Shown piece by piece: positions 1 to 53,130 of a DNA stretch of 53,130 bases (positions are counted from its first letter, which is position 1; each line of letters starts with the position of its first letter). The notes below the pieces were generated by a model. It ran no database searches and was not told where the DNA came from. It saw only the letters and a program-made list of their open reading frames with translations. A program made the translations under genes and the position numbers. The stretch comes from a virus, in IMG/VR virus record IMGVR_UViG_3300030430_003035, positions 1 through 53,130 of that record, one strand, 5' to 3'.

Positions 1-69
1 CCTCGTCTTTAGTATCGCCATTGCAATACGCATGAACTGATTCATTAAATTAATCTGCTTCAAATCCAT
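1..69 (-). CDS. Small hypothetical protein, 3' part cut by window edge
   Basis: This is the N-terminal 23 codons of the protein encoded in full at 52,414-52,596 (start MDLKQINL). The rest lies beyond the left edge and is found in the right-hand redundant copy. It overlaps the stop of the upstream gene (50-256) by 20 bases, as in the other copy. Function unknown. Confidence 0.5.
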   Translation of the reverse strand, partial: MDLKQINLMNQFMRIAMAILKTR

Positions 70-256
70 AAGTCTCTGTATCTTTTTTGCATAAGTCTAT
101 GATGCTTGAACCACTTGGTGTTATGGTTTTATCAACCCACTTATCATATTCTTCAAAGAACTTTTTCTTTGCTTCGTTAAGTGAGGGTGTGTCTTGGTGT
201 TCTGCTCTATACATAAACCCTTGCACAAACCAGTGCCAACTTTTTTTATCATTCAT
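50..256 (-). CDS. Hypothetical protein (68 aa), copy 1
   Basis: A soluble 68-residue protein starting MNDKKSWHWFVQGFMYR, rich in aromatic and charged residues. I place the start at 256, not at the upstream ATG at 283, because this ATG overlaps the stop of the preceding gene as ATGA and is the one conserved in the second copy at 52,577-52,783. The two copies differ by a few residues (for example A/G and S/N changes). No family recognised; its place in a tightly overlapping early operon suggests a small host-modulating protein, which is inference only. Confidence 0.75.
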   Translation of the reverse strand: MNDKKSWHWFVQGFMYRAEHQDTPSLNEAKKKFFEEYDKWVDKTITPSGSSIIDLCKKDTETYGFEAD

Positions 257-438
257 TTTCGTTTGTTCTTTTCTATTCTCCAAAGCGTGAAGAACAATGC
301 TATTAATAAAGGTTCAAGAATAACAAAGATGATTACATTCGCTAAGTAATATCCGTATCCATACGAGCCGGGCGAACCGCCAAGCCATTGAAGCACGTAC
401 ACACACTTCATAAATAAGTCGGTTATAAATTCTTCCAT
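253..438 (-). CDS. Small membrane protein (61 aa), copy 1
   Basis: The protein has a short amphipathic N-terminus, a Gly/Ser/Tyr-rich stretch around residues 20-30, one strong hydrophobic segment at about residues 32-52, and a basic tail (KNKRK). That pattern fits a single-pass inner-membrane protein with a cytoplasmic C-terminus. It overlaps the next gene by ATGA. The copy at 52,862-53,047 ends KSKRR and is followed by an extra membrane-peptide gene missing here. No family recognised. Confidence 0.7.
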   Translation of the reverse strand: MEEFITDLFMKCVYVLQWLGGSPGSYGYGYYLANVIIFVILEPLLIALFFTLWRIEKNKRK

Positions 439-441
439 GCC

Positions 442-630
442 TTACATTTTTATTAAACGCAATCTTCTTTCATACTTACGTATCAACATCGCTGTATTTG
501 TTAACTGACGTTGCACTTTTTTCGTCCACCCAATTCTACTTGCGTGAATCGTAAGGTTTACTTGGTCAATCATAAGCGAGTCCAAGTAACTCTCAGTTCT
601 TTTTATGTGTTTTCTCTTTCGTGTCATCAT
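442..630 (-). CDS. Small basic hypothetical protein (62 aa)
   Basis: A very basic, helix-rich 62-residue protein starting MMTRKRKHIKR. Its ATGATGA start overlaps the stop of the upstream gene at 627-776, so translation is probably coupled. Charge and size would suit a nucleic-acid- or protein-binding peptide, but no family is recognised. The 3' part is repeated at 53,051-53,130. Confidence 0.65.
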   Translation of the reverse strand: MMTRKRKHIKRTESYLDSLMIDQVNLTIHASRIGWTKKVQRQLTNTAMLIRKYERRLRLIKM

Positions 631-776
631 GCAAACAGTCTTTGTAAGCCTTTGATAATCACGTAGAAAAACGTAAAGATAGGCCCGTAAAGAAAAATGT
701 ATGCAAGAATCTCTACAATTACAGAGGGCTTGCGTCTTGGTTTAAAGTCGTCTGGTGACGGTGGAAAGTTCTTCAT
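627..776 (-). CDS. Small membrane protein (49 aa)
   Basis: A 49-codon frame encoding MKNFPPSPDDFKPRRKPS followed by a hydrophobic helix (about residues 20-41) and a short basic tail. It looks like a single-pass membrane protein with a proline-rich cytosolic N-terminus. The start lies inside the last 35 bases of the methyltransferase gene, and its stop overlaps the next start as ATGATGA. That dense overlap supports it being real. Function unknown. Confidence 0.65.
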   Translation of the reverse strand: MKNFPPSPDDFKPRRKPSVIVEILAYIFLYGPIFTFFYVIIKGLQRLFA

Positions 777-1392
777 AGTTTGTTGATTTTAATATTTCTA
801 AACATAATTCGTGAGGTATTTTGCTACGCTCGTGATTGTTCGCGCGTCCTTGAGTACCTGTCTGAGAACCACGTGGCGCACGTTCGTGGCACGGGTCTCC
901 ATTCTTACACATCGGTCTTGGAATCCAACGCATATCATTGGTCCATATATCCGTAGGTTTCATTCGTGTGTCTCCGTACTGACAATACGTAACGGTATGT
1001 CGTATCGGATGTATTTTCATAAAGTCCATCTTGCGTAGCATACCACGAGGGTTCTCGATGTAGTATACGAGGTCGGGATTCTTCTTGGTAAAGTAATCTA
1101 TAATCTCGTGAACCTTAGCAATCATTAGGTCGGACTTCTTAGCGAACTCTGTCTTGGGTTCTTGTCCGTTTCGGTGGTGTGATACCGCTGCGATGCTGTA
1201 TGATGTACACGGAGGCGATGCCCAGATCACGTCAGGTATCATCATTACCTCACGCACATCAAAGTCAAGGATGTCGGTTATGTAATCAATACCACCAAAC
1301 TGAGTGATATCGCTTGAGAACACACGCATCCCAAGTTCTTGTGCGGCTTTGCCCACTGAGCGTGAGCCCGCAAATAGTTCTAACACATTCAT
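742..1392 (-). CDS. DNA (cytosine-5)-methyltransferase-like protein
   Basis: A 216-residue class I SAM-dependent methyltransferase of the DNA C5-cytosine type. Visible motifs are motif I LELFAGSRSVGKAA (residues 4-17), motif IV with the catalytic Cys in PPCTSYS (about 60-66), and motif VI as YYIENPRG (about 110-117). It is shorter than a full restriction-modification C5 enzyme, and the usual target-recognition region and motifs VIII-X are weak or absent. It may have reduced specificity or act on a simple motif. Likely role: protection of phage DNA from host nucleases. No cognate restriction enzyme lies beside it. Confidence 0.85.
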   Translation of the reverse strand: MNVLELFAGSRSVGKAAQELGMRVFSSDITQFGGIDYITDILDFDVREVMMIPDVIWASPPCTSYSIAAVSHHRNGQEPKTEFAKKSDLMIAKVHEIIDYFTKKNPDLVYYIENPRGMLRKMDFMKIHPIRHTVTYCQYGDTRMKPTDIWTNDMRWIPRPMCKNGDPCHERAPRGSQTGTQGRANNHERSKIPHELCLEILKSTNYEELSTVTRRL

Positions 1393-1406
1393 AAGGCAAG
1401 TTGTAT

Positions 1407-1565
1407 TTAATTTTCTTTTTCTCTTAGGTACACTTGGCTAACGTCCTCAAGGTCATCAATAACCTTGAGCAGATAGTCAGAAGTTATATACACTCCAGAT
1501 ATGTTTTTGTCTTCGTATATCGACTTGAGTGCATTTACTGCTTGGTTTATTTTATCGTTTACCAT
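1407..1565 (-). CDS. Hypothetical protein (52 aa)
   Basis: A 52-residue acidic helical protein starting MVNDKINQAVNALKSIYED. It lies four bases downstream of the previous gene's stop and 14 bases before the methyltransferase start, fitting an operon. No family recognised. Confidence 0.6.
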   Translation of the reverse strand: MVNDKINQAVNALKSIYEDKNISGVYITSDYLLKVIDDLEDVSQVYLREKEN

Positions 1566-1569
1566 AGTC

Positions 1570-1878
1570 TTATCGGTACTGTATTTTATGCACCTTGACA
1601 GTGCCTTCGTTAATCATAGCAAACACATTGTCCCAATCGCCGGCATCCATCGCCCACTCAAGGTCATCCTTGTGGTGTGGTATTCCGAAGTTGCTATAAG
1701 CAAATCCATTGGTAGAGATTACGAAATCTCCATCGTCGTTCTTCTTTGCTATCCATCTGTACTTGTTGTCGCACATCACGGATACTAAATCAATCTTGAT
1801 TTGGTGTACTGAATCGTAAGGAAACGGGTCTACCTTAAGTGCAGGCGGGTTTTGTATTAGTTGTCTATATAAACTCAT
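1570..1878 (-). CDS. Hypothetical protein (102 aa)
   Basis: A 102-residue soluble protein starting MSLYRQLIQNPPAL, with a central aromatic, beta-rich region (KYRWIAKKNDDGDFVIS) and an acidic C-terminal half. No transmembrane segment or signal peptide. Its start overlaps the 3' end of the preceding small gene. Family not recognised. Confidence 0.7.
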   Translation of the reverse strand: MSLYRQLIQNPPALKVDPFPYDSVHQIKIDLVSVMCDNKYRWIAKKNDDGDFVISTNGFAYSNFGIPHHKDDLEWAMDAGDWDNVFAMINEGTVKVHKIQYR

Positions 1879-2029
1879 TATCTTGTCTATTAAATTCTAC
1901 TTCTATTATGGCAAGCAACTCAAGTGCTTTGTCTAATTTGACACGAACAAAAGTGTTGTGTAACAAATTCGCAGTATCCCGTGCCTCCTGCACGAGACTT
2001 ACCGCTTTGTTTAATTCACTGTCCACCAC
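1865..2029 (-). CDS. Hypothetical protein (about 54 aa, GTG start)
   Basis: This frame fills the gap between two well-supported genes. It begins at tandem GTG codons (2,027-2,029 or 2,024-2,026), runs through a helical sequence (VSLVQEARDTANLLHNTF) and ends 14 bases inside the next gene. No ATG is available because a stop codon lies just upstream, so the start is uncertain. Function unknown. Confidence 0.5.
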   Translation of the reverse strand: MVDSELNKAVSLVQEARDTANLLHNTFVRVKLDKALELLAIIEVEFNRQDNEFI

Positions 2030-2318
2030 GACTCTTGCTTAAAAGTTCAATGAAATCTGATGGCTCATCATTCCTGGAATTAAATTCTTTTACCATCTTA
2101 TCTACTCTTGCGTTGTGCTCTTCAATCGTAACTTCGGTTTGAATTAATTCATCAATAGAAAAATGTGCGAGTTCAATCTCGTTCGTTTGGCTCTCACCTA
2201 ATTCTATTTCGGTCATGCACAAGTCAAATATGCCTTGCACTTCCTCCTTTAGTTGAGGGAACTGTTTAATCACATCTTTACAGCGATTGATTAAAGTGTC
2301 TATCATTATGTCATTCAT
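2016..2318 (-). CDS. Hypothetical protein (100 aa)
   Basis: An acidic, mostly helical 100-residue protein starting MNDIMIDTLINRC. I choose the ATG at 2,318 over the upstream one at 2,336 because a strong AAGGAGG ribosome-binding sequence lies eight bases before it. That is unusual here, where most genes lack a visible Shine-Dalgarno sequence. No domain recognised. Confidence 0.75.
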   Translation of the reverse strand: MNDIMIDTLINRCKDVIKQFPQLKEEVQGIFDLCMTEIELGESQTNEIELAHFSIDELIQTEVTIEEHNARVDKMVKEFNSRNDEPSDFIELLSKSRGGQ

Positions 2319-2375
2319 TTGTTGCGCCTCCTTCACGCGTTAAAAGATTAAATTATTTTTTTAAAAACCAAAACA

Positions 2376-2639
2376 TTATACTCCTTCGTATTTACTGATT
2401 AGTTTTTCAAGTGCTTGTTCGTACTCCATTGACCCGTAACTAATATTCGGAAAGAAAGTATTATGGAAATCTCGGTTGGTGTAATCACTGAATACCGCAT
2501 CTACATACGTTCCACCTCCGCTCCCATCGTTCCAGATCCGTGCACCACGTACATTGGTTGTGCATTCGTAACCCAATCCTCTCCGGGTTTCAAAGTAACG
2601 TACTCCCGTTACCTTCAATTCATTTGTTTTCATAAGCAT
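2376..2639 (-). CDS. Hypothetical protein (85-87 aa)
   Basis: A beta-rich 87-residue protein with a Gly-rich turn (NDGSGGGTYVD) and aromatic residues. It starts within ATGCTTATG, so either ATG (2,639 or 2,633) can initiate. The same ATGCTTATG start sequence precedes the genes ending at 3,005 and 4,654. Family not recognised. Confidence 0.65.
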   Translation of the reverse strand: MLMKTNELKVTGVRYFETRRGLGYECTTNVRGARIWNDGSGGGTYVDAVFSDYTNRDFHNTFFPNISYGSMEYEQALEKLISKYEGV

Positions 2640-2678
2640 TTGTATTTAGTTTTCGTTATCATTAAAAAATAATTGTCA

Positions 2679-3005
2679 TCACCCCATCTTCGGATACAAA
2701 CCGTTCAGTTCCTCAGAGTCTGTTAAGTAGCACCAAAGGCATCCAATAATATTTTGCGGGGGCCATGCATACACACACCCGCTCGGAGGTGTGAGTGCAT
2801 ACCCACAGGATATGACTCCATTGCCCAAAGTGTCCAACATTCTATGCATAGTCTTGTAGAACTTTGTTCTTCTTGGTTGCTTGAATTGACCTTGACCTAT
2901 TACATAGGTCTTTTTTGTCTTGACCACCTCTCCAGACTCTACTTCTACATAGAAGTACCAAGTTTGAATAGTTTCGTAAGTCTTTGCTTTCTTTTTCATA
3001 AGCAT
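2679..3005 (-). CDS. Hypothetical protein (106-108 aa)
   Basis: A 108-residue protein with a basic N-terminal half (KTYETIQTWYFYVEVES) and a Cys/Trp/Pro-rich C-terminal half containing several Cys residues. It starts in the ATGCTTATG context. The tRNA-like element at 3,024-3,097 lies immediately upstream of its start in the transcript. Function unknown. Confidence 0.65.
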   Translation of the reverse strand: MLMKKKAKTYETIQTWYFYVEVESGEVVKTKKTYVIGQGQFKQPRRTKFYKTMHRMLDTLGNGVISCGYALTPPSGCVYAWPPQNIIGCLWCYLTDSEELNGLYPKMG

Positions 3006-3023
3006 TTATTTAAAATTATTTTC

Positions 3024-3097
3024 GTAGAAGAGCGGTGGGAATCGAACCCACAAAAACCATTCGCCCTGTCCGCCTTTGACTACCTTACCGCTTCTAC
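3024..3097 (-). ncRNA. tRNA-like element A (tentative)
   Basis: On the minus strand a canonical T arm is present: 5-bp stem GTGGG/CCCAC with loop TTCGATT (3,035-3,051). A 7-bp pairing GTAGAAG/CTTCTAC (3,091-3,097 with 3,024-3,030) closes around it, with a CG/CG pair next to the T arm and a two-base bulge. I could not fold a D arm or an anticodon loop with U33. It may be a degenerate tRNA, a tRNA-like structure, or part of a larger RNA that includes the inverted repeat at 3,111-3,180. Confidence 0.45.
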
Positions 3098-3110
3098 CAT
3101 CTTCGAATCT

Positions 3111-3180
3111 TTGCACTACAGCGGAGGCAGGTAGCCCTTCAATCCCCAAGGCATCGGAGATTTTACAATGTGTAGTGCAA
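3111..3180 (-). repeat. Inverted repeat 5' of tRNA-like element A
   Basis: TTGCACTACA at 3,111-3,120 and TGTAGTGCAA at 3,171-3,180 are perfect 10-bp inverted repeats separated by 50 bases. In the minus-strand transcript this would form a long stem directly 5' of element A. The open frame that crosses it (3,006-3,194) looks like an artefact of structured-RNA composition. Confidence 0.6.
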
Positions 3181-3184
3181 TTAC

Positions 3185-3580
3185 TTAATACCACGCATAG
3201 TAGTATAATTCATCATTTGCTTTAATGTCATCAAGTGCTTCTGAAAGACCTGTTATTGTATCACGAATGTCTTGATAGTACCACTCGTCGTATTCCGTTT
3301 CTCCCCAAAAGAACCCTTCTTCCGTAGGCAGTAGTTCCTTAGCAACGTCTTTCTTGCCTGCAAGCACGTCCATACAGAGGTCAATCAACTTCAGTATCTC
3401 TTTCTCTGTTACAGGTATAGGTGTGCAGTTATCTTCCACAGCACCTTCCGTAAACCAACTGTGAATTTGGTTTGCCTTTCGCCAATACATCAACTGAACA
3501 TCATCAGCCTCTTTGTAGTCTTCATTCGTAGCGTAATCGCTTCTGCGCTTCTTACGATACAAGTACATATCTAATCCCAT
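3185..3580 (-). CDS. Conserved phage protein, MGLDMYL type (131 aa)
   Basis: The N-terminus MGLDMYLYRKK, followed by a WRKANQIHSWF segment (about residues 48-58), matches a conserved small protein seen in many phages and some bacteria, of unknown biochemical function. I place the start at the MGLDMYL ATG (3,580) because the family begins there; the extra 22 upstream residues overlap the previous gene. The C-terminus is acidic and Tyr-rich (DELYYYAWY). Confidence 0.75.
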   Translation of the reverse strand: MGLDMYLYRKKRRSDYATNEDYKEADDVQLMYWRKANQIHSWFTEGAVEDNCTPIPVTEKEILKLIDLCMDVLAGKKDVAKELLPTEEGFFWGETEYDEWYYQDIRDTITGLSEALDDIKANDELYYYAWY

Positions 3581-3587
3581 AGCGTTG

Positions 3588-3722
3588 TTATTCTTTTTCT
3601 GATTTGTCTTGAGGTATGTCTTTGACCTCACCAGTTTTAGGGTCAATTACCACTAATTTCTTTCTTGATTGCTCAGTCTTTACAGTGAAAAGACCGAGCG
3701 GTGTTACATTTGATTTACTCAT
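3588..3722 (-). CDS. Small hypothetical protein (44 aa)
   Basis: Encodes MSKSNVTPLGLFTVK followed by a charged tail with a DPKTGEVKD turn. It ends seven bases before the MGLDMYL start. Lys-rich, with no membrane segment. Function unknown. Confidence 0.6.
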   Translation of the reverse strand: MSKSNVTPLGLFTVKTEQSRKKLVVIDPKTGEVKDIPQDKSEKE

Positions 3723-3757
3723 ATTAATTCCATTTTTTATTAAATCTATGTTATTGG

Positions 3758-4654
3758 TTAGGGTTTGTTTTTAAAAATATCAGCCTCAACATCTTCCCAT
3801 AAATCCATTACCTCATCAACAGCGTCAAGCAAGTAGGCGTTACATTTCATACACTCTGAGTTGTAATTCACATCAGTGTCTTGAGTCCCGCATACATTAC
3901 AGTCATACGTTCCTTCCAGAGGTGCTTGTGCCGTGAAGTCAATAAAATCATCTACGTCTGATAACTCATCCGGATTAGGGAAGAAAGACTCATTGTAGGT
4001 TTTGATATCCTCTTCATCGTCAAAGTAGCCATCGTCTTGTCCCCAATCGTACGTGTAAGAACTCCCGCTTGAAACAGCCGTACTCCCGTAGTACCTGATC
4101 GCCTTCGTGTGTGAGTCATTGCTGAACCAATTGTCTCCAATCCATTCGCCAAGTTTCTCCCCGAATATGCGGTACTCGCCCTTGTCGTCCAAGAATATCA
4201 ATTTGTTTGTGCCTCCTAAATACTCGTAGATAGCATCCTCAATAAACATATTGTCAAGCATCTCCGTGCTAACATTAGGTATGGTGCTAAGTAATTCCGT
4301 AAACTCTGCGGTGTCAGATTTGTCCTTTGTACCGAATCCACGAATAACACCATTGTGTACGAGTCCGAGTTCGTTCGTTACGAAGAACGGGTGTAGGTAC
4401 TCCTCGCTCATACCGTGAGTAGCAATACGGAAGTGTAACAGCATAGGTTGCTCGCCTGATGCTGAACGCTTGACCTCCGTATATCGTTGATAAAATTCAT
4501 CAAATGAATTACCACCTGTGTTGGGAAACTTTTCGGCTACAAGTTTGCCGTCTTGTATGAACAGCATGCCTGCGCCATCGTCATTGTATGTCCAACAATT
4601 GGACAGTTTTTTCTTAGGCAACATCTTGCCTGCATTCATAATTGCAATACACAT
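3758..4654 (-). CDS. Class II glutamine amidotransferase
   Basis: A 298-residue protein with an N-terminal class II (Ntn-type) glutamine amidotransferase domain. The start is fixed at 4,654, not 4,660, because this enzyme class needs Cys as residue 2 (MCIAIMN) to act as the nucleophile after Met removal. Supporting motifs are HFRIATHG (about residues 74-81) and LVHNGVIRG (about 98-106), the usual glutamine-binding blocks. The C-terminal third is acidic and holds two CxxC pairs (YDCNVCG and SECMKCN, about 249-272), likely a zinc ribbon. It should release ammonia from glutamine for the amidoligase encoded just downstream. Confidence 0.88.
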   Translation of the reverse strand: MCIAIMNAGKMLPKKKLSNCWTYNDDGAGMLFIQDGKLVAEKFPNTGGNSFDEFYQRYTEVKRSASGEQPMLLHFRIATHGMSEEYLHPFFVTNELGLVHNGVIRGFGTKDKSDTAEFTELLSTIPNVSTEMLDNMFIEDAIYEYLGGTNKLIFLDDKGEYRIFGEKLGEWIGDNWFSNDSHTKAIRYYGSTAVSSGSSYTYDWGQDDGYFDDEEDIKTYNESFFPNPDELSDVDDFIDFTAQAPLEGTYDCNVCGTQDTDVNYNSECMKCNAYLLDAVDEVMDLWEDVEADIFKNKP

Positions 4655-4711
4655 AAGCATAGTTGTGCGGTGTTATCCTCTCGCACTCTTGAGTTTGGTT
4701 AAACTATTATT

Positions 4712-6760
4712 TTAAATTGCTACCTTGTCTAGGTATTTTGCTGTTTCTTCATTGTCCATATCGTACGCTGACCCGAAGGTGTTGCTTAGTCGGGTAGTAG
4801 CCTCAAACGTATTTGATACAATGATGTTACCCTTGATTTTGCGGTTCTTGAGTCTACGGACTGCACTCTTGATGAACACTCCAACACCATCGCTCGTGAA
4901 GTCGTAAGACGAGTACAGGTCGTCTGCGAACTGAGCGTATAGGCTGACAATCTTGTGTATCATGTCCACGCTGTAAACCTTGCGTAGTAGTCTGTGCAGT
5001 TTACTCTTAGGGTTGAGCATCATCGAAATCACATTAAGTGGTTTTAAGTTTTGATTCTCGCAAACAATACGCATGAGGTCTCGCCTCCACAAGAGGTTCG
5101 TTACGTTACGTACAGCGGGTGGTAGACGTAACTCTACATACTTGTTCTTGATGTGTATAGCAGAGTATTTACCTGCATTCTTGTAGTCAGAAGGCTTGCG
5201 TTTTATCTGCGAGTATGAGTTGCCTAATCGGTGTCTCCATATCGTTAAGAACAAAGGCACGAAGGCTTGTATGCTATCGAAGAAAGCCTCACCACTTTTA
5301 CCAATCTGTCCTATGTTGATGTGTCCCCCACAATTACTTGTGTAGTCTGCGCTGATGTGTTCAACAAGCATTCTGCTTACAAAACCTTCGCCGTTCAAGG
5401 CAATATCAATATCATCCGTAAACAAGTCATATACAGGGCTTACTAACTCGTACCCGTCATTCCCAAGCGAACCGTCTGACTCGCGACACCATTTGGTGTC
5501 GTCTACCTCATCGAGGTCATAGTCATCAAGTAATTGCTCATCTTCTTTCTCCACCTCAAAGCCAATGGTAAATTTCGTGTCATTATTGTACAGTATTTTA
5601 CGAAATCCGCTGTGGTATTCGTGAGTGCGCTCATATCGTGGCTCGCGGTTAACGTACTCCTCGTTGCGGTCATCCCACCATACATAGTTGTTTTCGTCAT
5701 CGTGGTGGTAATACTCGCCGTCACTATCACAATACAGCAAGTCATCAATCCAATCGTACTCGCCTTCACGACTACCTGCGGTTATCATTGCTATACTGTC
5801 GCTAAAATCCGGCAACCAAACAAAATTTCCGCTTACTAACTCAACGACTTCATCGTCATCAAAAGGTGTAAGTATTATGGTTGACTGCCCGCCATCAACG
5901 TCTACATCATAATACCTGATCGCGACATTTGAATGTATGTACTCGCCCTCATGTTGGCTTTGTGATGTTAACACAAGTGCTTCATCAGAAGATATTGTGT
6001 TACCATCGTAATCCAATACAAAATCTTTCATAGACCTTTTTTTATTTAATTCAACAAAATTTTCAACAATCTTTATGTTCATTCTTATCGCACGTGTTTT
6101 AGGACCCAAAGAGCCCGCTTCCCCCAAAGCATTCTCAAGGCTTCTTACGAAGGATGCTAATTTTTTTACCATTCTCATGCGGGATACTCGATATTCTTCA
6201 ATTGTGGCTTGATTAAAACCCTCCTGCTCAAAGTACTCAAGCCTCTTTGAGTGGAAGTTGATGCTATTTATCAAATCGTACGTCCACCTTAGTGAGTTGT
6301 ACATGAATGCTCCAAGAGCATTTTGTCCTGTGAGTGTGTGGTCACGTAAATAAAACATATCGAACCCACTTGCCTTATACAGAGTTGCCTTCTCGCCTAT
6401 GCTTAGTACGTCTGGAATCAGCGCGTACTTTCGCGAACCCTCACTAAAAATCATTGACTCATCACTCCACTCAAATTGTAATAATTTGAAACCGTCTATT
6501 TGGGGCAGTGTCAAATCATCTAAACTACGTTGCGTTACTTCGTACACAAGTTTTCTGATTTTCCTCATCTGTGTTTGAAAGGTCTCCATTAAAGTGTATT
6601 TCGGTATAAGACCCGTCGCACCCGGATGTACCCTCGCTCCATGCACACTGCTATACAAACCGGGTCCTCGTTCACGTTGCACAAGATGTCCAAAGTCATC
6701 CCTTTTGAACAACGTGACAATCAGACCTCTAAAGTCATACTCAATTAAATTCATAGTCAT
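4712..6760 (-). CDS. Amidoligase (COOH-NH2 ligase family) large protein
   Basis: About 682 residues. The C-terminal half carries the glutamine-synthetase-like amidoligase fold: TIGFEVE near residue 400, a Gly/His motif GGHINIG near 477 and the basic RLPPAVRN near 545. These match the GxExE-type metal/ATP-binding signature of COOH-NH2 ligases. The N-terminal region (1-230) is unrecognised. The centre (about 335-375) is extremely Asp/Tyr/Trp-rich. I place the start at MTMNLIEYDF (6,760) or the ATG six bases later, since the longer frame runs towards tRNA-like element B. With the adjacent amidotransferase it should form amide or peptide bonds on an unknown acceptor. Confidence 0.82.
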   Translation of the reverse strand: MTMNLIEYDFRGLIVTLFKRDDFGHLVQRERGPGLYSSVHGARVHPGATGLIPKYTLMETFQTQMRKIRKLVYEVTQRSLDDLTLPQIDGFKLLQFEWSDESMIFSEGSRKYALIPDVLSIGEKATLYKASGFDMFYLRDHTLTGQNALGAFMYNSLRWTYDLINSINFHSKRLEYFEQEGFNQATIEEYRVSRMRMVKKLASFVRSLENALGEAGSLGPKTRAIRMNIKIVENFVELNKKRSMKDFVLDYDGNTISSDEALVLTSQSQHEGEYIHSNVAIRYYDVDVDGGQSTIILTPFDDDEVVELVSGNFVWLPDFSDSIAMITAGSREGEYDWIDDLLYCDSDGEYYHHDDENNYVWWDDRNEEYVNREPRYERTHEYHSGFRKILYNNDTKFTIGFEVEKEDEQLLDDYDLDEVDDTKWCRESDGSLGNDGYELVSPVYDLFTDDIDIALNGEGFVSRMLVEHISADYTSNCGGHINIGQIGKSGEAFFDSIQAFVPLFLTIWRHRLGNSYSQIKRKPSDYKNAGKYSAIHIKNKYVELRLPPAVRNVTNLLWRRDLMRIVCENQNLKPLNVISMMLNPKSKLHRLLRKVYSVDMIHKIVSLYAQFADDLYSSYDFTSDGVGVFIKSAVRRLKNRKIKGNIIVSNTFEATTRLSNTFGSAYDMDNEETAKYLDKVAI

Positions 6761-6797
6761 TCTAATGTGTGTGTAACCTGCCCTACACACTTGGGCT

Positions 6798-6889
6798 TGG
6801 GGGACTGAGTGGGACTCGAACCCACAACGCGCCCTCCGACTCCGCTACTAACCAAACCAATGCAAAAAAATAGTCGGTGCGCTCAGTCC
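6798..6889 (-). ncRNA. tRNA-like element B with encoded CCA, no D arm
   Basis: On the minus strand a perfect 7-bp acceptor stem GGACTGA/TCAGTCC (6,883-6,889 with 6,802-6,808) encloses a canonical T arm, GTGGG-TTCGAGT-CCCAC (6,809-6,825). Discriminator C (6,801) is followed by an encoded CCA (6,800-6,798). The region between acceptor and T arm, where D and anticodon arms should be, instead forms one long hairpin: GCGC and CCGACT pair with AGTCGG and GCGC around a loop of about 30 bases. No D arm is visible. This is a three-way tRNA-like structure, not a standard tRNA. Confidence 0.6.
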
Positions 6890-6909
6890 GTTTATAGTGT
6901 GGTCTCCAC
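6886..6909 (-). repeat. Repeated leader of tRNA-like element B
   Basis: The plus-strand sequence AGTCCGTTTATAGTGTGGTCTCCAC reads directly into the 5' end of element B on the minus strand. It recurs at 7,848-7,873 before element D. It contains the small palindrome GTGG-TCT-CCAC. It may be a processing signal, a promoter or a trace of element duplication. Confidence 0.6.
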
Positions 6910-6981
6910 TACATCAAATCATCCTCACAAACGTAGGATAAATATCTGAGAATCAGTGTTAAAGGTTTGTTAAAACCATTC

Positions 6982-7140
6982 TCATCGTATCAGCGAGCGT
7001 ATTATACCCACGTCTATCGTTCCGTACGTTCTGTGTACCTTGAGTAGGTACGACTCAGCCTCCTTCCATTCCGGTAGGTTTGTATGTATCTTACCTTCGT
7101 ACACACGAATCGCTCTTCTTATTTTCTCCAATTCATTCAT
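6982..7140 (-). CDS. Hypothetical protein (52 aa)
   Basis: Encodes MNELEKIRRAIRVYEGKI and ends GIIRSLIR. Its start overlaps the stop of the upstream gene within ATGAATGA. Basic and helical. Function unknown. Confidence 0.6.
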   Translation of the reverse strand: MNELEKIRRAIRVYEGKIHTNLPEWKEAESYLLKVHRTYGTIDVGIIRSLIR

Positions 7141-7321
7141 AGTTCAAATGTTTTGTGTATAGTTCAGGCGCATTGTGATGCGTCATCCATTCGCAGTTAT
7201 CTACACGATGGTTCATACTAATGAAGTCCTCAAGAAATTTTTCGTATCCAACAGGAAGTGAATACACACATACCTTCCCACTCTCAAAATCTAATACTGT
7301 TACATACTTGGCTCTACTCAT
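7133..7321 (-). CDS. Hypothetical protein (62 aa)
   Basis: A 62-residue protein starting MSRAKYVTVLDFESGKV, with a likely beta-hairpin N-terminus and a His/Asn-rich C-terminal half. ATGA overlaps on both sides tie it into a three-gene cluster (7,425 to 6,982). No family recognised. Confidence 0.65.
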   Translation of the reverse strand: MSRAKYVTVLDFESGKVCVYSLPVGYEKFLEDFISMNHRVDNCEWMTHHNAPELYTKHLNYE

Positions 7322-7425
7322 AGCATAGCATTTTTTCTCAAGTTCAACACAAGGTGCAATACTGCTTGCCCAAGCAAGGACAAGCCCATCATAGCCTGCA
7401 CAAGGCTCAAAATCAAATCAATCAT
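7318..7425 (-). CDS. Small membrane peptide (35 aa)
   Basis: Encodes MIDLILSLVQAMMGLSLL and more, almost entirely one hydrophobic helix with a basic C-terminal end (NLRKNAML). ATGA overlap with the next gene. It begins 16 bases after the 3' end of tRNA-like element C. Function unknown; one of several single-span peptides in the early block. Confidence 0.6.
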   Translation of the reverse strand: MIDLILSLVQAMMGLSLLGQAVLHLVLNLRKNAML

Positions 7426-7440
7426 CGGTCATTCATTTAG

Positions 7441-7482
7441 TGAGTGTAGGGGGAATCGAACCCCCTCGTGTACCATACACCC
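7441..7482 (-). ncRNA. tRNA-like element C (acceptor plus T-arm minihelix)
   Basis: On the minus strand GGGTGTA/TACACTC (7,476-7,482 with 7,442-7,448, one G-U pair) is directly stacked on a perfect T arm, GGGGG-TTCGATT-CCCCC (7,449-7,465). Only a 10-base linker lies where D and anticodon arms would be. This is the geometry of a tRNA top-half minihelix of about 41 nt. A separate 7-bp inverted repeat ATGGACT/AGTCCAT (7,484-7,525) lies 5'. An alternative is a longer, mismatched acceptor starting further upstream. Confidence 0.45.
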
Positions 7483-7529
7483 TATGGACTCATACTTTCG
7501 GTTAGCCTAGAACTTAAAAGTCCATCCAT

Positions 7530-7664
7530 CTACGCTGACCTAACCCGGCATACAGGGACGCATCGCTTAAACCGGGTGTGATGCGCCCGAAGGAAAGTAA
7601 ACACGCCATATAGTTTACTTTTACGATAGTGGTTTCGCCTACTATCAACCCAAAAGATGCACAT
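7530..7664 (-). CDS. Possible small basic Cys-containing protein (44 aa)
   Basis: This frame starts MCIFWVDSRRNHYRKSK right after the stop of the zinc-ribbon gene and ends near element C. It is very basic, with a CVPVC pair near the end. The same stretch also holds hairpins (GATAGT/ACTATC and GTAAAC/GTTTAC), so it could instead be structured RNA. Confidence 0.35.
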   Translation of the reverse strand: MCIFWVDSRRNHYRKSKLYGVFTFLRAHHTRFKRCVPVCRVRSA

Positions 7665-7772
7665 CTACTCGCAGTTGAGACACTCGTCTCTTTCGAGTTC
7701 TTCATTCCATTCAACGCTGTATACAAGGTCGCCACAGCAACCGCATATATAAAGCACAGGTTCGTTCATCAT
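7665..7772 (-). CDS. Small zinc-ribbon protein (34-35 aa)
   Basis: Encodes MNEPVLYICGCCGDLVYS and more, ending ECLNCE. Two Cys pairs (CGCC and CLNC) about 20 residues apart form a compact zinc ribbon. ATGATG offers two starts three bases apart (7,772 or 7,769). Such mini-ribbons in phages often bind host proteins or nucleic acid, but no function is assignable here. Confidence 0.7.
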   Translation of the reverse strand: MMNEPVLYICGCCGDLVYSVEWNEELERDECLNCE

Positions 7773-7788
7773 AAAGCAATTAATTTAG

Positions 7789-7852
7789 GGGACTACGAGC
7801 ATCACGAATGCTCAGTACGACAAGGCATAGTTATACCTTTCGTAGATAGTCC
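7789..7852 (-). ncRNA. tRNA-like element D, 64 nt, no D arm
   Basis: On the minus strand GGACTAT/GTAGTCC (7,846-7,852 with 7,790-7,796, one G-U pair) encloses a perfect 5-bp T-arm-like hairpin GAGCA-TTCGTGA-TGCTC. Between them one long hairpin forms (TACGA-AAGG pairing with CCTT-TCGTA). Layout and acceptor start match element B, and both share the repeated 5' leader. The T loop is non-canonical (T instead of A58) and CCA is not encoded (CTA instead). Confidence 0.5.
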
Positions 7853-7873
7853 GTTTTAGGTGTGGTCTCCACC
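7848..7873 (-). repeat. Repeated leader of tRNA-like element D
   Basis: AGTCCGTTTTAGGTGTGGTCTCCAC on the plus strand matches the leader before element B at 6,886-6,909, with only small differences in the middle. Confidence 0.6.
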
Positions 7874-7882
7874 GCCAACAAG

Positions 7883-8104
7883 TTACTTGCGCTTGGCTCT
7901 ACGAGCCTCACGCTGGGCTTGTGCCCTGTACACCTTGCGGTCTATCTGCTCGGCGTACCTTATCTCAAGTGCATCGGCTTTCATCTTGCCTCGTGCCTTA
8001 CGTTTGCTTGAGTTTGCGGTCTTGCCTCCAAGTGAAGGTGCGCTCACCACTCGGACTACGTACTCGTAGCCCTTGTGGTTGCGGTGTGTTGCGAACATAC
8101 CCAT
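7883..8104 (-). CDS. Small highly basic protein (73 aa)
   Basis: A 73-residue protein whose C-terminal half is a long Arg/Lys/Ala helix ending RREARRAKRK-like, with a short beta-rich N-terminus (GYEYVVRVVSAPS). The charge suits nucleic-acid binding. It overlaps the upstream gene by one base. No family recognised. Confidence 0.7.
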   Translation of the reverse strand: MGMFATHRNHKGYEYVVRVVSAPSLGGKTANSSKRKARGKMKADALEIRYAEQIDRKVYRAQAQREARRAKRK

Positions 8105-8364
8105 TAGTCGGCAGGGTTTTCGGCGGATAAATCCGCAGGGTTGAGGAACATATCCGCATTGCCTTGTACGAGTAGTGCGAACTGCGGGTCCTGTGTGCTT
8201 AAGTACGCCCCGCTAAGCATGTCTGTGAAGAAGTTGAAACTTGCGAAGGCATCGGTGTTTAGGAAATCCTCGAAAAGTGTCTCGACGAAATCGCGCCCTA
8301 ACTTGCGCTCAAGGGCTTGTAAGAGTGCTTGTGTGCTTGGGCTTGTGTTGTCTGATTTTTGCAT
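8104..8364 (-). CDS. Hypothetical protein, first gene of the early block (86 aa)
   Basis: An acidic, Phe- and Leu-rich 86-residue protein (LLQALERKLGRDFVETLF, then FLNTDAFASFNFFTDML). It is the most promoter-proximal minus-strand gene, directly next to the large non-coding region, so it is likely expressed first on infection. That makes a host-takeover role plausible but unproven. Confidence 0.7.
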   Translation of the reverse strand: MQKSDNTSPSTQALLQALERKLGRDFVETLFEDFLNTDAFASFNFFTDMLSGAYLSTQDPQFALLVQGNADMFLNPADLSAENPAD

Positions 8365-8414
8365 TGTGTGTAATTCTTATTTGGTTAAACAATCAATCGA
8401 ACACCACAAACATC

Positions 8415-8420
8415 TGTCAA
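8415..8420 (-). promoter_or_regulatory. Possible -35-like element of the early promoter
   Basis: The minus strand reads TTGACA 51 bases upstream of the first early gene's ATG, within AT-rich DNA. I do not see a convincing -10 or TAnnTTTG partner at the right spacing, so this is weak. Confidence 0.25.
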
Positions 8421-8761
8421 GTTTTTTTAATAATATCACAACAAAATGTTAAAATCCCTGCGCATTATGCCCACCAATTTTCCTGTGTGCGTGATCTGGG
8501 AGCGTCATACACGTGCATGATACAGCGGGTTAGTCAGCCTCTCAGTCCTTTCCGCCTGCGAATGAGCAAGGCTTGCCTTGCGAAGGTGTGGGTGAGGCTT
8601 GAGTGAGGTAGGCTTGTGTGAGGTGTGCGGTACGGCTTTGCCGTTAACACTCTTTAACATTTGCCCAAATAGGCGATTTCGCATTTTAAGGTATGCTGAA
8701 GGGCTTGAAAGGGTGCTTGAGGTACTTGGGGTAGGGCGATGTCGAGAAAGTGTATAGATAT

Positions 8762-8786
8762 CCCTATAACACTACGTATTATAGGG
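8762..8786. repeat. Perfect 8-bp inverted repeat
   Basis: CCCTATAA at 8,762-8,769 and TTATAGGG at 8,779-8,786 with a nine-base spacer, flanked by TAT/TATA on both sides. It could be an operator or a hairpin in the non-coding region. Confidence 0.6.
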
Positions 8787-8831
8787 TATATATACAAGAA
8801 AAAGTTGAGAAAAACAAGACCAAAAACACGC

Positions 8832-8873
8832 TTTAACAAAATTTTAACAGGACGTTTTAACAAGGCTTTAACA
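8832..8873 (+). repeat. Four phased TTTAACA iterons
   Basis: TTTAACA occurs at 8,832, 8,843, 8,856 and 8,867, so successive copies are 11, 13 and 11 bases apart, close to one helical turn. A fifth copy lies at 8,653. An A+T-rich run (AAATTTTTTTTG) follows. Phased iterons beside an A+T-rich stretch are typical of initiator-binding origins. Confidence 0.55.
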
Positions 8874-9062
8874 AATTTTTTTTGTATTCACGTATGTGGG
8901 CAGGTGCGCGTGGTATGTGTGTACATACGGAATCTGGCGGGCGCATAATGCGAGCGTAAGATATACGTGTATGTACGAGGTTATTTTAATCCGTTTTTAG
9001 GCACTCTCTCCCCTTGTGCTATACATTGCCCCTTAAAGAATTAGTTATGCTCTTAAATGCTT

Positions 9063-9362
9063 TCTGAGGTGCCTTAGTGTGCATCCATTAGTGGGTTATG
9101 GTGTGGTGTGGTTATGGCGGGGTGGTGTGTGGACGTGTATTGTTCGTCCTCTCTTACGTACAAGAGCGGGGGCGCAGGGCTGTGGGGGCACCCTATGCAG
9201 GCACGTACAAACGCACTGCTCACGAGCGCACTGGCGCGTGAACGTACACATGCACGTACCATGTGCAGGCACGAGCGCAAAAAGCGCAAACCTGTGCAGG
9301 CAAACGCATGCAGACACACCCCCGTTCGCTTGCGGGCGCGTTTGGGTGTGCGCGCGCGTACG
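9063..9362. other. GC-rich island with short direct repeats
   Basis: This 300-base stretch is clearly richer in G+C than the rest of the window and full of GTACGT, GCGCG and GTGTGG runs. TGTGCAGGCA occurs at 9,262 and 9,293, and a near-copy TATGCAGGCA at 9,194. Open frames on both strands here reflect scarcity of A+T-rich stop codons, not genes. Possible packaging, origin or foreign DNA segment. Confidence 0.55.
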
Positions 9363-9452
9363 TCCCTATATACATATAATCCCCACAAAAAACATTTCTC
9401 AGCAATTTTTCCCAGATCTGGTGCAGAAAATTCTAATAGTAGTACCCCCATA

Positions 9453-9483
9453 ACAAAAAACCCAACTGAAAATCAGATGGGTT
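9453..9483 (-). terminator. Intrinsic terminator for the DUF5675-like gene
   Basis: On the minus strand AACCCA-(mismatch)-CTGA pairs with TCAG-TGGGTT around a short loop and is followed by TTTTTTG. It lies about 230 bases downstream of the 9,712-10,164 gene. Confidence 0.7.
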
Positions 9484-9711
9484 CTTCTGTTCACTGTAAA
9501 ACGTAAGTGCATGCGAAAAATTTTGAGCAAAATAGGGGCCCTTTGTAACGGAGCACCTTACGATTACTTCTAAACTGTACATGCAAGCGTTATAAAATCC
9601 AATGTGACTATCGTCTTGGATTAAATAACTACTGTGCACTACTTAAATCCTTAGTACGGTGTGAAGGTACACTAAATTTTAATAAAAGTCAATAGGTATA
9701 AACAACTATTT
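9484..9711. other. Untranslated stretch 3' of the DUF5675-like gene
   Basis: About 230 bases between the gene's stop and its terminator. It has a perfect 7-bp inverted repeat AATCCAA/TTGGATT (9,596-9,602 and 9,616-9,622) and the palindrome-like AGGGGCCCT near 9,534. The one open frame here (9,433-9,639, minus) runs through the terminator hairpin, so I do not call it. Confidence 0.4.
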
Positions 9712-10164
9712 TTACGCATAATCTTCATAAGTTATCCAAACGTCCTCACCTTCGGATAATGCTTGGGCAATCCCAGGATATATGTCCTTATATGCGCTAG
9801 TGCTGCTACCAATAAAGCCTTTCATGTCTGCAGAGCGACCTACAAGCAGGCATCCTGCTGTGTGTTCGTCTGTGTTTCCTATATGAATCAAGATATATTC
9901 AAAGTTTGGTACATCTCTTACCCATAACATACCCTTATGCATCTTCGGAAACTTATCGCTGTAGCGAGCATGATGTCCCCCCACCTTTCTAAAAGTTATC
10001 TTGTATCTGCCTGCAGGTATTCTTGTTTCACTCATTACCTTTTTGGTACGGTGTTCATCTTCTAGTGTGAAGCAGAGAAACTCTCTCTCCTCACCTACTT
10101 CTTTGTACAGCGATCCGATGGTAAAATCATCAGAACTATACATTCTTATTACTCTTAGTTCCAT
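9712..10164 (-). CDS. DUF5675-like protein, candidate peptidoglycan-active enzyme
   Basis: A 150-residue protein with the block pattern of DUF5675: an N-terminal FTLEDEHRTKK (about residues 31-41), IPAGRYKI (49-56) and a C-terminal HIGNTDEHTAGCLLVG (93-108). The His...Gly-Cys arrangement resembles the catalytic segment of L,D-transpeptidase-like folds, which is inference. It is transcribed away from the late block from a promoter back to back with the late promoter. With no classical endolysin visible elsewhere, it is the best candidate for the muralytic enzyme, though an accessory cell-wall role is equally possible. Confidence 0.7.
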   Translation of the reverse strand: MELRVIRMYSSDDFTIGSLYKEVGEEREFLCFTLEDEHRTKKVMSETRIPAGRYKITFRKVGGHHARYSDKFPKMHKGMLWVRDVPNFEYILIHIGNTDEHTAGCLLVGRSADMKGFIGSSTSAYKDIYPGIAQALSEGEDVWITYEDYA

Positions 10165-10169
10165 AACAA

Positions 10170-10177
10170 CAAAGATA
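10170..10177 (-). promoter_or_regulatory. Bacteroidota -7 box for the DUF5675-like gene
   Basis: The minus strand reads TATCTTTG (TAnnTTTG), ending five bases before the ATG at 10,164. It lies next to the opposite-strand -7 box at 10,179, giving a compact divergent promoter pair. Confidence 0.6.
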
Positions 10178-10178
10178 G

Positions 10179-10186
10179 TATATTTG
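10179..10186 (+). promoter_or_regulatory. Bacteroidota -7 box, first late gene
   Basis: TATATTTG matches TAnnTTTG and ends exactly four bases before the ATG at 10,191. Transcription would start at or next to the start codon, so the message should be leaderless. Confidence 0.7.
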
Positions 10187-10190
10187 CAGT

Positions 10191-10778
10191 ATGAGTTTAA
10201 TTAATTTATACAACAACGGACAATACTACAAGTGCTCAGACAAGAATACTGTGCACTCGTATGTAGAAGGGTATTACACGCATGAGTTTAAAAACCCAGA
10301 GCGTGTAGAAAGAATTTTAGAAATAGGCATTTGGACCGGAGGAAGTATGCTTCTTTGGAGCGATTGGTTCCCTAATGCACAAGTTATCGGGTTTGATAAC
10401 AACCCACATGCTATTGATCAGGCTGAAAAGACCAGAAAGAAGTGGTACAAGGATAACGACTATAGTAGAGTTCTTATGAGATTAAGAGATGCGTACACTT
10501 TGGATACAGTGGCGCGAGTAGAGGATGACTCTTGTGACTACATTATAGACGATGGCCCACATACATTGGACTCAATGAAGTATGCTATCAAACATTATTT
10601 AAAGAAGGTAAAGCCAGGAGGCAAACTTATTATTGAAGACGTGCAGTCTATTAGTTGGTTTGACGAGTTGGAAGATGTTTCTGAGGAAGTAAAGGATTTG
10701 GTAAAAGAATGCAAAAGGGTTGTTCTCGATACCGATTACCGATACGACGACTTAATATTTGAGATAACAAGAAAATGA
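10191..10778 (+). CDS. Class I SAM-dependent methyltransferase
   Basis: A 195-residue Rossmann methyltransferase. Motif I is ILEIGIWTGGSM (residues 42-53), the acidic adenosine-contact motif follows as VIGFDNNP (65-72), and IIDDGPHTLDS (118-128) is the post-II segment typical of the cephalosporin-hydroxylase/TylF-like Methyltransf_23/24 group. The PGGKLIIEDV block (142-151) completes the fold. Substrate unknown: a small molecule, glycan or protein is more likely than DNA. It is the first plus-strand gene and overlaps the next by ATGA. Confidence 0.8.
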   Translation: MSLINLYNNGQYYKCSDKNTVHSYVEGYYTHEFKNPERVERILEIGIWTGGSMLLWSDWFPNAQVIGFDNNPHAIDQAEKTRKKWYKDNDYSRVLMRLRDAYTLDTVARVEDDSCDYIIDDGPHTLDSMKYAIKHYLKKVKPGGKLIIEDVQSISWFDELEDVSEEVKDLVKECKRVVLDTDYRYDDLIFEITRK

Positions 10779-10909
10779 GTGAACCTAAAAAGAAAAAGAA
10801 GAAGTACAAGGTTAGAGGAGTGCTTGTAGAAGAGTTACCAGAAGGGCGCCTTACTCCTTACGAGAAAACAATATTTGATTTTTTTAAAAGAAAAAAGAAA
10901 AAGAGATAA
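10775..10909 (+). CDS. Small Lys-rich protein (44 aa)
   Basis: Encodes MSEPKKKKKKYKVRGVLVEE and ends KRKKKKR. The ATG overlaps the methyltransferase stop as ATGA. Poly-lysine at both ends suggests nucleic-acid or virion-DNA binding. No family recognised. Confidence 0.6.
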   Translation: MSEPKKKKKKYKVRGVLVEELPEGRLTPYEKTIFDFFKRKKKKR

Positions 10910-10911
10910 TC

Positions 10912-11211
10912 GTGTTATACAGAACCGGAGGAAAAAAGAGAGACCCCAAAGTAGGTACAGGTAAAAAACCTAAAGGAAGCGGCAGACGTCTGTATACAGA
11001 TGAGAATCCAAAAGACACTGTAAGCATTAAGTTTGCTACAGTGGAAGATGCTAAAGAAACCATAAAGAAGGTAAAGAATATAAATAAACCTTATGCTCGT
11101 AAAATACAAATACTAACGGTATTAGAACAAAGAGCCAAGGTTATGAAGAAGATGGAACAAGCACGCCTAGCAAAGAAGGCTAAAGAAGATTTAAAAAAGA
11201 ACAGAAAATGA
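10912..11211 (+). CDS. Conserved small phage protein, GKKPKGSGRRLYTDENP type
   Basis: A 99-residue basic protein with the motif GTGKKPKGSGRRLYTDENP (about residues 16-34) followed by KDTVSIKF. This block is common in marine phages as a short stand-alone or C-terminal domain of unknown function. The rest is a Lys-rich helix. No ATG is available; a GTG at 10,912, two bases after the previous stop, is the likely start. It overlaps the next gene by ATGA. Confidence 0.75.
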   Translation: MLYRTGGKKRDPKVGTGKKPKGSGRRLYTDENPKDTVSIKFATVEDAKETIKKVKNINKPYARKIQILTVLEQRAKVMKKMEQARLAKKAKEDLKKNRK

Positions 11212-11414
11212 AACTAAAGAAACTAAAAAAGTCACTAAAGGTTGACCCACCAAAAGGATTTCACTGGATGTTAGAAAACGGAAGGTTTTATTTAATGAAG
11301 GGAGACTATAAGCCACACAAAGGAGCAGTTCCTCAAGCAGACTTTAGATTGGTAACTCACGATAAGGGTGCTCCAGACAAGGCTATGGATGCTGCTCGTA
11401 AGGCTCGTAGTTAA
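11208..11414 (+). CDS. Hypothetical protein (68 aa)
   Basis: A basic 68-residue protein (MKLKKLKKSLKVDPPKGFHW), with a central beta segment and a C-terminal HDKGAPDKAMDAARKARS. ATGA overlap with the upstream gene, and its 3' end overlaps the convergent winged-helix gene by 32 bases. Function unknown. Confidence 0.65.
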   Translation: MKLKKLKKSLKVDPPKGFHWMLENGRFYLMKGDYKPHKGAVPQADFRLVTHDKGAPDKAMDAARKARS

Positions 11415-11844
11415 AAGGTTCTTCACCTCGCATCTTTCTATTTATTCGTGCGACCATTAATCTTCCTTTTTGGGAGAGAGCATAGCGCACTCTATAATTA
11501 AACTTTGTTTCTTCTCTAAAGAAATAGTCCTGAACAGAGTTCGTTGGGGTTAGTTTATCAAAATGTTTGTATATGTATTCCTTTTTAAGTAAAGGATAGA
11601 TTATACGGTCTGCCATTTTGCGCGGGCTTTTATTCATTGCATTAGATACATGCTGTATAGTCCAGAACTCCAGATCGTAAATAAATAATATGAACTCTAA
11701 CTCTGCTTTACCTAAATCATAATTCTGTTTAACGTCTGTATATAGGTAATGTAGATTCTTTAGAGGATTATCCTGTACGTATTTCTTTTCTATCTTAGAG
11801 AACTCACGAAACTTTTTCTTTCGGCTTACCGTACTTTTAGGCAT
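11383..11844 (-). CDS. Winged-helix DNA-binding protein, putative regulator
   Basis: A 153-residue basic protein on the minus strand within the late block. The central region (about residues 50-125) reads as a winged helix-turn-helix of MarR/PadR type: an AELEFILFIYDLEFWTIQHV helix, a turn and recognition helix around NKSPRKMADRIIYPLLKK, then a wing ending YALSQKGRLMVARI. It faces the plus-strand genes on both sides, so it may control the promoter at 11,850 or the switch to late expression. It could equally be a structural wHTH protein. Confidence 0.65.
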   Translation of the reverse strand: MPKSTVSRKKKFREFSKIEKKYVQDNPLKNLHYLYTDVKQNYDLGKAELEFILFIYDLEFWTIQHVSNAMNKSPRKMADRIIYPLLKKEYIYKHFDKLTPTNSVQDYFFREETKFNYRVRYALSQKGRLMVARINRKMRGEEPFNYEPYEQHP

Positions 11845-11849
11845 ATCTG

Positions 11850-11857
11850 TATCTTTG
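11850..11857 (+). promoter_or_regulatory. Bacteroidota -7 box before the fibre-like gene
   Basis: TATCTTTG (TAnnTTTG) ends 19 bases upstream of the ATG at 11,877. Confidence 0.5.
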
Positions 11858-11876
11858 TTTTTATAAAACTATTAAT

Positions 11877-12851
11877 ATGGCATCACTCAGCGGAACTAAA
11901 ATTAAAGACACCTATAACACTCTTCTTAAATTAGAGAGCGGTCCAATAACGACAAGTACAAAGATAGTAGAAGACGGACTAGGCAATGATTCGGCTTTAA
12001 AAATATCTACAAACACTGTAGAGACAACAGGTGATTTAAAAATATCAGGAACACCAGGAACAACGACTTCTGATACAAAAGCACTAATGTTAAGTACCTC
12101 TGGTGTTATAGTAACTCGTGACCTAAACTCAAGTCCAATAGGAACTACAACTATTACAGCAAACTCTCCTCTATCAGCAACAGGGTCTACTGTAGAACTA
12201 AAAGACCCAAGCGGACTTGCTCAGATAACTACGCCGGCTACCAATGATAAGTATCTGATCTGGGATGAAAGCACAAGCGCTTATAAATATATAGAGCAAG
12301 ATGATTTAGCCAATTCTATATCAACCATTATTAGCGGATTACAACCTCAAGAAATTGTAGCAAGAATGGGTGGGACTGCAGCAACTACTGCTATAGCAAC
12401 TTCTCCAACTGATGTAGTTTTTGCACCAGTGCTTTCTACCGGCACAGTTACTGGTGCTGCAACATCTTCAGTGATGTTCGGACCTAATACAAACAATATA
12501 TTTCAACTAACTAATACTACTGTCACTAATGATTCTGTAACTCCCGGTGAGAACACGGGACAATACGAAATTACAGCAGTAATGCAAATAGAGGGAGGAA
12601 GTGCTACAAACATGACTGTAGAGTTAATTGATTCTTATAACAGCGTCACTGTTTTAGCAACAGGAGTACAAGTAGTTCAAAACGGAACTAATCATATACT
12701 TCAATTTAGCCACGTGCATTATTACAACTTTTCCACAGATAGTGGTCTTAGGCTTCAGTTAAGAGTTACCGGAGCAGAGGTAGGTTCAAAAATAGTGAAA
12801 AAAGGAACGTACCTAAAAGTTAGAGCGTTAGGTGATAATATAACATTCTAA
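11877..12851 (+). CDS. Tail or head fibre-like structural protein (324 aa)
   Basis: A Ser/Thr/Gly/Ala-rich, low-Cys protein of beta-rich composition. The N-terminus (MASLSGTKIKDTYNTLLKLE) resembles the attachment end of fibre proteins in marine Bacteroidota phages, and repeated short Thr/Ser-rich strands suggest a fibrous shaft. The C-terminal 130 residues (from about residue 190) look like a compact jelly-roll-like head. It overlaps the next gene by one base. Probably a virion surface protein involved in host attachment. Confidence 0.6.
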   Translation: MASLSGTKIKDTYNTLLKLESGPITTSTKIVEDGLGNDSALKISTNTVETTGDLKISGTPGTTTSDTKALMLSTSGVIVTRDLNSSPIGTTTITANSPLSATGSTVELKDPSGLAQITTPATNDKYLIWDESTSAYKYIEQDDLANSISTIISGLQPQEIVARMGGTAATTAIATSPTDVVFAPVLSTGTVTGAATSSVMFGPNTNNIFQLTNTTVTNDSVTPGENTGQYEITAVMQIEGGSATNMTVELIDSYNSVTVLATGVQVVQNGTNHILQFSHVHYYNFSTDSGLRLQLRVTGAEVGSKIVKKGTYLKVRALGDNITF

Positions 12852-13156
12852 TGACTGCGGAAGAAAGAATACAATTCTTCCTATTACTTAGACTTAAATT
12901 AGATGAGATAGAAGAGATAATGGAAGACTATGGCGGAAAAGAAAAGTTTCTTTCAGCCTGGTGTTTTGGCGTGTATGTTCCTGAAGAAAATGAAGACACC
13001 CCAGAGAGGTATGAACTCATGACAGGAATGCACATGGCTATGGAAGAGGAGTTTGATTTAATGTCAGATACTATGGTAGACTGTTTTGAAAACAGAAGAA
13101 AAGAAGATGGCGATGAAGGCGACTCTGGAACTATAGATTATTGGATAAATAAATAA
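12851..13156 (+). CDS. Hypothetical acidic protein (101 aa)
   Basis: A helical, strongly acidic 101-residue protein (RLKLDEIEEIMEDYGG) with Met-rich central helices and an Asp/Glu/Gly-rich tail. Not recognised. It is tightly coupled to the upstream structural gene (ATG overlaps its stop). Confidence 0.65.
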   Translation: MTAEERIQFFLLLRLKLDEIEEIMEDYGGKEKFLSAWCFGVYVPEENEDTPERYELMTGMHMAMEEEFDLMSDTMVDCFENRRKEDGDEGDSGTIDYWINK

Positions 13157-13157
13157 A

Positions 13158-13397
13158 ATGGAACTAATTAGAAAAATTATTATCGGGCAAAACCCGAAAG
13201 ACGCTATGGCTTACTTTGTGGGCCAAAGAGCAGGAGAGTCGGTTATTGATTCAATAGTACTGGACGAAAGATGTTTTGTAAAACATGGAATTCGTCGTTA
13301 CCTTGTGTACATCTATAATGAAGATCTGGGCGTTATGCTTTGGAAAACTATAGATGATATGCCAGTATTAATTGAACACGATTGCGACTTTGAATGA
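13158..13397 (+). CDS. Hypothetical protein (79 aa)
   Basis: A 79-residue mixed alpha/beta protein starting MELIRKIIIGQNPKDAM. It overlaps the next gene by four bases. No recognised family. Confidence 0.65.
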   Translation: MELIRKIIIGQNPKDAMAYFVGQRAGESVIDSIVLDERCFVKHGIRRYLVYIYNEDLGVMLWKTIDDMPVLIEHDCDFE

Positions 13398-14068
13398 AAT
13401 CACTAAGACATTTTCTTGTACGTGTCCCTAATGTCACAAGGGATACATTTACTTTAGGGGATAAGGAACTATACCTTGACACGAAGTGGGATGAGTTTTC
13501 CCACAGAACAATGGAGGGAGAGGTGGTGGCCACTCCTGCTAAATACAAAACAGAGGTTAAAGTAGGAGACACCCTTTACTTCCATCATCACGTTGTGCTT
13601 GGCGGAAACCACCTGATGATGAATGATGAAATAAATCAATTAGAAGAAACTAAAAAGAGAGGTCAGTTTATAGACCCAGACGATGATATTTATGTCGCCA
13701 CTTATGATGGAGGCGTAGACCCTTTTTCAGTACAGGCTTTTGCTTTTAAATGCAAGGACACTGGAAAAATTAGATTAATCGCAGACTGGGTATTTATTCA
13801 ACCCGAAGAAGAGGTAGAGGGAAAGCAAGAAGAAACTGAGATTATGGTTGGAAATCAAATAATCTATCTAACCCCCTCAAAGAAAGAACCGGAAGAAAAG
13901 AAAGGTTATATTAAATGGAGTTCCCCTAAGTTAGACGAACTTGGACTAAAGCCCGGGGACAAGGTTTTAATTAGAAAAAGCGCCGACTACGAAATGAAGA
14001 TAGAAGGCGAGAAACTATGGAGAACTATTATTACTTCAATTCATGGCAAAATCGAAGAAGTACAATAA
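13394..14068 (+). CDS. GroES-like co-chaperonin
   Basis: A 224-residue protein with GroES/Cpn10-like features: an N-terminal RHFLVRVP strand (residues 5-12), then GEVVATP (about 43-49) and KVGDTLYFHHHVV (56-68), matching the usual G-x-V...VGD-x-V order. A second VGD-like block, KPGDKVLIRK (about 189-198), suggests two lobes or an extended version. Phage GroES homologues cap host GroEL to fold capsid proteins; the position just before terminase and capsid genes fits that. Confidence 0.65.
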   Translation: MKSLRHFLVRVPNVTRDTFTLGDKELYLDTKWDEFSHRTMEGEVVATPAKYKTEVKVGDTLYFHHHVVLGGNHLMMNDEINQLEETKKRGQFIDPDDDIYVATYDGGVDPFSVQAFAFKCKDTGKIRLIADWVFIQPEEEVEGKQEETEIMVGNQIIYLTPSKKEPEEKKGYIKWSSPKLDELGLKPGDKVLIRKSADYEMKIEGEKLWRTIITSIHGKIEEVQ

Positions 14069-14336
14069 TATCGCTACAGCGGAAAGGTTAATGCAGTCTA
14101 TGCAAATCGCTATAGAGAATATGATACAGGAAATACAGAAACCTGTTGATCAGGAACTAAGCGGCTCGCAAAGAAAGGCTGAATTACAATCTATAAAGCA
14201 AACCGCTGTAGACGCAAAAGATTTAATAGTTGAAAGAGAAAGACTTGACCAACTCATCAAAGGACTTAAAAAAAGCGGAGAAATTAAAGAAGAAAGAGAC
14301 TACTCGGGAGGATTCGCAGAGCAATACTCTAAGTAA
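14043..14336 (+). CDS. Hypothetical helical protein, possible small terminase subunit
   Basis: A 97-residue, entirely helical, charged protein (ENMIQEIQKPVDQELSG, then VERERLDQLIKGLKK). It lies directly upstream of the large terminase gene, where small terminase subunits normally sit. No helix-turn-helix is obvious, so the assignment rests on position only. It overlaps the GroES-like gene by 26 bases. Confidence 0.5.
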   Translation: MAKSKKYNNIATAERLMQSMQIAIENMIQEIQKPVDQELSGSQRKAELQSIKQTAVDAKDLIVERERLDQLIKGLKKSGEIKEERDYSGGFAEQYSK

Positions 14337-14370
14337 TCAAATCTTTATATACTGGGATTACTAACACCTT

Positions 14371-16467
14371 ATGGCAGGACTTGTAGAAATAGAGGAGGAA
14401 ATAATTGTCAATATATGTCCTGACAAAACCTCTGGTGTTGTTAAAGATTTTTTTGACTTATCTATACAGTTGCCAAAATCCCCTGCTAAAAAAGAAATAC
14501 TATTTTACGACAAAGCGAAAGAAAATCAGTATTGGACAAGAGAGGAGTTGCCAGATGATTTACGGCGGATTAAATCCATGGAAGAATGGATGGAAATGCC
14601 AGAGGTGTTTCGTAAAAAATACACACCCTATATTACAGAAGAATTTAAAAGAAGAAGAAATGGAGTATGGTTTTACAACAACGGGGTGCCCACATACATT
14701 ACAGGAAACCACTACTTTTTCCTTCAGTGGTGTAAGATTGATATCGGATACCCATCTTACCTCGACTTTCAAAGGAAGTTGTACATACATCTTGAGGCCT
14801 GTGTAAAAGACCCAAGGTGTATTGGTCAGATATACGTAAAGTGTCGTCGATCTGGATACACGAATATGTCTGCATCTGTGCTTGTCAATGAGGCAACACA
14901 GGTAAAGGAGAAACTGTTAGGCATTATGTCCAAGACAGGTTCGGATGCTCAAGAAAATATATTTATGAAAAAGGTTGTGCCTATGTATAAGTCACTTCCT
15001 TTTTTCTTTAAACCTATACAGGATGGTACAACAAACCCCCGTATGGAGTTAGCCTTCAGGGAGCCTTCAAAAAGAATAACCAAGAAGAACAAAACCTCAT
15101 CCCGAGGAGAGGCTTTGAATACTATTATCAATTGGAAAAACACCACGAACAATGCTTATGACGGGGAGAAACTACACTACCTATACATGGATGAGGCAGG
15201 TAAATGGGAAAAAGGTAATGATATACGAGAAGCATGGAGAGTACAGCGCACTTGTTTGCTTGTAGGTAGAAAGATAGTTGGAAAAGCATTAGTAGGAAGT
15301 ACAGTTAATCCGCTAGATAGGGGTGGAAAGCAGTACAGAGAAATGTACTATGCAAGTGATGTAAAAGAAAGAAACGAAAACGGAAGAACCAGAAGTGGTT
15401 TGTACGGTGTGTTTATACCATCCTATGAAGCACTAGAAGGTTTCTTTGATATTCATGGGATGCCTATTATTGAAGACCCAGAAAAAACAATTATAGGTAT
15501 TGAAGGAGAGGATATAAATATAGGTGCAAAGACCTATTTAAAAAATGAGCGAAAGGGATTGAGTTCTGACTCTTATGAGTTAAACGAGGTTATCAGACAG
15601 TTTCCCTTTACAGAAGCAGAGGCTTTTAGAGATAGCGCTAAAGCATCTTTGTTTAACGTTCAGAAAATATATGAGCAAATAGAATACAATCAAGACCTGT
15701 ATCCTTCACCTATAGTTGTAGGAAATTTTAACTGGATGAACGGAGCCCAAGATACACAGGTAAAGTTTAGCCCAGATCCCAACGGAAGATGGAGAATATC
15801 TTGGATGCCTCCCTTGGAACTTAGAAATAAAACAAAACCAGAAAACTCTTGGCTCGGATGTGCAGGAGTGGATAGTTATGATATTGATGCAACTGTAGAT
15901 GGAAGAGGCTCAAAAGGTGCTTGTCACTTTTACAACAAGTTCAATATGGCTCATCCATCAAATATGTTCGTTGCAGAGTATGCGTCTCGACCTCCGTTGG
16001 CTAAAATATTTTATGAAGATATACTCATGGCTGCTAAGTTTTATGGATATCCGGTATTAATTGAGAACAACAAATACGGTATAGCAAGGTATTTTGAATC
16101 AAGAGGATACAGCCACTTTCTTTTAGATAGACCTGAACATTTGACTTCTAGTTATGGAAGCAAAACAAAAACAAAAGGCATACCGTCAAACAGCCAAGAT
16201 GTAATACAGGCTCACGCGCAAGCCATTGAATCTTACATACATGCACACGTTGGGTTAAACGAGAATACATTAGAGTTTGGCAAAATGTATTTTGAAAGAA
16301 CTTTAGAGGATTGGATTAATTTTAAAATAGATGACCGTACAAAATATGACCTTACGATATCTGCGGGGCTAGCATTGCTAGCGGCTCAGGGCGATAAGCC
16401 TCAAAAGCCAAAGTCTGATTTTAAATCAAAACAATTCTTCAGAAAAGGTCAGATAATTTTAAGGTAA
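14371..16467 (+). CDS. terL: Terminase large subunit
   Basis: A 698-residue packaging ATPase-nuclease. The deviant Walker A is YVKCRRSGYTNMS near residue 158, Walker B is LHYLYMDEAG near 268, and the RNase H-like nuclease domain starts at GCAGVDSYDID near residue 496. The N-terminal extension (WFYNNGVPTYITGNHYFF, about 97-114) is typical of terminases of crAss-like and Cellulophaga podoviruses. The protein threads DNA into the prohead through the portal encoded next. Confidence 0.92.
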   Translation: MAGLVEIEEEIIVNICPDKTSGVVKDFFDLSIQLPKSPAKKEILFYDKAKENQYWTREELPDDLRRIKSMEEWMEMPEVFRKKYTPYITEEFKRRRNGVWFYNNGVPTYITGNHYFFLQWCKIDIGYPSYLDFQRKLYIHLEACVKDPRCIGQIYVKCRRSGYTNMSASVLVNEATQVKEKLLGIMSKTGSDAQENIFMKKVVPMYKSLPFFFKPIQDGTTNPRMELAFREPSKRITKKNKTSSRGEALNTIINWKNTTNNAYDGEKLHYLYMDEAGKWEKGNDIREAWRVQRTCLLVGRKIVGKALVGSTVNPLDRGGKQYREMYYASDVKERNENGRTRSGLYGVFIPSYEALEGFFDIHGMPIIEDPEKTIIGIEGEDINIGAKTYLKNERKGLSSDSYELNEVIRQFPFTEAEAFRDSAKASLFNVQKIYEQIEYNQDLYPSPIVVGNFNWMNGAQDTQVKFSPDPNGRWRISWMPPLELRNKTKPENSWLGCAGVDSYDIDATVDGRGSKGACHFYNKFNMAHPSNMFVAEYASRPPLAKIFYEDILMAAKFYGYPVLIENNKYGIARYFESRGYSHFLLDRPEHLTSSYGSKTKTKGIPSNSQDVIQAHAQAIESYIHAHVGLNENTLEFGKMYFERTLEDWINFKIDDRTKYDLTISAGLALLAAQGDKPQKPKSDFKSKQFFRKGQIILR

Positions 16468-16477
16468 TAATAATCGG

Positions 16478-16485
16478 TATATTTG
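16478..16485 (+). promoter_or_regulatory. Bacteroidota -7 box before the portal gene
   Basis: TATATTTG (TAnnTTTG) 20 bases upstream of the portal ATG at 16,506. Confidence 0.6.
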
Positions 16486-16505
16486 CAATTGTAGCAATCT
16501 TGAGT

Positions 16506-18938
16506 ATGAACACAGAATATAAAAACGGACAATCTTCATTTCCAGATCCTTTGGCCTCAACAAAGGAGAAGATGTGTCAGCCATACGGCCTTCAATATGC
16601 TAAGGCTATGTATGCTCAGTGGATTGGTAGTGATTATCAAAACTCTTTGTATGGAAGAAGAAACAGCGAGTTTGAGAGATGTAGAGATTACGCTCAAGGA
16701 ACTCAGGACACATCAATCTACAGACAAATATTAAACTCACTTAATCCAAATAACGGAGATGGAACTTTACTAACATTAGATTATACTCCAGTTCCTATTA
16801 TTCCAAAGTTTGTTAAGATTGTAGTAAATAAGATTCTATCAAGACAACCTTATCCACAGTTAGAGGCAATTGACCCTCTGTCAAAATCAGAAAAAGATAA
16901 AAAGAAAAACGCTACGATATTACGTATTGAGAATCGCGAAATGATAGAGGAAGCGAAGTCTCTTGGTTTAAAAGTAAAAAAAGACCCTGAATCCTTACCG
17001 GACACACCAGAGGAAACTGAGATATTCTTAGATACGAATATTAAAACAGATGCAGAGGTATCAGCACAAATTGCTACAGAGATGACCTTAAAGTGGAACG
17101 ATTTTAATCAGTCCATTTATCGTCGATGTGTTGAAGACCTATCAGTTTTAGGCATGGGTGTCGCTAAAAGAACTAACGACCCAAACTACGGAATCAAAGA
17201 AGAATACGTAGACCCAAAGAAGTTCTTGCATAATTTTACTGAAGACCCAAACTTCAATGACTTAACATACGCAGGTCACTTTAGACATATAACTATTATG
17301 GACCTAAAGCGTATTGCAGGTAATCAGTTTACAGAGGACGAGTATCGAGAGATTGCTAAAACCGTAATGAACAAGTACGGAAACAATCCAACTCAGTTCT
17401 CTACCACAGGTTCTACTTATGATAGACCGGGAACAAGATATCGTCAAGGGTATGACGAATACAAAATTGAAATACTTGACTTTGAGTTTATGTCTGTTGA
17501 TGACATTATATACGAAAAGAAAGAATCTGCTTACGGTAATATTGGTTTTTATTATAAAGGAAACGAATACAACGCACCTCAACAATCTGTTTATGATAGA
17601 GAGGCTGTTTATATGAAGAATGCAACAGTATATGGGGGCTGCTACATTATCGGAACAGAGCACTTATTTAACTATGGTCCAAAGAAAAATATTCCTAAGA
17701 ATGTTCATGATATATCTCGTGCACGTTTGTCTTACAGTATTGTAGCGACTAATATCAGAGGAATGATTCCAAAGTCTATGGTTTCCTCTGTAATAGGGTT
17801 TGCTGACATGCTTCAGATTACACACTTAAAAATTCAGCAGTCTATAGCCAAAGCAAAACCAGATGGTTTGATTATTGACATTGAAGGATTAGAGAATGTA
17901 CAATTAGGCCGAGGTGCAGAACTACAACCTCTTGAGATTCAAGACATATATGAACAAACTGGTGTGTTCTATTATCGTAGCAAAAACCCAGAGGGCGGAT
18001 TCCAAAATCCTCCTGTTCGTGAGATAGGTAATAGAATTAGAAACATACAAGAATTAGTTACTCTATATAACCACTATCTAAGAATGATTCGTGATGCTAC
18101 AGGAATCAACGAAGTAATGGACGGCACCACACCTAAAGGAGAAGCACTTGTTGGTGTAAATCAACTGGCGATTCAGGCAGGTAATAATGCTATATACGAC
18201 ATCACAAACGCAGCATTAGTTCTTTACAAAAAAGTATGTGACGATATAGTAAGATGTGTTCAGGTTATTCCATCGGAAAGCATTCTGTACAAAACGTATG
18301 CAAATGCAATAGGAGAAACCAACATGGCTGTGCTATCTTCTTTTGATAATCTATCCATGTACAACTTTGGTGTAATGGTGGTGACGGAGATGAATGATCA
18401 GGACAAGCAGTATCTTGAGCAAAACATTCAAATTGCACTCGGTCAAAAAGAAATAGACCTTGAGGACGCCATAGCGATTCGACAACTAAAAGATGTTGAT
18501 CAGGCAGAAAGATTATTGGTTGTTCGTCGCAAAAAGAGAATCAAGCAGGCACAGCAGCAAGCACAGCAGCAGGCTGAATTAACAGCACAAATAAATGCGC
18601 AGCAAAGTCAAACTTCTGCTCAAATGGAGATGCAGAAAAAACAGTTAGATGCGCAGATAGAAGCACAAAAAATACAATTAGAATCACAGGCAAAAGCCCA
18701 GTTGATTCAACTAGAATACCAGTTCAAGATTCAAATAGAAAAAATGAGAGGAGAGTTTGGTGTTGTAGAGCAACAGATAGAAAGCGGAAACAGAATGGCT
18801 ACCGAGCAGGAGGCAGAAAACAGAAAGGATCAGCGCATTAACAAACAAGCGTTGGCCCAAAGCAAACTGATAGCGCAGCGCAAAGGAGAAAGACCGCCGT
18901 TAGACCAAGATATAGTAACCAACCTAACCATAGATTAA
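16506..18938 (+). CDS. Portal protein
   Basis: An 810-residue portal. The block LDYTPVPIIPKFVKIVVNKI (about residues 94-113) is the hallmark seen in crAss-like phage portals. The C-terminal about 140 residues are a Gln-rich coiled coil (QQAQQQAELTAQINAQQSQ, then repeated QKKQLDAQIEAQK). I use the ATG at 16,506 rather than the TTG two codons upstream. It forms the dodecameric vertex for packaging and tail attachment. Confidence 0.88.
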   Translation: MNTEYKNGQSSFPDPLASTKEKMCQPYGLQYAKAMYAQWIGSDYQNSLYGRRNSEFERCRDYAQGTQDTSIYRQILNSLNPNNGDGTLLTLDYTPVPIIPKFVKIVVNKILSRQPYPQLEAIDPLSKSEKDKKKNATILRIENREMIEEAKSLGLKVKKDPESLPDTPEETEIFLDTNIKTDAEVSAQIATEMTLKWNDFNQSIYRRCVEDLSVLGMGVAKRTNDPNYGIKEEYVDPKKFLHNFTEDPNFNDLTYAGHFRHITIMDLKRIAGNQFTEDEYREIAKTVMNKYGNNPTQFSTTGSTYDRPGTRYRQGYDEYKIEILDFEFMSVDDIIYEKKESAYGNIGFYYKGNEYNAPQQSVYDREAVYMKNATVYGGCYIIGTEHLFNYGPKKNIPKNVHDISRARLSYSIVATNIRGMIPKSMVSSVIGFADMLQITHLKIQQSIAKAKPDGLIIDIEGLENVQLGRGAELQPLEIQDIYEQTGVFYYRSKNPEGGFQNPPVREIGNRIRNIQELVTLYNHYLRMIRDATGINEVMDGTTPKGEALVGVNQLAIQAGNNAIYDITNAALVLYKKVCDDIVRCVQVIPSESILYKTYANAIGETNMAVLSSFDNLSMYNFGVMVVTEMNDQDKQYLEQNIQIALGQKEIDLEDAIAIRQLKDVDQAERLLVVRRKKRIKQAQQQAQQQAELTAQINAQQSQTSAQMEMQKKQLDAQIEAQKIQLESQAKAQLIQLEYQFKIQIEKMRGEFGVVEQQIESGNRMATEQEAENRKDQRINKQALAQSKLIAQRKGERPPLDQDIVTNLTID

Positions 18939-18939
18939 A

Positions 18940-19347
18940 ATGTCGTGTTCATCTTCATCATGTTCAAAGAGTCCATGCACTTGTGAAAACGCAACCAACG
19001 TAAACCTAAATACAGCGGATAGAGTAAACGTATGCTGTAGAAGGGGAGATACTTTTGTATTAGAAGTAAACGTAAAGGATTCTGCAGGAGCCGCTCTTGA
19101 TGCTACATTATATTCATATAAAGTAGAGGTAAGAGAGTATGATGATGGACCAATAATTATAGCAAGCACAGCAGTTGCTACAACATCAACCTCAGCAGGA
19201 AAGGTTACCATTACTATTACGGCAGCAAACATGTTGGTAACTGCAGGAACTTATGTGTACGGACTTCAGGCAACTAAGACCTCAGACTCTACTGTAGAGA
19301 CTTGGATTTTTGGAACCTTTGAGGTAGTACAGGATATTGTACAATAA
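18940..19347 (+). CDS. Structural protein with Cys-rich N-terminus and Ig-like domain
   Basis: A 135-residue protein. Residues 1-35 hold eight Cys residues (SCSSSSCSKSPCTC, then VCC), and the rest is a beta-sandwich-like domain (RGDTFVLEVNVKD near residues 36-48, later GTYVYGLQATK) similar to the N-terminal domain of baseplate BppU-type proteins. It probably decorates the virion or forms an adaptor. Stop overlaps the next gene's start. The Cys cluster is odd for a virion protein made in a reducing cytoplasm and might bind metal or crosslink after release. Confidence 0.55.
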   Translation: MSCSSSSCSKSPCTCENATNVNLNTADRVNVCCRRGDTFVLEVNVKDSAGAALDATLYSYKVEVREYDDGPIIIASTAVATTSTSAGKVTITITAANMLVTAGTYVYGLQATKTSDSTVETWIFGTFEVVQDIVQ

Positions 19348-20543
19348 TGCCGAACAAAAGCGTAGATATTATAAGACCCGATACAGCATCGGTGGATTTA
19401 AAATTATCAAGCGTTGCGTCTGTTAATTTTTCCCTAACAGCAACCCCGTCTGTAAATGTAACTGTAAAGAATACAGACACCCCTTTGTTTGCTCCTGTAA
19501 TAAACGGAGTGCCAACTGTTTCGGGAGTGATTAGAGTAGGACAGACACTAACCGCTAACGCTGTTTCTGTTAGTGCAAATCCGGCGAGCACCAGAGTGTT
19601 TAGATGGGAGCGTAGTGATAACGGAACAACCGGTTGGACTACAATACAGGATTCTAGCACATATACAATACAAACTGCAGATGAACTAAAATACATAAGA
19701 GTTGCACAGCGTGAAACTAACTCACAAGGAACAACTATAGCAAATTCAGCAAGTACCTCTCAAGTTCCCGCCTATACTTTCTTGTTAGATTCTTTTGCAA
19801 CAAATGTATCAACTGCTTTTTCTTTAAGAAAACTAAGAGCATCATATTCTGGGGACTGTATTCAGGTTACTAAAAATGGTTCTGATTTTCAAAATATAGG
19901 GTTTAGTAATAATGTATTAGACACTTCTTCATTACAAACTTTTGCAGGAAGTGACAGTGTATATGTTTCAAAAATATATGACCAATCTGGCACAGGCTCT
20001 GCAAATAATTTAGAGCAGTCTACTTTTTCAGCAATGCCTAAAATATGGGACAGTTCAAGTGGATTAATAACAAGAAACAATAATCCCTCTATAGAAATGG
20101 ATGGGTCTTCGTTTTTAGAAATGCAAAGCGAGATTACTCAAACCGATGACCTCGCTGTGTTTACAATAGGGTTTGCAACATCAGCGGGTAGGTATTTTGA
20201 CTCAAGTGACCAAACCACACATCTTGCAATACAATCAAGCAGTCTTGATGTAACATTCTCGAGCACACGTAAAACACAAGCACTGTCTAATGACGGGTTA
20301 AACAACCAGTATATATGGTGGGTGTGTAGAGACACAGGAATTATTAGAGGTAGAAGAAACTCAACTGAATATTCAACTATAGGTAGCGGAACAGTGTCCG
20401 GTAGTGCTAAGTTTAAAACCTGGGGTAGTGGTAATCAGTTTTTTAACGGAGATATACAAGAAATGATTTTTTACTCAGCACATAAAAAAGACGATGCTGC
20501 CGCTATAATAACAGAGATTAACGGTTTTTACTTCGTGTTTTAA
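19347..20543 (+). CDS. Adhesin/receptor-binding-like protein with lectin-type domain
   Basis: A 398-residue protein. After a short N-terminal anchor comes an Ig-like repeat (about residues 50-140, VSGVIRVGQTLTANAV with RWERSDNGTTGW). Residues 145-398 form a concanavalin/LamG-like domain of the type related to arabinofuranosidase B N-domains: FSLRKLRASYSG near 158-169, KIYDQSGTGSANNLEQ near 212-227 and GDIQEMIFY near 370. This architecture is common in marine flavobacterial phage adhesins and suggests glycan binding. Catalysis is not supported. Confidence 0.65.
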   Translation: MPNKSVDIIRPDTASVDLKLSSVASVNFSLTATPSVNVTVKNTDTPLFAPVINGVPTVSGVIRVGQTLTANAVSVSANPASTRVFRWERSDNGTTGWTTIQDSSTYTIQTADELKYIRVAQRETNSQGTTIANSASTSQVPAYTFLLDSFATNVSTAFSLRKLRASYSGDCIQVTKNGSDFQNIGFSNNVLDTSSLQTFAGSDSVYVSKIYDQSGTGSANNLEQSTFSAMPKIWDSSSGLITRNNNPSIEMDGSSFLEMQSEITQTDDLAVFTIGFATSAGRYFDSSDQTTHLAIQSSSLDVTFSSTRKTQALSNDGLNNQYIWWVCRDTGIIRGRRNSTEYSTIGSGTVSGSAKFKTWGSGNQFFNGDIQEMIFYSAHKKDDAAAIITEINGFYFVF

Positions 20544-20571
20544 CGCGATACATTTCAAGTTTTTAATACTG

Positions 20572-20579
20572 TATATTTG
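20572..20579 (+). promoter_or_regulatory. Bacteroidota -7 box, leaderless type
   Basis: TATATTTG ends four bases before the ATG at 20,584, as at 10,191, 33,794 and 42,079. Confidence 0.65.
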
Positions 20580-20583
20580 TATT

Positions 20584-20877
20584 ATGTCAGAAAGCAGATA
20601 TAAAAACTTACTTAAGAGGTATAACTTAAAAGGTTTTAATAAACCTAAACGCACTCCAGATCATCCAAAAAAATCTCACATTGTTGCAGCCAAAGTAGGC
20701 GACAAGGTTAAGATTATTCGATTTGGGCAGCAAGGAGCAGAAACTGCGGGTAAACCTAAAAAGGGAGAGTCTGAAAGAATGAAAAAGAAAAGAGCGTCTT
20801 TTAAGGCACGTCACAGAAAGAATATAAAAAAGGGAAAAATGTCCGCAGCGTATTGGGCGAACTTAGTTAAGTGGTAA
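20584..20877 (+). CDS. Conserved small basic phage protein (97 aa)
   Basis: A 97-residue, very basic protein with PKRTPDHPKKSHIVAAKVG (about residues 21-39) and IRFGQQGAETAG (45-56), ending SAAYWANLVKW. The same blocks occur in small proteins of many marine and cyanobacterial phages; the function is not known, though DNA binding in the virion is plausible. The stop overlaps the next start. Confidence 0.75.
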   Translation: MSESRYKNLLKRYNLKGFNKPKRTPDHPKKSHIVAAKVGDKVKIIRFGQQGAETAGKPKKGESERMKKKRASFKARHRKNIKKGKMSAAYWANLVKW

Positions 20878-21716
20878 TGAGAAAGGTGTATAGACATGGA
20901 GGAATGCATGAAGGCGAAGAGCCTGTGCGGTCAAGTATGTTTACAAACGTTGTAAGAAATATATTGCCTATACCTCTACCCGCAGCACAAGCGGCAGCAA
21001 GTAAAATAACAGGAGACACTTCTTTTGGCTTTGCCGATGCGCCTCAAGCAGTTCAAGATGAAGTTGCCCTTAGTGTAATCAATGCTAGAAAGAGAACAGG
21101 ACAAGACAGGGGAGGAACAGAGTACATCGACTACAGCGAAGAAATAGACAGAGACATAAACAGCCTTAGCCCTAATGTTTTAAATGCCGCAATAGCCTCT
21201 GTAAAATCCCCAGACTTTAGAGCAGCAACAACCTTTGGTAGAGTATCTTATTCATACGATCCTGATACAGACACTTACAGTGTATTTGATTCTTATGACT
21301 TCTCTCCAATTAAAGGAGATGTATCAACAGCGTACGGAAAAGCAAGAAAGGTTTTGGGTGGCGGTGAAGAGGGAGAAGCCAAACTTATAGGAACGTTTAA
21401 GGGAAGCGACTATGAAGACGTAAAGAGTTCTAAAGATTACGGCGATATAAAAAGATTTATGTCAGAGTTAGCCTCATATTTTAAAAACACTCCACCTACT
21501 AAAACACGTATGAACTTTAAGAAAGGAGGTAAATCAAAAAAATACCGCTCAAGAGTAAATGAGGCGGGAAACTATACTAAACCAAAAATGCGTAAGCGTT
21601 TATTTAAAAGAATAATGGCAGGCAGTAAGGGTGGTAGGCCAGGACAATGGTCTGCACGAAAAGCACAGATGCTTGCAAAAGCATATAAAGCCGCAGGAGG
21701 GGGTTATAGAAACTAA
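20877..21716 (+). CDS. Structural protein with conserved basic C-terminal domain
   Basis: A 279-residue protein. The middle is acidic and of mixed structure (residues about 70-170). The C-terminal about 55 residues (SRVNEAGNYTKPKMRKRLF, then GRPGQWSARKAQMLAKAY) form a conserved basic module found at the ends of many marine phage proteins. Start at 20,877 (TAATG overlap with the preceding stop) rather than the upstream GTG. It shares an HGGMH motif near its N-terminus with the MGGM-repeat protein at 22,478, suggesting a common virion context. Confidence 0.6.
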   Translation: MRKVYRHGGMHEGEEPVRSSMFTNVVRNILPIPLPAAQAAASKITGDTSFGFADAPQAVQDEVALSVINARKRTGQDRGGTEYIDYSEEIDRDINSLSPNVLNAAIASVKSPDFRAATTFGRVSYSYDPDTDTYSVFDSYDFSPIKGDVSTAYGKARKVLGGGEEGEAKLIGTFKGSDYEDVKSSKDYGDIKRFMSELASYFKNTPPTKTRMNFKKGGKSKKYRSRVNEAGNYTKPKMRKRLFKRIMAGSKGGRPGQWSARKAQMLAKAYKAAGGGYRN

Positions 21717-21964
21717 TGTCTGGCCATAAAAAATCACAAAAATCCCTAAGAGATTGGACTAAGCAAAACTGGAGAACAGGAAGTGGAAAGGAGAGCCTTA
21801 AAACAGGACAACCCTACTTTCCGGCAGCAGCAGTTGCTGCATTAAAAAAAGCAGGTCTGTACGCTAAAGCAACAAGACAGAAGAGGGCGGCAATGAAAAA
21901 GGGAAAGCAATTTGCTAGATACTCTCCTGATATACAAAAGATAGTAAAGCGTTATAGAAGTTAA
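21716..21964 (+). CDS. DUF5872-like small basic protein (82 aa)
   Basis: An 82-residue basic protein with SLRDWTKQNWRTGSGKESL (about residues 10-28), a Pro/Ala core (YFPAAAVAAL) and GKQFARYSPDIQKIVKRYR at the end. This matches the pattern of DUF5872-type small phage proteins, whose function is unknown. One-base overlap with the previous gene; the basic module at that gene's end is of similar style, and the two may act together on DNA. Confidence 0.65.
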   Translation: MSGHKKSQKSLRDWTKQNWRTGSGKESLKTGQPYFPAAAVAALKKAGLYAKATRQKRAAMKKGKQFARYSPDIQKIVKRYRS

Positions 21965-21998
21965 TATTCTCACTTGAGTATACCTTATAAACATTTTT

Positions 21999-22006
21999 TA
22001 AATTTG
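21999..22006 (+). promoter_or_regulatory. Bacteroidota -7 box before the paralogous pair
   Basis: TAAATTTG (TAnnTTTG), 18 bases before the ATG at 22,025. A TTG at 21,974 sits near the expected -33 position. Confidence 0.55.
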
Positions 22007-22024
22007 CATTAGAAAGAGATAGTT

Positions 22025-22252
22025 ATGGCATCAGCAACATTACCATATAAAGTGATAGTAACCAATAAAAGATTAGACAGCACTGCAGGAGCAGGTATGT
22101 CTTCTTTTGATTTTTTGTCTTTAGTAGATGCTACTGCTTTTGGAACAAAACTAAAAACTGAATTTTCGAATGCATTCGTATATGTTTGGAATGGTGCGGA
22201 TAATCAGTTAACGGAGTATAGAGGCGACACTGGCGCTGTAACTGTTTTTTAA
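22025..22252 (+). CDS. Small structural-type protein, paralogue 1 (75 aa)
   Basis: A 75-residue protein starting MASATLPYKVIVTNKRLDST. It is a clear tandem paralogue of the next gene: both share LPYKVIV-NK-L--TAGAG, a Phe-Leu-Ser-Leu helix and a V-Y-(I/V)-W strand. Compact alpha/beta fold, no family recognised. Likely a minor virion protein. Confidence 0.7.
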   Translation: MASATLPYKVIVTNKRLDSTAGAGMSSFDFLSLVDATAFGTKLKTEFSNAFVYVWNGADNQLTEYRGDTGAVTVF

Positions 22253-22254
22253 TA

Positions 22255-22467
22255 ATGGCATCAGGAATATTACCATACAAAGTAATTGTTTCAAATAAAC
22301 CTCTGTCAACTACAGCGGGTGCAGGAGAGGCAGGTCTTGAGTTTCTTAGTTTAGAAGACGCCAAGGCATTCGCAGTAAAATTAAGAGATAATTTTGCTCA
22401 AGCAAGAGTCTATATATGGGATGGGTTCTCTGGAGAAATAATAAAATACGAACAATCAGGAGATTAA
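22255..22467 (+). CDS. Small structural-type protein, paralogue 2 (70 aa)
   Basis: A 70-residue paralogue of the preceding gene, starting two bases after its stop. About half of the aligned residues match by eye (LPYKVIVSNKPLSTTAGAG, then FLSLEDAKAFAVKL). The pair is a recent tandem duplication whose copies have since diverged. Confidence 0.7.
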   Translation: MASGILPYKVIVSNKPLSTTAGAGEAGLEFLSLEDAKAFAVKLRDNFAQARVYIWDGFSGEIIKYEQSGD

Positions 22468-22477
22468 ATTAGAAAAA

Positions 22478-23161
22478 ATGGAACACAAGTTAAAGGAAAT
22501 GTACAGATCTGGAGGATTGATGAAGGCACTCCTGAAAGACCCGAAGCAAAGAAAAATGGCCGAAGACATTCTTGGAAAAGCAGAAATGGGAATGAAAGTG
22601 TTTGGTCATGGCGGCACACACGGCAAAGGGCCGATGAAGTACCGGATGGGTGGAATGTACGACAAAATGGCCATGGGCGGAATGCAGGAAAAAATGGCTA
22701 TGGGTGGAATGCAGAAAAAAATGCCTATGGGCGGAATGCAAGACAAGATGGCCATGGGAGGAATGCAAGACAAGATGGCTATGGGCGGAATGAAGATGTA
22801 CGGTCATGGTGGAATGCACATGTACGGCCATGGTGGAATGCACGACAATGATGGTGAGCCTGTTTCCGAACTAACAGAAATGGAGACTGAAAGAATAGTT
22901 AAAAACCCAACCAATATGGGGTTTGAATTCGTAGGTCAAGATTATCTTGAGCAATTACCAGAAACCATTAAAGAGCCACGCGATTTACTTAGATTCTTTG
23001 TAGTAAAAGAAGCCGCTCGTCTATTAGACGGAGTTGATGGTATTAGTACGAGAGGCATGAAGCCGCAGGATATTTTAAACGCTGCTCGTCAAAAAGGCAT
23101 TAATCCATTGACCTCTGCACGCGAATTGTTTGACATAGAAATGGATAAACGTAGCAAATAA
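22478..23161 (+). CDS. Met/Gly/His-rich repeat protein (227 aa)
   Basis: Residues about 55-125 are tandem copies of an 8-10-residue unit of the form MGGMQ(D/E/K)KMA, followed by two KMYGHGGMH-type units. The N-terminal 50 residues are a basic helix and the C-terminal 100 residues a helical domain (VKEAARLLDGVDGIS). Met-, His- and Gly-rich repeats can bind copper or other metals or form flexible scaffolds; neither is proven. It lies just before the capsid module and is probably a virion protein. Confidence 0.7.
   Translation: MEHKLKEMYRSGGLMKALLKDPKQRKMAEDILGKAEMGMKVFGHGGTHGKGPMKYRMGGMYDKMAMGGMQEKMAMGGMQKKMPMGGMQDKMAMGGMQDKMAMGGMKMYGHGGMHMYGHGGMHDNDGEPVSELTEMETERIVKNPTNMGFEFVGQDYLEQLPETIKEPRDLLRFFVVKEAARLLDGVDGISTRGMKPQDILNAARQKGINPLTSARELFDIEMDKRSK
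22664..22845 (+). repeat. Coding tandem repeat (MGGMQ-KMA units)
   Basis: The DNA repeats an ATGGG(C/T/A)GG(A/C)ATGCA(G/A) unit every 27-30 bases within the Met/Gly-rich gene. Copies vary at third codon positions, so the repeat is maintained at protein level. Confidence 0.7.
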
Positions 23162-23187
23162 TTTAAGTGTTACAGCGATAAATAAAA

Positions 23188-23209
23188 AAGGGGGCCGTTA
23201 AGCCCCCTT
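23188..23209. terminator. Bidirectional intrinsic terminator
   Basis: AAGGGGGC (23,188-23,195) pairs with GCCCCCTT (23,202-23,209). On the minus strand the hairpin is followed by TTTTTTATTT, a strong terminator for the antisense gene at 23,216; on the plus strand TTCTTCG follows. It isolates the moron from both neighbours. Confidence 0.8.
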
Positions 23210-23215
23210 CTTCGT

Positions 23216-23509
23216 TTATAATCGCGAAATGGTTGTTGTTTCTCTTCGCCCGTACCAAACGTTGTATATGATTCTCCAATGCTCGAAGTAGTAGACCTTG
23301 CTCCTTCCGTCCTTATCCTCTATAATCCTGTGGGGATTATTTAGATTCATTTCTTTAGGAAGGTCAACATAGTCAATGTGAACAATGGTGTCCCCAGGAA
23401 AAGGAATTGTCAATCTGTACTCGTATCCTTCTGCAAAATCAAGGATACTTTCTTGTGCGTTTGCCGCTACTCCAGAAAGGAGTAGTAGGCTGAAAATTAA
23501 GTTTCTCAT
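23216..23509 (-). CDS. Secreted small protein, moron-like (97 aa)
   Basis: A 97-residue protein with a typical signal peptide (MRNLIFSLLLLSGVAANAQ, cleavage after ANA or AQ). The mature part is beta-rich and aromatic (YRLTIPFPGDTIVHIDYVD). It sits antisense between the repeat protein and the scaffold gene, with its own terminator, the classic position of a phage moron. A role in altering the host envelope, such as superinfection exclusion, is inference. Confidence 0.65.
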   Translation of the reverse strand: MRNLIFSLLLLSGVAANAQESILDFAEGYEYRLTIPFPGDTIVHIDYVDLPKEMNLNNPHRIIEDKDGRSKVYYFEHWRIIYNVWYGRRETTTISRL

Positions 23510-23557
23510 AATAAATCGGTTAAATGTTTCACTGCCTCAATAGTAGAAATTCTTTTT

Positions 23558-23565
23558 TAATTTTG
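23558..23565 (+). promoter_or_regulatory. Bacteroidota -7 box before the scaffold gene
   Basis: TAATTTTG (TAnnTTTG) 25 bases upstream of the ATG at 23,591. Confidence 0.5.
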
Positions 23566-23590
23566 CAACTATATATTAAATTTTTTTCAA

Positions 23591-24775
23591 ATGAGTAAGG
23601 TAGAATCAAGTATGGAACAGGCTATTCAGGATGCAGGATTTAGCATATCTGATACTCCACCGGGAGCAGAACCTCAACCAACTCAACAGGCAGAACCACA
23701 GCAACAAACTGAGGCACAGCCACTACAAGAAAACGCGCCTGAACCAAGCGCAACTGAGGTGCAAGCGGAGCCCGCTGTATCTCAACAAGAGGTTCAACAA
23801 AATGATGCTCAAACACAAGAGCCCATTCAAGCAAAAGAGCCTGCGCAAGAGCAAGCACCCGTGCAAGAACAAGCGGCTGTGCAAGAGCAAAGTTCTTTGA
23901 ATAATGAAGTTGAATCGGGATTAGAGGATTTCTTTTCTACGCTTAGTGAATCAGCGAATGCGCCTAGTAAAGAACCTATAGAATCTCAAGACACTATACC
24001 TGCAACAGAACTTGACCCAAGAATTCAAGTTATTGCTGACTTCGTCGAGAAGACCGGGCGTTCACCCGAAGATTGGTTTCGCTATCAGTCATTAGACCCA
24101 TCCGAAATGGATGATCGTACTGTAATGCGTGTACACATGGCGAGTGAATATCCATCGTTAGGTAATGATGAGATTGATTTATTAATCAAGTCTAAATACC
24201 AGAACGACTCTTCAGTGTACAGCGAGGAAGAAGTAAGGCTTGCAAACTTGCAGTTAAAAATTGATGCACAGAAGGCCAGAGAAAGTATTGGTGAACTTAG
24301 AAATGAGTACACCTCACCTGTTCAGCAACCTTCACAAACGTCACCAGAGGAAATTGATAATCCTTTTGATGATAATTGGATGGCTACAAACTCAAAGTCA
24401 CTTGGAGAGTTAGGCGAAATTGCCTTTGAACTACCAAATGGACGTTCGTTTAATTATGGCGTATCCCAAGATTATCGAAATACTTTATCAAAAGAGAATG
24501 GCGACATGACTTCGTTCTTTGATAAGTATGTGGACAACGCAGGAGAATGGGACCACGACCTTTGGAACATGCACAGAACTGTTACGGATAATCTCCCTAA
24601 CATTTTACAGAGCATATACCAACAGGGATTAAGTGATGGACAGCGCACAATCGTAGAGCGTGCAGCAAACATTGACCCGCAAGCACCACAGACTAACACA
24701 GAGCCAAGTCAACAGGACTCTGTAGCGCAACAAGTAATGGATGCGCTCGGACGACCACAAATGTTTTTAAAATAA
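23591..24775 (+). CDS. Scaffold/capsid assembly-type protein (394 aa)
   Basis: Position directly upstream of the major capsid gene and composition mark it as a scaffold. Residues 20-110 are Gln/Glu/Pro/Ala-rich and low in complexity (QAEPQQQTEAQPLQENAP, later QEQAPVQEQAAVQEQ). The C-terminal half is helical and acidic. Proteins of this type guide prohead assembly and are then removed. No protease gene is evident nearby, so exit could be proteolysis-independent. Confidence 0.7.
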   Translation: MSKVESSMEQAIQDAGFSISDTPPGAEPQPTQQAEPQQQTEAQPLQENAPEPSATEVQAEPAVSQQEVQQNDAQTQEPIQAKEPAQEQAPVQEQAAVQEQSSLNNEVESGLEDFFSTLSESANAPSKEPIESQDTIPATELDPRIQVIADFVEKTGRSPEDWFRYQSLDPSEMDDRTVMRVHMASEYPSLGNDEIDLLIKSKYQNDSSVYSEEEVRLANLQLKIDAQKARESIGELRNEYTSPVQQPSQTSPEEIDNPFDDNWMATNSKSLGELGEIAFELPNGRSFNYGVSQDYRNTLSKENGDMTSFFDKYVDNAGEWDHDLWNMHRTVTDNLPNILQSIYQQGLSDGQRTIVERAANIDPQAPQTNTEPSQQDSVAQQVMDALGRPQMFLK

Positions 24776-24797
24776 TAATGCTATAAAATAAATAGAC

Positions 24798-26210
24798 ATG
24801 GCAATAGCGACAGGACAACCTCCAGTTTTTAATGGAGGAAAAGATGCGGTATTCCGCAGATTAGACCCGGCGAAATATTCTTCGTTGGCAGATTTCATTG
24901 ACGAAATCAACGCACCTGACAACCGTGACCAATTGGTTAAAACATACGGTTATCAGCAAATCTCAGGGGGCCTTACGGGGTTTCTAAGCCTTACCGGCGC
25001 CGTACGCGCAAGCGGTACAAACGATGAGATTCAATACTGGGAAGAAACCCGTTTACACTCTACGGCTGCAGTTAAATTAGACGCAACAGCAGCGTCAACT
25101 GCTACCACTTTAACTTTAAAGAAAGCAACATCTGATGCTTCTGTATTGCGTTTAAATGATGTAGTGCTTCTTACTGACAAAGATGGAACCGCGAAATTCA
25201 GTGGCGACAAGCGCGCAATTGTTACAGCGATTTCTCCAACAGGTGAAATTGCTCACAACGCTACAGCAGATTACACAGTTGAACTTCTTAACGGTAATCT
25301 TGGTGCTACCGCAGCGACTTCTAATCTTACAATTCCAGTAATCGGTAACTTGTTTGCACAAGGATCTGATCAAAACACTGGTTACTTAGAGTCAAACGTA
25401 ATTAAGCGCACTAACCCTTATATGATTGTCAAAGAGGTATTCAAGGTTACAGGTTCTCAAGCAACCAATGTTGGTTGGGTTAATGTAGGTAACGGAGACT
25501 ACCGTTGGTACGTAAAAGGAGAAATGGACACTCGTGCTCGTTTCTTAGACAAGCGTGAAATGATGATGCTTCTTGGACAAACAGTAGGAAACACACTAAC
25601 TGGTGTAGGTGCTAATGTAACAAGCAGCGAAGGTTACTTCTCTGCAATTGAAGACCGTGGTATCGTATCAGATAAAGTGAACGACTTTGCTGATTTGCAA
25701 GCAATAATCGAAGAACTTGACAAGCAAGGTGCTGCTCCAGAGTATGCTATGTACGTAAATACTTCGCAAGCGATTGCAATCGACGACATGGTGGCTTCAT
25801 TAAATGGTGCAGCAGGTTTTGCTACTGGTGGCGTTACAAGTGGTCTTAGTGCATTCGGTGGACGTGGAGAGGAACTTGGTTTCGATTCATTTAAGCGTGG
25901 CGGATATACTTTCCATAAAAAATCTTGGAAGTTACTGAACGACCCAACATTGTTAGGTCAATCCGCTCTATTCCACGGAGCAATGATTCCATTAACCACT
26001 GTAGTTGATCCTAAAACAGGAACTCGTGCAGCGGCATTGGAAATGAACTACAAAGACACTAACGGTTACAGCCGTGAAATGGAGCACTGGATGACAGGTT
26101 CTATTTTAGGAGTAAACAACGCAAACACAGACGACTTACAGTTTAACTATCGTTCTGAGTGCGCATTGGTAACTCGTGCAGCAAACCAACACATTCTTCT
26201 TAAAGAATAG
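24798..26210 (+). CDS. Major capsid protein
   Basis: A 470-residue protein located after the scaffold and before head-completion genes, ending at a strong terminator. N-terminal arm of about 60 residues, then an E-loop-like acidic/aromatic region (QYWEETRLHSTAAV near residue 90), an inserted Thr/Ala-rich domain (about 95-190), and a body with long helices (RFLDKREMMMLLGQTVG near 253). The layout is compatible with the HK97 fold. G+C and codon use are slightly richer than its neighbours, as expected for a highly expressed gene. Confidence 0.8.
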   Translation: MAIATGQPPVFNGGKDAVFRRLDPAKYSSLADFIDEINAPDNRDQLVKTYGYQQISGGLTGFLSLTGAVRASGTNDEIQYWEETRLHSTAAVKLDATAASTATTLTLKKATSDASVLRLNDVVLLTDKDGTAKFSGDKRAIVTAISPTGEIAHNATADYTVELLNGNLGATAATSNLTIPVIGNLFAQGSDQNTGYLESNVIKRTNPYMIVKEVFKVTGSQATNVGWVNVGNGDYRWYVKGEMDTRARFLDKREMMMLLGQTVGNTLTGVGANVTSSEGYFSAIEDRGIVSDKVNDFADLQAIIEELDKQGAAPEYAMYVNTSQAIAIDDMVASLNGAAGFATGGVTSGLSAFGGRGEELGFDSFKRGGYTFHKKSWKLLNDPTLLGQSALFHGAMIPLTTVVDPKTGTRAAALEMNYKDTNGYSREMEHWMTGSILGVNNANTDDLQFNYRSECALVTRAANQHILLKE

Positions 26211-26222
26211 TAACAACTTATT

Positions 26223-26252
26223 GGAGGGAGGCGTTGCCTCTCTCCTTTTTTT
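26223..26252 (+). terminator. Intrinsic terminator after the major capsid gene
   Basis: GGAGGGAGGC pairs with GCCTCTCTCC over 10 bp (one G-U) around GTT and is followed by seven T residues. It would let capsid messages accumulate separately from tail genes. Confidence 0.85.
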
Positions 26253-26273
26253 AATTTTTTAATTTTATTTATA

Positions 26274-27077
26274 ATGGCAACACAAACAAAACCCGCTACA
26301 GCGGTAAAGAAAAAACCTATGGCTAAAAAGGAAGGCTATAAGGTTATCAAAAAAGAATCTTCCGCACCTACTATCACGATATTTGAAATACCAGAAGGTG
26401 GAGGAATACTTCGAGTAATTAAACCACAAGCAAGTGTGTACGATGAAGAATCAAATCAAGTTCGTACAATTCGTTACTGTCCAGGAGAGCCAAGTGTTTT
26501 TACAGATGAGCAAAGTGCAAATGCTGTGCGTTCTCATGTAATGTTTAGAGACGGCGTTCTTGCTGTACCTGTAGATAAACCTAATCTTAAAAAATTCTTA
26601 GAATTACATCCTCAAAATATGGCTAATGGCGGAGGAGTCTTTAAAGTGTTAGACAGAAGCGGGGACTCTAAGGATGAAATGGAGCAAGAGTTTTTAACTC
26701 ACGATGCTGTTGCTTTGGTCAGAAACAAAGAGTCAGATGAAATTCTTTCTGTCGCATTGACTTATGGAATAAACATTAGTCAAAGTATGATAGATATAAG
26801 AAGAGAATTATTACGCGAAGCAAAAGCAAATCCAAAAGATTTTATTGCAAAGTTCGATGACCCAAGAGTAAAAGTTCGCTCTGCTGTCATTCAATCAGGA
26901 GAGTTTCAAATACTATCATTTAAACCAGATGGAGTGTATTGGTTTGACAGCGGAAGGTTAATTCTTTCTGTGCCTGCAGGTCAAGACCCTACTGATATAA
27001 TGGTTAGATTCTGTCTAACAGAAAAAGGTGCTACTGTTTATGAAGAATTAGTTTCTAGATTAGAAAAACTTTCTTAA
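26274..27077 (+). CDS. Capsid-associated structural protein (267 aa)
   Basis: A 267-residue protein with a Lys/Thr/Pro-rich N-terminal tail (residues 1-30), then a beta-rich domain with GGGILRVIKPQASVYDEE (about 43-60) and RYCPGEPSVFTDEQ (67-80). Genes with this block follow the major capsid gene in crAss-like phages and relatives, where they act as head auxiliary or decoration proteins. The assignment is from position and pattern; exact function unknown. Confidence 0.6.
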   Translation: MATQTKPATAVKKKPMAKKEGYKVIKKESSAPTITIFEIPEGGGILRVIKPQASVYDEESNQVRTIRYCPGEPSVFTDEQSANAVRSHVMFRDGVLAVPVDKPNLKKFLELHPQNMANGGGVFKVLDRSGDSKDEMEQEFLTHDAVALVRNKESDEILSVALTYGINISQSMIDIRRELLREAKANPKDFIAKFDDPRVKVRSAVIQSGEFQILSFKPDGVYWFDSGRLILSVPAGQDPTDIMVRFCLTEKGATVYEELVSRLEKLS

Positions 27078-27082
27078 TTTTG
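27075..27082 (+). promoter_or_regulatory. Possible -7 box for a short RNA
   Basis: TAATTTTG overlaps the stop codon of the preceding gene. The next signal downstream is a terminator about 55 bases away, with no open frame between. Confidence 0.4.
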
Positions 27083-27085
27083 CAC

Positions 27086-27160
27086 CATCTTGTTTTCTTA
27101 AGCATAGAAAATCAAGAGTCGGTTAAACACGTAAGAGGGCCCAAAAGGCCCTCTTTTTTA
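27086..27160 (+). ncRNA. Candidate small RNA between promoter and terminator
   Basis: About 75 bases bounded by a TAnnTTTG box at 27,075 and an intrinsic terminator at 27,134. No coding potential. It may simply be the 3' end of the preceding mRNA. Confidence 0.3.
27134..27160 (+). terminator. Intrinsic terminator
   Basis: AGAGGGCC pairs with GGCCCTCT around CAAAA, followed by TTTTTTA. It ends transcription of the 26,274 gene just before the tail promoter. Confidence 0.85.
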
Positions 27161-27164
27161 TTCG

Positions 27165-27172
27165 TATATTTG
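27165..27172 (+). promoter_or_regulatory. Bacteroidota -7 box before the tail genes
   Basis: TATATTTG immediately downstream of the terminator, with a 19-base leader before the ATG at 27,192. Confidence 0.65.
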
Positions 27173-27191
27173 CTATAAAGCCAAAAGGTAT

Positions 27192-27944
27192 ATGGCAAGT
27201 GTAGAAAGAGTATTTAAAGCAGTAAAAGATATAGCGAACAAGGATCAGAGAGGATTCATTACACCCGCTATATTCAATCAGTTTGCAGGCGTAGCACAGA
27301 TGAACATTTTTAATAGAATGTTTACTGATACTACTTTAGCAAATAGACTAAGACGCGCACAGTTTGATGGACCTCGACAGTTTGCGAAAACAAAAAGCAT
27401 TCAAGAAGACCTATCTACTTTTGCAAAGAAGTCAGAACTTACATTGACTTCTGGTGCTGTAGATAAGCCAAGTGACTTTGCACGTGTAATATCTATTAGT
27501 ACGGTAGGGAAAACAATTCTTGGAGAAAAGAAACAACCCCTTGTTCAAATAGTATATAACGAAGAACACATTGACAGAATACTAAATAGTGACCTGTCTG
27601 CACCTTCTGATGAATCTCCCGTTGCTCTTATTGGAGACAACATTGAGGTTTTTCCAAATACAAATACAAGTATATCTAAGATAAATCTCAGGTACTACAA
27701 GTTACCACAAGGCATAGTTCCTACTACAGGAGCAAAGTCAACATCGTCTCCTTCTTTTGGATACACGTCTTCTGTTGCAGGTGTAGAGATTTACAGCGCT
27801 GCGAACAGTGTAGACTTTGAATTACCAGAGCATTACTTTACAGAAATAGTAAATGAAATATGTTTGCTTGCAGGAGTAAACCTAAGAGACCGAGACTTGT
27901 ACACTTATGGTAACACCGAAACAACTAAAGACGAGAAACAATAA
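27192..27944 (+). CDS. Head-tail connector/ring protein (250 aa)
   Basis: Helical N-terminus (MASVERVFKAVKDIANKDQR) followed by a beta-rich domain (residues about 90-190) and a C-terminal helix. It resembles the ring protein that precedes the tail-tube gene in crAss-like phages. It overlaps the next gene by one base. Probably stacks under the portal as an adaptor ring. Confidence 0.65.
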   Translation: MASVERVFKAVKDIANKDQRGFITPAIFNQFAGVAQMNIFNRMFTDTTLANRLRRAQFDGPRQFAKTKSIQEDLSTFAKKSELTLTSGAVDKPSDFARVISISTVGKTILGEKKQPLVQIVYNEEHIDRILNSDLSAPSDESPVALIGDNIEVFPNTNTSISKINLRYYKLPQGIVPTTGAKSTSSPSFGYTSSVAGVEIYSAANSVDFELPEHYFTEIVNEICLLAGVNLRDRDLYTYGNTETTKDEKQ

Positions 27945-28687
27945 TGAGCCAAGCGTACGTAACAGTAGATAAAGTAATCAACGATTATATCATGGGTATA
28001 GACTCAGACGACTATGGGTCTAATGCTACAGACTATATGCTTCGTCAATATGCCCTGAGAGGTATACGTGAGTTTAGTTTTGATATGGTGCACAACATAA
28101 AAACCACGTTGCTAGAAGTAAATGAAACATTAGGAACGGTAGAACTTCCTTCTGATTTTGTAGACATAGTAAAACTTGGTCAACTTGGTCTTGATGGGTT
28201 AGTGTATGTTTTTGCTGAAAATGAAAACATAAATCTTCTCCCAGATCAGCCCGCAGATTCTATACCAGACTATCTTGTTGGTTTTGACTCTTATGTTTTT
28301 AGAAACTTTATTTACGAATCCACTGTAGGTAGACTATATGGTCTTGGTGGAGGACAAGGTGCAGGGGAGTACAGAATCAACTGGGAAGAAAACAGAATTG
28401 AAATATCTTTAGTTTCAAGTACCACACAAGTTGTTTTAGAATATATATCTGATGCAGCAAAGTCTGATAACCCTTGTGTTCCTGTATATGCAGAAGAAGC
28501 ATTACGCGCATATATTTATTATAAGGTAATCATGCGTAAGTCAAGTGTTCCTGCGATAGAAAAACAACGTGCACGCAAAGAATACTACAACGAAAGAAGA
28601 TTGGCTAATGCAAGACTTAAATCATTTAATAAGTTTGATGCATTGAGCACAAGTAGAAGAAACTTCAAACTAAGTCCAAAAGCATAA
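27944..28687 (+). CDS. Tail tube/connector protein, P22 gp4-like
   Basis: A 247-residue protein with features of the P22 gp4/T7 tail-tubular A group seen in crAss-like phages: N-terminal helix (VTVDKVINDYIMGID), LRQYALRGIREFSFD (about residues 28-42) and a strand ending VELPSDFVDIVKLG (about 66-79). The C-terminus is a basic helix (KEYYNERRLANARLKS). It should connect the portal ring to the tail hub. Confidence 0.7.
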   Translation: MSQAYVTVDKVINDYIMGIDSDDYGSNATDYMLRQYALRGIREFSFDMVHNIKTTLLEVNETLGTVELPSDFVDIVKLGQLGLDGLVYVFAENENINLLPDQPADSIPDYLVGFDSYVFRNFIYESTVGRLYGLGGGQGAGEYRINWEENRIEISLVSSTTQVVLEYISDAAKSDNPCVPVYAEEALRAYIYYKVIMRKSSVPAIEKQRARKEYYNERRLANARLKSFNKFDALSTSRRNFKLSPKA

Positions 28688-28690
28688 TAG

Positions 28691-31600
28691 ATGCCGAGAA
28701 TAGATAAATTACTTCCTCGCTCTCTAAATACAGACGACGATGAGCGCCTAATAAAGTCCACACAGATGACAGATGCGCAAAATATCCGTGTGTCTGTTGA
28801 TGTTGAGGAGGATGCTCTTGTATTAAAAAACGCTTGGGGAAACACGCTTCGTTCTTCATCAATTGAAAACGGTAGCATGCCTTCAGGTGTTAATGTAGCG
28901 ATTGGCGCTGTAGCAGACGATGCTTCTGCTCAGATTTATTATTTTGTATATAATGGCTCTAACAATCACACGATATTTAGATACGATCAGAATGCAAAGA
29001 AAACATTCATCGTTTATCAAGATGCTGTATTAAACTTTTCAAAAGAGGGGTTCATTACAGCGAGCATTGTAACGCTGTCTAACAACGATACACTTTTGTA
29101 TTTTAATGATGGTGTTACAGAGCCTAAAAAGATTAACGCTACTATTGCAGAACAAACCTTTTCGGGAGTAGGGGGATATGACTCTACGTTTAGCAGTGGC
29201 ACCGTTCAGGAAAGAACCAATTATATTACTGTTGCAAAACAGCCACCTCTTTCTCCGCCGACTATATCATTCTCTACAAATACAAAGTATTCCCAAAATG
29301 ACATATTTGATAAGAACTTTCAGTTTGCTTATCAGTACGTATACTTTGATGGAGAGCATAGCGCGCTTAGTCCTTATTCTAAATTGTCTGTATCTGACAA
29401 TCAACTAAAAGATGGATTTTTAACTTTTGAAGAAAGAACAAAAAAGAATCAAATAGACATAACTGTTAAGCAGTCTAATCTTGATGTAAAAGAAATAAAC
29501 GTTTACGCAAGGCTTGGTGATAAAGATTCTGCATTCTTTTTAATCGAAACCATTGATAACAATCATGGAACTGCTGATGTTGTAGTTCCTTTTAGAAACG
29601 AGTCTAACTACATAGGACTATCAGCATTAACTCAAGATAAGTTTTACGACAACGTCCCTCAAAAAGCAGATAGCCAAGCAATATCGCAGGGTAGACTTTT
29701 CTATGGGGGATACACAGAAGGGTATAACAATGTTGACATAGACGCTACAGCGGTTCCTAATTACTATGCAAAGCCTGATACTTTTTCTATACAGGTGAAT
29801 AAGTTTGATGACGAACTTGAAAAAGGTGCAGGTATAGAGATAGATTTGTCCTCTTTGCCGGCAACAGTAGAAACTGATTCTAAGGTTTTGTTATCGTTCT
29901 CATTTAATGATGGTGCGATAATGATTACAAACGAGTTAGGAAAAAATAGAGACTTTACGTTTTTCCGTAGTACAGACACTAGTGAGATTAGTGTTAATAG
30001 AAACAAGACTGGCGGACTCAGCCTAAACTTAAGTCAATCAAATAAACTTGAGGCGCTGTCAGGTCTTAGATATAAGATTGTTACTTCAGGAGCAACTGCA
30101 GGCGCCGGCGGAAATGAGGTTGGTCTAAATGTTGAGGGGACATTAAATGGTCCTCCTACAATTAGATTTGCAGTTCAAAAAAATACCTCAGACACCAGAG
30201 AAGACATTGTGCCCATAAGAAGAATAGATGATGGGATTAAACTTATAAGCAGTGGAATTCAAGTAAGAAAAGTTTTAGAAATACCCGCAGGCACTACATT
30301 AGATGGGGTGATGACAATTATCTCTGAGGAACTGAACGGTTTGTATCCGATTCAATATTCTCCTCAAGCAGGAGAGGCGGGCTTCAGTGGTTTCCGTACA
30401 GGTGGGGATACTTTAGCAAATGAAGAGACAGGAGCGTTTTTTGGATATGGGGATGTTTGGCTAAGAGAGATAAATAGGAATGAAAATCCAACTACCGGAG
30501 CCACCGCTGCAGGAAAAATGTACTTTAAGTTATCTATAAGTAAAGCAACATTAGCCTTAAACAAACTAACATTTGGAACTAAACAGGCTGAGGTATTAGA
30601 AGCAGACGGAACAAGTTCTCAGTTTGATATTATAGAAGCAAACATAAATGGTTTACTATCTGCTATACCTACGTTTTCTAGAATACCTAACATGCAAGGA
30701 CGATTTATCAGCAATCAGGCATATCAGCATGGAAAAGGCGCTGTTGTAAAAAGAAACGGTTCTTATGTAACTCAAGGAGGCAGTTTCTTGATACAGGAAA
30801 GCGACATGGAAGGAAATCGTGCTTTTAAATCAGGTGCATCTCATGAGTTTGGAATCATATATTATGATGATAAAGGAAGACCGTCAGGGGTTCAGCCTTT
30901 ATCTGAAGACCCATTTATTGAACATACCAATAACCGATCTGGAGAAAACAATCTAGATGGTCGGGCGGATATAGTTTTTAGAATCCTAAAAAACGAGGCG
31001 CCTGAATGGGCAGAGAGATACGGAATAGTATATGCAGGACAAGGTTCCATAAAAAATAAGTTACAGTATTCTATAGGAGGAGCGTATCTTGCTTTAAATG
31101 ATGACACACAAGGTTCTTTTGGTTCTGCTAAAACAATATACCTTTCCTTAAACACACTTCAAAGCAAAGCAAATTCTTACGATAATCAGCAAGGAGCACT
31201 TATTAATTATGGATTCGCAGAGGGCGACAGATTAAGAATTGTTCGATATGGTGATGATGTAAAAAGCACAGCAGATTTTAGAATATCAAGATTTGATACT
31301 CTTTTAGCGGATATTAGCACCAACCCTCTTTTAGACAGAAGTTCAAAGGCAGCAATACAAAATACTACCGGAGACTTTTTAGTTATTGAAGATAACGGAA
31401 CAGAGGGCTTTGACATAAGCAGTATTCTTGATGGAAACTCTAACTGGAACAATAAGTGTGTTGTAGAGATATACAGAGAGTCAGATGCTTTTGAAGAAAC
31501 ATTCTATTATCAAATAGGTGAAAACAGAGCGGTAAATAGTGACCGAACACATCAAAGCGAAAGGGTAACTAGCACAGGTATAAACTCTAAGATAATATCT

Positions 31601-33772
31601 CAAAGCGGAGACTCTGTAGTAATAGAAACCCAAGAAAAAGTATACAAAGGTGACCTTATGGACATCCAAGGCAACGGAGTATTTTCTGCACAAGTGGGCA
31701 ATGTTTCTGATAATCCTAGCACAGATGGATACTCCTACAAGGTGTACTTAATAGATAGAACTGCAACATATACACCCGGTGCTACTTCAACGTCAGGTGC
31801 TATAAGCAATCCAGATGTAGTCGTTCAGTTTAATCAAGGGGACTCTTATTATAGATTAAGAACCTTGTACTATGGTAGTGCCCCGAGAAAAGGAGACGTT
31901 TGGAGAAACATGGCTCAGGCCTTTAGTCAAAATGCAATTGTAGACTTTATAGAAGACCCACGTGTAAGTGATTTTTATCCTTCAGAATTTTGTTCTTTAG
32001 GAAAGACTTTTGCTTACCTGCCTGATGCAAAAAGAATTAAAAGGTACGGTTCAATAACATACTCAGACCCGTTTGCATTTGAGGCTAATAAATTAGGTCT
32101 TTCTTCTTTTAACATTACTACACAAAACTTTAAAGACTTATCATACGATTATGGGTCTTTAAAATCACTGATTCCTTACGATGAGTTCTTGTATGTAATA
32201 CACGAGCGCAGAAGTGGAATCATTCCTATAGGCAGAAACATACTTACAGCGAACGATGGAGAATCACTAACTGCTACAAATAAGGTTGTAGGTCCAGTAA
32301 AATATTATGTAGGAGAATACGGGGTAAACAACAATCCTGAATCTGTGGCTTACTATAGGGGTTCAGTGTTCTTTGTTGATGCAAAGGCAGGAAAGGTTCT
32401 TAGAATTAACTTCCAATCAGGGATGTCTATTATTAGTGAAATTCAAGTAGACTCATTCTTTAAGAGTAAGATGTTTGCTACAAGCACATCTGCTAAAAAT
32501 AGAAGGTATAGAGCGGGGATGGATAGGGAGAACTATGAATACATAATAAGTTCCCCTGCTTTGTTTACATCAGCGCTTAGTATTGACAACACCTGTGCTT
32601 CTACTACAGCGAGCGGAAACGGAAGAACGAATAGCGGAGGCACGATTATTAATGTAACCGCTGTATACGATAACTCTCTGACGTTTGATTTTAATAACGA
32701 CACAAGAAAATGGGAGTGCTCAGAAGAAAACTGGGAAGACTCAGGTAAAGCAATGGTTTTAATAGACCAACTTACCAATAACCCAATCGTAGGAATATCA
32801 GAAGATTTATCTCCCGTTGTTACTGGTGCTAATGCAAACATTCCTACACTAATGACTTCATCTGCTTATCAAGCATTCCATACAGGAGTGTATAGTCAAA
32901 GTACAGAGGAGATAACTCCAAACACAGGATTATCAGGTTCTTCATTTACCATAGCAACCCCTAGTGAAACACTGCCTTCATTTACCATCGCTTATGATGT
33001 TAGGTCTAACTTCTGGACTACAAGGTATTCGTATATAGCAGAGGAGTTTGCAGGTCTTTCTGATCGTATATACACATTTAAAGATGGTGCTATTTATGAA
33101 CACAATCCTAGCGCTAACAGAAACACATTCTACGGAGTTGCAGGAGATAGTATTATAGAGTGTATATCTAACTTTAATCCATCTATGGTAAAGGCTTATG
33201 AGGCTATAAGTTTAGAAGGAAATAACTCAAGTTGGACAGCAACTCTTTCAAACAGCGACCAAACAAGCACAATAGCGTCTTCTATATGGGAAGAAAAAGA
33301 AGGGTTTTACTACGGTGCTATTCATCAAGATTCAACCAATAATGTGGACTATACGGCAACTGCTAATATTAGTTCTGTTAGCGGAACCTCTGAGGTGTTT
33401 GGCTTAGGAAGTGTTTCTTCTATTACGGGATCAGACGCTTTTATAACATTTAAAAACACAATAAACAACATGAGTTTCCCGCTAGGTGTTACTACGGCGT
33501 TGTTTAAAATCAGTGGTTCTAATTTAGTCCCATTACAGCGATATGCTGTATCAATAAATAGCGAGAAAAAATTGGAGTGCAATGCGACGATTACAGGTCT
33601 ATCAGCAGATGACCAAATAGTTTTAATTGCAAACTCTGCAATTGAAGGAGATACAATTAGAGACTACTATTTAAAAGCAAAACTGGTTAACTCTTCAACT
33701 TCAGCGCATGAATTGTATGCGATTAATTTTATATATAATAAGTCTAATCTACACAACCAACAAGGAAAGTAG
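28691..33772 (+). CDS. Tail stabilisation protein, P22 gp10-like (1,693 aa)
   Basis: A giant beta-rich structural protein. The N-terminus (LPRSLNTDDDERLI, then TDAQNIRVSVD and LKNAWGNTLRS) matches the start of the tail stabilisation/hub proteins of crAss-like phages, related to P22 gp10. The rest is a series of beta domains with many Gly/Asn/Thr turns and no membrane segments. It should form the tail hub that plugs the DNA channel. At about 1,700 residues it is much longer than P22 gp10, so it probably also supplies spike-like domains. Confidence 0.75.
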   Translation: MPRIDKLLPRSLNTDDDERLIKSTQMTDAQNIRVSVDVEEDALVLKNAWGNTLRSSSIENGSMPSGVNVAIGAVADDASAQIYYFVYNGSNNHTIFRYDQNAKKTFIVYQDAVLNFSKEGFITASIVTLSNNDTLLYFNDGVTEPKKINATIAEQTFSGVGGYDSTFSSGTVQERTNYITVAKQPPLSPPTISFSTNTKYSQNDIFDKNFQFAYQYVYFDGEHSALSPYSKLSVSDNQLKDGFLTFEERTKKNQIDITVKQSNLDVKEINVYARLGDKDSAFFLIETIDNNHGTADVVVPFRNESNYIGLSALTQDKFYDNVPQKADSQAISQGRLFYGGYTEGYNNVDIDATAVPNYYAKPDTFSIQVNKFDDELEKGAGIEIDLSSLPATVETDSKVLLSFSFNDGAIMITNELGKNRDFTFFRSTDTSEISVNRNKTGGLSLNLSQSNKLEALSGLRYKIVTSGATAGAGGNEVGLNVEGTLNGPPTIRFAVQKNTSDTREDIVPIRRIDDGIKLISSGIQVRKVLEIPAGTTLDGVMTIISEELNGLYPIQYSPQAGEAGFSGFRTGGDTLANEETGAFFGYGDVWLREINRNENPTTGATAAGKMYFKLSISKATLALNKLTFGTKQAEVLEADGTSSQFDIIEANINGLLSAIPTFSRIPNMQGRFISNQAYQHGKGAVVKRNGSYVTQGGSFLIQESDMEGNRAFKSGASHEFGIIYYDDKGRPSGVQPLSEDPFIEHTNNRSGENNLDGRADIVFRILKNEAPEWAERYGIVYAGQGSIKNKLQYSIGGAYLALNDDTQGSFGSAKTIYLSLNTLQSKANSYDNQQGALINYGFAEGDRLRIVRYGDDVKSTADFRISRFDTLLADISTNPLLDRSSKAAIQNTTGDFLVIEDNGTEGFDISSILDGNSNWNNKCVVEIYRESDAFEETFYYQIGENRAVNSDRTHQSERVTSTGINSKIISQSGDSVVIETQEKVYKGDLMDIQGNGVFSAQVGNVSDNPSTDGYSYKVYLIDRTATYTPGATSTSGAISNPDVVVQFNQGDSYYRLRTLYYGSAPRKGDVWRNMAQAFSQNAIVDFIEDPRVSDFYPSEFCSLGKTFAYLPDAKRIKRYGSITYSDPFAFEANKLGLSSFNITTQNFKDLSYDYGSLKSLIPYDEFLYVIHERRSGIIPIGRNILTANDGESLTATNKVVGPVKYYVGEYGVNNNPESVAYYRGSVFFVDAKAGKVLRINFQSGMSIISEIQVDSFFKSKMFATSTSAKNRRYRAGMDRENYEYIISSPALFTSALSIDNTCASTTASGNGRTNSGGTIINVTAVYDNSLTFDFNNDTRKWECSEENWEDSGKAMVLIDQLTNNPIVGISEDLSPVVTGANANIPTLMTSSAYQAFHTGVYSQSTEEITPNTGLSGSSFTIATPSETLPSFTIAYDVRSNFWTTRYSYIAEEFAGLSDRIYTFKDGAIYEHNPSANRNTFYGVAGDSIIECISNFNPSMVKAYEAISLEGNNSSWTATLSNSDQTSTIASSIWEEKEGFYYGAIHQDSTNNVDYTATANISSVSGTSEVFGLGSVSSITGSDAFITFKNTINNMSFPLGVTTALFKISGSNLVPLQRYAVSINSEKKLECNATITGLSADDQIVLIANSAIEGDTIRDYYLKAKLVNSSTSAHELYAINFIYNKSNLHNQQGK

Positions 33773-33781
33773 ATAAAGTAG

Positions 33782-33789
33782 TATTTTTG
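33782..33789 (+). promoter_or_regulatory. Bacteroidota -7 box, leaderless type
   Basis: TATTTTTG ends four bases before the ATG at 33,794. Confidence 0.6.
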
Positions 33790-33793
33790 CATT

Positions 33794-34597
33794 ATGAATA
33801 AGTATAAAGATTTTTTTGTAGGAGGCTTGATAAACATAGGAGCAGGGGCCATCAAAGCAGGAGTCGGTGCATATCAAGAGCGCCAAGCAAAAAAGAAAAT
33901 GGCGCAAGCAGATGAAATCGCCGAAGGTGCCATAAGAACACAAGCCGCAAGACAGCGTATTGCTAAACAAGAAACAGATGCACAAAGTGCTATAGATGCT
34001 GCACTAAGAGCGCAAGCAACTGCAGCGGAACAACTCGAACAATCAGGAGGCTCTCGTGCTGTTATATCAGCAACTCCGGGCTTAGTCAGGGCAACTAATC
34101 TTGCTACAAGCGAAGCAATAGAAGAGTTTGGAACACAAGGCGCAAGGGTTAATCAAGCGATTGAAGACCTTGAGATGCAACAAATGGCTGACCGAACAAG
34201 AAGTAATTTAGACAGGCTTCAATTAGCGGGTGATGCGGCAGCAACATTAAAATTCTCTGGATTCTCAGATATAGCAAAAGGGGCTGCAGAGGTTGCAGGA
34301 GACACTTTGTTTGATGGAGACGTAGATGACGATGACGATGATAACGAAAATAGAGAAGAAGGGGGAGTTCAAAAAAACCCACTAAAAGAAGAAGTTGAGA
34401 AAACCCCTGGTGAATTTTCTCATGATAGTAATCCAATAGATATAGTACAAGAAGGGGAAAAGATAGGAGAAATGACAGGGGGCGAATACATATTCAATCC
34501 AGATCAGGCTGAAAAACTTCTCGAACTTTCTAAAGAAGGAGATACAGAACTACATATATTCGTTCGTAACTTACTAAATCAAGAACAGTTTAAATAA
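33794..34597 (+). CDS. Internal virion/ejection protein candidate (267 aa)
   Basis: The N-terminal hydrophobic Gly/Ala segment (GLINIGAGAIKAGVGA, residues about 10-25) is followed by an Ala/Gln/Glu-rich coiled coil (35-150). Then comes an acidic run of six consecutive Asp residues (about 175-185) and a C-terminal EMTGGEYIFNPDQAEKLL block typical of Bacteroidota phage internal proteins. The architecture resembles small ejection proteins such as T7 gp14. Two more large internal-type proteins follow directly. Confidence 0.6.
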   Translation: MNKYKDFFVGGLINIGAGAIKAGVGAYQERQAKKKMAQADEIAEGAIRTQAARQRIAKQETDAQSAIDAALRAQATAAEQLEQSGGSRAVISATPGLVRATNLATSEAIEEFGTQGARVNQAIEDLEMQQMADRTRSNLDRLQLAGDAAATLKFSGFSDIAKGAAEVAGDTLFDGDVDDDDDDNENREEGGVQKNPLKEEVEKTPGEFSHDSNPIDIVQEGEKIGEMTGGEYIFNPDQAEKLLELSKEGDTELHIFVRNLLNQEQFK

Positions 34598-34598
34598 A

Positions 34599-36278
34599 AT
34601 GGCCGATACATCTACATTTATGTCCATAGCATCGTCAATTCCTGACGTAGATTATGGTGCAATATACAGAAACGCAAAATTAAGAAGGGAACTTGAGGAA
34701 GAAAGAAAACTTCGATATTTAAACCAATTCCAACAAGAGCGGGGTTCTTTTACACCCGGCATGCAGGATGAGTTGCAGGCTGAATGGGATGCTATTGAGG
34801 CTGACTTAGATTCAGGGGATATGTCTTTTAAAGCAAAGGCTAGAAGACAACGTATGTATAACACATACAAGGACCACGCTGCAAATGCTTTGAACTACTC
34901 TACTGCGATTAATAACATTGAATCAACTGTACTAGCAGACCCCTCTGCATATAATGACCCTGCTGATATTCTTCAGCAACTACAAACTGCACGTGAGTTA
35001 AACATTCCAGTTATTGGTTTTCAGCAAGCGATTGATGAGTTGCCAAAGTTAGCAAGTTTAAGAAGATATGCATTAACAGAAATATCTCCTAATGCCGCAG
35101 CAGGTTCTATTTTACAGAATTTAAAAACCTCTGGGGGCATCAATAGGTTTTACGATACCGAGGAGTCTGGTGAGATAAACCCACAAGCAATACAAAATTC
35201 TGTTGGTGCTTGGTTTAATGCAAATGCTCTTTCTCAAGAAGAAGAAGATCAGGCAATCGCTTATGTTATGCATCAACAAGGTGCGCTTGACGGAACAATG
35301 AAAGATATTTCATCACTTAAAAATCTTTCTGATGACGCTAGAGCACAATATATTGGTCAATATGCAGGGTATGTGACTACTGCATTAACCAACATGCTTG
35401 CTAGCGATATCGAAACTGAAAAAGAGAAAACACAAAGAGACCTAAACACTTATAGAACTAAAGCAAGAATTACAGCACAAGAGAATGCTGCTGCTCGGTC
35501 GGCTTCAACACCTGATATATTTACAGCGATGATAGGAGATGTACAGTACTCTCCTCCTTTAACTCCAAACGAAAGAGGGCAAATAGTAAAAAGAGAAGAG
35601 CCAAATGCAGTGAGCGCAGGAATGGATGTGCATGCCCTAATAGAAGGTACTCAGCCTTCATATCTTGCCCAAGACGGAACTCAATATTTTATTGAGTCTA
35701 TCGGTATAAATGATGATGGAAGAGAAGTCGCTGTAGTTAGATTCAACCAAGACGTAATAACCGGCAAAGCAGACAAGGACAAGCATGTTGCTCGTACTCT
35801 GGTTTTTGCAGATGAGATTCCATTAACCGGATTAAGCAATGCAAGTCAAGGGGAAAAAATAAGAGAAACCTATAAGGCCATGCTTCCTTATTGGTCAAGA
35901 AACTTTGCAGGAAGACAAACTCAGCCTGTTAACCAAGATGGTCCAGGTTTAACAGAACAGAAAATAGAACAAGGAATTTCTGATATTGCTGATCTTGTTT
36001 CAGGATTAGGACCAACTCAAGATGTACCTCTCCCCCCTGAAGGTCTTCCTTTTAACGTACAAGCAACTACAATACCAAGGCCGACTTATTTCCCTGAGTT
36101 AAGTTATGGAGACTGGATTGCATTAGGAAAAAGAACAGGAGGCCACTCTAATGCTATAACAGAATTAGTTAGACAGCAGTACGGAAGGATTGCCTCTTTG
36201 ACTCCACAGGAAAGAATAGAGGCTCGTGCTGATATCAAGAAAAAACTTTCAGAGCAATTCGGAATAGATATTAAATAA
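34599..36278 (+). CDS. Internal virion protein candidate (559 aa)
   Basis: A 559-residue mostly helical protein with a charged coiled-coil N-terminus (LRRELEEERKLRYLNQF) and a mixed C-terminal region. No catalytic motif recognised. It sits between the small ejection-type protein and the 1,925-residue protein, starting one base after the former's stop, so it is probably part of the DNA-ejection apparatus. Confidence 0.55.
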   Translation: MADTSTFMSIASSIPDVDYGAIYRNAKLRRELEEERKLRYLNQFQQERGSFTPGMQDELQAEWDAIEADLDSGDMSFKAKARRQRMYNTYKDHAANALNYSTAINNIESTVLADPSAYNDPADILQQLQTARELNIPVIGFQQAIDELPKLASLRRYALTEISPNAAAGSILQNLKTSGGINRFYDTEESGEINPQAIQNSVGAWFNANALSQEEEDQAIAYVMHQQGALDGTMKDISSLKNLSDDARAQYIGQYAGYVTTALTNMLASDIETEKEKTQRDLNTYRTKARITAQENAAARSASTPDIFTAMIGDVQYSPPLTPNERGQIVKREEPNAVSAGMDVHALIEGTQPSYLAQDGTQYFIESIGINDDGREVAVVRFNQDVITGKADKDKHVARTLVFADEIPLTGLSNASQGEKIRETYKAMLPYWSRNFAGRQTQPVNQDGPGLTEQKIEQGISDIADLVSGLGPTQDVPLPPEGLPFNVQATTIPRPTYFPELSYGDWIALGKRTGGHSNAITELVRQQYGRIASLTPQERIEARADIKKKLSEQFGIDIK

Positions 36279-36282
36279 AATT

Positions 36283-39200
36283 ATGAACCACGAAAAACTA
36301 TTACAAGCACTTGAAGATGCTTATAACAAAGGTGTAACCTTTGAGCAAATGCAAGGAAAACTTAGTGATGAAGTATTGGTTGTCGCTGAAGATTTTTTTT
36401 CAAAAAAAAAAGCCAGTACCGAAGATTCTCAAATCGCCAGTCCTTCGGTATTAGTATCAGAGCCTTCGGTAAGAAGTACGGGTTCACTCTCTACTCAACT
36501 CGAATCTGACTCTCAGGCGATTAACAAAGGGCTTCTTGATGCATTAGAAGGAGCAAAGAATAAAGGGATAGGTCTTGATCAGTTGCAGGCAAAACTATCT
36601 CCAGAGGTTTTTAATATAGCACAGCAGTATTACGGCACACTAGATTCAGAAAGACCTCATACTCGTACCATGAGGGAGCACCCTTTGATTATAGACGACA
36701 ACCCAAGCGAAATAGGTAGACTCTGGAATCGAGCAGTAGCAGGAGGTATCCTTGCTAATGAGATAGCAATGGGTGAGCAAAGCCAAGCGGGTATGGATTA
36801 TGAAAAGATTGCATACTTAAACAGCATTATACAAAGAGATGCTGTGCGAGATTCAGATTATTTATACGATGAATCAGGAAGCGCTGTAGATGATTTTGTA
36901 TTAGATGTAATACGAACAATACCTGAGTCCTTAATCTCAATGGCTACAGCGATTAAACCGGGTATTGAAGGCCTCGCTGCAGGTGTCGGTGTAGGAACAG
37001 GTGTAGGTTTAGCCGGTGGTCCTCTTGCAGGTATAACTGTTCCTGTTGCTGCAGGTGTCGGTGCAACTTCAGGATACTTTGGGGCAACCTCTCTTGCTTT
37101 AGAGTATGGTCATTCTATTATGGATGTTCTTAGAGAGGAAGGTGTAGATGTAACAGACCCGCAGGTATTGGCTGATGCTGTAGAAAACGAGCAGATAATG
37201 AAGAAAGCCAGAAGCAAGGGATTAAAGAGAGGTATACCTATTGGTATATTTGATGCTGTTTCCGGTGGCGTAGCAGGTAAGATTGGTAAAACAGTAGTAA
37301 AATCAGTAAGTAAATCTGCAAGAAATCAAGCAGCAAAGGTACTTGCAGCAGAAACATTAGTACAAGCGGGTCTTGGTGGTGGTGGTGAACTGACAGGTCA
37401 ACTTGTAGCAGGAGAAGAAATCCGTCCACGAGACATTGCTTTAGAGGCGTTCGCTGAGATAGGTCCTGCCGCACCTGTGATGGCTTACAGGCTTGCGGGA
37501 AGGATAGGGAAAACTCCCGGAGAAATAGGATACATAGATTGGGCTGAAACACAAAACCAATCAGACTTAAAAGATGCAAATGAAGTTGCCTTTCTTATAA
37601 ACAACGGAGAGATAGCAAGCATTGATAACGAAATAGCCAAACTAAGAGAGTCTCAACAAAAAGACCCTACTGTCAAAAAAGCGGTAGAAGGAAAGATTCG
37701 CAGGTTACGAGATGAAAAGTACGACCTACTAAGAGACTTATCTGAACAGGTATTAAAATTAGACGAGCAACAAAAAATACAGGCAGCAGAACTGTCTAAA
37801 GAAATATATACAGCGGCAGAGGTTTTAAGAAAAGCAGATAACCTTTCAGTAGAAGAACAGGCTGCTATTGAGGAAGAAATGCAGTCAAACTCAAAAGCAT
37901 TAGACGATTTAGTAGCCGCTAAACCAAGACAAGTAAGAGATGATCAGGAAGATAGGGCCGAAGAAGTACCGGGTACTCAGCAAGAAAGGCAAGAACTTGG
38001 GGACGTACCCGAGTCGCAAACAAGCAGAGCAAAGGCTCAGATTAGTGGAATACTTCAAGCGCGCGAGGAAGACCTAGGGCGCAGTTCAAGACACATTAGT
38101 ATTAATCAGGCTCGTCAAAAGTTTGAAGGAAACAAGAAAGGTTTCTTTAATCTATTTGACAAGAACGATGCAGGCGCTCTAAGACAAATGCTTGATGAAG
38201 GAGTATATCCAGACGGCACAAGAATATCGCCTCTCGAGCAACGTACTCTTGCAAGATTAATTCTTGCAAGTGAGTCTATGCTTAAACTTGAACCTGATGC
38301 CGCTGTTTTTAATGTTGGCTTTGGAAGAAGAGGGTATAAGAAAGCCGGTAAAAATGCAGGATTTGCTTCTAATCAGTTAAAGGGCAGTGCAGCAATCACA
38401 TCTGGTTTTAAAAGAGAAAAAACTGATGTTCCAAACAAAATTGCAGTTGAAATACCTTTAAAAGAAAGCACTCTTGAGGGAAGAGGAACACAAGATAGAT
38501 TTACACCACAAGGCGCAGCATACCATGAAATATATCACAACATTTTTGCAAAGTTTTTTAATGGCAACCCAATTGATTTCAATCAGTTTAGAAAGTTAAT
38601 TGTACGCAGACTCAAGGAATCCAATGTAAAAGAATTAAATGCTTTTACGAATAGGTATTTAGAAAGAGAAGATGAAACTAGCGCGGGAGCCTATAGGTCT
38701 GAAGAGTTTATGGTTGAACTTGGAGGTCTACTTGCAGATGAACGTATTGCTTTTGAGCCTTCTTTTTTAGAAGAAGTAAAGGCTTTTTTAAACGCTGTAG
38801 TTGGCAAACTTACAGGACAACGTGTTCAGATTTTTGAGGACGCTGCTCTTGCTAAAGACCTTGCTGCTTATATGACCGGACTTGCAGATACGGTTCGTGC
38901 AGGCGGAGACCTTAGTCAGGTAACTATGTCTGAAAGATTAAAAACAGATAGATTTCAAAGAAGAAGACCAGAAACAAAAGAAGTAACAGAAGTTGATGAG
39001 TTTGGATTTGAAAAGCCTACTGGAGAAATGGAGACAACACCAAGCGAGAATGTTGCGGGTATTCCAGATCCCGAGAACTACGACAAAACGCTTGACCCTT
39101 TGGAAAAAGTTCTTGGGTTTATTAAGCCAAGAATGGAAAACTTTCTTAAAAGACTTGAGAAAACATTAGGGGTAGACAGATTAAGAGCCACACGTCGTGA

Positions 39201-42060
39201 TGTATTACAAGCACTAGAGGTTTCCGAATCAATTAATGTACAACATATCAACAGATTTTTCTTAGCGCTACGTCAGGTAAACAAAATCACAAATAAACTT
39301 TCAGATTCTGAACGAGAGCAGGCGGCAAATCTTGCTAACGATTACTTGTTTGGAGAAAACAATGAGATACGAGAATCAGCCCTTAACGACTTAATAAAAA
39401 TAAATCCAGAGTTGGCAAATCAACTTGGAAGATTGCGAGCAGTGCGTGCGTCTATGCAAGAGTCTATTCAGAACAGTTCTGTGTTTGCAAAACTAAGCAC
39501 AGAATTACAGGATGTAATCATAGATAATACAGCGAATTACGGTACAAGAACTTATCGTGCGTTCACTGACCCGAACTTTAAGTTTGACCCCAAGTTACGC
39601 AGAGCCGCGTATAAGGCAATGATAGAAGGCAAGATAGCAGAAAGGGGTTATGATATTGACGAGAACATGACTGAAAAAATTGAACGGGAGATGAGAAAAA
39701 ATGACCTTGACCCCACGAATATGGACGATATTTTTCGTTATGTTGAGTTTAATGAAAAAGAAATAAATGCCATAAGAAAAAGCGCAAACAATGCCTTGAG
39801 GGCTCTTGAGGAAGCGGCTGAAAAACAAAAAGGAAGTTACGGAGAAGGGCTTTCAGGTTCTAGAGACTTAGGTAAAATGAGAATACCTACAAAAAAGTTA
39901 CGAGAAAGAAAAGACCTTCCTGTAGAACTAATGGATTACCTTGGTGTAGAGAAAGACCCTTACATCAAGTTTAGTCAAACCATTGCTACGCTGACAAATA
40001 TGGTGCAACAGTTTACGCTTACAGATAGGGTAAACGAAATCGCACAGCAAAGCAATCTTGGAGATTTGATTATCACAAAAAGTGTGATTCAAAAACTTGA
40101 AAAGGACTTGCTTTCGTTTTCAAAACTTGTAGATTTAGGGAGAGACACTGGGCTTATACAAAAAGGAGAAAGTCTTGTAGATTTTTACAAAAGAGTTGGT
40201 TTAGATGAACTTGTTGATCAGGATGGAAACCGAATCAAAGACAGCAAAGCAGAAAGAGATGGGATGTATTCGGCTGTATACGATTACTTCAAGAAAAACT
40301 ACACTGTAATTACAGAGAAAAAATCACCAATGAACGGTAAGGCAGTGAAGAATGACTTCGCAGGTATGCTTAAGCAGACTCCGCTGTATCAATCTGACAG
40401 CAAAGCACTACAGGCGTATTATAAACTGCTTTTGCAAATGCGTAGAGTACGTGTCCTGTATAACCTACCGACATGGAGAAAGAATATCATGGGTGGTTGG
40501 TACTTCTTGGGTGCTAACTTCGTATTGCCTTACAACAAACACAGAGGAGGCCTTACTGTAATGAAAGATTTACAGAATCGTTTTAAGAAAATGAAAGATG
40601 GTGTTGCAGACCCTGAAGTAGAGACAGTGTTAAACAGAATGGGGGAACTTGGGCTTCTTGGCTCATCTCCAAATATGGGTTTGTTTACAGATATTAATCA
40701 ATCTTTTATAGACCAACTCAATGGAGTGTCTCCAGAGGTTGCTTGGAAATGGTTGCCTGAAGGATTAAAACAAGCACAGAGAAAGATGGGTACCCGTGCT
40801 GCACGTATTGCCTATCAGTATGGATTTATTGATGATTATACCAAGATGATTGCATACCTCACGAAACGTGAAAACTTTGCAAAAAGACTAGCATCTAATC
40901 CAGAAGGTAAATCATACGGTGAATTAAGCGCATCAGAGCAACAGCAAGTAGATGAGATGACAGCAGAGCGCATTAAACAGAACATGCCTACGATGTCTCG
41001 TATTCATCCTGCTTTTAGAAACTTATTTAAAACACCTTTCGGAGACTTCTTGTCTTTCCGTGTTGAGGCGTTCCGTAGTTTCTTTAGTATATATAAAAAT
41101 GCAGTTGCAGATTTAAGCGAGGCAATGACTAATCAGAACCTCTCAAAATCTCAAAGGTCTGCTTTTATGACCGATGGGGTTGGCTCATTAACTATGGGTA
41201 TATTGCTTGCAGGTGCCTCTACAATGGGTTATCAAGCGGTAGCAAATTTAATTTTAGAAGACGATGAGGAGGAAGAACTTGGCCAACAAGCGAGAGGTAC
41301 CAATTATATTCTCCCCCCTTGGATGCAGGGCTCTAATATTGTCGCTGTAGATATGGATGACAAGGGAAAGATTCGTTTCGCAAACATCAGTTCAGAAGAC
41401 CCCTATGATGAAATACAGGGGCTTATTTATGGTCGTGAAGGAATATCAAGAAACAAGACCCTTACAAATATTGCTCAGGATTTCAGTGACCCTAACCTTG
41501 CAGCGAGACTTCTGTTTAATTTAGCAGACGGCAAGGATTCTTATGGAAGGCCAATACTCAACAATCAAGATGTTGGTTGGTTTAACAGATACGTTATCGG
41601 GCCATCATTAACAGAGTGGTCAGACGCTTATGGGTCCTATATATTTAAGGAAGCATTCGTGCCTCCAAATATTAATTATATCGCTCGTGAGTTTCGTAAG
41701 CGCATAAAAGAAGCAGAAGAAAATCCAGACATAGAACTGCAACCATTAGAGACAGCAGCACAATTGTCTACAGCGATTATCTTCCGTGACTATCCTGTAG
41801 ATATAGCAAAGCAATTTTACTACAACATGCAGGACCAAAACTTCCGTGAGCCATACACCGAACTAACAGAACCACAAAAAGTAAACAGACAGGCAAGGTT
41901 AGACGAAGTTAAAAGAGCCTACGAGTTTGCAGCAAATTACTCAGCAAAGTTTGATAATTTTAATATTGTGAAAAGCGTAGAGAGAACGATTAAAAGAACG
42001 TTTTCCAAGAGCCCAGAGGAAGAAATGTACATTCTGTACGACATAGAACTTCCTAACTAA
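36283..42060 (+). CDS. Giant polyvalent ejection protein with zincin motif (1,925 aa)
   Basis: The largest protein in the window. Residues 5-38 and 84-118 are a duplicated module of about 35 residues (LEDAYNKGVTFEQMQ versus LEGAKNKGIGLDQLQ). A Gly/Ala/Val-rich hydrophobic stretch at about 225-270 could insert into membranes. HEIYH near residue 747 is a zincin HExxH motif, suggesting a metalloprotease domain. Long charged helices follow, and from about residue 1,370 (LPTWRKNIMGG) the sequence resembles C-terminal LPD-type domains of large polyvalent phage proteins. It is likely ejected with the DNA to span the periplasm and act on host targets. Confidence 0.65.
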   Translation: MNHEKLLQALEDAYNKGVTFEQMQGKLSDEVLVVAEDFFSKKKASTEDSQIASPSVLVSEPSVRSTGSLSTQLESDSQAINKGLLDALEGAKNKGIGLDQLQAKLSPEVFNIAQQYYGTLDSERPHTRTMREHPLIIDDNPSEIGRLWNRAVAGGILANEIAMGEQSQAGMDYEKIAYLNSIIQRDAVRDSDYLYDESGSAVDDFVLDVIRTIPESLISMATAIKPGIEGLAAGVGVGTGVGLAGGPLAGITVPVAAGVGATSGYFGATSLALEYGHSIMDVLREEGVDVTDPQVLADAVENEQIMKKARSKGLKRGIPIGIFDAVSGGVAGKIGKTVVKSVSKSARNQAAKVLAAETLVQAGLGGGGELTGQLVAGEEIRPRDIALEAFAEIGPAAPVMAYRLAGRIGKTPGEIGYIDWAETQNQSDLKDANEVAFLINNGEIASIDNEIAKLRESQQKDPTVKKAVEGKIRRLRDEKYDLLRDLSEQVLKLDEQQKIQAAELSKEIYTAAEVLRKADNLSVEEQAAIEEEMQSNSKALDDLVAAKPRQVRDDQEDRAEEVPGTQQERQELGDVPESQTSRAKAQISGILQAREEDLGRSSRHISINQARQKFEGNKKGFFNLFDKNDAGALRQMLDEGVYPDGTRISPLEQRTLARLILASESMLKLEPDAAVFNVGFGRRGYKKAGKNAGFASNQLKGSAAITSGFKREKTDVPNKIAVEIPLKESTLEGRGTQDRFTPQGAAYHEIYHNIFAKFFNGNPIDFNQFRKLIVRRLKESNVKELNAFTNRYLEREDETSAGAYRSEEFMVELGGLLADERIAFEPSFLEEVKAFLNAVVGKLTGQRVQIFEDAALAKDLAAYMTGLADTVRAGGDLSQVTMSERLKTDRFQRRRPETKEVTEVDEFGFEKPTGEMETTPSENVAGIPDPENYDKTLDPLEKVLGFIKPRMENFLKRLEKTLGVDRLRATRRDVLQALEVSESINVQHINRFFLALRQVNKITNKLSDSEREQAANLANDYLFGENNEIRESALNDLIKINPELANQLGRLRAVRASMQESIQNSSVFAKLSTELQDVIIDNTANYGTRTYRAFTDPNFKFDPKLRRAAYKAMIEGKIAERGYDIDENMTEKIEREMRKNDLDPTNMDDIFRYVEFNEKEINAIRKSANNALRALEEAAEKQKGSYGEGLSGSRDLGKMRIPTKKLRERKDLPVELMDYLGVEKDPYIKFSQTIATLTNMVQQFTLTDRVNEIAQQSNLGDLIITKSVIQKLEKDLLSFSKLVDLGRDTGLIQKGESLVDFYKRVGLDELVDQDGNRIKDSKAERDGMYSAVYDYFKKNYTVITEKKSPMNGKAVKNDFAGMLKQTPLYQSDSKALQAYYKLLLQMRRVRVLYNLPTWRKNIMGGWYFLGANFVLPYNKHRGGLTVMKDLQNRFKKMKDGVADPEVETVLNRMGELGLLGSSPNMGLFTDINQSFIDQLNGVSPEVAWKWLPEGLKQAQRKMGTRAARIAYQYGFIDDYTKMIAYLTKRENFAKRLASNPEGKSYGELSASEQQQVDEMTAERIKQNMPTMSRIHPAFRNLFKTPFGDFLSFRVEAFRSFFSIYKNAVADLSEAMTNQNLSKSQRSAFMTDGVGSLTMGILLAGASTMGYQAVANLILEDDEEEELGQQARGTNYILPPWMQGSNIVAVDMDDKGKIRFANISSEDPYDEIQGLIYGREGISRNKTLTNIAQDFSDPNLAARLLFNLADGKDSYGRPILNNQDVGWFNRYVIGPSLTEWSDAYGSYIFKEAFVPPNINYIAREFRKRIKEAEENPDIELQPLETAAQLSTAIIFRDYPVDIAKQFYYNMQDQNFREPYTELTEPQKVNRQARLDEVKRAYEFAANYSAKFDNFNIVKSVERTIKRTFSKSPEEEMYILYDIELPN

Positions 42061-42066
42061 TATTCT

Positions 42067-42074
42067 TATATTTG
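42067..42074 (+). promoter_or_regulatory. Bacteroidota -7 box before the lysis cassette, leaderless type
   Basis: TATATTTG ends four bases before the ATG at 42,079. Confidence 0.65.
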
Positions 42075-42078
42075 TAAA

Positions 42079-42312
42079 ATGAGTTGGAAAGAAATATTTA
42101 AAGACAGCAATGATTGGAACGAGAAATCTATTCTCGGAGCACTATCTTTTGCTGTAATGGTTTGCGTAATGGTACTAGATCTGGTAACCGGAGCGTTTGG
42201 AAAAGATTTAGTAATAAACGAAAGTGTTTACAATTCCTTTGTGATTACAACTATTGGCTGTTTCGGAATAGCGGGAATAGAAAAATTTGCTAAATCTGAT
42301 GGCGAAAAATAG
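42079..42312 (+). CDS. Holin-like membrane protein (77 aa)
   Basis: A 77-residue protein with two hydrophobic segments (about residues 19-38, LGALSFAVMVCVMVLDLVTG, and 52-68) and a charged C-terminal tail (KFAKSDGEK). Size, two-span topology and its place at the head of the envelope cassette fit a holin or holin-like pore former. It overlaps the next gene by 14 bases. Confidence 0.6.
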   Translation: MSWKEIFKDSNDWNEKSILGALSFAVMVCVMVLDLVTGAFGKDLVINESVYNSFVITTIGCFGIAGIEKFAKSDGEK

Positions 42313-42580
42313 TGAAATATCAGAAGACACTGTAGTAGGTCTATCTCTAAAAACTATTGCCCTAATTATCAGCGGTGCGGTAATCGTTAGTCTTGGATAC
42401 TTTGATTTAAAAGCAGATGTTCAAGAAGCAAAGGAACTACCTGAGCCTGCGATAGGCAGAACAGAGTATGACCTAAAGGACCAACTGATCAGGGAAACCA
42501 TCATGAATACGAAGTCTGATGTTGATGAAATAAAAATTCAACTAGACAAAATAGAACGTAGACTTTTTGAAATGAAATGA
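42299..42580 (+). CDS. Single-span membrane protein with coiled coil (93 aa)
   Basis: Starting at MAKNSEISED, it has one membrane helix (about residues 18-37, LKTIALIISGAVIVSLGY) and a C-terminal periplasmic coiled coil (about 60-92). The ATG at 42,299 lies within the end of the holin-like gene; the upstream ATG at 42,287 would lengthen the overlap. The layout resembles an inner-membrane spanin or an antiholin. It overlaps the next gene by four bases. Confidence 0.55.
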   Translation: MAKNSEISEDTVVGLSLKTIALIISGAVIVSLGYFDLKADVQEAKELPEPAIGRTEYDLKDQLIRETIMNTKSDVDEIKIQLDKIERRLFEMK

Positions 42581-42909
42581 AAAGAGTAGCGCTATCCATA
42601 GCATTTTTTTTGCTGTGTGCCTTTAGTATTCCAACAAAAGGCTTGGTGATAGTGCAGTATAACGCTGAGTTTAATTCTAGCAACAGCGTGCCTCTAAAGA
42701 AAATAAATGATGCTCGTGTTATTGATGCATGGATAGACAATGCTGACGTCAAAGATTACGCCAAAATAAAATCCGTTCCTACAATAATTCTTTATCAAAA
42801 CGGAAAAGAAATAAAACGATGGGAGTCTGGTCTTTCATTGAGCCTTTCTATAACACACAAAGATGTGCAGGAAATTATTGATGAAATTACCGGCGCAAGC
42901 AGATTCTAA
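42577..42909 (+). CDS. Secreted thioredoxin-like protein lacking CxxC (110 aa)
   Basis: A signal peptide (MKRVALSIAFFLLCAFS) precedes a thioredoxin-like domain: an N-terminal strand, then the conserved cis-Pro region KIKSVPTIILYQNGKEIKRW (about residues 64-83). The active-site CxxC expected after the first strand (position of FNSSNSV) is missing, so it is probably not a redox enzyme but a binding or chaperone variant. It lies between lysis-type genes. Confidence 0.65.
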   Translation: MKRVALSIAFFLLCAFSIPTKGLVIVQYNAEFNSSNSVPLKKINDARVIDAWIDNADVKDYAKIKSVPTIILYQNGKEIKRWESGLSLSLSITHKDVQEIIDEITGASRF

Positions 42910-42910
42910 A

Positions 42911-43990
42911 ATGAGAAATATACTAATTACTTTTTTCGTGCTGTATTCTGCAGTATTACAAGCCCAAAAAATAGGTGGTATTTTTAAGTACGCAACAGTT
43001 TACACAAGCGCGTTCGCCTCTACACCCGCTCCCGCAAGAACACAATACTACATAAACCAAATGGGTGAGATAAAGGATATCACTGTAGAGAATCCTTATG
43101 ATTATACGGTCACCTACGGGATTAGAAGGGTGGCTAGATACGAGTATGAAAATAGACGTAACAGATTCTACGATGGACAAACTGAATCTACCATATCTCT
43201 AAATGCGACAGTAGGTAGTGTAAAAGGTTTTGAATATCTCGCTCAATACGACAGAGGAAGACAACAAGGAAGAGAGTATGAGAATCAAAGATACTTCCTT
43301 AGATACATTGCAAAGCATTGGCTCGTAAAAGGCGAATACTTTTCTCAAGGTTTGGTAAACTTAAAATATGGACAGACAGATGCAAGACTTAGAATGCACG
43401 TTGGAAAAGTTGACTTTAGCATCGGTATCGCTTCAAGGCAGAACAAGCCATACGGGTACAATCCTGTTGAAGAATTGCTTGATTCAATTCCTTGGTTTGC
43501 ATTCGCCTATGGTCAAGGGTTCTCTGACTTCATGTATGGAATAGACAACAACCTCAACGACAGCATAGACGATTACGATTGGAGATGGGAAGACTTTGAG
43601 GGCAATGAGATAGCCGATAGTGATGAAGATTTTAGAAGACACGTTTTCCCAGATCTGATGAAAAGATACAACAGAGACGTGCTTGACAGCATAGGGTATT
43701 TAGGCTCCTTGTCTGGTATAGCAGGCATAGACTACTATCATTACAGCGAAAAGTTTTGGATACACACCTGGGCAAGCCTATTGTTTTTGCACCAACATGT
43801 AGTAGGAGATGAAGAGTTTTCTTACAATAACTACATAGACGGAAACCAATGGTTCGATTACACAGCGGGCGCTGTATTAGGTTGGAAACTAGGTAAGAAT
43901 TGGGGTGTATTCGGAGAAGGTCAGATAACTAGGTATTGGGACAGACAAGTCTTTGGATTAAGAGCAGGTATAAACTATCAGTTTAGGTAA
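42911..43990 (+). CDS. Phage-encoded outer-membrane-barrel-like protein (359 aa)
   Basis: The ATG at 42,911 begins a clear signal peptide (MRNILITFFVLYSAVLQAQ); the longer frame from 42,863 would bury it. The mature protein alternates aromatic and polar residues (TVTYGIRRVARYEYENR, then ISLNATVGSVKGFEYLAQY) and ends with strands closing on FGLRAGINYQFR, a C-terminal Phe-Arg like outer-membrane beta-barrels. It may be inserted in the host outer membrane to block superinfection or help lysis. Confidence 0.65.
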   Translation: MRNILITFFVLYSAVLQAQKIGGIFKYATVYTSAFASTPAPARTQYYINQMGEIKDITVENPYDYTVTYGIRRVARYEYENRRNRFYDGQTESTISLNATVGSVKGFEYLAQYDRGRQQGREYENQRYFLRYIAKHWLVKGEYFSQGLVNLKYGQTDARLRMHVGKVDFSIGIASRQNKPYGYNPVEELLDSIPWFAFAYGQGFSDFMYGIDNNLNDSIDDYDWRWEDFEGNEIADSDEDFRRHVFPDLMKRYNRDVLDSIGYLGSLSGIAGIDYYHYSEKFWIHTWASLLFLHQHVVGDEEFSYNNYIDGNQWFDYTAGAVLGWKLGKNWGVFGEGQITRYWDRQVFGLRAGINYQFR

Positions 43991-44406
43991 TGAAATGGCT
44001 AATCGGATTAACTATGACGCTCTTATTAAGCAGTTGTGGGGCGAAGTACCACTTAAAAAGAGCGATAAAGAAAGACCCAAGTATACTAACCGTAGACACA
44101 ATTGCTGTGGTGGATACAATTGTAACTGCACCGGTGTTAGTGCGTGATACTATCACGTTAAATAAACAAGATACCATCACAATCACTAAGGATAAATTAA
44201 AAGTAAAATTAATTAGGTCTTACGATACTATACAGGTTGACGCTGTGTGCGAGTCTGATACTATAGTTCGTGTGATAGAGGTTCCTACGCCCTCTATTGT
44301 GTTGAAGGACAGCGACAAGTGGTACAACAAGGTGTACAAGTTTTCTTTTTGGTTTTTGTTACTGCTTCTATCCTTTCTGTTTGTAAAAAAGAAATTACTT
44401 TCTTAA
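43990..44406 (+). CDS. Unimolecular spanin-like lipoprotein (138 aa)
   Basis: The N-terminus MKWLIGLTMTLLLSSCGAK is a lipoprotein signal with lipobox LSSC (Cys at about residue 16). The mature Thr/Val/Asp-rich linker (VDTIVTAPVLVRDTITL) ends in one C-terminal membrane helix (about residues 115-134) with a Lys-rich tail. A lipid-anchored N-terminus plus an inner-membrane C-terminus is exactly the plan of u-spanins (T1 gp11 type), which fuse the two membranes at lysis. Confidence 0.75.
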   Translation: MKWLIGLTMTLLLSSCGAKYHLKRAIKKDPSILTVDTIAVVDTIVTAPVLVRDTITLNKQDTITITKDKLKVKLIRSYDTIQVDAVCESDTIVRVIEVPTPSIVLKDSDKWYNKVYKFSFWFLLLLLSFLFVKKKLLS

Positions 44407-44505
44407 TTAAGAGCCGCAGGCTTCGCAATCTTCTGGGTTTTCAAAGTTACAAGTTGGTTGCTCTGCGGACGCTAAGTCCTCTACGAATTTGTCGAAGTCT
44501 TCCAT
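44407..44505 (-). CDS. Small acidic Cys-containing protein (32 aa)
   Basis: Encodes MEDFDKFVEDLASAEQPTCN and ends with a DCEACGS tail, about 32 residues with three Cys. Its stop codon abuts the stop of the convergent spanin gene, with no terminator between. Very short, but a coherent acidic helix plus Cys tail is more protein-like than chance. It would be the last gene of the minus-strand block. Confidence 0.5.
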   Translation of the reverse strand: MEDFDKFVEDLASAEQPTCNFENPEDCEACGS

Positions 44506-44568
44506 ATTATAGATAAAAAATTGGTTATATCCCACTGACTTGTGGGGGCATCGAAGATACCATAATTA

Positions 44569-44913
44569 TTAATAGCGAAACCCCTTGAAACCTATTAGAT
44601 GTAATGTAGTTTCTATCAAATGTGCGAGTTTAACTTTCTTTGTTTTCAGTACAATAAATGCATGCTTTACATTCTTGCCTTTATTTTTGTGGCTTAGTAT
44701 GCGCCTGTTATAATTCTTAGTCATTCCTACATACCTTTCTTTTGGTAAATAGTAGATTATAAACTCTCCCTCAACCTTTCCGTCGTTTTGTTTTTTCTTG
44801 CATTGCTTACAATATCTTTGAATACGCAAAGGTCTGCTCCGGTCTACATGAAACTCGGAGCGGTCTTTTTCTATTTTACACTTACTACATTTTTGCGTTG
44901 GGGGATAATTCAT
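44569..44913 (-). CDS. GIY-YIG endonuclease with N-terminal zinc ribbon (114 aa)
   Basis: Residues 9-39 hold two CxxC pairs (CSKCKIEKD and YCKQCKK), a zinc-ribbon fold. A compact GIY-YIG domain follows: FIIYYLP (about 51-57), YVGMTKNYNRRILSH (61-75) with the catalytic Arg, and the metal-binding Glu in AHLIETTLH (97-105). It could be a homing-type nuclease or a host-DNA degradation enzyme. It overlaps the next gene by 29 bases. Confidence 0.8.
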   Translation of the reverse strand: MNYPPTQKCSKCKIEKDRSEFHVDRSRPLRIQRYCKQCKKKQNDGKVEGEFIIYYLPKERYVGMTKNYNRRILSHKNKGKNVKHAFIVLKTKKVKLAHLIETTLHLIGFKGFRY

Positions 44914-45409
44914 AGTAAGGTGAATAAGCCTTCGTAACTACGTTCCATGAGCGTACTTGATCTGGAGAAAAGTTTGAAAGAAGGTATGTGTCTGGGGAAG
45001 TGAACATAATGAATATTACTATGTCTGCTTCTTCGATATCTATTGCTCTCTTGTTTGCCTTAAATGTTTTCTCGCAAGTCTTTACACTGATTCTGTAGGT
45101 TTCCTTAGAAGAATAAGCAATAATGTCTGAGTCGTCGGTTATGTCGTCTTGTTTCTTTAATAAAGTAGACGCTGTATATCTTACTATCTCATCACTCGTT
45201 TCTAAATAATGCCTAACAAGTAACTCTCCAAGTATGCCTACGTAATCCGTATAGTAATCTCTAGGCACGGAGCCTAAAAGGGTAGAGTCTTTAAATCCCG
45301 GCCTGTGCTTATGTGTGCCCTCATACCTTTCTTTGTTATCCTTGACTCTAATTGTGGTCAGGCCGTGAGCATAGTTCTTTAGATATGGCGGTATGTTTAG
45401 GGTTTTCAT
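44885..45409 (-). CDS. PD-(D/E)XK-like nuclease (174 aa)
   Basis: A restriction-endonuclease-like fold is suggested by YVGILGELLVRHYL (about residues 56-69, with the first acidic Glu), DDSDII (about 92-97) and the core strand YRISVKTCEK (about 104-113, D...SxK). The order E - D - SxK fits the PD-(D/E)XK active site. Target unknown; host-DNA breakdown or recombination is plausible. It sits between the GIY-YIG gene and the glycosyltransferase with overlapping ends. Confidence 0.6.
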   Translation of the reverse strand: MKTLNIPPYLKNYAHGLTTIRVKDNKERYEGTHKHRPGFKDSTLLGSVPRDYYTDYVGILGELLVRHYLETSDEIVRYTASTLLKKQDDITDDSDIIAYSSKETYRISVKTCEKTFKANKRAIDIEEADIVIFIMFTSPDTYLLSNFSPDQVRSWNVVTKAYSPYYELSPNAKM

Positions 45410-46371
45410 CTTAGTCCTTCGAGTCGTATCTTATTAATATCAGAAATATTATAGTGCTTTTTACAATACTCATATAGGTTTTCTCCAAGCCTCCAAGCCT
45501 TACCCAATGTCATGCCCTCTATGGCCTCTTTCCATTGTTTTGGTGTACTGCATAGGATACCTGTCTCCCCGTGCTTTATAACCTCCTTATATGGCGTTAC
45601 GTTGGATGCTATGATTGCAGTTTTAGTAAACCCTGCCTCCACTACTTTCAGTTCTGATTTACATCGGTTAAACTTAGAGTTTTTTAGCGGACTTAGAGAA
45701 ACATCAAAGAACTTATATAAATGGCCGTACTGTGTGACGTCTGTAGCATTTATTCCATACTTTGCTTTTAATCTCTCTCTGTAATCCATAAGATTCATGC
45801 AGTACAATTCATGGTTCTCAAAAGTCATCCCCATTTCGTCTAAGTCTTTTTGATGACCGTTTGCTCCGAGATAACCAAATCTTACCTTGTAATCTTTTGG
45901 GTTATCTTTTTGTATATCCTTCCATTGCTTTTCTTCAGTGTAAAGAGTATTAGGAACTAATCTATATACAGCGGACCTATTTATCTTACGCATTTCCTTA
46001 ATTAAAAACTTAGATGGGCTCCAGATCTCGTCTGCAATCTTAATAGTGTTTTTAATGTTGTCTGCCTCAACTTCTTTATACCATTTTTTAGCAGGGTTAT
46101 CAGAAGGGAGAATCCAATAATCATCGTTGTCAAGTATTAGTTTGACTTGATTTTTTTCTAAAAACTTTTTAAACGCTTCGTGATTACTTACTGAAACTCT
46201 TCTTGTTGTGACAAGGTTGTCGACTTTTGTTAAATCAAATTCCTTTAGGTCGTTGAAGTTTTCTATGAAATGAATATTTAAACCTTCCTCATACTTCAGT
46301 CTCAAGAAAGGAGTCATTACTCTGTGGTAGTTAATACCACTAAGAGAATCAAGGTATATCAATGTTATCAT
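45406..46371 (-). CDS. GT4/GT-B type glycosyltransferase (321 aa)
   Basis: A GT-B-fold glycosyltransferase. The N-terminal Rossmann half includes VKLILDNDDYWILPS (about residues 76-90). The C-terminal half includes KVRFGYLGANGHQKD (about 162-176) and the donor-binding motif KSELKVVEAGF (about 242-252, the E-x7-E arrangement) followed by HGETGIL (about 268-274). Possible acceptors are virion proteins, phage DNA or host surface polymers. The lack of a signal peptide points to a cytoplasmic substrate. ATGA overlap with the nuclease. Confidence 0.82.
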   Translation of the reverse strand: MITLIYLDSLSGINYHRVMTPFLRLKYEEGLNIHFIENFNDLKEFDLTKVDNLVTTRRVSVSNHEAFKKFLEKNQVKLILDNDDYWILPSDNPAKKWYKEVEADNIKNTIKIADEIWSPSKFLIKEMRKINRSAVYRLVPNTLYTEEKQWKDIQKDNPKDYKVRFGYLGANGHQKDLDEMGMTFENHELYCMNLMDYRERLKAKYGINATDVTQYGHLYKFFDVSLSPLKNSKFNRCKSELKVVEAGFTKTAIIASNVTPYKEVIKHGETGILCSTPKQWKEAIEGMTLGKAWRLGENLYEYCKKHYNISDINKIRLEGLR

Positions 46372-46573
46372 AATATTCTAATAGCGCTGACCTTATTAAA
46401 TCAAATTCAGAATCTATATTTCTTTTGTGCTTTCTGATGGTGTTGTGAAGGCTTTCTGCGTCTGTTCTTGGAACGCCTCCGTTGCTGTGTAGGCTTTCGT
46501 AAAGTTTTGTTGCGGCCTCGTGCATTCTGCTCGTTGCCAGGAAGTAGACTTCACTCAGAGACTTGGTATCCAT
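46349..46573 (-). CDS. Hypothetical protein (74 aa)
   Basis: A helical 74-residue protein (MDTKSLSEVYFLATSRMHEA). It overlaps the glycosyltransferase by 23 bases and the RusA-like gene by 23 bases. No family recognised. Confidence 0.65.
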   Translation of the reverse strand: MDTKSLSEVYFLATSRMHEAATKLYESLHSNGGVPRTDAESLHNTIRKHKRNIDSEFDLIRSALLEYYDNIDIP

Positions 46574-46925
46574 GGCATTTAATTTTTGCTACGAACTCAT
46601 CTTTGTTTAAAGAAGGGTCATACTTTGTTGATTGAGATGTAAAAAATTTAGGATTGTCGTCCTTGATGTATCCATGATTACGCAAATAGTCAGCCAAAAA
46701 CTTACAACAACATATAGCGTTGTCAACATCAAATCTACAGTTGTAAGACACGTGAATAGACATCTGTTGCATTTCAAACTTGTCTAAAGTATTCATTACC
46801 TTATCAATCTCTTCCCAATACTTATCCTTATACTTTTTGCGCACAGCATAGTGCCTTCCGGAGTAGAATTGATTTAAAGACGGTGGCTTTGGTAGACTTA
46901 CTATAATCTCCTCGTAATCATTCAC
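46551..46925 (-). CDS. RusA-like Holliday junction resolvase (124 aa)
   Basis: Matches the RusA pattern: N-terminal LPKPPSLNQFYSG (residues 11-23), then the catalytic block CRFDVDNAICCCKFLADYL (about 63-81) with conserved Asp residues, ending GYIKDDN (about 86-92). RusA enzymes cut four-way DNA junctions as symmetrical dimers. It serves with the annealing protein and exonuclease in phage recombination or replication-intermediate resolution before packaging. Confidence 0.82.
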   Translation of the reverse strand: MNDYEEIIVSLPKPPSLNQFYSGRHYAVRKKYKDKYWEEIDKVMNTLDKFEMQQMSIHVSYNCRFDVDNAICCCKFLADYLRNHGYIKDDNPKFFTSQSTKYDPSLNKDEFVAKIKCHGYQVSE

Positions 46926-46928
46926 GCT

Positions 46929-48725
46929 CTAATATAACTCCAAACTGCTGTTTTTATACGCTAAAGGCTGAAAATTTTTAACACCTGATGAAAGTTCGGT
47001 AAAACCAGTGCGAGAAGAATTGATTTCTAGCACCACCGGATCCTGGTATGGAGTAGGTGAACCACCTGTTTCTTGATTACGCTGTTTACGTACGTGTATC
47101 TCTGTGCGGTTACGGATATAATAGTCATCTGCCTGAACTTTTCTATGAAATGTTAAGAAAGAATCACATCTATTCACGAACTTACCCCCTCCTTCAGTCA
47201 TTGCGGCACTTGGGGCAACGGGTAATCCGTCCTCTCCCTTGATTCTTTGAGCCTCAGTAACGCTGTGAGTATTCAACCATACAGCGATATTGTTATTTAC
47301 ACTGAATGTAAGCATCTCTGATGCGGCTTCATAGTGATACTCGTGTGAAGACAACTGTGCGTTCTTAGATATCGTAGTTTTTAATGAGTTGTAAGGGTCT
47401 ATTAAAAATCCATCGTACTTTTCTTGTCGAATAAGTTTTTCTGCAAACACAAGAAGGTCTGTGTAACTATACACTTGAGAGTTATTGATTACTGTGAAGT
47501 GTTCGTTTACCCACTTATATGCGGCAACTCTTTCTTCATAATGCATATCAGTTATAGGCAAGTCAACTAAGAACTCCATCAGCCTCATCTTGATTGCAGC
47601 AGTTTTGTTTTCCGAAGAGTATATAATCCAACGCCAATCGTGCATCACGGATGCGGAACACATTAAGAAAAGAGCCATAGTAGTTTTACCTACATTGCTA
47701 TGGCCGTTGATAATGGTAAACTCCTTTTTAAACACAAAGTATTTATCCAAATGCTTATACCCTGTAGATAAACCTTTTTCAATCTCTCCATTTGCAAACT
47801 TGTTTATCCATTCCAGATCACTATGGTCAGAAGAAATAAAAGACATGTCGCCATCATTGATGCGCATCTCTCTACGAATCTTGTTTTCATCATCTATAAC
47901 TTCACGAATAGGCATATTTCTACCCCTATCAATGCCATCAGCCATTGTTCTTCGTGCAAGTTCCATGTTTTCTACACCTTTGCGGGAGAGTTCACGCTCC
48001 ATCACACGCAACGCCTCATCCTCCTCCATGCGCCCTGCGCTGATGTATCCTCCACATAATATAGATGCTCTTAAAAGAACGTTGTGTTTGTCTCCGTCCT
48101 CTGCTTTCCTTATCATGTGAACAATGATGTCCAACTTTTCGTAGTCGGTGTATAGTTCTTGCTTTACAATCTCTTGATGCTCGCTGTTCTCACTAAGCAT
48201 AGCACCAAATGTTTTACAAGACTCATTGTCTATAAGATCTGGGTCGTAACTTTCAAAGCAAGCCCTTGCTACATTGATTCCTGAAGGGTCTATCTCTAGG
48301 CCATAGTTCCTTTCAAAGTATGATTGCAATGCTCTAAAGTGGTCCCTGTGTCTTTCAGGATTGCTTATACGAACGAGCGCTTTGAGCCCGTCTCCACTCG
48401 GTGACGTCCAACATGCACGTATGTGTTCATCAGTTCCTAAAAGGGACTTGTAATCTTGAACATCAATGTGGTCAAAGTCTAAAACAATAAGACCGCTGTG
48501 GCCTTGTATGTGCTCGTCTTTTCTGCCGGTAAAGACTCCCGAGAATAAAGCAATAGGAAGTTCTTTTTTTGACTGTTTATCTCCCTCTCTTACTTTGTCT
48601 ACTTTTTCTTTACTTTTCCCGTTCTTGATTCTTTGTAGACTGTCTTCAAGAGTTATGTAATGTGGTTCACTTGTATTTGTAACCGATTGGAACATGGTTA
48701 TTGCATTATTCCCATTCACTTCCAT
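46929..48725 (-). CDS. Primase-helicase fusion (BT4734-type N-domain plus DnaB-like ATPase)
   Basis: A 598-residue fusion. The N-terminal 180 residues match the BT4734/BF3469 (VirE-N-like) domain common in Bacteroidota mobile elements: SGLIVLDFDHID (about 77-88) and WTSPSGDGLKALVRI (about 106-120). The C-terminal part is a RecA/DnaB-type helicase with Walker A NGHSNVGKTTMA (about 342-353) and an IYSSEN motif, then Walker B-like YDGFLIDPYN. It should prime and unwind at phage forks, replacing host primase and helicase. Confidence 0.82.
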   Translation of the reverse strand: MEVNGNNAITMFQSVTNTSEPHYITLEDSLQRIKNGKSKEKVDKVREGDKQSKKELPIALFSGVFTGRKDEHIQGHSGLIVLDFDHIDVQDYKSLLGTDEHIRACWTSPSGDGLKALVRISNPERHRDHFRALQSYFERNYGLEIDPSGINVARACFESYDPDLIDNESCKTFGAMLSENSEHQEIVKQELYTDYEKLDIIVHMIRKAEDGDKHNVLLRASILCGGYISAGRMEEDEALRVMERELSRKGVENMELARRTMADGIDRGRNMPIREVIDDENKIRREMRINDGDMSFISSDHSDLEWINKFANGEIEKGLSTGYKHLDKYFVFKKEFTIINGHSNVGKTTMALFLMCSASVMHDWRWIIYSSENKTAAIKMRLMEFLVDLPITDMHYEERVAAYKWVNEHFTVINNSQVYSYTDLLVFAEKLIRQEKYDGFLIDPYNSLKTTISKNAQLSSHEYHYEAASEMLTFSVNNNIAVWLNTHSVTEAQRIKGEDGLPVAPSAAMTEGGGKFVNRCDSFLTFHRKVQADDYYIRNRTEIHVRKQRNQETGGSPTPYQDPVVLEINSSRTGFTELSSGVKNFQPLAYKNSSLELY

Positions 48726-49014
48726 AGTCTTTTTCTTTGTGATTTATTGAGTAGCCAACTATTTCTTGAGACTTAATATTGCATACTCTAAAGTTTAATT
48801 TCTTAGCAGTCAACTTGGTTTGGTCTTCAAGATTACGAAGCGTTACCTTGTCTTTGTTTAGGTCCTGTAGATTCTTTGCTCTACTTACACACTCCATATC
48901 ATTCCATTTGACAACGGATAATTTTTGACCCCTCTTAGTTTGCCATACTACATCGACGACATACCAATATATTGGTTGTCCCTCCTTGCTTGCTTTAAAT
49001 ATCTCGTAACTCAT
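48706..49014 (-). CDS. Hypothetical protein (102 aa)
   Basis: A basic, beta-rich 102-residue protein (PIYWYVVDVVWQTKRGQ). It overlaps its neighbours on both sides. Embedded between the initiator-like and helicase genes, it may help replication, but no domain is recognised. Confidence 0.65.
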   Translation of the reverse strand: MSYEIFKASKEGQPIYWYVVDVVWQTKRGQKLSVVKWNDMECVSRAKNLQDLNKDKVTLRNLEDQTKLTAKKLNFRVCNIKSQEIVGYSINHKEKDYGSEWE

Positions 49015-49490
49015 ATTAGAAATTCTTTTAGTGTCATATCCTTAACACTTAGAATCTCTATGTTTTCTAATTTGTCTGGGTCATCAGTATACAAAACAAC
49101 TCTATATCTTAAATCTTTTGCAAGTTCTTTTCGCTCACCCATAACTTGAGAAAGTATTTGACTGCCTTCTAAAAACTTTTTAGTATACATTTCATTTACT
49201 CTCCTGCCGTTACTAAACATTTCAGTATGTTTTTTATGAGCCTTTATACCTGCTATCACTGTGGAGTGATGTTTGTTAAATAGTTTACCAAGACCATGAA
49301 AGGACAACGTAGTATGCTCTCTTAAGTAAGCCCAGATCATACAGCGGGTTTCTACGAGTTCCCTCTCTCTGCAATGATTTTTCAAATCTTTAGCAGGGAC
49401 TTTATTTACATTAGAAAATGTTTCTATTGCCTCATGTATTGCATGGGAATCTACGGTTCTTATGTAGTAAAACTCCCTATCTTTTCCCAT
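49011..49490 (-). CDS. DnaA C-terminal domain-like initiator (159 aa)
   Basis: Residues about 42-90 match the DNA-binding domain IV of DnaA: RELVETRCMIWAYLREH (about 43-59), TLSFHGLGKLF and KHHSTVIAGIKAHKK (the HSTV signature, about 74-88). No AAA+ domain is present, so it cannot melt DNA alone but could recognise an origin and recruit host DnaA or the phage helicase. It overlaps the genes on both sides by four and 14 bases. Confidence 0.8.
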   Translation of the reverse strand: MGKDREFYYIRTVDSHAIHEAIETFSNVNKVPAKDLKNHCRERELVETRCMIWAYLREHTTLSFHGLGKLFNKHHSTVIAGIKAHKKHTEMFSNGRRVNEMYTKKFLEGSQILSQVMGERKELAKDLRYRVVLYTDDPDKLENIEILSVKDMTLKEFLI

Positions 49491-49611
49491 CCTTTAATTT
49501 TTTTTTACGTTCATAAACTACATAACCGTTGCTCTTTAGAAGAGCCACTGCTTTGTCTATTTTTCTCTGATGCTTTTTGTAATGCTCAAATATTCGGTTA
49601 CTGATTGCCAT
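49477..49611 (-). CDS. Small basic protein (44 aa)
   Basis: Encodes MAISNRIFEHYKKHQRKIDK and ends in a Lys-rich tail. It overlaps the initiator-like gene by 14 bases and the upstream small gene by 14. A basic amphipathic helix with an AVALLKSNGYVVYE core resembles a tiny helix-turn-helix, not proven. Confidence 0.55.
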   Translation of the reverse strand: MAISNRIFEHYKKHQRKIDKAVALLKSNGYVVYERKKKLKDGKR

Positions 49612-49741
49612 ACTTTAATTTTTGATTATAAATTTTGAGGTGTTGCTCTAATCTCTCTAAGAGTTCTAACTCGTTGTTGTCGGAGAGCACCTTGTGCAGA
49701 GCAACTAATTCCTCTGGGTTTAAGTCTATATAAAATTTCAT
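49598..49741 (-). CDS. Small acidic protein (47 aa)
   Basis: Encodes MKFYIDLNPEELVALHKVLS and more, helical and Leu/Glu-rich. One base separates it from the cyclotransferase stop, and it overlaps the next gene. Function unknown. Confidence 0.6.
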   Translation of the reverse strand: MKFYIDLNPEELVALHKVLSDNNELELLERLEQHLKIYNQKLKYGNQ

Positions 49742-49742
49742 A

Positions 49743-50135
49743 CTAAAAAGACTCTAGAGTTTTATCTCCTTCTCTGTAGTATTCTTTTGGAGCAAAGTAC
49801 ACCCATGGGTTTAGTGAGGTTCCATCGGTGCATATCACATCCGTCTTCTCCCTCTTGTACCACTTAGGATGTCCTTCAAGCATATCTAAACGTGAAAGTG
49901 TTTGCTCATCCACTAAATACACTTCAACATGTACGTTCTTTCCTACTCCTTTTTCGTTCGCTAAGAACGGCAGTCCAGATCCTCCTATTACCAACGGGTA
50001 ATTGTCTTTAATTTTTCCTTCTGATACAAAAACAGAGTCATGAAGCAGTAAGTTATTTCCGCAACCTTTTTTAAGTGTTCCGTAAACAGCAACTAAAATA
50101 TCATGCAGTTTACCGCTATCACTTTCTCGTACCAT
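49743..50135 (-). CDS. Gamma-glutamylcyclotransferase/AIG2-like protein
   Basis: About 130 residues of the GGCT/AIG2 (BtrG-like) fold: AVYGTLKKG (about residues 16-24) is the substrate-loop signature, SGLPFLAN (about 52-59) follows, and LDMLEGHPKWYKR (about 85-97) supplies the typical LEG-x-P-x-x-Y block with the likely catalytic Glu. I place the start at the ATG at 50,135 because the longer frame (to 50,198) overlaps the upstream gene by over 100 bases. In phages these enzymes are often paired with class II amidotransferases and amidoligases, both present at 3,758-6,760. Confidence 0.78.
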   Translation of the reverse strand: MVRESDSGKLHDILVAVYGTLKKGCGNNLLLHDSVFVSEGKIKDNYPLVIGGSGLPFLANEKGVGKNVHVEVYLVDEQTLSRLDMLEGHPKWYKREKTDVICTDGTSLNPWVYFAPKEYYREGDKTLESF

Positions 50136-50314
50136 TGGTCCACGTCCATCTTCTGACTGCTGCTGAACACTGTCTTTCCTTTTCGTTTTAATATCCATCT
50201 TTTCTTTCTTCGATTAAATTCTATTGAATAAGCCGACTTCACTTGATGTGGTGGCTTTCCGTTTAAGGGACTTACACTCCCGTAAGGAACCCTTTGTTCT
50301 CCTGTTTTTGCCAT
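50093..50314 (-). CDS. Hypothetical protein (73 aa)
   Basis: A basic 73-residue protein (AKTGEQRVPYGSVSPLNGK, then EFNRRKKRWILKRKGK). It overlaps the cyclotransferase start by 43 bases. Probably real because it follows a leader hairpin and has a good ATG; no family recognised. Confidence 0.55.
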   Translation of the reverse strand: MAKTGEQRVPYGSVSPLNGKPPHQVKSAYSIEFNRRKKRWILKRKGKTVFSSSQKMDVDQWYEKVIAVNCMIF

Positions 50315-50321
50315 AACAATT

Positions 50322-50382
50322 AATGAGGGGAGGGCCCTAATGTAAGATGTATGTTAATAATATCTTTTCCCTCCCCATCATT
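50322..50382. repeat. Long inverted repeat before the 50,093-50,314 gene
   Basis: AATGA-GGGGAGGG (50,322-50,334) and CCCTCCCC-ATCATT (50,369-50,382) form a stem of about 12 bp with a loop of about 34 bases. In the minus-strand transcript it lies in the leader of the next gene, ending eight bases before its ATG. It may be an attenuator, an mRNA-stabilising hairpin or a weak terminator after the SSB-like gene. Confidence 0.65.
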
Positions 50383-50387
50383 ATTTT

Positions 50388-50666
50388 TTAGAACGGCAAA
50401 TTATCCTTGCCCTGCGAAACCGTTTGGTTTGCACGGTTAGGTGTGTTCGTTCCGGTAGCACGTGGATTGTACACTGAAGTAAATGCAGTTCCGTCAGTCT
50501 TAATTACGAAATCAACATTTACATTACCTGCATTTGTGAGATACTTTTTCATCTCATCCAACTGCGCTTCCTTAAAAGAAATTGAATACTTGACAACCCC
50601 GCTGTCAAACTCCTTTCGGTCACCTACATATCCGATGTAGTTGTCCTTTTTTCCATTTTGTTGCAT
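50388..50666 (-). CDS. Putative single-stranded DNA-binding protein (92 aa)
   Basis: A 92-residue protein with a beta-rich N-terminal two-thirds (VKYSISFKEAQ, then VNVDFVIKTDG) and an unstructured Asn/Gly/Thr/Gln-rich linker ending KDNLPF, an SSB-like tip used to recruit partner proteins. It sits directly downstream of the annealing protein and exonuclease genes. It is short for an OB-fold SSB, so the call rests on tail and context. Confidence 0.55.
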   Translation of the reverse strand: MQQNGKKDNYIGYVGDRKEFDSGVVKYSISFKEAQLDEMKKYLTNAGNVNVDFVIKTDGTAFTSVYNPRATGTNTPNRANQTVSQGKDNLPF

Positions 50667-50680
50667 AGAAAAAATAGTGA

Positions 50681-51460
50681 TTAAATTTCCCCTTGAATAA
50701 AATACGTAGACGTGCTCTTTCCACTTTCGTAGTGCCTCTTGATTTCGCTCAAGGCACGAGCCACCTTACGTTCGCCAGAGGCAAGGGTATCCTCCGTTGC
50801 TTTGTATACAGCGGGTAAGTATGGATATGATTTCTCCTGTACCACCCAATAAAAATCTTTACAACCAAACGCGCGCGTATAAAGAAATGCTTGTATGTCG
50901 TACCCAAAGACACGAACGTCTCTTGGAAATCCTTTAATACTGCGTGATGATTTACTGTCTGAAATAAAACCTTTTCCAAGACAGTCTAAGAACCCCCGAA
51001 AGGGGATTGTCTCTCCGTTGATTTCAAGCCTCTGAAGAAACTCAACCTGATAATCCCCATCAAGGTATATGTTTAGGATTTTAGAATCATCCAAACGAGT
51101 AATCATATCAATACACTTTTGGTAGTCCTCAATACCTAATATTGTTTTATCCTTTGCAAGTTCCTCTTGTGCGACCTTCCATTCCTTATAGGCTTTTGTT
51201 ACTCTTGGATTCTTACCTCCCAGATCTTGTATGATTTCAGTGTCGTCCATAACATGAAACGTGTTGTCAAACTCGTGAGGTGTAAACAATAGGCAATCAT
51301 ACGCAGTACCAAAGGTAAGAGCATCTGACTCTTTCTTTAACTTTCCTTGCATGTACAACTCAAACAGCGCCATGTCTTGCAAGGCATACTTAATTGAAGA
51401 GTACGATAGGTATTTCTTGCCTGTCTTCTCTACTAAAGATTTAAACCATTCATTAGTCAT
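50681..51460 (-). CDS. RecE-like PD-(D/E)XK exonuclease (259 aa)
   Basis: A 259-residue nuclease of the exonuclease VIII/DUF3799 type: FRGFLDCLGKGFISDSKSS (about residues 150-168) carries the D...DxK active site, followed by FGYDIQAFLYTRAF (about 182-195) and FYWVVQEK (about 199-206). It should resect double-stranded ends to give 3' tails for the annealing protein encoded immediately upstream in the same operon (four-base overlap). Confidence 0.82.
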   Translation of the reverse strand: MTNEWFKSLVEKTGKKYLSYSSIKYALQDMALFELYMQGKLKKESDALTFGTAYDCLLFTPHEFDNTFHVMDDTEIIQDLGGKNPRVTKAYKEWKVAQEELAKDKTILGIEDYQKCIDMITRLDDSKILNIYLDGDYQVEFLQRLEINGETIPFRGFLDCLGKGFISDSKSSRSIKGFPRDVRVFGYDIQAFLYTRAFGCKDFYWVVQEKSYPYLPAVYKATEDTLASGERKVARALSEIKRHYESGKSTSTYFIQGEI

Positions 51461-51984
51461 ACTAATTTGTCAAGTTTACTTTGCTGTTCTTTACTGAGTG
51501 TTTGCCCGTACTTCTCCTTGATTTGATTTAAACGTGTAGCACGTTCCGGTTTATTCTTACCCTCCTTCACATAGTTTACAGCGCTTGCGTATATGTCTGA
51601 ACTACCTTTAGTGTTGTTGCTGTCTTGCTTTTTGATAGCCATGTCAACTTCATCCGCTGTGGCTATAGATGTTTCGATGCCTATACCCAAGAATCCAAGC
51701 GCTCTACCTACGGCTGAGGTCTCACAGTTTTCTACAAAGGATGTTTGATTAATACGTGAAGAAGATTTATCTTCTTGAGCCATTCCTTGAGCAATGACCG
51801 CTCCTTCTTTATTGCTGATTGTTGCGCGAACTACACAAGATGATTCATCTATATGTAATAGTTCCGTTGTTAAGGCAAAGCCTTTGTACTCAGAAAGAGT
51901 TCGGAAAGCAATGACACGTTGATTAACCTCAACATACTGCTTACCCTTGATGTTCGTTGTCTTGAACTGATAAGTGTTACTCAT
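51457..51984 (-). CDS. Single-strand annealing protein (ERF/Rad52-like)
   Basis: A 175-residue protein with YVEVNQRVIAFR (about residues 17-28), a beta-sheet core, and the strongly conserved ENCETSAVGRALGFLGIG (about 83-100), typical of phage ERF-type single-strand annealing proteins. The C-terminus is a variable helical tail. It pairs with the RecE-like exonuclease. tRNA-like element E lies directly upstream of its start. Confidence 0.72.
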   Translation of the reverse strand: MSNTYQFKTTNIKGKQYVEVNQRVIAFRTLSEYKGFALTTELLHIDESSCVVRATISNKEGAVIAQGMAQEDKSSSRINQTSFVENCETSAVGRALGFLGIGIETSIATADEVDMAIKKQDSNNTKGSSDIYASAVNYVKEGKNKPERATRLNQIKEKYGQTLSKEQQSKLDKLV

Positions 51985-52003
51985 AAAATATAAATTAAAT
52001 TAG

Positions 52004-52095
52004 TGGACGAGCGAGGAATCGAACCTCTTAGTCTAAACCTAACGTATGTGTCAATACTTTTAAAACCACTCCGTGCACCATGCAAGCACTCGTCC
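52004..52095 (-). ncRNA. tRNA-like element E (candidate tRNA, isotype unresolved)
   Basis: On the minus strand a perfect 7-bp acceptor GGACGAG/CTCGTCC (52,089-52,095 with 52,005-52,011) encloses a T arm with canonical loop TTCGATT and a 4-bp stem GAGG/CCTC. The 60-base middle is too long for a class I tRNA. A 3-bp D stem (CTT/GAG) is possible, but no standard anticodon arm forms; candidates are around TTTTAAAA or the 4-bp hairpin TTAG-GTTTAGA-CTAA. It could be a class II tRNA (Leu-like) that I failed to fold, or a tRNA-like structure. Discriminator A, no encoded CCA. Confidence 0.55.
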
Positions 52096-52101
52096 TTGTT
52101 G

Positions 52102-52248
52102 TTAGGATTGCGAATGTACGTTATCCTCATGTAATTCACAAGGATATTCTCGAATATTTTCTAAAGCCCTAACCATCTGCTCTTGATTGCTATAATGGAT
52201 GTTTTTAATTTTCATCATCCAATTCACAAATTCTTCTTTTCTATTCAT
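52102..52248 (-). CDS. Hypothetical protein (48 aa)
   Basis: Encodes MNRKEEFVNWMMKIKNIHYS and ends DNVHSQS. The start overlaps the stop of the upstream regulator by eight bases. Function unknown. Confidence 0.6.
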   Translation of the reverse strand: MNRKEEFVNWMMKIKNIHYSNQEQMVRALENIREYPCELHEDNVHSQS

Positions 52249-52501
52249 CTTTACTTAAATTAGGACATTTCCAATCCAATTCCCACCTGTTTATGAACCT
52301 GAATACAGTCCGTTCTGAAACACCAAGATACTTTGATGCCTCCTTCGCTCCTCTGTGCTTGCGTAATGCATGTAGCGTTAAGAACTTCCAGTTTCTTTCA
52401 ATGTCCAGATCTTCTACAAGTTTGTTTGTTCCTTCTGCTTTTTTGTAAAGCAAAGGCTTTTCTTTCTTTCCTGCCATTTGATATACATTTTCGCAGCCCA
52501 T
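52241..52501 (-). CDS. Helix-turn-helix DNA-binding protein (78-86 aa)
   Basis: The C-terminal half is a Fis/NtrC-type helix-turn-helix: TLHALRKHRGAKEASKYLG then VSERTVFRFINRW (about residues 42-73). The N-terminal part is basic. The start is either ATG at 52,501 or the one at 52,477 (MAGKKEK); the shorter form reduces overlap with the upstream gene. Likely a regulator of phage or host promoters. Confidence 0.7.
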   Translation of the reverse strand: MGCENVYQMAGKKEKPLLYKKAEGTNKLVEDLDIERNWKFLTLHALRKHRGAKEASKYLGVSERTVFRFINRWELDWKCPNLSKDE

Positions 52502-52596
52502 GCTTTTCGTTGCGGTAAATACGGATACCTCGTCTTTAGTATCGCCATTGCAATACGCATGAACTGATTCATTAAATTAATCTGCTTCAAATCCAT
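52414..52596 (-). CDS. Small hypothetical protein (60 aa)
   Basis: Encodes MDLKQINLMNQFMRIAMAI and a basic C-terminal half ending KKQKEQTNL. It overlaps the regulator gene by up to 88 bases in another frame and the upstream gene by 20. The N-terminal part is conserved in the first redundant copy (1-69). Overlaps this long are unusual, so confidence is moderate. Confidence 0.5.
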   Translation of the reverse strand: MDLKQINLMNQFMRIAMAILKTRYPYLPQRKAWAAKMYIKWQERKKSLCFTKKQKEQTNL

Positions 52597-52783
52597 AAGT
52601 CTCTATATCTTTTTTGCATAAGTCTATCATGCTTGAAGCACTTGGTGTTATGGTTTTATCAACCCACTTATCATATTCTTCAAAGAACTTTTTCTTTGCT
52701 TCGTTAAATGAGGGTGTGTCTTGGTGTTCTCCTCTATACATAAACCCCTGCACAAACCAGTGCCAACTTTTTTTATCATTCAT
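52577..52783 (-). CDS. Hypothetical protein (68 aa), copy 2
   Basis: Second copy of the 50-256 gene, 68 residues starting MNDKKSWHWFVQGFMYR. It confirms the shorter start because the upstream sequence here is different (the extra membrane-peptide gene) yet the ATG is kept, overlapping that gene's stop. Confidence 0.75.
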   Translation of the reverse strand: MNDKKSWHWFVQGFMYRGEHQDTPSFNEAKKKFFEEYDKWVDKTITPSASSMIDLCKKDIETYGFEAD

Positions 52784-52865
52784 TTTTATCTTCTCTTAAA
52801 ACTTTATACAATATCAAGGCACCGCCTAATATGTAAACCAAAATCAATAATACTCCTGCTGTCAT
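52776..52865 (-). CDS. Single-span membrane peptide (29 aa), only in copy 2
   Basis: Encodes MTAGVLLILVYILGGALIL and a charged tail (REDKNE). ATGA overlap with the upstream membrane-protein gene and overlap with the next start. It corresponds almost exactly to the 82-base block absent from copy 1, so it is a variably present gene. Confidence 0.65.
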   Translation of the reverse strand: MTAGVLLILVYILGGALILYKVLREDKNE

Positions 52866-53047
52866 CTTCGTTTGCTCTTTTCTATTCTCCAAAGCGTGAA
52901 TAACAATACTATTAGTAAAGGCTCAAGAACCACAAAGATGATTACATTCGCTAAGTAATATCCGTATCCATACGAGCCCGGTGAACCACCAAGCCATTGA
53001 AGCACGTACACGCACTTCATAAATAAGTCGGTTATAAATTCTTCCAT
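52862..53047 (-). CDS. Small membrane protein (61 aa), copy 2
   Basis: Second copy of 253-438, with conservative changes in the membrane helix (I/V, A/V, F/L) and tail (KSKRR instead of KNKRK). The pattern of conservative substitutions suggests selection on the protein. Confidence 0.7.
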   Translation of the reverse strand: MEEFITDLFMKCVYVLQWLGGSPGSYGYGYYLANVIIFVVLEPLLIVLLFTLWRIEKSKRR

Positions 53048-53050
53048 GTC

Positions 53051-53130
53051 TTACATTTTTATTAAACGCAATCTTCTTTCATACTTACGTATCAACATCG
53101 CTGTATTTGTTAACTGACGTTGCACTTTTT
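53051..53130 (-). CDS. Small basic protein, 5' part cut by window edge
   Basis: The C-terminal part of the protein at 442-630 (ending RRLRLIKM); the start lies beyond the right edge. Part of the redundant end. Confidence 0.6.
   Translation of the reverse strand, partial: KVQRQLTNTAMLIRKYERRLRLIKM

Follow-up and report, generated by a model that had tools for sequence, protein, structure and literature searches.

A D-armless tRNA-like RNA in the leader of an amidoligase-like phage gene, a possible processing signal in its messenger

The 53,130-nucleotide DNA of a marine-type Bacteroidota phage, analysed here over its whole length (the window; IMG/VR record IMGVR_UViG_3300030430_003035) carries, in front of an amidoligase-like gene, a tRNA-like RNA, element B, whose shape is conserved among relatives while its letters change, and whose structure is under selection. 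Judging from its sequence and surroundings, we see about an even chance that the 5' leader of the amidoligase-like operon contains, in element B, a cis-acting processing domain of tRNA-like form, i.e. a substrate of host RNase P and RNase Z; B is more probably a messenger cutting signal than a working tRNA.

Given that the terminase and portal match phrog_6681 and phrog_6547, and that a 1693-aa structural protein matches the C-terminal domain of the crAss muzzle, we assign the window to a crAss-like-related phage of Bacteroidota; its terminase also matches Cellulophaga, Flavobacterium and Bacteroides phages. Relatives were found in IMG/VR via the terminase and via the pattern of the leader described below, and the close ones are environmental contigs. 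The pattern searches gave 29 and then 58 stretches, several of the 58 being chance matches in coding sequence (likely so for L118, L121, L129 and L134), and 27 matches in genome contigs, scattered over unrelated phyla, were taken as chance. A blastn search of the region against phages gave no match, and an IMG/VR scan with the amidoligase-like protein gave no relative confirmed by tblastn.

Structure and conservation of element B

The earlier note described a perfect 7-bp acceptor, a canonical T arm and a long hairpin with a loop of about 30 bases at 6798-6889, and all three are present exactly there, on the minus strand (Table 1). The RNA was assigned to this strand because its G-U pairs would become A-C mismatches on the other; a plus-strand structure was ruled out by these pairs, the T-loop letters and the gene orientation, the leader, pseudoknot and amidoligase-like gene all being on the minus strand. 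From 5' to 3', B reads GGACTGA GCGC A CCGACT (30-nt loop) AGTCGG AGG GCGC GTT GTGGG TTCGAGT CCCAC TCAGTCC C CCA. The minimum free energy fold and the centroid coincide in a three-way junction of acceptor, long hairpin and T arm at -33.7 kcal/mol, a value reached by 8 of 200 shuffles (z -2.1). In a strict scan for a 5-bp T arm with an acceptor of at least 6 Watson-Crick pairs, B is one of the two sites that pass, where about 0.1 matches are expected per window-sized Markov sequence.

Table 1. Coordinates of the RNA elements and genes around element B in the window
Feature	Position	Strand	Remarks
Element B, tRNA-like RNA	6798..6889	minus	5' end 6889, 3' end 6798
B, acceptor	6889-6883/6808-6802	minus	GGACTGA/TCAGTCC, 7 Watson-Crick pairs
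B, P2a	6882-6879/6832-6829	minus	GCGC/GCGC
B, P2b	6877-6872/6841-6836	minus	CCGACT/AGTCGG
B, U/G-rich loop	6871-6842	minus	30 nt
B, T arm	6825-6809	minus	GTGGG-TTCGAGT-CCCAC; 5-bp stem, loop TTCGAGT
B, discriminator and CCA	6801; 6800-6798	minus	C; CCA
H-type pseudoknot	6769..6796	minus	between B and start codon
Pseudoknot stem 1	6796-6793/6783-6780	minus	GCCC/GGGC
Pseudoknot stem 2	6790-6784/6775-6769	minus	GTGTGTA/TACACAC
Amidoligase-like protein	4712..6754	minus	680 aa; directly 3' of B
300-aa protein	3758..4660	minus	next after amidoligase-like gene; homologous in relatives
Leader hairpin of B	6895..6911	minus	GTGGAGACCACAC at 6909-6897, then TATAAAC, then GGACTGA
-7 box, Bacteroidota type (TAnnTTTG)	6928..6935	minus	TACGTTTG; 5' of leader B; shared by L008, L012, L016
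Element A, paralogous three-way-junction RNA	7786..7852	minus	acceptor GGACTAT/GTAGTCC, long hairpin TACGA..TCGTA, hairpin GAGCA-TTCGTGA-TGCTC, then CCTA
Leader hairpin of A	7859..7873	minus	core as in leader B, GTGGAGACCACAC at 7872-7860
Basic protein	7883..8104	minus	73 aa; C-terminal RAQAQREARRAKRK (arginine-rich motif); stop codon 10 nt before leader A

Taken by itself, the long hairpin does not reach significance in any of the single sequences (p 0.06-0.29), and its proof is comparative. Eight divergent lineages were compared (the window, L008, L012, L016, L097, L035, L111 and L122), and in this reduced alignment 16 of the 20 pairs of B have changed on both sides, with 98.8% of the cells pairing. 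The helix strands were aligned by hand, MAFFT having misaligned the helices of full-length B, and since this favours the structure, slid and shuffled controls were used: slid strands paired at 35-43%, and none of 500 shuffles reached either the pairing or the double-change value. Choosing strands by hand inflates the pairing, not the variety of compensations. Compensatory change covers the acceptor (from GGACTGA/TCAGTCC to GGGGTGT/GCACCCC and GGGGCAC/GTGCCCC), the T stem and both parts of the long hairpin, which occurs as GCGC/GCGC with CCGAC/GTCGG, as GTAC/GTAC, as TACA/TGTA with CACCA/TGGTG, as CATA/TATG with TACTC/GAGTA and as GCCG/CGGC with TATGT/ACATA. All 14 B sequences fold individually with closing stem, long hairpin and short hairpin. 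The paralogous element A shows 7 of 18 pairs changed on both sides and full (100%) pairing. The U/G-rich loop of B often contains UUGGUUA, resembling a tRNA D loop, and one might speculate that it contacts the T loop.

Conservation of the tRNA-like details is uneven. The canonical T arm claimed by the earlier note holds for B of the window, but its loop is not conserved: TTCGAGT is confined to the window's subgroup, L035, L104, L111, L114 and L122 have TTCGTGA or TTCATGA, and the A elements are also non-canonical, several with AGCGAGA. Nor did the encoded CCA, which had been presented as a key feature, prove to be conserved, since it occurs in the window and L008, with CTA or CAA elsewhere (whole ends CCCA, CCTA, ACTA or TCAA). 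The discriminator (C, A or T), base 75 and the acceptor sequence vary as well. What is kept is C74 and A76, invariant in 19 of the 19 listed phage elements with widely different acceptors, although not every lineage among them is independent. The Bacteroidales genome that stands in for the host group has C74 in 32 of 32 tRNA genes while positions 75-76 vary, so the phage elements end as the tRNA genes of that genome do.

Window B has the 7-bp acceptor and the 5-bp T stem with 7-nt TTCRANN loop of a canonical tRNA; a D arm and an anticodon arm with anticodon were not found in it by ARAGORN run on the window. The anticodon arm of D-armless mitochondrial-type tRNAs is likewise missing, the covarying long hairpin standing in its place. 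ARAGORN reported no tRNA in the window with introns allowed or not, and its mitochondrial mode applied to B yielded only a forced, poor mtRNA-Thr model that includes a D arm. Rfam gave nothing at gathering score and, at E up to 5, no tRNA-family match (RF00005; 29-bit cut-off) across B. The proposal of a D-armless tRNA-like RNA is supported, the covariation in relatives being strong. Other families were rejected: the tmRNA model matches nothing but a T arm elsewhere, at 7449-7465 (16.7 bits against 47), YrlA / Y RNA reaches 19.4 bits (E 0.49) against a cut-off of 69, and plastid UTR families score far under their cut-offs. In L016 the homologue of B (2219-2306, minus) is called tRNA-Gln(ttg) by ARAGORN, which forces it into a cloverleaf whose D stem has 2 bp; the D and anticodon stems are not real, being contradicted by the covarying long hairpin, and tRNA finders can thus annotate such elements falsely as phage tRNAs.

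Three further minus-strand sites in the window bear a T arm or resemble a tRNA. The element at 52005-52095 (acceptor GGACGAG/CTCGTCC, T loop TTCGATT, ACTA end) lies 21 nt before the ATG of ORF 51457-51984 and gives a weak tRNA-Sec match (24.5 bits, below cut-off); no counterpart was found 5' of the same gene in relatives. At 7442-7620 a T-arm site (GGGGGTTCGATTCCCCC TACACTC ACTA) sits within a longer conserved structured stretch, whose homologue in L012 (minus, around 2767) is fused to element A. The stretch 3026-3170 holds a T-arm-like GTGGGTTCGATTCCCAC, some 20 nt 5' of the ATG at 3005, and upstream of it a large hairpin, TTGCACTACA..TGTAGTGCAA.

Leader, exchangeable slot and downstream genes

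A leader hairpin, GTGGNGACCACAC..AAACGGAC, stands directly 5' of both A and B. In terminase-linked contigs, where A and B form a conserved pair in the same order and on the same strand, it is present as GTGGWGACCACAC..AAACGGAC directly before each of them, and its flanking pair, of which there are several types, is a standard one in 29 of 35 distinct leaders. Dozens of viral contigs have this hairpin, preceded by a gene for a small arginine-rich protein; about 30 distinct leaders lie 10-64 nt 3' of such a gene. The C-terminus of these basic proteins reads R-A-x-x-Q-R-x-x-R-R-A-K-R or close to it, nearly identical in eight divergent proteins; a tblastn search with the arginine-rich protein, run against phages and plasmids, gave no match. 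The TAnnTTTG box upstream of leader B is a putative promoter.

The slot behind the leader holds different RNAs in different phages. Slot A of L111, L114 and L125 is occupied by a genuine tRNA-Tyr(GTA) (47.9 bits in L111, against a gathering score of 29), that of L119 and L122 by an acceptor/T minihelix between the same flanks, while in L092 and L105, at 2416-2481 in the latter, a twister-sister ribozyme lies between leader and next gene (37.9 and 38.4 bits, respectively; RF02681 gathering score 34). The two contigs that pass are related, and the twister-sister cut-off was not reached in 15 other leader records tested. The exchange of tRNA, minihelix and ribozyme behind one leader is our main argument that the slot serves RNA processing.

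Other contents were also seen. Five leader sites (L085 2658, L086 997, L102 3993, L123 9731 and L128 3240) show by eye a closing stem with GUGCA.A near the 5' side and, in most of them, GCUCAAAC at the 3' side, and so resemble twister-sister RNAs; they score below the Rfam twister-sister cut-off and are possibly a new ribozyme variant. In L087 (10600), L089 (4390) and L108 (311) a different RNA with a long stem comes after the leader, GACAAACCTTAAG..CTTAGGGTTTGTC in L087; its core, GCGGATAnGTG..GTGYGCCTTGTYG, is conserved and resembles the middle hairpin of element A. L113, L115, L124, L127, L133 and L139 have only a short hairpin (CACGG..CCGTG) between leader and start codon, and neither tRNA-like RNA nor ribozyme in the slot.

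The pseudoknot between B and the start codon is retained in most B lineages with its 9-nt loop and both stems, the stem letters varied; it is absent in L035 and L104. The amidoligase-like gene pointed out in the earlier note follows B directly in every lineage that is readable there; the linkage is real. Its product shares 55% identity between the window and L016, with the motifs TIGFEVEKE and CGGHIN invariant. Family scores are weak: the PF12224 profile matches one of eight members at E 0.11, phrog_7469 three of eight with a best E of 0.0021, and tblastn gives 8e-3 to a Porphyromonas phage amidoligase. The protein is therefore no more than a likely amidoligase. The L128 homologue of the next, 300-aa protein begins MCIAILNP and by eye resembles a class-II glutamine amidotransferase. 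In a related phage, L167 (MW202828), an intergenic hairpin, CTCGTGTCGTTAACGACACAACAAAA, is repeated at 4865 and 5155 before genes, the amidoligase homologue included, and is perhaps an analogous leader of different sequence.

Candidate functions of element B

In the proposed mechanism, leader hairpin, B and gene would be transcribed as one RNA in the order leader hairpin, tRNA-like three-way junction, pseudoknot and start codon. With its 7-bp acceptor stacked on a T-like stem of 4-5 bp that bears a 7-nt loop, and with N-C-N-A behind them, B would offer RNase P and RNase Z the portion of a pre-tRNA by which they measure their substrates. For RNase P the gauge is the stack of acceptor and T stems together with the tRNA elbow; RNase Z clamps the elbow in pre-tRNAs that lack CCA (PMC4919913). 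In agreement with such substrates, the acceptor stacked on the T stem makes about 12 bp (7+5 bp in window B, between 7+3 and 7+5 in the relatives), the loop has 7 nt, and the 3' end carries C74 as in the host group, represented by the one stand-in Bacteroidales genome. Host RNase P and RNase Z would cut at the ends of B, between AAAC and GGAC on the 5' side and after the discriminator on the 3' side. B would thus be released from the leader of the amidoligase-like mRNA, or at any rate cleaved inside it, and the pseudoknot would form the new mRNA 5' end. RNase P also processes mRNAs, riboswitches and phage RNAs, helped by pairing of a 3' RCC (PMC12710915); by analogy C74 would suit this pairing and the varied base 75 would suit it less. 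The alternatives in the slot, tRNA-Tyr, minihelix and twister-sister ribozyme, all cut or would be cut as well. Among the roles offered by the earlier note a processing signal fits this context best, the cleavage itself being inferred. The model gives no role to the conserved long hairpin with its U/G-rich loop, and the non-canonical T loops of L035, L104, L111, L122 and the A elements speak against it.

A different, and rather unlikely, explanation is that the arginine-rich protein encoded just 5' of leader A binds the leader hairpin, in the manner of lambda-type N proteins at boxB, and that tRNA-like domain and pseudoknot serve antitermination or translational control instead of cleavage. 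The closeness of its gene to so many leaders, its near-invariant C-terminal motif, the covariation of the leader hairpin and the position of the pseudoknot next to the start codon are in its favour, but it leaves the exchange of tRNA, minihelix and ribozyme and the constancy of C74 unexplained, and no search gave homology to N, the likeness being one of motif only. We regard as improbable that B, once set free as a stable small RNA, acts in trans as a decoy, occupying the CCA enzyme, RNase P and RNase Z or tRNA-cutting defence nucleases: the acceptor and T features are retained and B is conserved and paired with a paralogue, yet it always lies just 5' of the same gene and start codon, offers no anticodon arm to anticodon nucleases and has no conserved T loop.

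The substrates of amidoligases are believed to be amino acids and ATP rather than aminoacyl-tRNA. The suggestion that B donates an aminoacyl group to the amidoligase-like enzyme could draw on the conserved gene linkage; it is disfavoured by the varying acceptor, discriminator and base 75, the T loop that deviates in several lineages and the absent anticodon arm, and we find it the least credible reading. Scarcely more probable is a decaying tRNA gene or a chance fold. The real tRNA in slot A of three relatives means that tRNA-like forms may derive from a tRNA, but across diverged phages every helix has changed by compensation, which shows selection on structure and contradicts this reading. 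Returning to the processing domain, we tentatively propose, with less confidence than for B itself, a modular leader in a broad phage group, made of an arginine-rich protein gene, its hairpin target, an exchangeable cutter, a pseudoknot and a gene, the cutter being a tRNA, a tRNA-like RNA lacking D and anticodon arms, a minihelix or a twister-sister ribozyme. If this is true, host tRNA-processing enzymes and self-cleaving ribozymes would be interchangeable maturation routes for phage messages, and message maturation would be controlled by a phage RNA-binding protein.

Comparison with known systems

In a limited literature library, searches on D-armless tRNAs in phages and on twister-sister ribozymes with phage tRNA-like RNAs gave no report of this arrangement. 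It offers a tRNA-like RNA without the decoding half, selected for in phage messengers, and a natural comparison of tRNA, shrunken tRNA and ribozyme in one slot; it makes testable whether phages co-opt RNase P and RNase Z for mRNAs, whether tRNA-like structures originate from tRNAs and why twister-sister ribozymes occur in phage leaders.

Lambda-type N proteins bind boxB, and here too an operon of a phage has a gene for a small arginine-rich protein with a short RNA hairpin beside it; the hairpin and loop are different, and the likeness is one of motif alone. Like D-armless mitochondrial tRNAs, B is without a D arm and retains acceptor and T arm; unlike them it also lacks the anticodon arm, one long hairpin replacing both, and is not a decoder. 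It has none of the sequence or fold of the twister-sister ribozyme (RF02681), which takes the same position behind the leader in L092 and L105. Two known kinds come nearest, viral leaders with a tRNA-like fold and ribozymes that neighbour phage tRNAs. HCV and pestiviruses, for example, have tRNA-like structures in the 5' regions of viral mRNA that are cut by RNase P (PMC5723415), which likewise combine a tRNA-like fold in a viral mRNA leader with proposed RNase P recognition; here the genome is phage DNA and the bacterial host has RNase P in the same compartment, with a perfect acceptor and T arm, paired copies and a slot common to a real tRNA and a ribozyme. HDV-like theta ribozymes adjoin phage tRNAs and have been proposed to process the tRNA 3' end (PMC10879173). 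They too belong to phages thought to infect Bacteroidota among others and bring RNA-cutting elements together with tRNA genes in transcripts, whereas in the present mRNA leaders a single leader hairpin is followed by either a tRNA-like RNA or a ribozyme.
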